Assembly (NCBI GenBank): GCA_030041735.1
Contig: JASIBA010000080.1
Span: 1-39,746 of the forward strand
From: Thermoplasmata archaeon
GTDB lineage: Archaea; Thermoplasmatota; Thermoplasmata; Lutacidiplasmatales; UBA184
Length of the DNA stretch: 39,746 bases
Reading direction: 5' to 3'
Both the position numbers and the translations under genes were made by a program. Within the stretch, counting starts at the first letter, position 1, and every line of letters begins with the position of its first letter. The notes beneath the pieces are model-generated. The model ran no database searches, had not been told where the DNA came from, and saw nothing but the letters and a program-made list of their open reading frames with translations. Below are positions 1 through 39,746 of the stretch, in pieces.

Positions 1-737
1 CCCGCCGCGCCGGCCTTGCCGGCGCCGCCGCTGCCGCCTTCGCCGCCGGTGCCGCCCCAGCCGCCGATCGCACCGGCGCCTCCGACGCCTCCGACCCCGC
101 CGGTCGCGAGGTTGTCCTCGAAGGTGTCGTTCGTGAGGGTAACGTTACCGGTAGAGATCCAGATCGCGCCGCCTTCGGCGGACCCGACGGACTGGCCCGC
201 GCCCGCGGCGACGACCGTACCGCCGTTCTTGCCGGCGGTCCCCGCCTTGCCCGCGTCGCCCTTGCCGCCGTTCGCCCCGTTATGACCGCCCGCTCCGTTG
301 GGTGCGTTGCTCCCGCTCGACCCGACGCCGCCGTTGGCGGACGACGCGCTCCCGTCGTACAGGCCCACGCCGTTGATCGTGAGCTGGCCGCCCGTGACCT
401 GGAAGAATTGCGTGCTGAAGTCTCCTTCGAACGTCACGAAGTAGCCGCCGGAGTCGATGACGATCGATAGGCCGGTCGGGATGGAGGCGAACGTGCTGAA
501 GTCGACCGTGCAGCTCTCGCCGTAGACGTACGTACCGCTCACCGTGATGTTCGAGAGGAGGCTGGCCGCCGTGCAGTTTGTGAGGGTCGTCGTCGGCTGG
601 CCCGCCGCCGACACCGCCAGCCGGGTCGAAGCGGGACCGGCGTTCAGCGCCCCTCCCGCGGTGGGGATCATTCCGATCACCACAAACGTGGTCAGCGCGA
701 TCACGATGGACATCCAGGTCAAGTTGTTCTTCGTCAC
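1..737 (-). CDS. Secreted Gly-rich (PGRS-like) surface protein, C-terminus missing
   Basis: The reading frame is open from a GTG at 737 to the left edge, so only about 245 N-terminal residues are visible. A basic-polar N-terminus (VTKNNLTW) leads into a hydrophobic stretch (MSIVIALTTFVVIGMIP) that reads as a signal peptide; an internal ATG at 713 is the alternative start. The mature part has beta-helix-like stretches (GGAIWISTGNVTLTNDTF) typical of parallel beta-helix surface proteins, and two Gly/Ala-rich blocks with GGxGGxGG spacing that resemble PE_PGRS or collagen-like low-complexity regions. It is probably exported and exposed on the cell surface. Function is unknown; resemblance to mycobacterial PGRS proteins is compositional only. 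Confidence 0.75.
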   Translation of the reverse strand, partial: MTKNNLTWMSIVIALTTFVVIGMIPTAGGALNAGPASTRLAVSAAGQPTTTLTNCTAASLLSNITVSGTYVYGESCTVDFSTFASIPTGLSIVIDSGGYFVTFEGDFSTQFFQVTGGQLTINGVGLYDGSASSANGGVGSSGSNAPNGAGGHNGANGGKGDAGKAGTAGKNGGTVVAAGAGQSVGSAEGGAIWISTGNVTLTNDTFEDNLATGGVGGVGGAGAIGGWGGTGGEGGSGGAGKAGAA

Positions 738-784
738 GTCGAGGCCCCCGGCCGCCCTGCGAACGAAGTGCGCCGCTACAAACC

Positions 785-825
785 TTACGGAACGGAAACT
801 CTATAGTTTCCCGTCCGGTCCGTAA
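785..825. promoter_or_regulatory. Nested inverted repeat in front of the Gly-rich protein gene
   Basis: Inner arms ggaaact (794-800) and agtttcc (805-811) are perfect complements around ctat; outer arms ttacgga (785-791) and tccgtaa (819-825) are also perfect. Read on the minus strand the centre gives CTATAGAG, a possible TATA element 60-70 bases before the start at 737. It also lies downstream of the CDGSH gene on the same strand, so it could be an operator, a promoter or a terminator-like structure. Confidence 0.45.
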
Positions 826-901
826 GTCACCTGGCCTCTATGGGTGCCGGGAAAAGTAGGGGGATTTCGAAGGGACCGGGTACGGGCGCGCACGCCGCGG
901 G

Positions 902-1603
902 CTACCGCGGCTCGATCCCGTCGCGGAACTCGATCGACGCGTGGCTGCCGTTGCAGAACGGCTTGTTGACCGACGCGCCGCAGCGGCAGAGGGTGAGCCG
1001 GTTCCGCCGCTCGTAGGGCGTTCCGTCAGGCGACTCGACCCGGATCCCGCCCCGCACCCACAGCGGTCCGCTCACCCCGAGGACCGGGTCCTCGACCACG
1101 CCGATCGACGGCGGCAGCTCCGGCTCGACCGCTTCACCGGTGACCTTGTCGTGCAGCACGAGCCGACCGGACGGGCATTGCGTTCCCTCGTGGATCACGA
1201 GCTCGCGGACCCTCGGGTCGTCGGTGCGACCGATGAGGGCCCAGATCTTCCCGCCGGGGTCGCAGAACCGGGCGAACGCGCACAGGTGCTCGGCGTCGCT
1301 CAGGACGTGCGTCGGGCCGTCCAGGCGCTCGGACTGGCGTTCGATCGGCCGCCGCGACGCCGTCTCGGTACCATCGAAGCCGATCTTTGCGTGCGTGCCA
1401 TCGCAGAACGGCTTGGTCTTGGACTGGCCGCAGCGGCAGAGGAAGTACTCCTCCTTCGCGTCGAACGAGCGGCCCTCCTTCCACTCCCAGGACTCCTTCC
1501 GCGCGTTCGCGACGATCCGCTGCACCGCGAGCGGGACTTTGCCCACGACGCGGTACGGCCCATCCTTCGTGACGACGATCTTCGGCTCGTCCTCCCCCGC
1601 CAT
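902..1603 (-). CDS. CDGSH iron-sulfur protein with two CDGSH motifs
   Basis: A protein of 233 residues starting at the ATG at 1603, chosen because GAGGAAGG lies just upstream and the open frame before it is low-complexity. The first CDGSH motif is C56-x-C58...C67-D-G-T-H71 (CRCGQSKTKPFCDGTH), the three-Cys one-His ligand set for a 2Fe-2S cluster. A middle segment with C-x6-FC and EGTQCPSGRLVLHDK resembles the domain usually found between the motifs in long prokaryotic members. The second motif near the C-terminus (CRCGASVNKPFCNGSH) keeps all ligands but has Asn for Asp after the third Cys. These are small redox or cluster-transfer proteins; the partner here is not evident. Confidence 0.88.
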   Translation of the reverse strand: MAGEDEPKIVVTKDGPYRVVGKVPLAVQRIVANARKESWEWKEGRSFDAKEEYFLCRCGQSKTKPFCDGTHAKIGFDGTETASRRPIERQSERLDGPTHVLSDAEHLCAFARFCDPGGKIWALIGRTDDPRVRELVIHEGTQCPSGRLVLHDKVTGEAVEPELPPSIGVVEDPVLGVSGPLWVRGGIRVESPDGTPYERRNRLTLCRCGASVNKPFCNGSHASIEFRDGIEPR

Positions 1604-1899
1604 GGCCCCTTCCTCGACGCCCGCACTCGCCGGGGCCTTAGAAAGGGTCGCGCACCCCGGCGCCACCGCGGGGGTTCTGAGCCCGCTCTCGGGCCGTCGG
1701 GTCCGGACCCGAGGGGACGGAGTCGGGGGCGATCTGTCGGTGACATGCGGTGCCGCGCGCGGTGGGGGCTCCCGCGCTCCACGTGCGTGCATGGCCAGCG
1801 AGAGGGGACCCTCGGCTTCGAGCCATCCGATGGGCTGTGGGGGGGGCGCAACCGGGGCCCCGACTATCGGGCCCAGGGAGCGTTGACACCGAGACGGCA
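1604..1899. other. Non-coding stretch upstream of the CDGSH gene
   Basis: No convincing gene was seen on either strand. On the minus strand CTTTCTAAGG near 1640 could be the TATA element of the CDGSH gene, about 37 bases before its start and consistent with a short leader carrying the Shine-Dalgarno-like GAGG. The rest is GC-rich without recognisable structure. Confidence 0.4.
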
Positions 1900-1923
1900 C
1901 CCCGGAGCGGATTCGAACCGCTG
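1900..1923 (-). repeat. tRNA 3'-end fragment (T-arm copy), possible attachment-site remnant
   Basis: Nineteen bases, gagcggattcgaaccgctg at 1905-1923, are identical to the T-arm of the intact tRNA-Gln at 4983-5001, in the same orientation; with one extra G the match extends leftward through ccccg to 1900. On the minus strand this reads as a complete T-stem and loop (AGCGG, TTCGAAT, CCGCT). No D-arm or anticodon arm could be found upstream, so it is not a full tRNA. Weak similarity continues to about 1936 (cgccgac, ggccag). It fits the displaced end of a tRNA left by integration, but a remnant of a different tRNA is also possible. Confidence 0.6.
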
Positions 1924-1952
1924 CGCCGACGGCCAGGAACAAAATCGACAAA

Positions 1953-1964
1953 CATTAAAGTAAT
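1953..1964 (+). promoter_or_regulatory. TATA-like element of the toxin-antitoxin pair
   Basis: The AT-rich cattaaagtaat is centred about 27 bases before the ATG at 1986. This is the spacing expected for a leaderless archaeal transcript beginning at or near the antitoxin start codon. Confidence 0.55.
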
Positions 1965-1985
1965 GCAGCGGCCCTCGGGTGCGCC

Positions 1986-2198
1986 ATGGCCGCGGATCCG
2001 ATCACGAGCCTCAGCATCCACACGTCGACGCTCCGAATGCTTCGACCCTTCAAACGCGGCGACATGACGTGGGATGACGTCCTGCTCGATTTCATCGAGG
2101 AGCACGTCCCGAAGGAGTTCCTGGAGGAGATGGTACACCGAGCCGAGGTACGTCCGCATGTCAGCCTCGCCGAGCTCCGCCGTCGGAGCCGGCTCTAG
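1986..2198 (+). CDS. Putative antitoxin of a type II toxin-antitoxin pair
   Basis: A 70-residue protein just before a RelE/ParE-like toxin gene (9-base gap). The N-terminus (ITSLSIHTSTLRMLRPF) looks like the beta-strand and first helix of a short ribbon-helix-helix DNA-binding domain, followed by TWDDVLLDFIEEHV, which resembles the second half of archaeal VapB/RelB-like antitoxins. The C-terminal 25 residues are charged and would be the toxin-binding tail. By analogy with the family it should bind and neutralise the toxin and repress its own promoter. The assignment rests mainly on gene order, size and this pattern. Confidence 0.75.
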   Translation: MAADPITSLSIHTSTLRMLRPFKRGDMTWDDVLLDFIEEHVPKEFLEEMVHRAEVRPHVSLAELRRRSRL

Positions 2199-2207
2199 GC
2201 GCGGCCC

Positions 2208-2492
2208 GTGGCTCGCGTGGAGTTCACCGACGAGGCGGACGCTCAGTTCCGTCGTCTCCCGCGCGCGGTGCAGATGGAGTACAACGAGATCTTCGACTGG
2301 CTCGAGCGGAACCCGCTTCGCCTGCCTCCGTGGATCGAGTCCAAACAGATCGGGGAGCGCAGGGGTCAGTCGGTCTTTCGAGTCCGCGTCGGGCGATTTC
2401 GAGCCATCTATTGCTTCGACGGCGACGTGGTCACTTTCACTCGGTTTCGAGACCGTCCCAACATACGGTACGGCGCCCAACCCAAATTCTGA
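2208..2492 (+). CDS. RelE/ParE-family toxin
   Basis: A 94-residue protein with a GTG start. The order VEFTDEADAQFRRLP, a helical middle (MEYNEIFDWLERNP), then FRVRVGRFRAIYCFDGDVVTF and a basic C-terminus matches the RelE/ParE fold; the RVRVGxFRxIY strand pair is its most characteristic stretch. RelE members cut mRNA in the ribosomal A site while ParE members poison gyrase; the sequence does not decide which. It follows its antitoxin in what is probably one transcript and sits inside the candidate island bounded by tRNA-Gln repeats, a common home for such modules. Confidence 0.85.
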   Translation: MARVEFTDEADAQFRRLPRAVQMEYNEIFDWLERNPLRLPPWIESKQIGERRGQSVFRVRVGRFRAIYCFDGDVVTFTRFRDRPNIRYGAQPKF

Positions 2493-3143
2493 TTCCGCTT
2501 ACCAGACCTAGGCCCGTCGGCTTCCCCCGGAGAGCACCCGTTCCTACGTTGGGGTTCCGGGAAGCGCGCCCTTCGGCGATCCAACCTGCCGCACGATGAA
2601 GGACCCCACACCTCGGTCCCCACGTAACGAACGCGCCCGAACCCGTCGACCCGTGGCAGGGCGAGTACTCCTGACTGATCCCGGCGGTGCCTCGGTGGAA
2701 GCGCCCTAGCCCTTCCAAGACCGTGGAGGTCGACGGAGGCGAAGGAGCCTTTCCCGCCCCGCTCGGGCTCTCTTCCACCCACCGATCGACCCTCCGCGGC
2801 GTCGGAGCGAGGAGGACCCTAGGGTCCGCGAGCGAGCGCTTCGGCTCGATAGCCCCGAGCGGGGTTCATAGGATTTCGAGTCAAGTGGGGCGATTTCCAA
2901 GGAGAAACCCTCGGCAGTCTGGGGCCGGAAAGGGGCTGGCCGGCCCGCTGCGGCCGGGTCCCCCCCGCATTCCCCGATCGGGAGAGAAACCTCGGGTGGC
3001 CGAGCCGATTAGTGGCTCCGCCGCAGCGTTCCCCGCCGGAACGCCGATGGAGTCGGAAATATTGTGACCCTGCGATTCTCCACGTCCAGGCAAGCCGCGT
3101 GAGCAGCTCTCAGCCGCAGTCCCGCGGCCAGCACCAAGCGGTC
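2493..3143. other. 650-base non-coding region with palindromes
   Basis: No open frame on either strand looks like a protein. Visible structures are a perfect 14-bp palindrome of ggaccct and agggtcc at 2814-2827, a 7-bp inverted repeat gggccgg/ccggccc (2922-2928 and 2940-2946), and the tRNA-end copy at 2849-2862. An AT-rich patch gtcggaaatattgtg lies at about 3052-3066. It could be the decayed end of an integrated element or hold an unrecognised RNA. Confidence 0.45.
2849..2862 (-). repeat. 14-nt exact copy of the tRNA-Gln 3' end
   Basis: atagccccgagcgg here is identical to 4975-4988, which covers the discriminator base, the 3' acceptor strand and the first T-stem bases of tRNA-Gln, in the same orientation. 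It lies 22 bases beyond a perfect 14-bp palindrome. Together with the longer copy at 1900-1923 it may mark a second, nested insertion boundary; chance is not excluded. Confidence 0.45.
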
Positions 3144-3794
3144 TCACGTAGACTCGGTACCGCCCGGCTTACGTCGCGGCCTCGGGTTCAGTCGCCGTGG
3201 AAGGAACAACCATAGCGCCATCGCCACAGAAGCCCCAATCGCGACAATGCCTGCCCCGGTGAAGGCGCTTGCCACGCCTTGCAGCAAACCCGGGATCGGA
3301 CAGAACACAGGATACTCTAACGAGAACTCCTGGCAGCTACTCTGAGATGCGACCCTGGACCCGAGAACGAGGAGACCGATTCCGAACGGAAGCAACGCCG
3401 CGGCCACCCACCGGAAACTCGGAAGGTGAAAGCTTCCGGAGCGACCCGTAAGGGTCGCCGGTCGCCTCTCACCACGCACCGGGCGCGTGACTGGTACCCA
3501 GTAGCCGGCGAAACCCACCAGCGACGCTGAAACCACTAGGGCGAGCAGATTGTAGAACACGTCTATGCCCCACGCACCCGGGCTGCTGTGGTAGTCGCCG
3601 GCAAACGACGTGGTCTCGACGAGGAACAGAGTAGTGAGGAACAGCGCAGCGCCGATCGTTACGACCGGGGTTCGGTTCTTGACGAGCGCCCCCCATAGGG
3701 CTGTCCACCGACTCTCGATTTCGTTTCCTGCGGGCATCAGTCTCGATATGTCAACTCGGACCCCGTCTCTCACACATAGTCGGCCGAGAAGCAA
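3144..3794 (-). CDS. Four-helix membrane protein of unknown function
   Basis: A protein of 216 residues from the start at 3794, or about 197 from an internal ATG at 3737 (MPAGNEIES). Four hydrophobic segments are visible: VVTIGAALFLTTLFLVE, FYNLLALVVSASLVGFAGYW, VAAALLPFGIGLLVLGS and GAGIVAIGASVAMALWLFL, ending in an Arg/Pro-rich cytoplasmic tail. The loop between helices 3 and 4 has two Cys. The longer start overlaps the end of the G1 peptidase gene by 25 bases on the same strand, suggesting co-transcription. No family was recognised. Base composition is lower in GC than the flanking chromosome, in keeping with foreign origin. Confidence 0.7.
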   Translation of the reverse strand: MLLGRLCVRDGVRVDISRLMPAGNEIESRWTALWGALVKNRTPVVTIGAALFLTTLFLVETTSFAGDYHSSPGAWGIDVFYNLLALVVSASLVGFAGYWVPVTRPVRGERRPATLTGRSGSFHLPSFRWVAAALLPFGIGLLVLGSRVASQSSCQEFSLEYPVFCPIPGLLQGVASAFTGAGIVAIGASVAMALWLFLPRRLNPRPRRKPGGTEST

Positions 3795-4881
3795 CTCCAG
3801 AAGGCAATACAGGAAGAGTTCCCGTACGTGATATCACTTACCCACACGTTCTTCGCGGAGTTCGGCTCGCCGTAATTCCCGTAGTTAAAGGGGTTCAGCG
3901 CGGGCAAATCACCGCTCGAACCGACCCCCATGTCCTGGAACGTCACGTGAGGAGTATAGGGTGGAGTGTCGTAGTAGCCGCCGCTATACCCCGGGTTCTC
4001 GACTATCCATTGCGCGTACACCGGAGCCCCCATCGACATCGACTGACTGCTGGTACAACTCTTACTCGATGTGTCATCGTAGATGGAGGTGTAGTAGGTA
4101 CCACTCGAGTACGAGACGTCCGCACGAATCGTATCCCCTGCCGAGGCTTCGAAGCAATTGGTAGCACCAGAGCTCGAGGGGCTGTAAAACTCGTACCAGA
4201 CCGGGTAGTCGGTGTATCCGCATAGCAACGAGCACTGAACCTGGGCATCGAAGCCCGTCTGCGCAATGCCACTATCGCCGTCGATTTCCGCTGTTTCCCC
4301 GACCCAGAAGGACACGTCACAAACGTAGGGCGGGCCGCAGCTCTCGCTTGGCGGCGCCTGCGCGGTAGGAACGTTCATTTGGACGCCTGGTGAAGCAGAG
4401 CTCTCAACTCCCCACCCGGACCATAGGTCATCGGGACCATACTGCGCGCTGCCAGACCCGCCGTACTGTATGTGCGCCCCGAGAACGCCTAAATTCGAGG
4501 GCGCTTCGGAGACGACAACGGAGGCCCCGAGGAGTGTGTTTGTCGCTCGATAGACCTCATTCACCGACGTCAGATCAACGGTACACGACGAGTCAGAGAA
4601 GTTCCACAAGAAGAATTGGCTGCTATGGGCGAGGCCAATTCCATCTCCGAGAGCAGCGGCCGCTGAGGCGAGCTGCTGAGACGCGAGCGCACTGTCGTTC
4701 GCCAAGGTCGAGTTCACATCGGCCTGAATGGCCCAAGACTCTTCCGAGAGCTCCGCCGTAGAGCATGTAAGGGGGGTGTCGACTGCGCTTCTGCAAAATG
4801 CACGGCTGCCCCGGCCATAGTCAGGGAGACCGTCATCACAGCAAACAGCCGACAGACTCCGCGCCAAAGACCAGGACGCAT
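3770..4881 (-). CDS. Secreted G1-family (glutamic, eqolisin-like) peptidase, frame split at poly-C
   Basis: The mature part contains the hallmarks of glutamic peptidase family G1: FWVGETAEIDG, then GIAQTGFD with the catalytic Gln (codon 4259-4261), VWYEFYSP, AGDTIRADV, and AQWIVENP with the catalytic Glu (codon 3998-4000). The Gln-Glu spacing of 87 residues is close to the 83 of scytalidoglutamic peptidase (Q53, E136). A good signal peptide (MRPGLWRGVCRLFAVMTVSL..AEAQ) starts at the ATG at 4881 but lies in another frame; the frames meet at CCCCCC (4771-4776), where a -1 slip or one extra C gives a 370-residue preprotein. The upstream continuation of the main frame runs through the tRNA and is not real. 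Family members are secreted acid proteases; activity here depends on whether the frame is restored. Confidence 0.78.
4771..4776 (-). repeat. Homopolymer C6 tract at the frame switch of the G1 peptidase
   Basis: Six Cs on the coding strand (gggggg on the plus strand) lie where the signal-peptide frame must pass to the mature-enzyme frame. One added C restores a continuous coding sequence. It is a natural place for slipped-strand change, for a sequencing or assembly error, or for a -1 ribosomal slip. Confidence 0.6.
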
Positions 4882-4975
4882 GGGACCACCACTGTCCCGA
4901 ACACGCGACGCTTTCAATAATGAAGCGCCAGGGGACGCCGACGATACGGTGACCCCCTCTCACTCGAAAAACGAA

Positions 4976-5048
4976 TAGCCCCGAGCGGATTCGAACCGCT
5001 GTCGCCGGCTCCAAAGGCCAGCATGCTTGGCCGCTACACCACGGGGCT
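4976..5048 (-). tRNA. tRNA-Gln (anticodon TTG)
   Basis: A 73-base cloverleaf: acceptor AGCCCCG pairs with CGGGGCT and the discriminator is A. The anticodon stem CTGGC/GCCGG encloses the loop CTTTGGA with anticodon TTG. The T-arm is AGCGG-TTCGAAT-CCGCT. CCA is not encoded, as is usual in archaea, and no intron is visible. Its 3' end faces the candidate island, and partial copies of its 3' part lie at 1900-1923 and 2849-2862. Confidence 0.95.
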
Positions 5049-5095
5049 AGGTCGGACAGCGGGCCGCCGCTACAAAAGAGGTCACACGGACCGGA

Positions 5096-6280
5096 TTAGC
5101 GGGCCAGCCTATTCTCCGCAGCGACGCGCGGTTCGACCGCCGGGCGCGGGATCGCGGCGAGCGCGAGGACCGGCAGGGCGACGAGCGCCGCGATCGCGGC
5201 AAAGTACCAGGCGACCGTGAAGCCCCAATCGACCGCGACGAATCCGAAGGCGATCGCCAGGCCGCTGCCGAGGAGGATCTGGACACCGTTGATCAACGCG
5301 AGCGAGAGGGCGAGCGTCTCGGGCTGCATCCCGGGGAGATACGAGGGCACCAGGTAGAGGTCCGCGAAGACAACCGACACCGCGAAGCCGAAGAACCCGA
5401 ACACGACCAGCAGGCCGACGAACGGGAGGTACGGTACCAGGAAGATCACGACGCCCGCCGGGATCCCCCAGGCCACGAGCAGGCGCCGGGACCCCTTCGC
5501 GCGCTCGCCCACCCACCCCCCGTACGGCCCCCCGACGACTTCGATGAGGATCAGCAACGTCGGCAAGGAGGCGGCCAGGGTGAGGCTCCAGCCCGGATGT
5601 TCCGTCGCGGCGAACTGGACCGTGTACTGCGCCAGGATGTAGCTCGCGGCCCAGAGTCCGGTGAGCGCGAGCGCGAGCGACCAGAGCGTCCGCGACCGGA
5701 GGAGCGGGGCGGCCGCCCTCCAGACCTCGGCCCGAGAACTCCCGCTCGGCGGAGCCGCGGTCGGCGGGAGGAAGACCGAGGCCGCGGCCGCAGCCACCAG
5801 GAGCGCCACGCCCCCGATGCCGAGCGCCCAGGGCCATCCCAGCGCCTCGCCGAGGACGGCGCCGGCCAGGATCCCGATGCCCGCGCCCACGCTGAACCCG
5901 GCGTTGTAGAGGCCGATGACCGGACCGCGAGACCCGGCGGGATAGTACGAGGCCACGAGCCCGAGGGCGGGCGCGAAGAAGAACGCGGCCCCGGCCCCGA
6001 CCCCGAACCGAAGGCCCGCGAGCACGATCCAGTTCGGCGCGAAGGCGGACGCCAACGCGAACGCTCCCATGATGACCAAGGCCGCGAGGCAGACGCGACG
6101 GTTCCCCCAGCGGAGCGCCGCGAACCCGGCCGGAAGCTGGAAGATCCCCGCGCCGGCGAGGAACGCCCCGAGCACGATGCCGAGCCGCTCCGTCCCGATC
6201 GAAAAGTCCGTGCCGATGAGCGGCAGCACGGCGCCCACGTTGTACCAGCTGAACGCGTAGATCGCGCGCGCGAGGACCAG
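5096..6280 (-). CDS. MFS transporter
   Basis: About 390 residues with roughly twelve hydrophobic helices. The first helix is LARAIYAFSWYNVGAVLPL; a loop with LRWGNRRVC after the second helix resembles MFS motif A. The substrate cannot be told. The start is unresolved: homologous-looking sequence begins near 6310, but the only ATG, GTG or TTG in frame before the first helix is a TTG at 6484, which would add a 68-residue unrelated extension inside the upstream hydrolase gene. The coordinate given is the CTG just before helix 1. It follows the MBL-fold gene on the same strand and is followed by tRNA-Gln, so it is the last gene of the operon. Confidence 0.8.
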   Translation of the reverse strand: MVLARAIYAFSWYNVGAVLPLIGTDFSIGTERLGIVLGAFLAGAGIFQLPAGFAALRWGNRRVCLAALVIMGAFALASAFAPNWIVLAGLRFGVGAGAAFFFAPALGLVASYYPAGSRGPVIGLYNAGFSVGAGIGILAGAVLGEALGWPWALGIGGVALLVAAAAASVFLPPTAAPPSGSSRAEVWRAAAPLLRSRTLWSLALALTGLWAASYILAQYTVQFAATEHPGWSLTLAASLPTLLILIEVVGGPYGGWVGERAKGSRRLLVAWGIPAGVVIFLVPYLPFVGLLVVFGFFGFAVSVVFADLYLVPSYLPGMQPETLALSLALINGVQILLGSGLAIAFGFVAVDWGFTVAWYFAAIAALVALPVLALAAIPRPAVEPRVAAENRLAR

Positions 6281-6326
6281 GGTGATCGCGCCGCCGTGCC
6301 GGCGAGCGTACGCGGTCGCCGTCGCC

Positions 6327-7271
6327 TCAACTCCTGCCGAGCAGTCCGTGCGTCTCGAAGTACCGGAGGAACCCCGCAGCCGCGAGATCGTAGCCCGACA
6401 CCATCGTCGACCGATCGTCCCGGCCCGGCGGGCCGGGCGAGACCCGGGCGGTCGACCGGTCGTGTTCTCGCAGCCGCTCCGCAACGAACGCCACCTCGCC
6501 GCGCTCCCGGGCCGCCGCGAGCGCGACGTCGCGCCAGTCCTCGACGATCCCGCGGTAGCGCGCGAGGTCCTCCGAACCGTCGGGGCTCGGGCCGAAGTGG
6601 CTGTAGAGCACCCGCGCCGGGTCGAGACGCCGCATCGCCTCGACGCTCGCGAACAGCGCCTCGAGATCGAGGTCGGGCGGCGGGACCGCCGGCCGCGCGT
6701 GCGCGCTGCGCTCCAGCCGCACGCCCGCGCCGTCTCCCGTGAACACGCCCCGGATCCGGGAGTCGAAGAACGCGAGGTGGTGTCGCGCGTGCCCCGGGGT
6801 CGCGAGCACCGAGAGCGTGCCGCCCCGGAGCGGAAACTCCTCCCCGCCGCGCAGCGCGACGATCCTTCCGGGCGTCACCGGGACGATCGGCCCCCACAGA
6901 GGCTCCGCCGCGGCGCCCCACGCGCGTCGCGCGCTGGCGATGAGCCGGGAGGGGTCGATCAGGTGGGGCACGCCCAGCTCGTGGGCGTAGAACGTGGCGT
7001 TCGGCAGCGCGTCGAGGAGGCTGCCGACGCCGCCGGCGTGATCGAGGTGGATGTGGGTCACGAAGACGTGGCGAACGGCCGCGCGGTCGACCCCGGCCCG
7101 TTCGAGGCCCGCCAGCAGCGGCTGCCGGCAGGTGGTCGGGCCGGTCTCCACGAGCGACCACCCCTCGTCCTCCGGTAGCAGGTAGGCCGCCACGAGGCCC
7201 TCCGTGTCCCGGAAGTCGAGGTCGAGCAGCTGGCGACCCTCCCCGAGCTCCAGCACGCGGGGTCGGGCCAC
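6327..7271 (-). CDS. MBL-fold metallohydrolase
   Basis: A 314-residue protein with the metallo-beta-lactamase-fold signature THIHLDHAGG (H73, H75, D77, H78), a later metal ligand in ATPGHARHH, and FTGDGAG supplying the bridging Asp. The N-terminus (VAAYLLPEDEGWSLVETGP) is the usual first beta-strands of glyoxalase-II-like or quorum-quenching-like hydrolases. The C-terminal third is helical, with a conserved-looking LYSHFGPSPDG. Such enzymes are cytoplasmic hydrolases using two Zn or Fe ions; the ester or thioester cut here is unknown. Ten bases separate it from the upstream protease gene, consistent with one operon. Confidence 0.88.
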   Translation of the reverse strand: MARPRVLELGEGRQLLDLDFRDTEGLVAAYLLPEDEGWSLVETGPTTCRQPLLAGLERAGVDRAAVRHVFVTHIHLDHAGGVGSLLDALPNATFYAHELGVPHLIDPSRLIASARRAWGAAAEPLWGPIVPVTPGRIVALRGGEEFPLRGGTLSVLATPGHARHHLAFFDSRIRGVFTGDGAGVRLERSAHARPAVPPPDLDLEALFASVEAMRRLDPARVLYSHFGPSPDGSEDLARYRGIVEDWRDVALAAARERGEVAFVAERLREHDRSTARVSPGPPGRDDRSTMVSGYDLAAAGFLRYFETHGLLGRS

Positions 7272-7281
7272 GGCGCCGCTC

Positions 7282-7986
7282 CTAGAGGATCGGGGCGCCG
7301 ACCAGGTAGATCGAGGCCCAGCAGACCGCCGCGGTGACCGCGGCGACGGCGAAGCCGATGGCCCAGGTCTTCGGGCTCCAGCGCAGGACCTTCGCGCCGT
7401 CGAGGGGGCCGAACGGGACCAGGTTGAACGCGGCGAAGAAGGCGTTGAAGTACGCCACCAGGATCAGCCAGAACCATAGCGGGCTCCCGGCGTACCACAA
7501 CCCGGCCGCACCGGCGTAGAACAGGGCGGCGAACCCGAGGTTCGAGGCCGGGCCGGCGAAGCTCGTCCGTCCCCATTCGCGGACGTCGCCCATGCCCCCG
7601 ACCACGGTGGCCCCCGGCGCGGCGAACAGGAAGCCGATGTACGCCGTGAAGATCGAGAGGAGGAGTCCGACCGGATACCATCGGAACTCCGCCCAGTACC
7701 CGTGGCGCTGGGCCGAGATCTTGTGGGCCATCTCGTGGCACACGAACGCGGTGAACGAGACCCCGGCCGCCGCGAGCACGACCGAGAGCGGCACCGAACC
7801 GAGGACGCCGAGGCCGAACCCCGAGAACAGGCCTCCGACCCACATGATCAGCACGAAGTCGAACGTGAGCACCAGGAAGGCGACCGTGATCTCCGCGATC
7901 TCGCGCGGGGAGGTGTGGAAGCCGCGCGTCGGGGTCGGCGACCACGAGTACGAGTAGGTGCCGGACGACGGGATCGTGTAGCTCAC
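7282..7986 (-). CDS. Site-2 protease-like membrane metallopeptidase (family M50)
   Basis: A 234-residue membrane protein with a GTG start whose GTGA overlaps the stop of the preceding gene. Helix 2 carries the zinc motif HEMAH (H84, E85, H88); the third ligand is in NLVPFGPLDG (D196), as in M50 peptidases. About six hydrophobic segments surround these motifs, and no PDZ domain is present. M50 enzymes cut transmembrane segments within the membrane, often releasing regulators. Its target is unknown; neighbours are a BtuF-like receptor and an MBL-fold hydrolase. Confidence 0.9.
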   Translation of the reverse strand: MSYTIPSSGTYSYSWSPTPTRGFHTSPREIAEITVAFLVLTFDFVLIMWVGGLFSGFGLGVLGSVPLSVVLAAAGVSFTAFVCHEMAHKISAQRHGYWAEFRWYPVGLLLSIFTAYIGFLFAAPGATVVGGMGDVREWGRTSFAGPASNLGFAALFYAGAAGLWYAGSPLWFWLILVAYFNAFFAAFNLVPFGPLDGAKVLRWSPKTWAIGFAVAAVTAAVCWASIYLVGAPIL

Positions 7987-8891
7987 GCCGCGGCCTCCCC
8001 CGCGGCCGGGCCGTACGCCGCGTACGGCATCGGGGGCGCCCAGTCCGTGGATCGCAACAGATGCCGCAGGAGGTCGACCCCGTCGGCGAGCCGCGGTCCG
8101 GGACGGGAGAAGTACGCCTCGTCCGCGAGGAAGACCCCTCGCCCGGGCCGCAGGGCGCCCACGGCTTCGCGGAGCAGCGGATGCTCCAGCTCGCGCCGCG
8201 TCCGCTCGACCGAGAAGCTGCAGGGGCTCAGCACGACCAGGTCGGCAGCCATCGCGGCGAGCTCCGACCAGCTCGTCCGCACCCCGGTCCGCCCCGAACG
8301 GGGTCCGAGGGTGGTGCCACCTGCGGCCCGGATGAGATCCGGGACCCAGAGGCCGGCGAGGATCGGCGGGTCCAACCACTCCACGACCGCGACGCGCGCG
8401 GGCGTCCCCGACCGGCGACTCGGCCGGCTACGCGCCCGTAGACGGCCGGAGAGCTCCCGCCCCGCATCGGGATCGTCGATCTCCCGGGCGATCTGCGCGA
8501 CTGTTTCCCATACGCCCGCGAGCGAGCGCGGGGTCAGCGAGACGATGCGGGGCGCCACGTCGGCGATGGCACACGCGGCGGCCACCTCGGCCTCTGTGAC
8601 CGAGCAGACCCCACACAGGTCCTGGGTGAGGATCAGGTCCGGCCGCAGCCGGCGCAGCAGATCGATGTCCAGCTCGTAGAGGCTCTCCTTCCTCTTCCGG
8701 GCCGCCTGGACCCTCCGATCGATCTCGGCGGACGGCCGATCCGAGTCGAGCGTGCGCGGCCGCATGACGACCGGAAGGCCCGCGACGCTCGCCGGATAAT
8801 CGCACTCGGCGCTGCGTCCGACGAGCTCCGGTTCGTGCCCCAGGGCGCATGCGATCTCGGTGGCGCTCGGGAGCACGGAGACGATGCGCAT
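7983..8891 (-). CDS. BtuF-like (helical backbone metal receptor) protein
   Basis: A 302-residue protein that begins MRIVSVLPSATEIACALG, the typical first strand and helix of the cobalamin/siderophore-type periplasmic-binding superfamily (BtuF/FecB). Further family marks are LRPDLILTQDLCGVCSV and the C-terminal half starting VAVVEWLDPPILAG. It has no signal peptide or lipobox, so it belongs to the cytoplasmic-looking BtuF-like group rather than being a classic surface-bound receptor. No ABC permease or ATPase is adjacent. It starts 36 bases after the TPR gene and overlaps the next gene by 4 bases. Ligand is unknown; cobalamin is the family default. Confidence 0.82.
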   Translation of the reverse strand: MRIVSVLPSATEIACALGHEPELVGRSAECDYPASVAGLPVVMRPRTLDSDRPSAEIDRRVQAARKRKESLYELDIDLLRRLRPDLILTQDLCGVCSVTEAEVAAACAIADVAPRIVSLTPRSLAGVWETVAQIAREIDDPDAGRELSGRLRARSRPSRRSGTPARVAVVEWLDPPILAGLWVPDLIRAAGGTTLGPRSGRTGVRTSWSELAAMAADLVVLSPCSFSVERTRRELEHPLLREAVGALRPGRGVFLADEAYFSRPGPRLADGVDLLRHLLRSTDWAPPMPYAAYGPAAGEAAA

Positions 8892-8927
8892 CGCCGTCGA
8901 CGTCCGAGCTTCGGAGCCGGCGCGGCC

Positions 8928-10061
8928 CTACTTACGTTTGCGGTTCGCCGGCCGGCGTGCCGGGGTCCGGGGCTTCGCCACGGCCGTCGTCTTGCGCACC
9001 GGGCGTCGTGCGGGCCGCCGCGCCGGCGATCGCTTCGGGACCGGTGCCCGAACGGGACGCCGCCGGGGAGCGGGGGCCCGGCGCGGTCCCGGCTCCGGGA
9101 CACCCGGGAGGGCCGGCGCCGGGAGGCCCAGGTGCTGGCAGAGTGCGCTCTCCCGTTCGAAGGAGAGTCCCAGACGACGGGATTCCTCTCGCTCGCGCTC
9201 GGCGGCGGGGCCCTCGCCCGTGCGTTCGAGCGCGACCGCGTGGAGGAAGCGGAGTTGCGGGTCCTCGGGACTCGACGCCAGCATCGCCTCGAGCTCGACG
9301 CGGGCCGCCGGCCAGTCCCCCAGGTCGACCAGCGCGGCGACCAGGTGGGCGCGCACCTCGACCCGTGCCTCGTCCTCGCCCAGGAGCGTCCGGTAGATCG
9401 CGATCTCCTCGCGGGGCTTGGCCCGGGCGCCGAGGACCGCCGCGAGCCCGAGCCGGGCGTCGAGGTCGTCCGGTCGCGTGGTGAGGATCTCCTGGAAAAG
9501 GCGCTCGGCATCGGCCACGAGCCCGAGCCCGAGGAGGGAGCGCGCGATGCCGATGCGCGCCGGCCCGAATCCGTCCTTCATGTCCAGCGCCTGACGATAG
9601 AAGCGCAGCGCCAGGGCCGGCACACCCCAGTCCAGCCACGTGCGGGCCCGTCCCATGACCGCGTCCAGCTGCTGGGCGCTCGGGAGCAGGCGGGCTCGGG
9701 GCTCGGGCGGGGGCCGGGGCTCTTCGCCGAGATAGGACTCGAGGCCGAGCTGCCGGGCGAGCTCGGCGAAGCGGGAACCCTCCACCAGCGTCCCGGAGCG
9801 CTGAAGGACCTCTGCGGTGAGCGCGAGCGGGAGACGTCCCGGGGTCAGCACGACCAGCCGGGGGGAGCCGGCGCCGACGTCCCCGGCGATCCGGCGGATG
9901 CCCTCCAAGGAGACCTCGTTGGGGTCCTCCAGAAACGCGTAGAGGAATCCGTCGCCCGTCCGCAGGACCAACCCTTCGGGGATCGTCTTCGCGGCGTCCA
10001 TCCGCTGGCCCATGGCCGCGACCAGCCCGTTGGCCAGCTGGACGAACGTCGGCGACGCCAT
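8928..10061 (-). CDS. TPR-repeat protein with Arg/Lys/Pro-rich tail
   Basis: A 377-residue protein. The start at the ATG at 10061 (MASPTFVQLANGL) was chosen because a TATA box is centred 27 bases upstream; an in-frame ATG at 10085 overlaps that box. Residues up to about 130 form an alpha/beta domain resembling a restriction-endonuclease-like or sensor fold, not firmly identified. The middle contains about four tetratricopeptide-like repeats (ALALRFYRQALDMKDGFGPA; AERLFQEILTTRPDDLDARL). The last 55 residues are almost only Arg, Pro, Ala and Lys, like a histone H1 tail, and would bind nucleic acid or acidic surfaces. It heads the minus-strand operon. Confidence 0.8.
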   Translation of the reverse strand: MASPTFVQLANGLVAAMGQRMDAAKTIPEGLVLRTGDGFLYAFLEDPNEVSLEGIRRIAGDVGAGSPRLVVLTPGRLPLALTAEVLQRSGTLVEGSRFAELARQLGLESYLGEEPRPPPEPRARLLPSAQQLDAVMGRARTWLDWGVPALALRFYRQALDMKDGFGPARIGIARSLLGLGLVADAERLFQEILTTRPDDLDARLGLAAVLGARAKPREEIAIYRTLLGEDEARVEVRAHLVAALVDLGDWPAARVELEAMLASSPEDPQLRFLHAVALERTGEGPAAEREREESRRLGLSFERESALCQHLGLPAPALPGVPEPGPRRAPAPRRRPVRAPVPKRSPARRPARRPVRKTTAVAKPRTPARRPANRKRK

Positions 10062-10083
10062 CGCCGGCGGCAGCGCGGGGTTC

Positions 10084-10092
10084 ATTATATAG
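10084..10092. promoter_or_regulatory. Shared bidirectional TATA box
   Basis: attatatag on the plus strand reads ctatataat on the minus strand. Its centre (about 10088) is 28 bases before the GTG at 10116 on the plus strand and 27 bases before the ATG at 10061 on the minus strand. Both distances are ideal for leaderless archaeal transcripts, and no other TATA-like sequence lies in the 54 bases between the genes. Confidence 0.7.
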
Positions 10093-10115
10093 CTCGGAGT
10101 CCACGCGCAGCCGCC

Positions 10116-11177
10116 GTGCGCCTCGCGGAGCTCTTCGGATATCTTCCGCGGATCGAGGCCGAGCTGCGCGCCTCCTACGCGACCGCCCGGCGCTCGGCGC
10201 CCCCGACCGTCCGGCCGTTCCTCGACGTGAACCGGGAGTTCACCCTGCGCGGCGGCAAGCGCTTCCGCGCGATCCTGGTCCTCGCCGGGTACCACCTCGC
10301 CACCGGGCGCGCGCCCGACCCCGCGATCCGGGCCGCGGCGGCGCTCGAGCACTTCCAGAGCTGGATGCTGATCCACGACGACATCATCGATCACGCGGAG
10401 GAGCGTCGGGGGGGACCGGCCGTCCACCGGTCGCTCGCCGCGTCGCACCGCGCCGGGGCCGCGTTGGGATCGAGCGACGACTACGGGCTCGGGATCGGGA
10501 TCACGGTCGGCGACCTCGAGGAGCCGTTCACGGTCGATGCGCTGCTGACCGCCCCGGCCCCTCCCGCGGCCCGGCTCGCTGCGCTCGCGGAGTACGTCCG
10601 CATGACGCGACTCACGGCCTACGGCCAGTTGCTCGACATCCGGAACGGCACGCTCGATCCGGGCACGGTGACCGAGGCGGACGTGCTCCGCGTCCACGAG
10701 CTCAAGTCGGCGATCTATACGGTGGCGGCCCCGCTCGAGATCGGCGCGCTGCTGGGAGGTCAGCGGCCGGCGACGCTCGGCGACCTGGACGCGGTCGGCC
10801 GGGACCTCGGGGTCGCGTTCCAGCTCCGGGACGACGTGCTCGGCGCGGGGTTCGACGCGGACGCCACGGGGAAGAGCCCGAACGATCTTCCCGAGGGGAA
10901 GCGGACTCTGCTGGTCGTCCGCGCATGGGCCGAAGGGAACCCCGACGACCGCGCGCGGCTCGTCCGGGTGCTCGGTCGCGCGGACGCGTCGCCCGCCGAG
11001 ATCGAGGACGCGCGGGCGGTGATCCGGCGCACGGGCAGCCTCGCCTACTCCGAGCGTCGCATCGACGCGCTCACGCGACGCGCCCTCGCCCGCCTCGACC
11101 GGAGCCGGGCGATCCGTGCGATGGGGAAGCCGCTGGTCCGCGAGATCGCCGACGTGCTGGTGCGGCGGCGGGCCTGA
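10116..11177 (+). CDS. Polyprenyl (geranylgeranyl-type) diphosphate synthase
   Basis: A 353-residue trans-isoprenyl diphosphate synthase. The first Asp-rich motif is HDDIIDH (D88, D89, D92) preceded by LEHFQSWMLIHDD; the second is QLRDDVLG (D239, D240). GGKRFRAIL near residue 46 supplies the diphosphate-binding Lys and Arg. It condenses isopentenyl diphosphate with allylic diphosphates, giving the C20 or longer chains used for archaeal ether lipids; the residues before the first Asp-rich motif are not bulky enough in an obvious way to fix the chain length. The GTG start matches leaderless transcription from the shared TATA box. It is convergent with prefoldin beta. Confidence 0.9.
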   Translation: MRLAELFGYLPRIEAELRASYATARRSAPPTVRPFLDVNREFTLRGGKRFRAILVLAGYHLATGRAPDPAIRAAAALEHFQSWMLIHDDIIDHAEERRGGPAVHRSLAASHRAGAALGSSDDYGLGIGITVGDLEEPFTVDALLTAPAPPAARLAALAEYVRMTRLTAYGQLLDIRNGTLDPGTVTEADVLRVHELKSAIYTVAAPLEIGALLGGQRPATLGDLDAVGRDLGVAFQLRDDVLGAGFDADATGKSPNDLPEGKRTLLVVRAWAEGNPDDRARLVRVLGRADASPAEIEDARAVIRRTGSLAYSERRIDALTRRALARLDRSRAIRAMGKPLVREIADVLVRRRA

Positions 11178-11183
11178 GCGATC

Positions 11184-11561
11184 CTACTCTTCGGCGGCGC
11201 CGGTGGCCGGGTTCACTCCGGCGGCCTGCAGGGCCTGGCTCAGCTCCTGCTGCATGGTGGTGTAGCGCTCGCGGAGGTGGTTCTCCTGGCGCTCGAGAGC
11301 CTTGACCCGGACCTCGAGGGTCTCCTTCTCCTCCGTCAACAGGTCCTCGACCTCCTTCTTGCTCTTCGCCCGGACGAGCAGTCCGCCGACCGGCCGGTAG
11401 ATCACCGCATCGTCGGCGAGCGGCTTCAGCTCCTCGAGCGTGTGCGTCACCTCGCGCAGCTTGAGGTCCATCTGCAGGCGCTGCTGCTGCGCGCCGCCCA
11501 GCTCCTGCTGGAGGCGCTGGAACTGCTTGAGATCGTTCTGGAGCTTCGCGGGCAGGGCCAC
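11184..11561 (-). CDS. pfdB: Prefoldin beta subunit
   Basis: A 125-residue protein with the prefoldin beta layout: N-terminal coiled coil (KLQNDLKQFQRLQQELGGAQ), a central beta-hairpin (VIYRPVGGLLVRAKS) and a C-terminal coiled coil (EKETLEVRVKALERQENHL), ending in a short acidic tail. Archaeal prefoldin is a hexamer of two alpha and four beta subunits that holds unfolded proteins and passes them to the thermosome. A TATA-like element lies 26 bases before the GTG start. It follows pcc1, an adjacency common in archaea. Confidence 0.93.
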   Translation of the reverse strand: MALPAKLQNDLKQFQRLQQELGGAQQQRLQMDLKLREVTHTLEELKPLADDAVIYRPVGGLLVRAKSKKEVEDLLTEEKETLEVRVKALERQENHLRERYTTMQQELSQALQAAGVNPATGAAEE

Positions 11562-11578
11562 GTCCGGCTCACGGCCCC

Positions 11579-11597
11579 CCGAAGATAAGCGCTTCGG
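11579..11597 (-). promoter_or_regulatory. TATA-like element of pfdB inside an inverted repeat
   Basis: On the minus strand GCGCTTATC, centred near 11587, is 26 bases before the GTG at 11561. It is flanked by perfect 6-bp arms ccgaag (11579-11584) and cttcgg (11592-11597), which may be an operator or incidental. Confidence 0.5.
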
Positions 11598-11623
11598 AAC
11601 CGCGGGGCGGTCGGCGGCCGGGA

Positions 11624-11890
11624 TCAGCGGGCCGCGGCGCGCCGGGTCGCCACCGCGAGCTGGATCCAGCCGAGATAGGTGTTCGTCGCCGCCCGCATCG
11701 CGCCGGTGTCCGCAGCCTCGATCGCGAGGCGGACCGTCGCGCCGTCGGCCGGGCCCAGCGTCGCGCGGGCGCGCGGAACCTCGCGGGCGACCTCGGGCCC
11801 GAGCGTGCGGGTCAACGCCTCGGCGAGTCCGGCGCTCGCGCAGTGGAGGTCGAGCCGCGCCGACCAGACCGGCGGAGGCCCCTCGCTCAT
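11624..11890 (-). CDS. KEOPS complex subunit Pcc1
   Basis: An 88-residue protein whose ATG overlaps the purB stop (ATGA). The pattern ATVRLAIEAADTGAMRAATNTYLGW matches the C-terminal half of Pcc1/CTAG family proteins, where a short beta sheet is followed by a long helix with an N-x-YL-x-W-like element. Pcc1 is the dimerisation subunit of KEOPS, which makes the t6A37 modification of tRNAs reading ANN codons. Many archaea have pcc1 directly before prefoldin beta, as here, which supports the call. The sequence is short and divergent. Confidence 0.82.
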   Translation of the reverse strand: MSEGPPPVWSARLDLHCASAGLAEALTRTLGPEVAREVPRARATLGPADGATVRLAIEAADTGAMRAATNTYLGWIQLAVATRRAAAR

Positions 11891-13251
11891 GCGGTGAGAT
11901 CGGCGTCCAGCGAAGCGAGGATGCGGTCCGTCTTTTCCGCGGCGGAACGCACGTACGCGGCGGGGTCCACGAGCGCGCGGATCTCCGCTTCCGAGAGGAG
12001 CGCGGTCACCGACGGCTCCGCCAGCGCCCGGTCCGCGAGAGGAGGGCCCTTCCCGGGGTCCCGGGTGAGCCGCCGCAGCAGCTCGTGGGCGTCGCCCCGG
12101 GCGATCCCCTTGGTCGTCAGGGCGAGCATGAGGCTCTCGGCCATCGCCGCGGTCGATCCCGCGACGATCTCGCGCATGCGGTCCGGATCGACCCGGAGTC
12201 CCGCGAAGACTTCGGCCAGCTTTCCGAGGAGGTCGTCGGTCAGGACGATCGCGTGTGGGAGCACGATGCGCTCGTTGGCCGAGTTCGCGAGGTCGCGCTC
12301 GTGCCACTGGACCATGTTCTCGAGCGGCGGCAGCGCGAACGCCCGGACCAACCGGGCCAGGCTGGAGATGTTCTCCGAGACGATCGGATTGCGCTTCTGG
12401 GCCATCGTGGAGCTGCCCACCTGGCGGGCCTCGTCGAACGGCTCGGCGACCTCGCCGATCTCGGTCCGCTGCAGGTTCCGCACCTCGGTCGAGAGCCGCT
12501 CGGCGGAGCTCGCGACCAGCGCGAGCCAGTTGGTGAACTCGGCGAGGCGGTCCCGACCGACGATCTGCGTCGGCGCCTCGTCGGCCGCGATGCCGAGGCG
12601 GCGCATGACCCCGGCCTCGACGGCCTGCGCCCGCGGGCCGAACCCCGCCCCGGTCCCGACCGCGCCGGCCATCTTGCCGACCGCGACCCGCGGCAGCAGT
12701 TGATCGAGGCGCCGGCGGTGCCGGGCGAACTCGGCCGCGGCGACCGCCATCTTGTGACCGAAGCTGATCGGGATGCCGTGCTGTCCGTGGGTGCGCGCGA
12801 TCTCAGGGCTCTCCCGGTACCGCCGGGCGAGTCCCGCCAGGATCCGGACGAGGTGCGTGAGGTCGTTCCGCAGGACCGCCCCTGTCTCCTGCAGCTCCAG
12901 GGCCAGCGCCGTCTCGGTGATGTCGGCGCTGGTGGCCCCGAAGTGGACCCAGCGACCTCCGTCGCCGGACGCGGCCGCGAGCGCGCGCGTCATCGCCATC
13001 ACGTCGTGGTGGAGCGACCGCTCGAGCTCGTCGACCTGGGCCACGGAAACGTGCTCGAGCGTCGCGGCCTGCGCGATCGCGCGCGCGGCGTCGGACGGGA
13101 TCATGCCCAGCTCGGCTTCGGCCGAAGCGAGCGCCGCCTCCACGCGGAGCGCGCGCAGCAACCGCGCATCCCGCGAGAAGAGCGAGCGGGTCGAATCCCG
13201 CCCGTACCGGAACTCGAGCGGACAGAAGAGCGACCCCGGGTCGTCCGTCAC
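11887..13251 (-). CDS. purB: Adenylosuccinate lyase
   Basis: A 454-residue member of the fumarase/aspartase superfamily. The superfamily signature GSSTMAQKRNP is at 279-289, with HFGATSADITET at 103-114 and the catalytic His in RTHGQHGIP (near 155-158) as in adenylosuccinate lyases. It releases fumarate from SAICAR and from adenylosuccinate in purine synthesis. The GTG start lies 25 bases from a clear TATA box. The last four bases overlap the pcc1 start, so purB, pcc1 and probably pfdB form one cluster. Confidence 0.9.
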   Translation of the reverse strand: MTDDPGSLFCPLEFRYGRDSTRSLFSRDARLLRALRVEAALASAEAELGMIPSDAARAIAQAATLEHVSVAQVDELERSLHHDVMAMTRALAAASGDGGRWVHFGATSADITETALALELQETGAVLRNDLTHLVRILAGLARRYRESPEIARTHGQHGIPISFGHKMAVAAAEFARHRRRLDQLLPRVAVGKMAGAVGTGAGFGPRAQAVEAGVMRRLGIAADEAPTQIVGRDRLAEFTNWLALVASSAERLSTEVRNLQRTEIGEVAEPFDEARQVGSSTMAQKRNPIVSENISSLARLVRAFALPPLENMVQWHERDLANSANERIVLPHAIVLTDDLLGKLAEVFAGLRVDPDRMREIVAGSTAAMAESLMLALTTKGIARGDAHELLRRLTRDPGKGPPLADRALAEPSVTALLSEAEIRALVDPAAYVRSAAEKTDRILASLDADLTA

Positions 13252-13271
13252 ACGGGGGAACCCGGCCCCGC

Positions 13272-13280
13272 CTATATAGC
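13272..13280 (-). promoter_or_regulatory. TATA box of purB
   Basis: ctatatagg on the minus strand, centred at about 13276, is 25 bases before the GTG start at 13251. It lies in the 33 bases between the preceding gene's stop and purB. Confidence 0.65.
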
Positions 13281-13284
13281 GGTG

Positions 13285-14064
13285 TTACCGGGGCTCGGTG
13301 GCGGCTCGGGCGGGACCGTCTCCCGGGCGCTCGAGTCGCCGCAGGACCCGGTCGATCCCGGTCCCGTACTGCAGCGCTCGCTTCGGACGCGTCGCCACCG
13401 AACGAGGCAGGCCGCGGTGCTCGGCCCAGCGGCGGAACAGCGCCTTCGGCTCGGGTCCCGGAAGCCGAAGACTGATCGGGATGGACTGCGCCGCGCGGAC
13501 GAAGGGGGGCTCGAGATAGGGGCACTCCAGGCGCGCGCCCAGCTCCCCGGCGATCGCACGGGCCCGTACCGCGTCGGTCCCCTGGAGCCGCGCCAGATCC
13601 ACGTCCGAGCGTTCCGCCGCCGCGCGGGGGTCCAGCCCCCGGAAATGCGCGTATCCGAGGAACAGTTCGTCCGCTCCCTGCCCGCATACCCACGGCCCGG
13701 GACCCGCCGACGCCATCGCCAGGGCGAGACCCAGCAGCGGGACCGCCCGGCTCCGGGGGAGATCGCGCAGCAGCGGCGCCCAGCGGTCCCGGGCCGCCTC
13801 GACCGTCCCGGGATGGATTTCGATCTCGTGGACGGCGGTCCCGAGCTCCGCCGCGCTAGCGCGCGCGGCCTGCCGATCGGGGCTCGAGGGCAGTCCGATG
13901 ACCAGCAGCCGGATCCCGTCGCGGCGGCGAAGCTCCCACGCGAGCAAGCCCGAATCGACGCCCCCCGAGAAGAGGACAGTGAGCGGCGGGGGCCCCCGCC
14001 CCGCTCCGGTGATCGAGGCTTCGAAGGCCGTGTCCAGGCGGTCGAACGCTTCCGCTTCGTCCAC
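13285..14064 (-). CDS. Stand-alone asparagine-synthase-like ATP-pyrophosphatase
   Basis: About 259 residues from the GTG at 14064 (MDEAEAFDRLDTAFEASI); longer starts upstream add only Pro/Arg/Gly-rich sequence and run into the divergent gene. The PP-loop is VLFSGGVDSGLLAW (SGGVDS at 33-38), and the second signature is VCGQGADELFLGY. These are the C-terminal synthetase motifs of AsnB. The N-terminal glutaminase domain of AsnB is absent, so ammonia would have to come from elsewhere or the product is not asparagine. Such short paralogues are known in archaea but their reaction is not settled. Confidence 0.83.
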   Translation of the reverse strand: MDEAEAFDRLDTAFEASITGAGRGPPPLTVLFSGGVDSGLLAWELRRRDGIRLLVIGLPSSPDRQAARASAAELGTAVHEIEIHPGTVEAARDRWAPLLRDLPRSRAVPLLGLALAMASAGPGPWVCGQGADELFLGYAHFRGLDPRAAAERSDVDLARLQGTDAVRARAIAGELGARLECPYLEPPFVRAAQSIPISLRLPGPEPKALFRRWAEHRGLPRSVATRPKRALQYGTGIDRVLRRLERPGDGPARAATEPR

Positions 14065-14100
14065 GGCTGTCGCCGCCGGTCCGACGCCCCCGCCGCGAGC

Positions 14101-14108
14101 ACTTATCG
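14101..14108. promoter_or_regulatory. TATA-like element between divergent genes
   Basis: acttatcg on the plus strand is centred about 25 bases before the GTG at 14130. On the minus strand the same bases read cgataagt, 40 bases before the GTG at 14064. It probably serves the plus-strand gene and may serve both. Confidence 0.45.
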
Positions 14109-14129
14109 TCTCGGGCGGTGCGTCCGGTC

Positions 14130-14717
14130 GTGGCGCCGGAGGGCGAGCGGACGTCCGGGGGGGTCGCGGTCCGTCGCGCATTGTTCGTGGACCGGGACGG
14201 AACGTTGAACCCGGACCTGCACTATCTGGCAGACGCGGAGCGCGTGGAGCTCTTCCGGGGCGTCGGGCGCGCGCTCTCGCTCGCGCACGAGCACGGGTTC
14301 CTGACGGTCTGCGTCACCAACCAATCGGGGATCGAGCGCGGGCTGTACACCGATCGCGACGTGGAACGGATCCACGCGCGGCTGAACGAACGGCTGCGGC
14401 CGGAGCGCGCGCAGATCGACGCGTTCTACTACTGCCCGCACGCCCCGGAGCACGGATGCGCCTGCCGGAAGCCGGGCACGCTGCTGTTCGAGCAGGCGCG
14501 CGATGCGTGGAACATCGACCTCGGGGCGAGCGCGGTCGTCGGCGACCGGGAGCTCGACATCGAGGCGGGCCGCCGCATCGGGGCGCTCACCGCCCTCGTG
14601 CCCCGGCCCGACCGGGAGGCACGGGTCGAGGCGGACCTGGCCGAGCGGGGGATCACGCCCGATCTGGTCGCGTCGACCTTCGAGAACGCGGTCCTCCGCA
14701 TCCTCGCCCGCGGTTGA
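14130..14717 (+). CDS. HAD-family bisphosphatase (GmhB/HisB-N type)
   Basis: About 195 residues. HAD motif I is FVDRDGTLN (nucleophile D21), followed by VCVTNQSGIERG (motif II), and VVGDRELDIEAG supplies the acidic motif. A Cys/His cluster CPHAPEHGCACRKP matches the zinc-binding insert of D-glycero-D-manno-heptose-1,7-bisphosphate phosphatases and histidinol-phosphate phosphatases. GmhB removes the 7-phosphate in heptose activation for surface glycans; the HisB-type reaction remains possible, as no heptose or his genes are nearby. A GTG at 14118 is also in frame, but the one at 14130 is better spaced from the TATA-like element. Confidence 0.87.
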   Translation: MAPEGERTSGGVAVRRALFVDRDGTLNPDLHYLADAERVELFRGVGRALSLAHEHGFLTVCVTNQSGIERGLYTDRDVERIHARLNERLRPERAQIDAFYYCPHAPEHGCACRKPGTLLFEQARDAWNIDLGASAVVGDRELDIEAGRRIGALTALVPRPDREARVEADLAERGITPDLVASTFENAVLRILARG

Positions 14718-14781
14718 GCCACCACCGCCCCGTCCGGAAGGAGTTAAGCGCCCCGCCCGCTCGCGCCCCGGGCGACCCTTG

Positions 14782-15540
14782 GTGCTTGGACTGTGGCCGG
14801 CGGTCACCGGCGCGGCGGTCACCGTGGGGCTGGCGACCGGCGCGGTCATGGCGCGGGCGCTGACCCCCGTGGCGGGCGGCGTGGCCGCGGTGTTCGGGAT
14901 CGTGATCGTAGTGTTCGCCGGGTTCCCCTACCTGGCCCTGATGATCCTGTTCGTCGTCGCGAGCGTCCTGGCCACCCGGTTCCGCTTCGAACGGAAGCGT
15001 CGGGCGAACCTCCAGGAAGGCGCGGCCGGGGAGCGCGGGGTGTCCAACGTGGTCGCGCACATCGTGATCCCGACGGGGCTCGCCCTCGCCGGCGGCTGGG
15101 GCGCCCCGCTGCTCGCGGGACCGGCGCTGGCGGTGCTCTACGCCAGCGCGCTCGCCTTCGGGGCGGCCGACACGTTCGCGAGCGAGATCGGCGTGCTCGC
15201 CGGCAGGGCCCGCAGTATCCTCACGTTTCGGCCCGTACCCGCCGGGACGAACGGCGGCGTCTCGGGCACGGGCGAAGCGTGGGGCCTCATCGGGGCGGTC
15301 ACGACCGCGCTCGTGGGCCTCGGGCTGTTCGCGGCGTTCGCCGCCCCGCTGCCGGCGCCGTGGCTGTTCGTCGTGATCGTCGTCGTCGCCGGGTTCCTGG
15401 GCTGCCAGGTCGATTCCGTGCTCGGCGAGACGCTGGAGAACCGGGGCTACCTCACGAAGGGGTCCACCAACTTCCTCGGCATGCTGTCGGCCGTCGCGAT
15501 CGCCGCGCTCCTCCTGCACGGAGCCGGGGGCCGGCTCTGA
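14782..15540 (+). CDS. DUF92 family membrane protein
   Basis: About 252 residues with six or seven hydrophobic segments. The family marks are FERKRRANLQEGAAGERG after the second helices, GAADTFASEIGVL, GTNGGVSGTGEA, CQVDSVLGETLENRG and GSTNFLG. Plant VTE6 of the same family is a phytyl-phosphate kinase, so a role in polyprenyl phosphate metabolism is plausible in an archaeon with isoprenoid lipids; this is an inference from the family. A TTG at 14779 directly precedes the GTG chosen. The stop overlaps or abuts the next gene, queC. Confidence 0.88.
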   Translation: MLGLWPAVTGAAVTVGLATGAVMARALTPVAGGVAAVFGIVIVVFAGFPYLALMILFVVASVLATRFRFERKRRANLQEGAAGERGVSNVVAHIVIPTGLALAGGWGAPLLAGPALAVLYASALAFGAADTFASEIGVLAGRARSILTFRPVPAGTNGGVSGTGEAWGLIGAVTTALVGLGLFAAFAAPLPAPWLFVVIVVVAGFLGCQVDSVLGETLENRGYLTKGSTNFLGMLSAVAIAALLLHGAGGRL

Positions 15541-16223
15541 CGCCCCCCGGGTCGGGGGCGCTCGTGCTGCTCTCCGGAGGGATGGACTCCGGGACCTGCC
15601 TCGCGATCGCCCGGCGTCGCCACGCGCGCGTCGCGGCGCTCACGGTGGTGTACGGCCAGCGGCACGCCCGCGAGATCCGGGCCGCCCGGGCGCTGGCGCG
15701 CCACTACCGAGTCCGCGAACACCGCGTGCTATCGATCCCACTCGCCGGCCTCGTCCGCTCCTCGCTCACCGACCGACGCCGATCCCTCCCCACCGGCGGT
15801 CCGCGCCCCGGCCGGATCCCCAGCACCTACGTCCCGGCCCGCAACACGATCCTGCTCGCGCTCGCGCTGGGGTACGCGGAGAGCCACCGGCTCGATCGGA
15901 TCTACATCGGCGCGAACGCGATCGACTATTCCGGCTACCCCGATTGTCGGCCGGAGTTCCTCCGGGCGTTCGAGCGCGTCGCGAGGCTCGGAACGCGGGC
16001 TGGGGTCGAGGGGCGACCGCGGATCCGCGTTCTCGCGCCGCTCCTGCGCGACTCGAAGGCGGATATCGTGCGGCGGGGGGAACGACTTCGCGTGCCCTGG
16101 CAGCTTACGTGGAGCTGCTACCGTGGCGGTCGCCGGCCGTGCGGCGTCTGCGACTCGTGCCGTCTGCGGGCCCGGGGGTTCCGTCAGGCCGGCGTCCGCG
16201 ACCCACTGGAACGCAAGCGCTAG
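15537..16223 (+). CDS. queC: 7-cyano-7-deazaguanine synthase (QueC)
   Basis: A PP-loop enzyme of about 228 residues: LVLLSGGMDSGT is the ATP-pyrophosphatase loop, VVYGQRHAREI follows as in QueC, STYVPARNTILLALALGYAE and IGANAIDYSGYPDCRPEFL are strongly QueC-like, and the zinc site is WSCYRGG..CGVCDSCRLR. It makes preQ0, which in archaea is inserted into tRNA as the precursor of archaeosine. The start is uncertain: the CTG given overlaps the DUF92 stop and keeps the first beta-strand, while the first GTG in frame (15564) would cut it. It is probably co-transcribed with the DUF92 gene. Confidence 0.9.
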   Translation: MTPPGSGALVLLSGGMDSGTCLAIARRRHARVAALTVVYGQRHAREIRAARALARHYRVREHRVLSIPLAGLVRSSLTDRRRSLPTGGPRPGRIPSTYVPARNTILLALALGYAESHRLDRIYIGANAIDYSGYPDCRPEFLRAFERVARLGTRAGVEGRPRIRVLAPLLRDSKADIVRRGERLRVPWQLTWSCYRGGRRPCGVCDSCRLRARGFRQAGVRDPLERKR

Positions 16224-16672
16224 GCCGTCTTCGCGGGCGTGGCGGCCGGGGCCGGCGCCGGGGGAGGCACGGGCGGGACGGGCTGCGTGCAGAACGCGCA
16301 GCGCGTGGCCGCGATCGGGATCGTCGACGCGCACTGCGGGCAGGCGCGCGTGGTCGCCGCGGCCTGGGCGGCCTTCCGGTCCTTGTAGCGCTGGTAGGGC
16401 AGGGCGATCAGGAAGAACACGACGACCGCGACGATGATGAACGACAGCAGCGCGTTCACGAAGACCCCCTGCATGAACGTACTCCCGTTGACGGTGTAGG
16501 TCCACGACGAGAAGTTCACGTGGAAGAAGATCCCGATGAGCGGGGTGATCAGGTCCGCGACCAGGTCCTCCACGACGGCGGCGAACGCCGCGCCGATGAC
16601 GAAGGCGATCGCCAGCTGGACGAGGTTGCCCTGATTGATGAACTTCACGAAGTCTTCGCGGATCGACGACAT
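16220..16672 (-). CDS. mscL: Large-conductance mechanosensitive channel MscL with C-terminal zinc ribbon
   Basis: A 150-residue protein. The N-terminal helix (MSSIREDFVKFINQGN) and first transmembrane helix (LVQLAIAFVIGAAFAAVV) followed by DLVADLITPLIG are characteristic of MscL; the second helix is at about 69-91. The tail carries C111-x2-C114...C125-x2-C128 (CPQC, CAFC), a small zinc ribbon, then a Pro/Ala-rich end. MscL opens under membrane tension and releases solutes on osmotic downshock. GGAGAGG lies 5 bases before the ATG. Its last four bases overlap the convergent queC end. Confidence 0.93.
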   Translation of the reverse strand: MSSIREDFVKFINQGNLVQLAIAFVIGAAFAAVVEDLVADLITPLIGIFFHVNFSSWTYTVNGSTFMQGVFVNALLSFIIVAVVVFFLIALPYQRYKDRKAAQAAATTRACPQCASTIPIAATRCAFCTQPVPPVPPPAPAPAATPAKTA

Positions 16673-16737
16673 GGGCCTCTCCGGGTTGGACGCGGGCGGA
16701 CCGAGGGACCACTACTTGATGATTCCGGCCGAGCGCC

Positions 16738-18540
16738 TCACATCGTCTCGAGCCGGGGGACCCCCAGGAGATCGAGGGCGTTCCCGAGCCCCTGGCGGAT
16801 CGCGGCGACCAACGCGAGCCGGCTCGCCCGCTCGTCGCCGCTCCGCAGCACCGGGACGGCGTGGTAGAACCGGTTGAACTGATCGGCGAGTTCGTGGGCG
16901 TAGCCCGCGACGACGTGCGGGTGCCGGTTGCGGGCCGCGTGGGCCACCGAGCGCGGCAGCCGCGCGAGGACCCGGATCAGGGCCCGCTCCTCCGGATCCG
17001 CGAGGCGGGCCGCCTCGTACGGGAACGGACCGTCGGGCGTCCCGGACTTCCGGAGGACGCTCGAGGCCCGCGCGTACGAGTACTGGACGAACGGGCCGCT
17101 GCGGCCCTCGAACGAGAGCGCGTCGTCCCATCGGAAGACCACGGGCTTCTCGACCGCGACCCGCACGATGTGGAACCGCACAGCGCCGGTCGCGACCGCC
17201 TCCGCGATCCGGTCGACGTCCGCGTCCGCGAGGTCCTCGCGGCGCTTCAGGACCTCGCCGCGCGCGCGTTCCACGGCCTCCGCGAGGAGCCCGTCGAGCC
17301 ACACGGCCGAGCCCCCGCGCGTCGACATGCGGCCGCCCTCGGGCACCGTGATGTCCTGGTAGATGAGATAGGTCGGACGCCGCGGCTCCCCGATCTCGGC
17401 GAGGAGGGCGTCCAGCGTCCGGGCGTGCAGCTGATGGTCCTGACCGAGGACGTCGATCACGGTCGGGAACCGGGCGAACTTCTCGAGGTGGTAGGCGACG
17501 TCGCGCGTGACGTAGAGGCTGGTCCCGTTCCCCCGCTGGAAGATCACGCGCGACGACTCCTTCGGGAGCCCGTAGCTGGAGGTGTCGATCGCCCACGCGC
17601 CGTTCTCCTCCTGCACGGCGTGCGAGGCGGCCCGGAGCCGCTCCAGGACCCGATCCACCGATCCGTCCCGCAGGAGGTCGGATTCCCAGACGAACTCGTC
17701 GAACGTGATGCCCAGCCGGGCGAGCGACGCGAGCATCCCTCCGAGGATCTCCTGGACCAGGGCCCGGTGCTCCGGCGGGGGATGTCCGCTCTCGATCGCC
17801 TGGACGAGGGCGCCGACCTCGGCCTGGGCCTCCGCGCTCTCCTTCAGGAACGCGCTCGAGGGGGGGTACGCCCGCCCGCGGACCGCGTCGGGCTTCTCGC
17901 CGGGGACCTCGTGACCCTCGACCGCGCTCCGGACCGACGGAGGCCACTGCCCCCGGGGCTTCGTCCAGATCCACGTGATGAGGGCCGCCTGCCGCCCCAT
18001 GTCGTCCATGTAGTACTGGGTGGTCACCGGGAGCCCGGTCGCCCGATCGATCCGGGCCAGCGTATCGCCGATGACCGCGTTCCGGACCCGGCCGACGTGG
18101 AACGGCCCGGTGGCGTTCGCGCTGGTGTGCTCGATGCACGTCGGCGTCTGGGCGATCGCGGAGTGACCGTACCGGGTCCCGCGCCCGAGCGCAAGATCGA
18201 GCGTGCGGCGGGTGAGCGACTCCGACTCGGCCGTCGCGTTCACGTAGGCGCCCTGGGCGACGACCGCGGCGAGCTCGGGCGGGCGCGTCACCCGGCCCGC
18301 GATCTCGCGCGCCACTTCGTCGGGACGTCGGCGCAGCTGGGCGGCGGCCCGATGGACGGGGAACGCGAAGTCCCGCTCCGGACCGGCCGCGACCTCGACC
18401 AGAGCCTCGATCGCATCGGGCGACCACGAGATTCCGAGCTCCGCCAGCGGGGTCTCGAGCGTCCGGAGAAACGCCGACAGGAACGGGGCGATCGGATCGT
18501 CGTCCCCGGCGGCGTCGCCCGCGCCGTTCGCCGCCATCAC
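16738..18540 (-). CDS. argS: Arginyl-tRNA synthetase
   Basis: A 600-residue class I synthetase. The HIGH-like motif is PFHVGR (148-151 HVGR) in the ArgRS context TSANATGPFHVGR; the KMSKS counterpart is RMSTR (404-408). VIDVLGQDHQLHARTL and the C-terminal anticodon-binding domain (AHELADQFNRFYHAVPVL), ending in a terminal Met, are typical. It charges tRNA-Arg. The start may be the GTG at 18540 or the ATG at 18537. It is divergent from the ThiI-like gene. Confidence 0.94.
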   Translation of the reverse strand: MMAANGAGDAAGDDDPIAPFLSAFLRTLETPLAELGISWSPDAIEALVEVAAGPERDFAFPVHRAAAQLRRRPDEVAREIAGRVTRPPELAAVVAQGAYVNATAESESLTRRTLDLALGRGTRYGHSAIAQTPTCIEHTSANATGPFHVGRVRNAVIGDTLARIDRATGLPVTTQYYMDDMGRQAALITWIWTKPRGQWPPSVRSAVEGHEVPGEKPDAVRGRAYPPSSAFLKESAEAQAEVGALVQAIESGHPPPEHRALVQEILGGMLASLARLGITFDEFVWESDLLRDGSVDRVLERLRAASHAVQEENGAWAIDTSSYGLPKESSRVIFQRGNGTSLYVTRDVAYHLEKFARFPTVIDVLGQDHQLHARTLDALLAEIGEPRRPTYLIYQDITVPEGGRMSTRGGSAVWLDGLLAEAVERARGEVLKRREDLADADVDRIAEAVATGAVRFHIVRVAVEKPVVFRWDDALSFEGRSGPFVQYSYARASSVLRKSGTPDGPFPYEAARLADPEERALIRVLARLPRSVAHAARNRHPHVVAGYAHELADQFNRFYHAVPVLRSGDERASRLALVAAIRQGLGNALDLLGVPRLETM

Positions 18541-18550
18541 CGTTCGGGAA

Positions 18551-18578
18551 GCGCTTTAGCGGCGGGTCCATCATAACG
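18551..18578. promoter_or_regulatory. Promoter region between argS and the ThiI-like gene
   Basis: gctttagc (18553-18560) is 29 bases before the ATG at 18586 on the plus strand. tcataacgg (18571-18579) reads ccgttatga on the minus strand, 33-36 bases before the argS start. These are the only AT-rich patches in the 45-base gap. Confidence 0.4.
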
Positions 18579-18585
18579 GTTCCGA

Positions 18586-19488
18586 ATGCCGGCGCAGATC
18601 CTGGTGCGCTACGGCGAGCTCGCGCTCAAGTCGGCCCCCGTCCGGCGGGAGTTCGAGGGCGCCCTGCGCCGCAACATCCTGGACCAGTTCGTGCGCGCCG
18701 GGATCACCGGCCGTCTCCGGGCCGATCACGGCCACCTCTACGTCGAGGTCGACGACGGACCGGGCGCGGTCCGCGTGCTGCGCCGGGTCTTCGGCATCAC
18801 CTCGGTGAGCCTCGTGCACGAGGTGCCCAGCACCGTCGCGTCGATCACGGCCCGCCTCCTGGAGCTCGCGGACCCCCGGCTCGCGTCGGGCGCTTCGTTC
18901 GCCGTGCGGGCGCGGCGCACGGGCGGACCCCACCCGTTCACGAGTCAGGAGCTCGCCCGAGATCTCGGTGCCGCGGTCCTGGACCGCTTCCCGGACCGCG
19001 GTCTCCGGGTCGACCTCGAGCGGCCGGACGTCGAGCTCGCGGTCGAGGTGCGGGGGCCTCGGACCTACCTTTCGTTCGACCGGGCGGCCGGGCCGGGCGG
19101 CCTCCCGCTCGGCGTGGCGGGACGGCTGGTGGCGCTGGTCGACGGGCCCCGGGGCGCGCTGGGCGCGTTCCTGATGATGAAGCGAGGTTGTCGCGTGGGG
19201 CTCGTCGCGCTCCCCGACGGAGCCCGGTTGGCCCGAGAGGTCCTCGGGCGTTTCGACCCGGCGCTCCGCGTCGCCGACGCGTCGACCGACCCGGCGGCCT
19301 GGTCCCGGGCGCTCTCCACGCTCTCGGAGGAGTGCCGCGCCGAGGGCGTCGTGCTCCCCATCGCCGTCGACGAGTACCCCGCGGCCCGGGCTACTTGGGG
19401 GGAGCGCGTCCTTTTTTCGCCCACGGTCGGGTTCACGGACGCGGAGGTGGGCGAGCGCTGGCGGAACGCCGAGGAGCTCTCGCGATGA
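18586..19488 (+). CDS. ThiI-like THUMP protein with degenerate PP-loop
   Basis: A 300-residue protein that opens like ThiI (ILVRYGELALKSAPVRREFE), followed by an RNA-binding THUMP region (VLRRVFGITSVSLVHEV and PFTSQELARDLGAAVLD) to about 175. Where ThiI should have the SGGxDSP loop, the sequence reads LVDGPRGALGAFLMMKRG: the downstream MMKRG is kept but the ATP-binding loop is lost. At 300 residues it is shorter than typical ThiI (about 390), and the C-terminal VLFSPTVGFTD is not a rhodanese domain. ThiI makes 4-thiouridine in tRNA; here a tRNA-binding role without catalysis is more likely. The stop overlaps the next gene. Confidence 0.85.
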   Translation: MPAQILVRYGELALKSAPVRREFEGALRRNILDQFVRAGITGRLRADHGHLYVEVDDGPGAVRVLRRVFGITSVSLVHEVPSTVASITARLLELADPRLASGASFAVRARRTGGPHPFTSQELARDLGAAVLDRFPDRGLRVDLERPDVELAVEVRGPRTYLSFDRAAGPGGLPLGVAGRLVALVDGPRGALGAFLMMKRGCRVGLVALPDGARLAREVLGRFDPALRVADASTDPAAWSRALSTLSEECRAEGVVLPIAVDEYPAARATWGERVLFSPTVGFTDAEVGERWRNAEELSR

Positions 19489-19760
19489 GCCAGCGGTCGC
19501 TCGACGAGGAGGATCCGCCCGAGGACGGATCGCCCGAGCCCGAGGACGAAGAGGAGGCGGAGCACACCGAAGAGGGATCCGGGCCGCCCGACGCTCCGGC
19601 TCCCCCACCGAGCGCGCGGCCCGCCCCCGACGTTCCGCGCGAGCTGCTCCAGGGGCCGTCGGACGCGGCCCTGCGCGAGCGGCAGCTCGCGTGGATGCAG
19701 GAACGAGCTCGGCACGAGGAGCGGCGTCGACCGGCCCCCGTCGCTGAAGGGAGCAAATAG
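19485..19760 (+). CDS. Small acidic hypothetical protein
   Basis: A 91-residue protein starting at an ATG that overlaps the ThiI-like stop (ATGA), so the two are translationally coupled. The first 40 residues are dominated by Glu, Asp and Pro, then a Pro/Ala linker, and a C-terminal helix RERQLAWMQERARHEERRR that is strongly charged. No family was recognised. The acidic half could interact with a basic tRNA-binding partner such as the preceding protein; that is speculation from adjacency. Confidence 0.65.
   Translation: MSQRSLDEEDPPEDGSPEPEDEEEAEHTEEGSGPPDAPAPPPSARPAPDVPRELLQGPSDAALRERQLAWMQERARHEERRRPAPVAEGSK
19754..19760 (+). promoter_or_regulatory. TATA-like element of the GMC oxidoreductase gene
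   Basis: caaatag, overlapping the stop of the preceding gene, is centred 25 bases before the GTG at 19782, consistent with a leaderless transcript. Confidence 0.45.
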
Positions 19761-19781
19761 ACGGACCGCGCTCGCCGCGGC

Positions 19782-21779
19782 GTGGCCGATCCCGCCCCGC
19801 CCATCCTCGCGGCGCTCGCGGATGCCCTGATCCCCGGCGGCCCCGGGTTTCCCTCGGCGAGCGCCCGCGGCACGGACCGCGATGTCGCTGCCTTGATCGC
19901 GTCGCTCCCGCGCGGGCAGCGGGCGGAGCTCGCGCGCCTCCTGCGCGCGATCGATAGCCCCTTCGTGAACCTCCTCCTCGGCGGGACGCTGCGCGGCTTC
20001 TCGGCGCGCGATCCGGCGGGGCGCGCCGACTACCTGCGCGGGATGTCGGTCAGCCGGCTCGCGCTCAAGCGACGCGGCTTCCAGGCGATCAAGCGCCTCG
20101 TCACCTGGTCGTACTTTTCCTCGGTCGCCAACGGGACCAACCCCCTCTGGCCGGTGATCCACTACGCGCCCCGCGGGCCCGTGCCCGCGGGCGAGGCGGC
20201 CGGCCCGCCCCTCGCGGTCGTTCGCCCCGATCGCGACGCCGAGGTCGAGGCGGACATCTGCGTCGTGGGGAGCGGCGCGGGAGGGAGCGTGGTCGCCGAC
20301 CGAGCGAGCGCGGCCGGCTACCGCGTGGTCGTGCTCGAAGCCGGGGAGTTCCTCTCGCCCCGCGAGTTTCCCTCGACGGAGCGCGAGGGATTCGACCGGC
20401 TCTACGTCGGCCGGGGTCTGGTCTCGACCGGGGACGCCGCCATCGCTGTGCTGTCCGGGGCCGGGGTCGGCGGCGGCACCTCGATCAACTGGATGACCTG
20501 CCTGCCGCCCCGGGCCGAGGCACGGGCCGAGTGGAACGCCGTGGCGGGAGTGGGCGGTCCGGGGGACGCGGAGTTCGATCGTTCGCTCGCCGAGGCGGGG
20601 CGCCGGCTCTCGGTCTCGACCGCCGAAAGCCATGGGAGCGCGGCGAACGACGTGCTGCGTCGGGGCGCGGTAGCTCTCGGGTACCTGGAGGGCGCCGACT
20701 GGCAGACGGTCCCGCGCAACGCCGTGGGATGCGGGGCTCGCTGCGGCTTCTGCGGGTTCGGCTGCGCGTACGACGCCCGACGATCGACGGTCGGGACCTA
20801 CCTCACCACGGCGGTCGGCCGCGGCGTCCGGATCTATCCCTCGACCCGGGCCGATCGGGTCGAGATCGCGGGCGGCCGGGTGCGGGGCGTGCGCGCCACC
20901 TATCGCGCCCCGAGCGCGTCGTTCGCCCTCACGGTGCGGACCCCCACCGTCGTGCTGGCCGCCGGAGCGCTGCAAACGCCGCCCCTCTTGCTGGGGTCGG
21001 ACGTCCGACACCCGGGCGTGGGGCACGGCCTCCGTCTCGACCCGACGACGGCGCTGGCGGCCGAGTTCCCGACGCCGGTCCGGACGTGGGAGGGTCCGCC
21101 CCAGACGTTCGCGGTACGGCGATTCCAGACCCTCGACCCCGGGGCGCACGGCCCGTGGATCGAGTCATCCCCCGCCCACCCGGGGCTGTCCGCGCTGGCC
21201 GTGCCCTGGGCGGGCTGGAGCGACTATCTGCGCCTGATGCGTCGGCTGGAATTCGTCGCGACCCCGATCGTGCTGGTGCGCGACGCGGGCGAGGGCCGCG
21301 TATCCGCCGACAAGGACGGTCGCCCACGGATCGACTACCGCCTCACGTCGCGGGACCGGGCGAACCTCGTGCGCGGGGTCGAGGAGACGGCGCGCCTCAT
21401 GATCGCGGCCGGGGCGACCCGGCTGCTCTCGCTCCACACGCCGGCCGTCGAGGTCGGAGGCGAGGGACGCACGCTGGGTCCGTCCGACCTCGACCGGTTC
21501 GTCGCGGACGTGCGGTCGAAAGGGATCCGCGAGAACTCGGTGGCGCTGTTCTCCGCCCACCCGATGGGGTCGGCCCGGGCGGGGCCGGATCCCCGCACTT
21601 CCACCGCCGACCCGAGCGGCCGGGTCCACGGCGTGGCCGGGCTCTGGATCGCCGACGGGAGCCTGCTGCCCTCGGCGCCGGGCGCGAACCCGATGATGTC
21701 GATCCTCGCCTGGGCCGGGATCGTCGCCGATCGACTCGTCGCTGACCTGGCCGGTCGTACGCCCTCCCAAGCCGGCTGA
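19782..21779 (+). CDS. GMC-family FAD oxidoreductase, long-chain alcohol oxidase-like
   Basis: A 665-residue flavoprotein. An N-terminal helical region (ILAALADALIPGG...RAELARLLRAID) resembles the extra domain of long-chain alcohol oxidases and gluconate dehydrogenase subunit 3. The FAD dinucleotide fold is DICVVGSGAGGSVVA (GxGxxG 163-168) with VLEAG; GAGVGGGTSINWM is the second GMC motif. The C-terminus holds the active-site His in LFSAHPMGSAR and the Asn in PGANPMMSI. A four-Cys cluster C317-x3-C321-x2-C324-x3-C328 lies where related fatty alcohol oxidases also have Cys-rich sequence. It probably oxidises long-chain or isoprenoid alcohols. No signal peptide is seen. Confidence 0.88.
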   Translation: MADPAPPILAALADALIPGGPGFPSASARGTDRDVAALIASLPRGQRAELARLLRAIDSPFVNLLLGGTLRGFSARDPAGRADYLRGMSVSRLALKRRGFQAIKRLVTWSYFSSVANGTNPLWPVIHYAPRGPVPAGEAAGPPLAVVRPDRDAEVEADICVVGSGAGGSVVADRASAAGYRVVVLEAGEFLSPREFPSTEREGFDRLYVGRGLVSTGDAAIAVLSGAGVGGGTSINWMTCLPPRAEARAEWNAVAGVGGPGDAEFDRSLAEAGRRLSVSTAESHGSAANDVLRRGAVALGYLEGADWQTVPRNAVGCGARCGFCGFGCAYDARRSTVGTYLTTAVGRGVRIYPSTRADRVEIAGGRVRGVRATYRAPSASFALTVRTPTVVLAAGALQTPPLLLGSDVRHPGVGHGLRLDPTTALAAEFPTPVRTWEGPPQTFAVRRFQTLDPGAHGPWIESSPAHPGLSALAVPWAGWSDYLRLMRRLEFVATPIVLVRDAGEGRVSADKDGRPRIDYRLTSRDRANLVRGVEETARLMIAAGATRLLSLHTPAVEVGGEGRTLGPSDLDRFVADVRSKGIRENSVALFSAHPMGSARAGPDPRTSTADPSGRVHGVAGLWIADGSLLPSAPGANPMMSILAWAGIVADRLVADLAGRTPSQAG

Positions 21780-21825
21780 GCAAGGTTAAGTGGCGGGCGG
21801 TGTGGCCGGCCCCCGGAGAGTCCGG

Positions 21826-22020
21826 ATGCCGACCTGGGTGGTCCGTGGTTCGTTCTACGCCCGACGGGACTACTGGCAGCCGTTCCGCAAGGAATGCGAG
21901 GCGGCGACCGACCCCGCGGCTCGGGAGTGGGTCCTCTCCGAGATCGGGAGCTGCCACCACGTCAAGCGCCGGCAGATCCGGATCGACGAGGTCGCCCCCG
22001 CACCCCCGCCCGCCGCGTAG
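21826..22020 (+). CDS. Ribosomal protein eL20 (L18a/LX)
   Basis: A 64-residue protein. VVRGSFYARRDYWQPFRKE and AREWVLSEIGSCHHVKRRQI match the archaeal LX pattern (VRGxF, WQPFxKE, AxExVLSxxGSxHxVKRxxI). The ATG at 21826 is preceded by CCGGAGAG, and a ttaag TATA-like element lies 38 bases upstream, so this gene appears to have a short leader. LX/eL20 sits on the large subunit surface. In many archaea it is in a cluster with aIF6 and prefoldin alpha; here it stands alone, facing an opposing gene. Confidence 0.9.
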   Translation: MPTWVVRGSFYARRDYWQPFRKECEAATDPAAREWVLSEIGSCHHVKRRQIRIDEVAPAPPPAA

Positions 22021-22066
22021 CCCCGGCGGATCGTGGCGATCCGCGGCCGGCCGCGAGCGTCGCGCC

Positions 22067-23323
22067 TCAGTTCGCCGCGCGGACGTGCCAAGGCCGGCAC
22101 GTCGAGCAGTACCCTTCGGAGCTGGCGAGGAACGACGCGCCGAGACAGCGTCGGCAGAGCGCCTGATGGCACCCTGGGCAGAGCACCCATCCGCGGAAGC
22201 CCGAGAGGTGCCGGAGGCATCCCACGCACTCGTGCGAAGCCGAAGCACCCCGCGCGATCGTCGAGTTCGCGCGGCGGGCGGGTGCGGTTCCCCCGCGCGA
22301 CCCCGTGGAGGATCGAAGGTGCGGGGGGATCGGGTGGATCGTCTCCACGTACAGCGGGTCCCGGAGCGAGATCAAGGACGGAAGGATCCGGAATCGTCCC
22401 GACGGAGCCTCGACGCCGACGCGGTGGGCGCCCGCGGTCGGCGGGAGCGCCGGGCGAGCCGGGCCGAGGGTCACGGATATGGGGGCCGCCGGACCGATCG
22501 AGGGCGCCATGGCCTCCGATTCCAGCGAGAGCGCCGGGCGGGGGAACGGGATCGGGGAGAGCTCGGCGCTCGCGAGCGGGAGCGACGGAGCGATCGCGGC
22601 CTCGGGAGGGAACATCGCGTCGAGTTCCGCATCCGAGAACGGTATCCGTCGGCGAGCAGCGAGCCGGGCGCGCGCCTGGGACGACGCTCGCACGGCCGGT
22701 GCGGGGACGAATCGGGGAGCGGGCGAGAGCGGCGCGCTCGGAGGGGAGGACGATACGGGCACCAGCGCCGGCCCAACCGCGATCAGGAGGTCCCGGTCCC
22801 GCGCGGCGAAGGGGGAGTCGGCACCCCCGCGCGGGGGCACGTACGCCGTCTCGGGCACCGGGCCCGCCAGTGCGACGCCGAGGGGGGCCGATGGGGGTGA
22901 CTCCCACTGCTTCCATGCTCGATCTCCGGCGGCGGCCGACACGGCCGCGCGCCCGAGGCCGCTGTGCGGCATCGTTCCGTGGGCCGCGTGCGCCTCGGCG
23001 AGCGCCGAGAGCCGGCCGGGAAAGGGGCTCGGGAACGGATCGTGGTTCGGCAGGGGGTTCGCCGAGGCCGCGACCCGCGCCCGGCGGGTGAGTTGCCAGT
23101 GATGGAACGCGGCAGAGCTCGCCACCGCCGCGGCTCCCAGGCCGACCAGCGCCCAGGGGACGTAGGGGCGCGCGAGGGCGGACCGCCCGAACATCGCGAC
23201 GGCTCCCAGCGCCCCGGCCGCGGCCCCGACCACGGGCAGGAGGTAGCGGTGCGACGCGTGGGTGATCTGTTCCGATAGGCCCGCGGGGGGATCCCGGGCG
23301 CGGTCGTGCGCGGACGCTGTCAC
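22067..23323 (-). CDS. Membrane-anchored zinc-finger protein of unknown function
   Basis: About 418 residues from the GTG at 23323; an ATG at 23371 is an alternative start. Two adjacent transmembrane helices near the N-terminus (LLPVVGAAAGALGAVAMFG and VPWALVGLGAAAVASSAAF) are followed by about 270 residues of Pro/Ala/Ser-rich, probably disordered sequence. The last 50 residues form a cysteine cluster C-x2-C...CPGCHQALCRRC...YCSTC, a treble-clef or RING/B-box-like two-zinc arrangement. No family was recognised. It lies downstream of the ArsR-type gene on the same strand. The zinc domain on a long flexible tether would face the cytoplasm if both helices form a hairpin. Confidence 0.72.
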   Translation of the reverse strand: MTASAHDRARDPPAGLSEQITHASHRYLLPVVGAAAGALGAVAMFGRSALARPYVPWALVGLGAAAVASSAAFHHWQLTRRARVAASANPLPNHDPFPSPFPGRLSALAEAHAAHGTMPHSGLGRAAVSAAAGDRAWKQWESPPSAPLGVALAGPVPETAYVPPRGGADSPFAARDRDLLIAVGPALVPVSSSPPSAPLSPAPRFVPAPAVRASSQARARLAARRRIPFSDAELDAMFPPEAAIAPSLPLASAELSPIPFPRPALSLESEAMAPSIGPAAPISVTLGPARPALPPTAGAHRVGVEAPSGRFRILPSLISLRDPLYVETIHPIPPHLRSSTGSRGGTAPARRANSTIARGASASHECVGCLRHLSGFRGWVLCPGCHQALCRRCLGASFLASSEGYCSTCRPWHVRAAN

Positions 23324-23412
23324 AGCTCGCTGAGCGAGCCCGGGCCGGGGCGGATTAAGGTGTCGAATCATCGGCACGGCGGCGCGTCGCGGCGGAGCAT
23401 CGGCGGACCAGA

Positions 23413-23772
23413 TCAGGATGGGTCGGTCCGCCCGGCGGGCGGCGACGGCCCGGTCGCACCCTCGGCCGGGCGCGACCCGGCCCGGAAGGTCCGGAGCCAC
23501 GCGTCGATCGTGTCGAGCCCGTCGCCTCGGAGCGTCAGGCGGTGGACCCGACCCTCCACGACGGGAGAGACGAGCCCCGCCTCCTCGAGCACCTTCAGAT
23601 GCTTCGAGACGGCCGGCAGGCTCATCCGGAAGGGACGGGCGAGGTCGGTGACCCGAGCCGGTCCCGGGAGCAGGATCGCAAGGATGCGGCGCCGGGTCGG
23701 ATCCGCCCGCGCGTGGAAGACGCGGTCGAGCGCCTGGCCCGTCCCGCCCTGGGGCTCTCCTGCCCCGTTCAT
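23413..23772 (-). CDS. ArsR-family winged-helix transcriptional regulator
   Basis: A 119-residue protein. DPTRRRILAILLPGPARVTDLARPF, MSLPAVSKHLKVLEEAGLV (recognition helix) and VVEGRVHRLTL (wing) are standard ArsR features. The metal-sensing CxC motif of arsenic or cadmium sensors is absent, so it belongs to the non-metal group. A 10-bp-arm palindrome lies between its TATA-like element and start, suggesting self-repression. It follows pstB on the same strand by 76 bases, in the place where other genomes carry PhoU; control of phosphate uptake is possible but unproven. Confidence 0.9.
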   Translation of the reverse strand: MNGAGEPQGGTGQALDRVFHARADPTRRRILAILLPGPARVTDLARPFRMSLPAVSKHLKVLEEAGLVSPVVEGRVHRLTLRGDGLDTIDAWLRTFRAGSRPAEGATGPSPPAGRTDPS

Positions 23773-23778
23773 CCGATC

Positions 23779-23808
23779 GTCCGCCGACGGGTCGGCGGAC
23801 CGATTAAG
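23779..23808 (-). promoter_or_regulatory. Operator palindrome and TATA-like element of the ArsR-type gene
   Basis: Arms gtccgccgac (23779-23788) and gtcggcggac (23791-23800) are perfect complements separated by two bases. They fill the gap between a CTTAAT element (centred near 23805, 33 bases before the start) and the ATG at 23772. Binding there would block transcription start. A single half-site tcggcggacc recurs at 23400-23409, just past the gene's end. Confidence 0.7.
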
Positions 23809-23848
23809 CCCATGTCCCGAGGCCCAACGGAGGGGTGGGACGGGCTCC

Positions 23849-24610
23849 TCAGCCGAACCGACCGGTCACGTAATTCTCGGTCAGCTTTTCGCGGGGGGAC
23901 TCGAAGATGGTCGCCGTGGGTCCGAACTCCACCAGCTTGCCGAGATAGAAGAAGGCCGTGGACTCGGACACGCGCCGGGCCTGGAACAGGTTGTGGGTGA
24001 CCACGACGACCGTGAACCGGCCCTTCAGCGACTGGATCAGCGTCTCGATGCGGTGCGTGGCGATCGGATCGAGCGCCGAACACGGCTCGTCCATGAGCAG
24101 GACCTCGGGTTCGACGGCGAGCGCGCGCGCGATGCACAGGCGCTGCTGCTGCCCGCCCGAGAGGCCCTCGCCCGGCGCGTCGATCTTGTCCTCGACCTCC
24201 TCCCAGAGACCGGCGAGCATCAGCGCGCGCACGACCCCCTGGTCGAGCTCGTCGCGCCGTCGGACGCCCATGAGGCGGAGACCGGCGGCGACGTTGTCGT
24301 AGATCGAGGTGTGCGGGAACGGGCTCGGCTTCTGGAAGACCATCCCCACGCGGAAGCGGACCGTCACCGGGTCCTGCCGCATGAGGTCCTCCCCGTCGAG
24401 CAGGATCTGGCCCGAGGTGCGGGCCCGGGGCACTTCCTCGTGGAGACGGTTGAGACAACGCAGGAACGTCGACTTGCCGCATCCCGAGGGCCCCACGATC
24501 GCGGTGACCTGACCGGTCGGGATGTCGAGCGAGACGTCGTAGAGGGCCTGGCGCCGGCCGTACCAGGCGTTCAGACCCACCGCGCGGAGCTTCGCGGATT
24601 CTCCGGACAT
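23849..24610 (-). CDS. pstB: Phosphate ABC transporter ATP-binding protein
   Basis: A 253-residue ATPase: Walker [10 protein letters not shown], PstB-type [19 protein letters not shown], signature LSGGQQQR, Walker [14 protein letters not shown] and the switch His in VVVVTHN. The [13 protein letters not shown] and [11 protein letters not shown] stretches are PstB-specific. The ATG at 24610 overlaps the permease stop (TGATG). It drives high-affinity phosphate import with the fused permease and PstS. Confidence 0.94.
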
Positions 24611-26568
24611 CAGCCGGTCGCCTCCGCCGCGTCGGCCCGCGCGGCGACCGCGAGGCGCGCCGAGAGCCCGATCACGAGCATGATGATCAGCAGGACGAGC
24701 GCCGCGCCCCACGCGGCCGCCTGAAGGTTCTGGTAGTTCGAGCCGAAGTTATCGAAGATGAACGGCGTGATCGCCGCGGTCTCCGTGTCCAGACTGTGGA
24801 AGTAGAAGCTGCTCCCGCCGGCGGTGAGCAGAAGGACGGCCGTATCGCCGGCGGCGCGCGACGCGGCGAGCAGGAGGCCGGTGACCAGGACCGCCCGCGA
24901 GGACTTGAGGGCGACCCGCAGCGTGACCCGATGACGCGGGAACCCGAGCGCGAGGGCCGACTCCCGCACCGCCGCCGGGACCGTGCCGAGCGCCTCCTCC
25001 GTCGCGCGTGCGGTGATCGGCAGCATCAGGACCCCGAGCCCGACCCCGCCCGAGAGGGCGCTGAGCGTGGCATCGTGGTCGGCGTAGAGGAAGAAGGTGA
25101 AGACGAAGACGCCGAGGATGATGGTCGGAACCCCCGTCATCACATCGGCGAGGAGGCTCACGACACGGGCGAGGCGGCCGCGACCGTACTCGGCGAGACA
25201 GATCCCGATCAGCAGGCCGCCGGGCATCGCGACCAGCGCGCCCAGCCCCAGCATGATCAGCGTCCCCTGGATCTCGGGGCCGATGCCTCCGACCTGGCAG
25301 GTGACGCCCGGATGCGGGTTGCAGCCGATCGGCGGGAGCGACGTGTAGAACGAAGGCTGGATCACGAGGCTGCCTCCCCGCTCGACCGCGGTCGCGATCA
25401 CGCTCGCGAACGGGGCCAGGGCGAGGAGGAGACAGAACGCGGTCAGGCCGACGACCGCCGCCTGCACGGCGCGACGGCGGCGGCGGCGCGACGCCGCTCG
25501 TTCGGCCGCGCGGGCCCGCCAGGGTTCGGGTCCCAGAGGATCGAGCTCCGCCGTCGGGAGCGACGGGGCCCGGGTCCGACGCGCGCGGAGCCGATCCCAC
25601 CACGAGCGATGGGGCGGGGCTCCGTCGTCGTCGGGGTTCCGACCGCGGCGCAGGAGCCAGCGCGCCACTCCGTTGATCGCGAAGGTGATGATGAGCAGGA
25701 TCAGCGCGAGCTCGAGCACGGCGCTCCGGTCGATGCCGGGGGTCGCATCGGGGAAGGTGTCGACGATCCAGCTCGCGAGCGTCGCGCCCTCGGAGAACAG
25801 CGAGTTGGGCAGGATGAAGATGTTGCCGATGACCATCGTCACGGCGATCGTCTCGCCGAGGGCGCGGCCCAGACCGAGGACCACGCCGGCGGTGATGCCG
25901 CCCCGCGCGGACTTGAGGACGCCGATCCGGGTCGCCTCCCACCGCGTCGCCCCGAGGCTCAGTGCCGACTCCCGATGGATGCGGGGGACCGCGAGGAGGG
26001 CCTCCCGAGAGAGGGCGGAGATCGTCGGCAGGATCATGATCGTGAGGACGAGCGTCGCGGTGAGGAGGTCGTACCCGATCGGGGTCGACGAGAACGGGAA
26101 GCGTCCGCCGCTCCAGCGCGCGAGCGCCGGCTCGACCGTGGTGCGCATCAGCGGGACCAGCACGATGTACGCCCAGAAGCCGTAGACGACGGACGGGATG
26201 GCCGCCGAGAGGTCGACCGCGTAGGCGAGCGGCCGCCGCACCCACCGCGGGGCGATCTCGGCGAGGAAGATCGCGACGCCCAGCGAGATCGGCACCGCGA
26301 ACAGCAGGGCGAGCCCGCTGGTGATCAGCGTGCCCGCGATCGCGGGCGCCGCCCCGTAGATGTTGTGGATCGGGTCCCAGGTCGTCCCGGTCAGGAAGCC
26401 GAAGCCGAAGGTCCGGATCGACTGCCAGGAGGCGTGCGCCAGCAGGTAGGCCAGGCCCGCGACCAGCGCGACGAAGGCGATCGTCGCGACGACCGCGAGC
26501 CCGAGGAACGTCCGCCCCAGCCAACGCAGGAGCGTCCAGCGACCGGCCCGGACCGACGTGCTACGCAC
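24610..26568 (-). CDS. Fused phosphate ABC permease PstC-PstA
   Basis: A 652-residue protein holding two permease units in one chain. Residues about 15-315 are PstC-like ([29 protein letters not shown]), with an EAA loop [23 protein letters not shown] basic linker of about 50 residues rich in Arg joins it to a PstA-like half from about 365, which has [19 protein letters not shown] as its EAA loop and [10 protein letters not shown] near the end. Each half has six predicted helices. Most organisms encode the two halves separately. It sits 37 bases after pstS and overlaps pstB, so the operon is pstS-pstCA-pstB. Confidence 0.92.
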
Positions 26569-26605
26569 TCCGCTCGGGGCCGTCGCGACGGCCCATCCCC
26601 CCTAC

Positions 26606-27874
26606 TTACTTACACGCGGGGATGGACGCTCCATTAAAGGTAATCGTCTGAAGGCCCGCGGTGTCGACCGCGATCACCGAGGCCGGCAGGGCGACGTAGT
26701 AGAGCTGGGTGGGCGACGTGGCGTCCGTCAGCGCCTGGGCCGCCGGGCTCAGCAGATAGTCGACCCACTGGATGAGGACCTGCGTCTTCGTCAGCGACGG
26801 GCTGTACCCCTTGCTCGCGTTCTGGTAGATGTACAGATAGATGAACGTGGCCAGCGGGTAGTCGTTCGTCCCCTTGGCGTTCACCATGCTCAGGTTGTAC
26901 CAGTTGCTGGAGGCGGAGGTCGGAAGGGTCGCGCTCGCCAGGACGTCGTTGATTGCGGAGGCCGTGTTCGCGAGCGTCGGCGCCACGAACGTACCGGCCG
27001 GGTTCTGGACCGCGGCGTACTGGAGCGTGGACGCGGAGTAGGTCAGCGTGTCGGTGAGGTCCGAGTACCCGATGTAGTACGCGTTCCCCCCGACCGTGCT
27101 CAGCATCAGCGAGTTCCCCTTGACCCCCACCTGCACGGGCTTGCTGGGCCAGCTCGGGAGGAGCCCCGTCCCGACGCTGCTCGCCCACGAGCTCGAGTCG
27201 TCCGACAGGAGCGTGGTGAACACGTACGTCGTGCCCGCGGAATCGACGCGGTGGACCGTCGTGATCGGGTTGCTGGGGAGGTTCACGCCGGGGTTGAGCG
27301 CCGCGATGGCGGCGTCGTTCCAGTCCGCGATCGTTCCGCTATAGATCTCGGCCAGGACCAGACCGGTCAGGTTGAGGTGACCGGTGAGTCCGGGCAGGTT
27401 GTAGATCACGGTGATCGCGCCGCCCACGATCGGGATCGAGAGCGGGGTGCCCGGCATCGCGGCGCGCTCCGTCGAGGAGAGCGGGTTGTCCGCGACCGCG
27501 AAGTCGATGAGCGGGGGATTCTCGGAGAAGTCGGTGATGCCCGTACCGGAACCGCCGTCGTCGTAATTGACCTGGTTCCCGGACTGCGTCGCGTAGTCGG
27601 TCGTCCAGACGCTCATGATCGGATTGATGATCTGGGCGCCGTTGCCCGAGAGCGTCACCCCGGTGGTGCAGCTCGCCTCCGACTTGCTGGTCGAGCCCCC
27701 GAACCACTTCTGTTGGTAGCCGACGACGAGGACCCCGGCGACGATGATGATGACCAGCACGACCGCGACGATCGCCCCCGTGTTCCGCTTTCGTCGCACG
27801 GTCGGGACGGGCGTCGCGGGGGTCCCGGGGGCCTCCGCGGCGGGCGCGCCGCTGGGCGGCGCGCCGGCGCTCAT
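26606..27874 (-). CDS. pstS: Phosphate-binding protein PstS, membrane-anchored
   Basis: A 422-residue protein. A Pro/Ala-rich cytoplasmic head of about 28 residues (SAGAPPSGAPAAEAPG), then RRKRN and one transmembrane helix (GAIVAVVLVIIIVAGVLVVG), anchor it with the binding domain outside. The PstS pattern follows: LSGNGAQIINPIMSVW, YDDGGSGTGITDF, FAVADNPLS, IVGGAITVIYNLPG, LAEIYSGTIADWND and VHRVDSAGTTYVFT, which carries phosphate-contacting Ser/Thr and Arg. There is no lipobox. AAGGAGGT lies 6-8 bases before the ATG, so unlike most genes here it has a leader with a strong Shine-Dalgarno sequence. Confidence 0.93.
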   Translation of the reverse strand: MSAGAPPSGAPAAEAPGTPATPVPTVRRKRNTGAIVAVVLVIIIVAGVLVVGYQQKWFGGSTSKSEASCTTGVTLSGNGAQIINPIMSVWTTDYATQSGNQVNYDDGGSGTGITDFSENPPLIDFAVADNPLSSTERAAMPGTPLSIPIVGGAITVIYNLPGLTGHLNLTGLVLAEIYSGTIADWNDAAIAALNPGVNLPSNPITTVHRVDSAGTTYVFTTLLSDDSSSWASSVGTGLLPSWPSKPVQVGVKGNSLMLSTVGGNAYYIGYSDLTDTLTYSASTLQYAAVQNPAGTFVAPTLANTASAINDVLASATLPTSASSNWYNLSMVNAKGTNDYPLATFIYLYIYQNASKGYSPSLTKTQVLIQWVDYLLSPAAQALTDATSPTQLYYVALPASVIAVDTAGLQTITFNGASIPACK

Positions 27875-28024
27875 CGGCGACCTCCTTCGAGGGGGACACC
27901 GTTCGGCTCGGGGCGCGTTCGGAGCGGGATGGGCTCGTCGAACATCGCGGCGCGGTGAGGACCGAGGTTCTTAGCCTCGCCATACGACGAAGTCCGCGAA
28001 ACGCGCCCGCGCAAACTTCGCCTA

Positions 28025-28050
28025 TCTCAGACCGCCGTGCGGTTGTGAGA
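28025..28050. promoter_or_regulatory. Inverted repeat between pstS and the APS kinase gene
   Basis: Arms tctca/tgaga (28025-28029, 28046-28050) and accgc/gcggt (28031-28035, 28039-28043) make an imperfect hairpin with a 3-base loop. It lies in the 242-base divergent spacer, 67 bases before the APS kinase start, and could be an operator for either gene. Confidence 0.35.
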
Positions 28051-28116
28051 AACCCGGGCCGCCCGCGGCCGGGCTCACGGAAACCCTTTTGGTCCCGCGC
28101 GCCGGGTCGGCGCGAG

Positions 28117-28671
28117 ATGGGCACCCCGGGCGCCCCGCCGCCGACCGGATTCGTCGTCTGGCTCGAGGGGCTCTCGGGCTCCGGCAAGACCACGATCTCG
28201 CGCGCGCTCGCCCCGCGCCTCCGGTCGATGGGTTGGAAGGTCGAGGTGCTCGACGGTGATGAGATGCGCCAGATGTTCTCACCCGAGCTCGGCTTCTCGC
28301 GGAAGGACCGCGAGATGCATGCCCGGCGCGTCAGCTTCGTCGCGCGGATGCTCGCCCGCAACGGCGTTGCGGTGCTCGTCGCGATGATCACGCCCTACGA
28401 GACGTCCCGCCAGGCGGCGCGGTCCGTCGTCGGGACCCGCTTCTTCGAGGTCTGGCTGAGCTGCCCGATCGAGATCTGTCGGCAGCGGGACCCGAAGGGG
28501 ATCTACCGACGGTCCGAGGAGGGCTCCGTGACGAAGATGACCGGGGTCGACGACCCCTTCGAGGAGCCGCTGAACCCAGATCTCACCGTCGACACCTCCT
28601 CGCTCACCGTGGACCAGTCGATCGACCGCATCGTCCGCCAGCTCGCGTCGAGCGGATACGTCGCGGGCTGA
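28117..28671 (+). CDS. cysC: Adenylylsulfate (APS) kinase
   Basis: A 184-residue kinase: P-loop GLSGSGKTT (18-26), VEVLDGDEMRQ, LGFSRKDREMHARRVSFVA, MITPYETSRQAAR and the family-specific DPKGIYRR. It phosphorylates APS to PAPS in sulfate activation. No ATP sulfurylase or PAPS reductase is in the window. The ATG at 28117 was chosen because the residues before it are not conserved in type; ccttttgg about 29 bases upstream is a weak TATA candidate. It is divergent from the pst operon. Confidence 0.92.
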   Translation: MGTPGAPPPTGFVVWLEGLSGSGKTTISRALAPRLRSMGWKVEVLDGDEMRQMFSPELGFSRKDREMHARRVSFVARMLARNGVAVLVAMITPYETSRQAARSVVGTRFFEVWLSCPIEICRQRDPKGIYRRSEEGSVTKMTGVDDPFEEPLNPDLTVDTSSLTVDQSIDRIVRQLASSGYVAG

Positions 28672-28746
28672 CGCCCCCGGCTTCGACCGCTTCGAAGTAC
28701 CGGGCCGGGCCTACGGAGTTCCCGTAGCCACGACCTCCGGGAGCGT

Positions 28747-28754
28747 CCTTATGG
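28747..28754 (+). promoter_or_regulatory. TATA-like element of the SRPBCC gene
   Basis: ccttatgg is centred 26 bases before the ATG at 28777, consistent with a leaderless transcript. Confidence 0.5.
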
Positions 28755-28776
28755 ACGGAAGGACATCGCCCGGCGG

Positions 28777-29229
28777 ATGGCCAAGATCCCCGCGGTCGAG
28801 CAGACCTACTACCTCGCCGTCGCACCCGCCCGGGTGTTCGCGGCGCTCACGCAGCCGAAGCTGCTCGCGGGCTGGTTCGCCCCGCGGGCCGAGGTCGAGC
28901 TCCGGAAGGGCGGCACGTACCGCCTCGAGTGGGCGCCGGGCGCCGCGATGAAGGGGAAGGTGCGATCGGTGGAGGCGCCCTCGAAGCTCGTGATCGCGTG
29001 GCACGACCGCCCGAAGGGCCCGAAGGCGTTCGACACCGTGGCCCGGTTCCGCCTCAAGCGCAAAGGACGGGGCACCTTGCTGCACCTGCGGCACGAAGGG
29101 TTCCGGAGCGGCAAGAACTGGGTCTGGTTGTTCGGCCAGGTCGAATCCGGCTGGGCGTACTACCTCATGAATCTCAAGTCGGTGCTCGAGCACGGCGTCG
29201 ACCTGCGCTCGGACCTCGACCGCGTCTGA
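28777..29229 (+). CDS. SRPBCC (AHSA1/START-like) domain protein
   Basis: A 150-residue protein of the AHSA1 group. VEQTYYLAVAPARVFAALTQPKLLAGWFAP is the classic opening, followed by ELRKGGTYRLEW and VRSVEAPSKLVIAW and a C-terminal helix (ESGWAYYLMNLKSVLEHG). The fold has a deep hydrophobic pocket for a lipid or other ligand; the activity is unknown. Bacterial relatives are often paired with ArsR regulators; the ArsR gene in this window is 5 kb away and not linked. It stands as a single-gene unit. Confidence 0.88.
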   Translation: MAKIPAVEQTYYLAVAPARVFAALTQPKLLAGWFAPRAEVELRKGGTYRLEWAPGAAMKGKVRSVEAPSKLVIAWHDRPKGPKAFDTVARFRLKRKGRGTLLHLRHEGFRSGKNWVWLFGQVESGWAYYLMNLKSVLEHGVDLRSDLDRV

Positions 29230-29240
29230 GCGACCGAATC

Positions 29241-29257
29241 GGCAGGGTATATCTGCC
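29241..29257 (+). promoter_or_regulatory. TATA box flanked by a short inverted repeat
   Basis: gtatat (29247-29252) lies between perfect arms ggcag (29241-29245) and ctgcc (29253-29257). It is the likely promoter of the small membrane protein gene, giving a leader of roughly 60 bases before the ATG at 29336. The repeat around the TATA box could be a repressor site. Confidence 0.5.
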
Positions 29258-29313
29258 CTATCGGAGGCCGGACCGCCACCCCACTTCAACCCTGCCGCCC
29301 CTCCTATCGCTCG

Positions 29314-29328
29314 GGACCTCGGAGGTCC
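29314..29328 (+). promoter_or_regulatory. Hairpin that hides a Shine-Dalgarno sequence
   Basis: ggacct (29314-29319) pairs with aggtcc (29323-29328) around a 3-base loop. The Shine-Dalgarno-like ggaggt (29321-29326) is mostly inside the 3' arm, 9 bases before the ATG at 29336, so folding of the leader would mask it. Confidence 0.5.
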
Positions 29329-29335
29329 AGCGAAC

Positions 29336-29566
29336 ATGAAGAGCGAAGCGAAGACGATGGGAGTGAAGGGAGCGGCGCTGGTACTGGTCGTCGTGACCGT
29401 TCTGGTGGGGGCGGTCGGCTACGTGGTACTGAGCGTCGTCGCGAGCGAGAGCACGAACACCGCGCAGACGAGCGGATGCGCGCCCGCCTCGGGCGTGACC
29501 TGCCAGCAGCACGACCACGCGAATACGGCCGGGGCCGGGGAGCTGATCGCCTCGCCCGTCCGATAG
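29336..29566 (+). CDS. Small secreted or membrane protein with one helix
   Basis: A 76-residue protein with one hydrophobic helix (GAALVLVVVTVLVGAVGYVVLSVVA, residues about 12-36) after a short basic N-terminus, then a polar tail with two Cys and HDH. The KTMG-VKGAALV junction followed by a long hydrophobic helix has the look of an archaeal type IV prepilin cleavage site, but the protein is short for a pilin. A simple signal anchor is equally possible. The start follows a good Shine-Dalgarno sequence in a leader with regulatory-looking structure. Confidence 0.65.
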   Translation: MKSEAKTMGVKGAALVLVVVTVLVGAVGYVVLSVVASESTNTAQTSGCAPASGVTCQQHDHANTAGAGELIASPVR

Positions 29567-29580
29567 CGACCACCCGACCG

Positions 29581-29623
29581 GGGAGCCGGCGGCCCCACTC
29601 GCCCGAGGGGCTGGCCGGCTCCC
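29581..29623. repeat. Strong inverted repeat after the small membrane protein gene
   Basis: Perfect 10-bp arms gggagccggc (29581-29590) and gccggctccc (29614-29623) enclose a further cccc/gggg pairing. The structure begins 15 bases after the stop codon at 29566. It may stabilise the 3' end or help termination, though no T-run follows. Confidence 0.6.
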
Positions 29624-29797
29624 GGCTCTGACCCGGAACCCGACCCCGGACGCATCCGATATCCACCGTTTTCGAGCGGAATTCGGTAGCGCTGCCCGTG
29701 CCGGGTCGAATTCCCGCGCCGATACGCTCGGGGGGTCCAAGTAGCCCGGGCGCCCCCATAGTCTCCAGAGCCCGAGCGGCTCGAACGGAGAGGATCC

Positions 29798-30034
29798 ATG
29801 GAGCGAACCGGACCGGAGTCCCTCATGGTGATGGCGGCGATGCCGATCGCGTGCCGACCTTGCCTCGGGGAGCAGCGCCTGTGGGAGTTGCCGCTGAGCG
29901 ACGACGCGCCGGACCGCCCCGCGCTGCTGGCCGCCCTGCCGGTCCGCGCGACCGAGCCCCCGCGCGCCGGTCTTCGGGCGTGGTGGTCCCGCCTCCGGGT
30001 CCCGACCGGGGTCGGCGGCCGGGGCGGCTTCTGA
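29798..30034 (+). CDS. Small hypothetical protein
   Basis: A 78-residue frame with an ATG preceded by GGAGAGGATCC, a reasonable Shine-Dalgarno sequence. It contains ACRPCLGEQRLWELPLSDD, one CxxC, and a basic C-terminus with two Trp. No family was recognised. Overlapping frames in this GC-rich stretch make it uncertain that it is expressed; the start signal is the main support. Confidence 0.4.
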   Translation: MERTGPESLMVMAAMPIACRPCLGEQRLWELPLSDDAPDRPALLAALPVRATEPPRAGLRAWWSRLRVPTGVGGRGGF

Positions 30035-30067
30035 GCGGTCGGGTGCGAGCGGTTCCCCCGATTAGGT

Positions 30068-30075
30068 CCATATAC
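30068..30075 (+). promoter_or_regulatory. TATA box of the cyclic-nucleotide-binding-domain gene
   Basis: ccatatac is centred 26 bases before the ATG at 30098, consistent with a leaderless transcript. Confidence 0.55.
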
Positions 30076-30097
30076 CGGTCCCGAGTAGAGGGCCTCG

Positions 30098-30538
30098 ATG
30101 GCGATTCTCCGGGCGAGCGGGGATCCTGAGACCGTCCGACGGCTGCAGAAGGTACCGATCTTCTCGGGACTGAGCCCGAAGCAGCTCTCGAGCCTGGCGC
30201 GCGACGGGAAGGAGCGCACGTATCCCGCGGGCGCGGTGGTCGTGAAGGAAGGCGACGAGGGACTGGGGTTCTACCTGATCCTGGACGGCCGGGTGGAGGT
30301 CCGGCGCAAGAGCCGGAAGCTCGCGTCGCTCGGGCCCGGACAATTCTTCGGCGAGATGGCGCTGTTCACCAACCAGGCCCGGTCGGCGGATGTCGTCGCC
30401 TCGGAAGCGGTGCGGTGCCTGGTGCTCTCCCGCTGGGAGTTCTGGTCCAGCGTGATGGACCAGCCGCGCGTCCTCCGGACGATCATCGAGGAGATCGCGC
30501 GGCGTCTGAGCGAGACCAACAAGTCGCTGTCCGAGTAG
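30098..30538 (+). CDS. Cyclic-nucleotide-binding domain protein (CRP-like sensor domain only)
   Basis: A 146-residue protein that is almost entirely one cNMP-binding domain: LQKVPIFSGLSPKQLSSLA, FYLILDGRVEVRRKSRKLASLG, and the phosphate-binding cassette GQFFGEMALFTNQARSADVVA with the Glu and Arg that contact the ribose and phosphate in CRP and PKA. A C-terminal helix (RVLRTIIEEIARRLSETNK) follows, but there is no HTH, kinase or channel. It would act through protein-protein contact. Its ligand is unknown, because cyclic nucleotide signalling is little established in archaea. It is convergent with the next gene, with a 10-base gap. Confidence 0.9.
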   Translation: MAILRASGDPETVRRLQKVPIFSGLSPKQLSSLARDGKERTYPAGAVVVKEGDEGLGFYLILDGRVEVRRKSRKLASLGPGQFFGEMALFTNQARSADVVASEAVRCLVLSRWEFWSSVMDQPRVLRTIIEEIARRLSETNKSLSE

Positions 30539-30548
30539 CCGGAGCTCG

Positions 30549-31508
30549 TCAGGACGTCCGACGGGCGATCTGCTCGTCGAACCACGCGCGGTAGATCGCC
30601 GAACCCAGGGCGAACGTCCGGCGGACCGTCGCGACCCCGGCGCGATCCAGGAGCCGCCCGGCGGCGGCCTCGACCGCGACCGGGGAATCCGCCAGCAGGA
30701 GCCCCGCGAACTCCGGCGGCCGGGCGGTGGGGGGAAGGCCCCGACCGTCCGACGCGACGGGCATCCACGTGCGCGTCTCCGAGCTCACGCGGGTCGCGAG
30801 GGCGTCGACGTCGGCGGCCGGATCCGTCCCGACGGTCAGGAGGGCCAGCGGGAACTCGACCGCCCTCGCGCCGTGGCTCCACCACACCGCCCGTCCTTCG
30901 AGCAGCGCGTGGAACCGCCGGCCCAGGGTCTTCAGGCTGATCCCGACCGAACGCGCGATCCGCTGCAAACCGTCCTCGGGGGCAGCGCGCAGGGCCCGGA
31001 CGATCCGCCAGTCGAGCGGGGTGAGGGGGCGCGCGGCCGGGGGAACGAAGTACGGGCGCGGACCCCGGACCTCGTTCCGCCCGACCAGTCGCCGCAGGAG
31101 CCGCGCCCGCCGCTCGACCTCCGCCGGCCCGCCCGCGACGAAGTAGACCTGGAGGGTCCGATCGCGTTCGTCGAGCACGTCCCGCGCGAAGGTGACGCCG
31201 TCCACGAGCCCGAGATCGTCGAGGAGCCGTCGGGACTCGCCGACCTCGTCCACCGGGAGCTCCGCGACCTGCAGCTCCACGCCGAACAGGGAAGGGTTCG
31301 GCCAGACCTCGGCGTCCGCGAGGTACCCGCGCTCCCGGAGCGACCGGAGCCGCGTCCGCACGCCGGTCTCGCTGATCCCGAGGCGCTCCGCGATCTCCCG
31401 GGCCCCGGCGCGCGGATCGATCACGCGTCGCGACCCCCAGAACCGCGCCGCGCCGTCCGGGGCAAGGTAGCGGTAGACCGCGAAGTCGGTCTCGTCGATC
31501 GCGGACAC
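30549..31508 (-). CDS. Lrp/AsnC-like regulator with two HTH segments
   Basis: About 319 residues from the GTG at 31508, 27 bases after an AT patch (ccttttgc on the minus strand); a GTG at 31520 is also possible. An AsnC-type HTH (REIAERLGISETGVRTRLRSLRERGYL) is followed by a ligand-domain-like region with VQVYF-type strands. A second HTH (LQRIARSVGISLKTLGRRFHALL) follows at about residue 185, with another sensor-like half. Duplicated Lrp-like regulators of this kind are common in archaea. Effector and targets are unknown; the divergent aminopeptidase gene is an obvious candidate. Confidence 0.8.
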   Translation of the reverse strand: MSAIDETDFAVYRYLAPDGAARFWGSRRVIDPRAGAREIAERLGISETGVRTRLRSLRERGYLADAEVWPNPSLFGVELQVAELPVDEVGESRRLLDDLGLVDGVTFARDVLDERDRTLQVYFVAGGPAEVERRARLLRRLVGRNEVRGPRPYFVPPAARPLTPLDWRIVRALRAAPEDGLQRIARSVGISLKTLGRRFHALLEGRAVWWSHGARAVEFPLALLTVGTDPAADVDALATRVSSETRTWMPVASDGRGLPPTARPPEFAGLLLADSPVAVEAAAGRLLDRAGVATVRRTFALGSAIYRAWFDEQIARRTS

Positions 31509-31615
31509 GCCGGCCCGCACCGGGCCCGCGGCAAAAGGCTGCCCACCCCGCGGCGTTTCGGACGGCGGGCGCCGCCCGCGGAAAGGATTTCCCGAGTTTC
31601 CCCTTCCGTCGGCCC

Positions 31616-34024
31616 TTGCTCCGGTACGATCTCGACCTGGACGTCGACTACGGCGCCTCGACGTTCGCCGGGACGCTCACGATCTCGGACTATCCGCCCG
31701 AGCGGCCCGTCGAGCTCGATCTGGTCGGGCTCGAGGTCGACGCGGTCGACGGCGGGCGCGGGCCGGTCGCCTTCCACGCGGTCGCCGATCGGGGGAAGCT
31801 GTGCCTCGAGCTCGGCGAGGTGGAGTCGGATCCGATCCGGATCCGCTACCACGGACGCGCCGGGGAGAAGGTCCAGACCGGGCTCTTCGTCTCCCACCTC
31901 GGCGATCGGAAGGCGCTCAGCACTCAGATGGAGCCCGAGGGGTGTCGTCGGTTCCTTCCGTGCTTCGACCGGCCCGATCGCAAAGCGGAGTTCGCGCTCC
32001 GGGTCACGACCGCCGAGGACCTCACCGTGATCTCGAACACCGCCGGGAGTCGCGGGCCGCCGCAGAGGGGTCGCCGCACCTGGACCTTCGAGCGATCCCC
32101 ACCGATGGCGACCTATCTGCTCTACGTCGGGGTCGGTCCGTTCGAGGAAGCCTCCGAGACGACGGAGCACCCTCCCGTGGTCATCGCCGGCCCACCGGGG
32201 AGCGCCCCGAAGGCGGCGCCGGCGCTCCGCGACGCCCGGGCGACCCTCCGGGCGCTGGCCGAGTACTTCGGCGTCCCGTACCCGCTGTCCAAGCTCCACC
32301 TCGTGGCGCTGTCCGACTTCTGGGTCGGCATGGAGAACTGGGGGGCGATCACGGGCTCGGAGGAGCACTACCTCTACGGTCCGAACACCCCACCGGCCGC
32401 GCGCCGGTTTGCGCAACAGACCGTCGTGCACGAGATCTCCCACCAATGGTTCGGCGATCTGGTCACGCTCAAGGCGTGGAACGAGCTCTGGCTCAACGAG
32501 GCCTTCGCGACGTTCATCACCGCCCGGATCGGGGAACGGGCCGGCATCCGCCAGGACCCGTGGGCCGAGTTCGTGTTGTTCGCGGCGCGCGGCGATCCCG
32601 CCGACTCGCTCGAGTCGACGCACCCGGTCAAGCCGGCCTCGGTCGACCCGCAGGAGATCATGGCGACCGCGGACATGATCACCTACTTCAAGGGCGCCCG
32701 GCTGATCCGGATGATCGAGGCCTACCTCGGCGAGGAGGCGTTCCGCCGGGGCCTCGCGACGTACCTGCGTCGGCACCGGTTCGGCAGCGCCGAGAGTGGC
32801 GACCTCTGGCGCGCGCTGGAGGAGAGCTCGGGGCACGGCGTCGTCGACGTCATGCGCGCCTGGGTCGAGCGGCCGGGGCTGCCGGTCATCGAGGTGCGAC
32901 AGGACGGCTCCGACCTGGTCCTCGCGCAGCGGCGCTTCACCTACCTCGGCCGCCTCGCGCCCGAACCCCCCTGGCCGATCCCGCTTCGCGTCGCCGCCCA
33001 CGGGCGGGAGGATCGCCTGCTCTTCGACACCGCCGAGATGCGGCTGCGGGATGCCGACGGCCGCACGGCCCGGATCGACCCGCAGCGACCGGGTTTCTTT
33101 CGACTCCTGCCGCAGGGGGAGCTCCGGAACGCGTGGCGGGCGCGGCTCGCGGCCGCCGATCCGCTCGACCGCTGGGCGTATCTCCACGACGCGCGGGCGT
33201 TCCTCCTCTCCGGCGACTTCGCCCTCAAGGACTACCTCGATCTCGTCCGCGACCTGCGTTCCGCGGAGGATCTACTGACCATCGAGGAGGTCACGCAATC
33301 GGTCTTCGGGCTGGGACCGGTGCTCCGGGATGCGCCCGGATTCGCGGCCACGGCGCGGGAGTTCACCGCGGAGCAGCTCGACCGGCTAGGCGAGCGCCCG
33401 CGGTCGGGCGAGCCGGAGGGCAACGACATCGCGCGGGAGTGGCTGGCGCGGATCCGGGTCCGGTTCGACGACGACTACGCCCGCGCGCTGGCGGCCCGCT
33501 TCGCCACGGTGGACCGCGAAGCCCCCGCGTTCCGCGAGGCGATCTCGATCGCCGCCGCCCGGTACGGCTCCCCGCAGGATCACGAAGAGCTCCTCCGCCG
33601 GACGGGCGGTCCCGACGGCGAGGCGGCGCTCCAGGCCTGTCATGCGATCGAAGGGCTCCCCTCGTCGGAGCTCGTGATCCGGTTCCTGGACCACGGGCTC
33701 GAAGCGATGCGGATGTCCGACCTCCTCGTCCCAGCGACCTGGGGTGCGGCGCGGAACCCGACGGCCGGCGGCCCGGTCTGGGACTGGCTCCGGACGCACC
33801 TGCGCGAGCTCGAACGCCGCGCGGAAGGCTCCTACCTGATGACCTACACGCTCGACGCCATCCTGCCCTGGATCGGGGTCGGTCGCGACGCGGAGCTCCG
33901 CGCCTACTTCGCGGCCGAGCGATTCCCGTCCGGGTCGATCGGGATCCGCAACGGACTCGAGGTCCTCGAGGCGGTCGGTCGGCTGCGCGCGCGCTCCGGC
34001 CTTCCGCCGGCGCCCGAGAGCTGA
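31616..34024 (+). CDS. M1-family zinc aminopeptidase
   Basis: An 802-residue enzyme. The exopeptidase motif is GMENWG (238-243), and the zinc site is HEISHQWFGDLV (H272, E273, H276) with the third ligand E295 in NELWLNEAFATF. The order N-terminal beta domain, catalytic domain and C-terminal helical domain is that of tricorn-interacting factors F2/F3 and aminopeptidase N. No signal peptide is present, so it should act in the cytoplasm on peptides released by the proteasome. The TTG start at 31616 gives LRYDLDLDVDY, the usual first strand. Confidence 0.93.
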   Translation: MLRYDLDLDVDYGASTFAGTLTISDYPPERPVELDLVGLEVDAVDGGRGPVAFHAVADRGKLCLELGEVESDPIRIRYHGRAGEKVQTGLFVSHLGDRKALSTQMEPEGCRRFLPCFDRPDRKAEFALRVTTAEDLTVISNTAGSRGPPQRGRRTWTFERSPPMATYLLYVGVGPFEEASETTEHPPVVIAGPPGSAPKAAPALRDARATLRALAEYFGVPYPLSKLHLVALSDFWVGMENWGAITGSEEHYLYGPNTPPAARRFAQQTVVHEISHQWFGDLVTLKAWNELWLNEAFATFITARIGERAGIRQDPWAEFVLFAARGDPADSLESTHPVKPASVDPQEIMATADMITYFKGARLIRMIEAYLGEEAFRRGLATYLRRHRFGSAESGDLWRALEESSGHGVVDVMRAWVERPGLPVIEVRQDGSDLVLAQRRFTYLGRLAPEPPWPIPLRVAAHGREDRLLFDTAEMRLRDADGRTARIDPQRPGFFRLLPQGELRNAWRARLAAADPLDRWAYLHDARAFLLSGDFALKDYLDLVRDLRSAEDLLTIEEVTQSVFGLGPVLRDAPGFAATAREFTAEQLDRLGERPRSGEPEGNDIAREWLARIRVRFDDDYARALAARFATVDREAPAFREAISIAAARYGSPQDHEELLRRTGGPDGEAALQACHAIEGLPSSELVIRFLDHGLEAMRMSDLLVPATWGAARNPTAGGPVWDWLRTHLRELERRAEGSYLMTYTLDAILPWIGVGRDAELRAYFAAERFPSGSIGIRNGLEVLEAVGRLRARSGLPPAPES

Positions 34025-34025
34025 C

Positions 34026-35483
34026 CTACCGCGGACCGGAACCCGGGCGCCGGGCGCCGCGCGCGGCCCGGGAGGAGCGACGCTCCGGCCGCGCGGGTCG
34101 GTCGGTCTCGCCGGTGGGCGCGCGCCGGGGCGTGCCGGCCACCCGTCGCACGGTGTGCGACGCGAGATCCACGACCACCCGATCGAACGGCTCGGCCGGC
34201 ATCGCGCCGGTCCCCACCGGATGGAACGCGAGCACCAGGCTGTTCGGATCCGCCGTGGCGCGCAGGTACCCGTACGTGCGGTCGTCGTGGTGCTCGAGCA
34301 CGAGCCCCCGGGCTTCCACCTGAGGTTCCGGATCGAGGTAGGAGACGACGGTCCCATCCGCGGGCTCGACGCCGGCGTGTCCGCCGCGAGCCTGGACGAG
34401 AGGATCGACATCGTGCCCACCGCCTCCGCACACCACGAACGGGACCGAGATCCGACCGTGCTCGAAATCGATCGATCGCGTGAATCGCTGGTAGTTGTGG
34501 GCGTGCCCCGCGAGGAAGGCGTGCGGGTACACGCCGGTCTCGGTACAGATCCGGTCGATCTGCGCGAGCATGGCGGGACTGCTCGCGTGGGTGCCCCCTC
34601 CACCGACGCCCCCGGCCGGGGGAGCGTAGGCGAACGGCGGGTGATGGGTGGTCAGGAGGACGGCGCCCTCGAATCGCTCGTCGCGCAGTCGGGTGAGCTG
34701 GGCGGAGAGGAACTCGAGCTGGACGTCCGGGATCGCCTTCCACTCCCCGCCCTGGCTCGAGATGACCCCCGGGTCCTCCAACGCGTTACTGAACAGCCCG
34801 ACGATCCGGACGAACGGGGCATCGAGCGCGAAGTAGACGCCGGGCTGCGTCATCGCGGTCCGGTGGAGCGAACCGGCCTCGGGCGTCACGACCGGCTCGG
34901 GGGCGCAGAAGTTCCGCTGGAACGTGACCAGGGGAGCCTCGCTCGGCGGCGTTCCCGGAACGATGAACGAATCGTGGTTCCCCGGGATCGCGAAGATCGG
35001 AGCCGGATAGTTCCGATACGGCTCGTAGAACTGATCGTAGTAGTAGCGGGCCTCCCCGAAGTCGTAGACCAGGTCGCCGAGCAGGTACAGGAACTGCGGC
35101 CGGTCGTCCGGCGGCGCCAGGCGGCAGTCCTGGGTGATCCGGTCGGAGACCCGGATCTCGCCCGGATACTTTCCCTCGGTGGAGGCTCCGATGTCCCCCA
35201 CCATGTGGAAGACGATCCGTCCGTGAGCGCGCAGGTCCGCGTCGATCTCGGGCCCGTGGGGACCGAGGGCCGTCGCGAGGCGATAGAGCTCCTCCGGCGC
35301 GGCCCGGGAGCGGGGAAAGCCGACGACGTCCTCGTAGAGGAGCGCCTGCAGGCGGCGATACAGGGCCGCGTCCGACGGGTGCGGGACTTTGAACCGGGTC
35401 GGATCCGGAGTGGGCCGGCCCTGCGCGAACACGGGCTCGTCGAACAGGGGCTGCGGTAGGCTCGAGCGAGGAGGTCGCGGCAT
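34026..35483 (-). CDS. Calcineurin-like metallophosphoesterase
   Basis: A 485-residue protein starting at the ATG at 35483. Metallophosphoesterase motifs appear in order: MVGDIGAS, LLGDLVYDFG, IPGNHDS, TTHHPP and AGHAHNYQRF. These supply the two-metal site. The length and the GHAHNYQRF motif are close to purple acid phosphatase-like members. The Arg/Pro/Gly-rich C-terminus is probably disordered. No signal peptide is seen, and the substrate is unknown. It is convergent with the aminopeptidase, one base apart. Confidence 0.9.
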   Translation of the reverse strand: MPRPPRSSLPQPLFDEPVFAQGRPTPDPTRFKVPHPSDAALYRRLQALLYEDVVGFPRSRAAPEELYRLATALGPHGPEIDADLRAHGRIVFHMVGDIGASTEGKYPGEIRVSDRITQDCRLAPPDDRPQFLYLLGDLVYDFGEARYYYDQFYEPYRNYPAPIFAIPGNHDSFIVPGTPPSEAPLVTFQRNFCAPEPVVTPEAGSLHRTAMTQPGVYFALDAPFVRIVGLFSNALEDPGVISSQGGEWKAIPDVQLEFLSAQLTRLRDERFEGAVLLTTHHPPFAYAPPAGGVGGGGTHASSPAMLAQIDRICTETGVYPHAFLAGHAHNYQRFTRSIDFEHGRISVPFVVCGGGGHDVDPLVQARGGHAGVEPADGTVVSYLDPEPQVEARGLVLEHHDDRTYGYLRATADPNSLVLAFHPVGTGAMPAEPFDRVVVDLASHTVRRVAGTPRRAPTGETDRPARPERRSSRAARGARRPGSGPR

Positions 35484-35702
35484 CGGCGGTCGTCCCCTCG
35501 CCCCCGGAGACCTCCGGCGGATATCTCTCCCTAGCGCTCCAAGGTTACGGGAGCTTCGAATCTTTCGGAGAACTTCGTATCGAAGCGAGCCGGGCCCGCG
35601 GGAGGCGTCCCCCGCCGCTTCCGACCGCCTGCCTCCCGTCGGGACAAAGCTAGTTGAACTCTCGACGGCACGTCTACACCAACCAAGAAGGAGAAAACCA
35701 AC
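35484..35702. promoter_or_regulatory. Divergent promoter region
   Basis: gatatctc near 35520-35527 is a TATA-like element for the phosphoesterase gene, about 40 bases before its start. An inverted repeat ccggag/ctccgg (35504-35509, 35512-35517) lies between them. The rest up to the zinc-finger gene is AT-richer than average but shows no further structure. Confidence 0.35.
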
Positions 35703-35918
35703 ATGACAGCGAGAAACGAAACGCCAGGAGCGCCCCCACGGGCGCTCGGGGGCTCCGAGCCGGTCTCGACGGTCCCGGACGCGGCGGAGAGATCGTGGAC
35801 CTGCCCGCTCTGCGGGCAGTCGTGCGCCACGGACCAGGCCCGCATCGGCCACATGCTGCAGCCCCATTACCGCAGCAACCGGACGATGCGCGCGTCGCCC
35901 CGGTACAGCGTGGCCTGA
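35703..35918 (+). CDS. Small C2H2-type zinc-finger protein
   Basis: A 71-residue protein with one finger, WTCPLCGQSCATDQARIGHMLQPHYR, in which C-x2-C and H-x4-H have the spacing of a C2H2 domain. The first 30 residues are Pro/Ala-rich and unstructured-looking. The ATG is preceded by AAGGAGAAAACCAAC, one of the clearest Shine-Dalgarno sequences in the window. Small single-finger proteins of this sort are frequent in archaea and may bind nucleic acid; the role is unknown. Confidence 0.75.
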   Translation: MTARNETPGAPPRALGGSEPVSTVPDAAERSWTCPLCGQSCATDQARIGHMLQPHYRSNRTMRASPRYSVA

Positions 35919-36262
35919 ACCGGACCGCCGACCCTTACGGTCGGCCGATCGCCGGCGCGGCCCGTGCGCCGCCGGGTGCCGGGTAGCGCGGGTTCGGACC
36001 GTCCCCGCGGCGCTCGCCGGCCAAGCCTCGGGGAGGCACGTGCTTCCGCGGGAACTGCGATTGTCGACCGACTATTCGGGTCACGGACGGGGGTCCATCG
36101 GCATTCGCCGGACCCCGAGTTCGCGTGGGACGTGCCTTCATGTACGCCGCCGGCGGACGGGAAGATGCGCTCCGAACGCCCGCCCCCCCGGCGCGTATTC
36201 GGAGCGCCCTCTCCGCCAGGAGGACGGAAGTGTCCTCGTGGGCGAACGCCGAGGTCTTGTCG
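35919..36262. other. Non-coding stretch
   Basis: No gene was recognised in these 344 bases on either strand. It separates the zinc-finger gene from the 3' end of a minus-strand membrane protein gene. No strong repeat or RNA-like fold was seen. Confidence 0.4.
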
Positions 36263-36640
36263 TCAGCGCGAACCCGGCGGGACGACCCGCGCCTCGGTGA
36301 TGATGTACGGAGGCGGGGACCGCTTCCACAGGATCGCGAGGACGCCTCCGGCGAGGGTGAGGAGGAACCCGAGCACGAACCCGCCCAGCGCGACGAGGAT
36401 GCTGACGATCGCGCACACGATCGCCAGTGCCCCGAGCACGGAGTGACCCACCGGCACCGCGACCATCAGTACCCCGATCAGGATGACGAACAATCCGACG
36501 GCGAGCCCGAGGGTGAACACGATGCTGCCGAGCCCGAAGAGGGCGAAGACCGCTCCGATGAGCGCGAACACGACGCCGCCGATGAGGATGAAGAACCCGC
36601 CGAGGATCGTCAGGATGCCGGCGGCGACGGGGCGCTGCAT
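36263..36640 (-). CDS. Small four-helix membrane protein
   Basis: A 125-residue protein, almost entirely hydrophobic, with four helices: AAGILTILGGFFILIGGVVF, GSIVFTLGLAVGLFVILIGV, VLGALAIVCAIVSILVALGG and GFLLTLAGGVLAILW, and a short polar tail. Glycines are spaced regularly, suggesting tight helix packing. It resembles small DUF-type membrane proteins of Thermoplasmata, but no function is known. A TATA-like element (cctattac) is centred 27 bases before the ATG. Confidence 0.75.
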   Translation of the reverse strand: MQRPVAAGILTILGGFFILIGGVVFALIGAVFALFGLGSIVFTLGLAVGLFVILIGVLMVAVPVGHSVLGALAIVCAIVSILVALGGFVLGFLLTLAGGVLAILWKRSPPPYIITEARVVPPGSR

Positions 36641-36663
36641 GTGCGGCCCCAGGGCCGCCGGGG

Positions 36664-36671
36664 GTAATAGG
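36664..36671 (-). promoter_or_regulatory. TATA-like element of the four-helix membrane protein gene
   Basis: On the minus strand cctattac, centred near 36667, lies 27 bases before the ATG at 36640, as for a leaderless transcript. Confidence 0.5.
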
Positions 36672-36717
36672 GCCGGGTCCCGGATCTCCTCGGATCCGGT
36701 CGCCGTGACCCGCGGAC

Positions 36718-36724
36718 GTTAATC
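36718..36724 (+). promoter_or_regulatory. TATA-like element of the aldo/keto reductase gene
   Basis: gttaatc is centred 26 bases before the GTG at 36747, consistent with a leaderless transcript. Confidence 0.5.
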
Positions 36725-36746
36725 GGGCCAGGGCGATGGGCGCACC

Positions 36747-37733
36747 GTGCGGACGCGCACGCTCGGTCGACACGGTCCGCGGGTCTCCGCCGTGGGGCTC
36801 GGGTGCATGGGCATGTCGATGTCGTACGGTACGCCCGACGACGCGGAGTCGCGGGCGACGCTCGCGCGCGCGCTCGAGCTCGGGATCACGTTCTTCGACA
36901 CGGCCGATGTCTACGGACCGTTCACGAACGAGGCGCTCGTGGGTCGCGCCCTCCGGGATCACCGGGACGAGGTCGTCATCGCGACCAAATGCGGGCTCGT
37001 CCCGCCCGGCTCGGGCGCGAGCCGCCGCGTGGACGGCCGACCGGAACACATCCGCGAGGCCTGCGAGGCGAGCCTCCAACGGCTGGGGATCGACCGGATC
37101 GATCTGTACTACCTCCATCGGGTCGACCCCGAGGTGCCGATCGAGGAGAGCGTCGGCGAGATGGCCGAGCTCGTGCACGAGGGGAAGGTGCGCTACCTGG
37201 GGCTCTCGGAGGTGAGCGGTCCGACGCTCCGTCGAGCGCACGCGGTGCATCCCATCACCGCGGTCCAGAGCGAATATTCGCTCTGGACCCGGGATCCCGA
37301 GGACGGTGTGCTCCCCGTCTGCCGGGAGCTCGGCGTCGGGTTCGTCCCGTTCAGCCCCCTCGGGCGCGGGGTCCTGAGCGGCACGGTCCGCGATGTGGCC
37401 GGCCTGCCCGAGAACGACTTCCGACGTGGGCTGCCCCGGTATCAGGGCGAGAACTTCGCGAAGAATCTCGCCCAGGTGGACCGATTCGCCGCGCTGGCTC
37501 GCGAGCGCGGGTGCACGCCGGCCCAGCTCGCGCTCGCGTGGGTCCTCGCGCAAGGGGAGGATGTCGTCCCGATCCCCGGCACGAAGCGACGCACCTACCT
37601 CGAGCAGAACGTTGGAGCGGCCGATCTCTCGCTGTCCGCCGCCGACCGCGCGCGCATCGAGGAGCTGATCCCCAAGGGGTCCGCCACGGGCCCCCGGTAC
37701 CCCGCGGAGTCGATGCGTCTCGTGAACGCCTGA
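36747..37733 (+). CDS. Aldo/keto reductase
   Basis: A 328-residue TIM-barrel oxidoreductase. The catalytic tetrad is visible: D51 and Y56 in [10 protein letters not shown]81 in IATKCG and H124 in [21 protein letters not shown] and [15 protein letters not shown] contribute the NADPH-binding residues of the AKR11/AKR13-type group. It reduces aldehydes or ketones with NADPH in the cytoplasm; the substrate is unknown. The GTG start agrees with the TATA spacing and gives the usual [10 protein letters not shown] opening. Confidence 0.93.
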
Positions 37734-37945
37734 TCGACCATCCGCCCGAGGTGCCGGACCGTCCGGTCCATCGACCCGGAGGAGGTCCATCGGCCCGCCT
37801 CCTCACGTGCCGAACTCGACCGGCGGGGTTCGGAGGTCGGAGAGGAAGCGCCGGAACTGGGCCGGACCAACGACCACCGGCGAAGGTTCGGCGCGCATCC
37901 GAACGTTTATTCCCCATCCCGGCGAATTTCTATCAATTCCGGCTC

Positions 37946-37977
37946 GGCGCGGGACCTGCGCGACCAGGTCCCGCGCC
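37946..37977 (+). promoter_or_regulatory. Perfect 13-bp stem-loop before the beta-propeller gene
   Basis: Arms ggcgcgggacctg (37946-37958) and caggtcccgcgcc (37965-37977) pair without mismatch around a 6-base loop. The stem ends 15 bases before the ATG at 37993. A TATA-like cgtttattcc lies upstream at about 37902-37911, so the hairpin would be in the mRNA leader. Confidence 0.7.
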
Positions 37978-37992
37978 GTGGAACATGGATCT

Positions 37993-39746
37993 ATGGCGGC
38001 GAGCGGCAGTGGCCACTGGAGAGTTTTCGGCGCGGTCGGACTGGCGATGCTGATGGGGGTGGGCGTATTCTCGGTCCACCCGGGCGGAGGGGCACTCCCC
38101 CCGCCGGTCTCGGTCGGGACCCCCGGGGGCCCGATCGGCCCGCCGTCGCCCGATCCCGCCCCCGTCAACGAGTCGACGCTGGTCCTCTCCAACGACACGC
38201 TCGTGCCGGGGGACTTCGTCGCGGAGTCGTCCGACCTGCCGTCGCTCGAGACGTACGACCCGATCACCAACGAGGTCTTCGTGGAGAGCTTCTACGCGGA
38301 CGTGATCGACGTCGTGAGCGGGTCGTCGGACCGAGTCGTGGCCGCGATCCCCACAGGGGCCTATCCGAACACCCTCGCATACGACGCGCAGAACGACAAC
38401 GTCTACTTCGGCCTCCAGACCTACGACGAGGTGTCGGTCGTGAACGCCTCGACCGATCTGATCCAGCGGACGGTCGGGATCGGAGTCGAGCCGCTCGCGA
38501 TGGCCGCGGATCCGGTGAACGGCGACCTCTTCGTGACGGGCACCAACGCGAGCGGCGCGGCGTTCGTGGTGGTGCTCAACGGGTCGAGTGGCGTTGTAGA
38601 GAGTTCGTTCTCGCTCGGAACGGGCCGATTCCCGGTCGCGGGCCCGAACGGCATCGCGTACGATCCCGGGAACGGGAAGTTCTACGTGCCGTCGGTCCCC
38701 GAGGGCAATCCCGCGCCCGTGCACGGCAACCTGACCATCCTCAGCGCGTCGGAGGAGAAGGTCCTCTCGAACGTCGCGCTGACCTTCGACCCCTCGTCGG
38801 TCCTCTTCGGACCCGCCCAGCACGACCTCTACCTCGGCAACGAATCCGGATCCGATCTGGCGGTGTTCGACCCGGCCACGAAGGCGGTGATCGGGACGGT
38901 CACGCTCCCGGACCTGCCGACGATGCTCGCGTACGACTCCACGGACGGCGACCTCTTCGCCGGGCTCGCGGGGAACGTCTCGGTCGTCAGCACGTCCACC
39001 GACACGGTCGTGCACACGTTCCCGGTCCTGCGGAATCCGGACGGGCTCGCCTACGACCCGGTGAACGGCTACGTCTACGTATCCGACTACGTCTGGAACA
39101 ACCTCAGCGTGGTGAACGCTTCGAGCTACCGGGTCGTCACCTCCGCCCTCCTCGGGTCGGCGCCGTACAACATCGCCTTCGACGCCGCGAACGGGGACCT
39201 GTACGTGGGCGACCTTCTGTCGTCCCAGCTGATCGTCGTGAACGGAACGTCGAACCGGGTCGTGGGCTACGTCCCCCTCGGCGCGACCCCGTACGGGGTC
39301 GTGTACGACCCTCGCACGACCGACATCTACGTCGACGACTACTCGCTGGGCAACGTCGCGATCGTGAACGGGACCCGTGACCGGGTCGTGGGTCATCTGC
39401 CGGCGGGCATCGATCCGTGGGGCATCGCCTATGACGGGGCGAACCACGATCTCTACGTCACGAACCCCGGCTCGGACAACATCACGGTGCTGAATCCCGG
39501 CGCCCGGAAGGTCGTGACCACACTGGAGCTGAGCACGCCCCCGGGCGCGATCGCCTATGATCCCAAGAGCGCCACGATGTTCGTCGGGGAGTATGACACC
39601 GGGAACGTCTCTGTGCTCAACGCGCGGACCAACGCCCTCGTCCGCAATTCCACGAGCGGCAGCGAGGTCTACACGATCTCGGTCGACCCCGTCAACGGGC
39701 GGGTCTTCGTCGGGAACTACGGGTCGGCCAACGTCACCGTGCTGGG
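37993..39746 (+). CDS. Secreted YVTN-type beta-propeller surface protein, C-terminus missing
   Basis: At least 584 residues, open to the right edge. The ATG at 37993 gives MAASGSGHWRVFGAVGL and a hydrophobic signal helix (VGLAMLMGVGVFSV), then a Pro/Gly-rich linker. From about residue 75, roughly twelve repeats of 40-50 residues follow the pattern YDPxNGxLYVxxxxSxNVxVVNxxTxRVVxxxxxGxxPxGIA, the YVTN/NHL-like propeller repeat of archaeal surface-layer proteins. N-glycosylation sequons (NVS, NGT, NLT, NIT) are frequent in the loops. It is probably an exported adhesion or cell-wall protein. An ATG at 37985 leads to a short frame with an early stop and is not used. Confidence 0.88.
   Translation, partial: MAASGSGHWRVFGAVGLAMLMGVGVFSVHPGGGALPPPVSVGTPGGPIGPPSPDPAPVNESTLVLSNDTLVPGDFVAESSDLPSLETYDPITNEVFVESFYADVIDVVSGSSDRVVAAIPTGAYPNTLAYDAQNDNVYFGLQTYDEVSVVNASTDLIQRTVGIGVEPLAMAADPVNGDLFVTGTNASGAAFVVVLNGSSGVVESSFSLGTGRFPVAGPNGIAYDPGNGKFYVPSVPEGNPAPVHGNLTILSASEEKVLSNVALTFDPSSVLFGPAQHDLYLGNESGSDLAVFDPATKAVIGTVTLPDLPTMLAYDSTDGDLFAGLAGNVSVVSTSTDTVVHTFPVLRNPDGLAYDPVNGYVYVSDYVWNNLSVVNASSYRVVTSALLGSAPYNIAFDAANGDLYVGDLLSSQLIVVNGTSNRVVGYVPLGATPYGVVYDPRTTDIYVDDYSLGNVAIVNGTRDRVVGHLPAGIDPWGIAYDGANHDLYVTNPGSDNITVLNPGARKVVTTLELSTPPGAIAYDPKSATMFVGEYDTGNVSVLNARTNALVRNSTSGSEVYTISVDPVNGRVFVGNYGSANVTVL

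What the first reader, a model, noticed from the sequence alone, without database searches (positions are those of the whole stretch)
1900..5048. Candidate small integrated element beside tRNA-Gln
A 24-nt near-copy of the tRNA-Gln 3' part (one gap) lies 3.08 kb from the intact tRNA in the same orientation, the arrangement left by tyrosine-integrase insertion into a tRNA gene. A second exact 14-nt copy of the tRNA end at 2849-2862 splits the interval. Inside are a toxin-antitoxin pair, a long non-coding stretch, a membrane protein and a secreted peptidase, and from about 3050 to 4975 GC is near 55% by eye against about 70% around it. No integrase is visible, so it may be a decayed or mobilisable remnant.
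Basis: partly seen in the sequence, partly recalled or inferred. Interest (0 to 1): 0.7.

Follow-up and report, generated by a model that had tools for sequence, protein, structure and literature searches.

The report
Archaeal tRNA-anchored array of mobile cassettes
In a group of uncultured Thermoplasmata archaea, a glutamine tRNA gene is a docking point where small DNA cassettes, often a toxin-antitoxin pair or one or two cargo genes and usually no integrase, pile up one behind another, each leaving a copy of the tRNA's end behind, and the same cassettes move between species.

Summary
The tRNA-Gln(TTG) 3'-end motif (22 nt, up to 3 mismatches) occurs four times in this 1.85 Mb archaeal MAG: the tRNA itself, window 1899, and twice on contig C113, which lacks the intact tRNA. 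Displaced copies lie on the 3' side of tRNA-Gln, same strand, in 16 of 31 loci with enough flank (26 core hits against 0 in three controls). They bound about 34 small elements (median 1.7 kb). The window holds two. Element B (1898-2849) carries an antitoxin/ParE pair plus a truncated methyltransferase. Element A (2850-4975) carries an A4-type peptidase and a membrane protein. In the closest relative, G017, both chromosomal flanks match (87-92%) up to the tRNA end and up to the outer repeat, but the insert is unrelated. Element B recurs tail-to-tail, with an intact methyltransferase, in MAG JOPF087 and on C113. Element D is 100% identical over 924 bp in two species whose flanking gene is 74% identical. 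tRNA-Gln-specific tyrosine integrases flank the same sites in a few relatives, so the window's elements are best read as integrase-less cassettes inserted in trans. This is a new archaeal variant of tRNA-anchored accretion islands, not a canonical integron.

The parts
4976..5048 (-). tRNA-Gln(TTG), integration target, restored by each insertion
   Evidence: ARAGORN, Rfam tRNA E 4.8e-11
4976..5000 (.). attachment core: tRNA 3' end plus T-arm (TAGCCCCGAGCGGATTCGAACCGCT read on + strand); T-stem AGCGG/CCGCT flanks the 7-nt T-loop
   Evidence: common to all displaced copies; the crossover point itself is inferred
2850..4975 (.). Element A, 2.1 kb, GC 60.9%, the most recent insertion (adjacent to the tRNA)
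   Evidence: boundaries at tRNA end and at repeat 2850; absent from G017, whose flanks are orthologous
2850..2866 (.). second displaced site, degenerate (TAGCCCCGAGCGGGGTT): right end of B and left end of A
   Evidence: homologous position in C113 and JOPF087 carries a full-length repeat or the tRNA; first 17 nt identical to the site 4923 nt from the tRNA in G015
4949..4955 (+). GTGACCC, putative arm motif 27 nt before the core at the right end of element A
   Evidence: GTRWCCC occurs 4 times in 77 distinct junction flanks, all at -27 or -26
3770..4917 (-). secreted A4-type (eqolisin-like) peptidase gene; catalytic part 3773-4915, likely signal peptide around 4714-4917 in a different frame
   Evidence: Pfam Peptidase_A4 E 4.1e-15; ORFs
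3144..3794 (-). predicted membrane protein, no family
   Evidence: ORF; no Pfam match
1898..2849 (.). Element B, toxin-antitoxin cassette shortened by loss of most of a methyltransferase gene
   Evidence: 83-85% identical to C113 and JOPF087 copies; full copies run tail to tail over 1.6 kb
1986..2198 (+). antitoxin; a related cassette antitoxin (G010) matches DUF7557 weakly
   Evidence: ORF; 99% aa identity to C113 copy; DUF7557 E 1.1e-4, below cut-off, for the G010 relative
2208..2492 (+). ParE/RelE-type toxin
   Evidence: Pfam ParE_toxin E 6.8e-4, below cut-off; G010 cassette relative E 5.8e-9
2615..2773 (+). N-terminal remnant of the methyltransferase that is intact in C113 and JOPF087
   Evidence: tblastn 57% over 53 aa; intact copy matches Methyltransf_25 E 1.5e-5, below cut-off
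1898..1923 (.). outermost displaced tRNA-Gln end (one base missing), left limit of the array
   Evidence: G017 left-flank homology (91.9% over 1927 bp) ends at this repeat

Best explanation
The interval is a short tandem array of site-specifically inserted, integrase-less mobile cassettes at tRNA-Gln. Each cassette carries an attachment site that supplies the tRNA's 3' end and T-arm. A tyrosine integrase recombines it into the T-arm of tRNA-Gln, the incoming copy restores the tRNA, and the old end is pushed outward and left as a displaced repeat. Repetition builds an array in which the newest cassette touches the tRNA. In the window A (peptidase plus membrane protein) is newer, B (toxin-antitoxin plus decayed methyltransferase) older. 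Shown: the repeats, their strand and position bias, exact boundaries, orthologous flanks with unrelated inserts, recurrence of whole cassettes in other species at the same sites, near-identity of some cassettes between divergent hosts, and integrases at these sites in a few relatives. Inferred: catalysis by those integrases in trans, the crossover in the T-loop, a circular intermediate, and order of arrival.
For: Bias: 13-nt core (up to 1 mismatch) 26 times on the 3' side same strand, 0 on the opposite strand, 0 and 0 on the 5' side. Genome-wide rarity: 4 hits, control 0. Flanks: window vs G017 86.8% over 9314 bp up to the tRNA end and 91.9% over 1927 bp up to the outer repeat, nothing shared between; G001 vs G002 96.0% over 6001 bp on the 5' side, no match on the 3' side. 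Recurrence: B from C113 vs JOPF087 86.5% over 1597 bp, tail to tail; families C, D, E, F, VapC and a nucleotidyltransferase cassette shared across species with ends at repeats. Transfer: D 100% over 924 bp in G043/G035 with flanking gene 73.9%; C 90.3% vs 74.4% in G017/G037. Integrases at tRNA-Gln sites in G004, G007, G039, a fragment in G035. Stacking of four displaced sites in JOPF087, intact cassette next to the tRNA, broken ones further out.
Against: No excised circle or true empty site was seen: G017 has its own insert. No integrase of the tRNA-Gln family was found in this 84%-complete genome. Half of the loci with enough flank show no recognisable repeat. The AT/ParE pair beside tRNA-Gln in G033, G059 and G041 is no more similar than the flanks, so it may be vertically inherited there. 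Near-identical D copies end at contig breaks, so assembly artefacts are not fully excluded.
Confidence: 0.82

Rival explanations
1. Decay accretion: each unit is the wreck of a once autonomous integrase-bearing element that lost its integrase (CIME-like); the units are not mobile any more.
For: Integrase fragment next to a displaced site in G035; degenerate sites and broken genes in outer units; the window's methyltransferase is truncated. Tandem accretion of decayed elements is described for bacteria (PMC5704250).
Against: The same integrase-less unit with the same ends occurs in several species (B in 3 contexts, C in 3, D in 4), and some copies are 90-100% identical where the flanking gene is 74-78%. 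Random decay would not give the same compact unit repeatedly.
Confidence: 0.3
2. An integron or cluster of attC sites lacking an integrase (CALIN).
For: Array of one- to three-gene cassettes separated by a repeated site beside a fixed insertion point, rich in toxin-antitoxin pairs; four tandem cassettes in G015. Archaeal integrons are known (PMC9668308).
Against: Sites are copies of a tRNA end; Rfam reports only the tRNAs; genes occur on both strands; the integrases score 20-42 bits on the integron-integrase model with cut-off 265.
Confidence: 0.04
3. Homologous recombination between short tRNA repeats shuffles neighbouring DNA, with no site-specific recombinase.
For: Array exchange could explain the uncertain position of C113 and some internal changes.
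Against: About 22-nt repeats are short for homologous recombination; conserved arm-like motifs at fixed distances and integrases at the same sites point to site-specific recombination; one-sided accumulation is not predicted.
Confidence: 0.07
4. Chance repeat beside an ordinary low-GC chromosomal region.
For: The outer repeat has 2 mismatches in 22 and the inner one only 14-17 matching bases.
Against: Genome-wide count and control, strand and side bias 26 to 0, orthologous flanks with unrelated insert.
Confidence: 0.01

Closest known systems
Additive flexible genomic islands with recurring tRNA-end repeats, e.g. tRNA-Lys fGI-2 of 'Ca. Methylopumilus' (PMC10872708)
   Same: Direct repeats of the last about 20 nt of one tRNA gene in varying number; insertions at one fixed site lengthen the island; variable cargo.
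   Different: Bacterial; described as islands of 330 bp to 42 kb with 1-63 CDS. Here the unit is small (median 1.7 kb), often a toxin-antitoxin pair, can be followed between species, and has candidate arm motifs and matching integrases.
CIMEs and tandem accretion of ICEs/IMEs (PMC5704250)
   Same: Integrase-less units flanked by att sites, stacked at a tRNA 3' end, mobilisable by a related integrase.
   Different: CIMEs are decay products of conjugative or mobilisable elements; no conjugation or mobilisation genes were recognised in these units (not systematically searched).
Archaeal integrons and CALINs (PMC9668308)
   Same: Tandem small cassettes, recombination sites between them, toxin-antitoxin cargo, mostly without an integrase nearby.
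   Different: Site is a tRNA end, both gene orientations occur, integrase is not an IntI; the paper's text has no mention of Thermoplasmat*.
Tycheposons (Prochlorococcus; described second-hand in PMC10872708)
   Same: tRNA-anchored cargo elements with a tyrosine recombinase.
   Different: Described as large, 4-200 kb; here mostly 0.5-2.5 kb without recombinase. Original paper not read.

Membership tests
tRNA-anchored additive island / site-specific accretion | displaced partial copies of one tRNA 3' end, same orientation, on the 3' side | tested here: met
   26 vs 0/0/0
tRNA-anchored additive island / site-specific accretion | conserved flanks with variable insert between relatives | tested here: met
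   window vs G017
tRNA-anchored additive island / site-specific accretion | integrase of the same specificity available | tested here: met
   in G004, G007, G039 at tRNA-Gln sites; not in the window's own genome
tRNA-anchored additive island / site-specific accretion | excision or integration observed | not testable with these tools
   needs reads or cells
CIME (cis-mobilizable element) | integrase-less unit flanked by att sites | tested here: met
CIME (cis-mobilizable element) | derived from an ICE or IME by loss of transfer and integration genes | not tested
   no conjugation gene was seen among the proteins scanned, but only a selection was scanned
Integron / CALIN | IntI-type integrase | tested here: not met
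   20.5-41.8 bits vs cut-off 265 on TIGR02249
Integron / CALIN | attC sites with conserved folded structure | tested here: inconclusive
   Rfam reports only tRNAs, but no dedicated attC search was run
Tyrosine recombinase (PF00589) family for the integrases in relatives | catalytic R, H-x-x-R and Y motifs | tested here: met
   GLRR, HxLRRT, GHEDTR..Y conserved; PF00589 E 5.7e-13
ParE/RelE-type toxin-antitoxin (element B) | toxin matches ParE family above curated cut-off | tested here: not met
   20.6 bits vs cut-off 23; a relative in G010 scores 36.9, so remote membership is likely
Tycheposon | 4-200 kb cargo transposon with tyrosine recombinase | tested here: not met
   window elements 0.95 and 2.1 kb, no recombinase

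The most novel reading that the evidence does not exclude
An integron-like cassette system of archaea that uses a tRNA as its insertion platform: compact one- to three-gene cassettes with their own two-armed attachment sites (GTRWCCC about 27 nt before the core, GGGATAC about 37 nt after its start) are captured and spread between species by tyrosine integrases acting in trans, without the cassettes ever having been autonomous elements.
Probability: 0.3. Interest if true: 0.8.

Novelty: new variant of a known kind. Interest (0 to 1): 0.6.

Why it matters
It shows how small accessory genes, notably toxin-antitoxin pairs, can circulate among uncultured archaea without visible viruses, plasmids or integrons: the tRNA gene is the address and a small site is the ticket. 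It offers a simple annotation rule (scan the 3' side of tRNA genes for displaced tails) that splits 'intergenic junk' into dated cassettes, and a testable case of mobility in trans. The position-specific arms and the candidate integrases make the specificity question directly testable.

Tried and rejected
Integron: rejected on integrase profile and site type. Provirus: no exact 22-nt tail in viral contigs and no relative of the tRNA-Gln integrase there. Other tRNAs as control: tRNA-Lys and tRNA-Val tails gave mostly one exact hit per genome, with a few extra copies (G049:C220; G022:C20 next to a sister integrase; G041:C7), so tRNA-Gln is the main but not the only site. A true empty site joining 1898 to 4976 was sought in relatives and not found. 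Placing C113 relative to the window could not be settled. The 1-kb flank identities are close to an unrelated baseline (63-73%), so only the MBL gene comparison is used as the chromosomal yardstick.
Full report
What was checked. The window is contig C50 of a 164-contig, 1.85 Mb MAG, 84% complete. Relatives with names point to the class Thermoplasmata: the only named hit for the toxin is MAG 'Thermoplasmata archaeon isolate JOPF087'. ARAGORN and Rfam place tRNA-Gln(TTG) at 4976-5048 on the minus strand and find no other tRNA nearby. The outer copy of its 3' end at 1898-1923 is 96% identical over 23 nt, and the 22-nt motif with up to 3 mismatches occurs only four times in the genome: the tRNA, 1899, and two places on contig C113 that has no intact tRNA.

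Two elements, not one. A DNA search of the own genome showed that 1901-2774 has an 83% copy on C113. There the antitoxin/ParE pair is followed by an intact methyltransferase and then by a second displaced tRNA end. JOPF087 carries the same unit with its methyltransferase directly beside tRNA-Gln; C113 and JOPF087 align over 1597 bp from tail to tail at 86.5%. Element A, 2850-4975, therefore is a separate and more recent insertion.

Relatives. In same-genus genomes the 13-nt core (up to one mismatch) was found 26 times on the 3' side of tRNA-Gln in its own orientation and never on the other strand or on the 5' side. Of 31 loci with at least 1.5 kb of 3' flank, 16 hold at least one displaced site; 34 elements have a median of 1.7 kb and 63.5% GC against 71.0% in the flank. 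Contents include VapC-type PIN toxins, ParE-type pairs, a Fic protein, methyltransferases, guanylate-cyclase/TPR proteins, a transporter and a demethylubiquinone methyltransferase-like protein. G015 has four tandem units of 1.9-2.6 kb; JOPF087 has four displaced sites in a row, with broken genes in some of the outer units.

Boundaries. The closest relative, G017, shares both chromosomal flanks: 86.8% over 9314 bp starting at the tRNA end, and 91.9% over 1927 bp ending at the outermost repeat, with nothing shared between. Its insert has a PIN toxin unit and a different antitoxin/ParE unit. G001 and G002 are 96.0% identical over 6 kb on the 5' side of the tRNA and share nothing detectable on the 3' side.

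Movement. Cassettes are more alike than their hosts. Element D is identical over 924 bp in G043 and G035, whose neighbouring metallo-beta-lactamase-fold gene is 73.9% identical; G016 and G043 give 94.4% against 77.7%; element C in G017 and G037 gives 90.3% against 74.4%. Not all cases behave so: the pair beside tRNA-Gln in G033, G059 and G041 is as divergent as the flank, as expected for inheritance by descent.

Recombinase. Tyrosine integrases lie just inside displaced sites or next to the tRNA in G004, G007 and G039, with a fragment in G035. They are 51% identical to the first sequence of the alignment, keep the catalytic motifs, and fall far below the integron-integrase cut-off. No close relative of them was found in the window's genome. 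Integrase-type sites have TTTGY at +36 from the core start; a second class has GGGWWWC at +36 to +38 in 12 of 43 displaced sites, and GTRWCCC occurs in only four of 77 upstream flanks, always at -27 or -26, one of them the right end of the window's element A. These motifs were found by eye and then counted on the same data, so they are a lead. The exact class-2 pattern was found in 4 of 78 genomes, each time at the tRNA-Gln locus.

Interpretation. The most economical account is insertion by a tyrosine integrase into the T-arm of tRNA-Gln, with the cassette restoring the tRNA end, repeated over time, mostly for units that do not encode the enzyme. Whether these units were always enzyme-less (cassettes) or descend from autonomous elements (CIME-like decay) cannot be settled here; recurrence of the same compact units with the same ends favours the former for families B, C and D. 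The kind of arrangement is known from bacteria as additive islands with tRNA-end repeats (PMC10872708) and as site-specific accretion (PMC5704250). The archaeal case, the small unit size and the traceable exchange between species are what is new; the literature search was limited to open-access papers.

Noticed in passing
window 3770-4917: The likely signal peptide of the A4 peptidase (ORF 4714-4917) is in a different frame from the catalytic part (3770-5014 ORF), with a run of six G between; either decay or an assembly error.
   Followed up: no
L006 (contig C113), around 1038-1053: An array piece (end of D, then B, then C) is joined about 65-80 nt past the stop of a Gly-rich repeat gene; in G017 the same gene end is preceded by a HAD-type gene and no array. 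The window begins inside the N-terminal part of a similar gene, so C113 may join the window's left end, or be a chimera.
   Followed up: partly
window 3-737 and L006 3-959: Very Gly-rich repeat proteins (PE-PGRS-like in composition) at contig ends; their repeats probably break assemblies in this group.
   Followed up: no
L178 (G059:C36), L179 (G022:C8), G049:C220: Element-D-like DNA lies beside tRNA-Lys in G059 and about 330 nt from tRNA-Val in G022, and displaced Lys or Val tails occur in a few genomes, so related elements use other tRNAs.
   Followed up: partly
L077 (G007:C143) 106-9632: A 9.5 kb integrase-bearing element at tRNA-Gln with a second integrase-like gene; a candidate autonomous partner of the cassettes.
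   Followed up: partly
L103 (G015:C121): Three guanylate-cyclase-domain proteins and a transporter in four neighbouring cassettes; cyclase cassettes also in G008 and JOPF087.
   Followed up: no
L091 (G031) and L106 (G021): Shared two-gene cassette (nucleotidyltransferase-like protein plus winged-helix-like protein) resembling AbiE by eye; no Pfam or NCBIfam match.
   Followed up: partly
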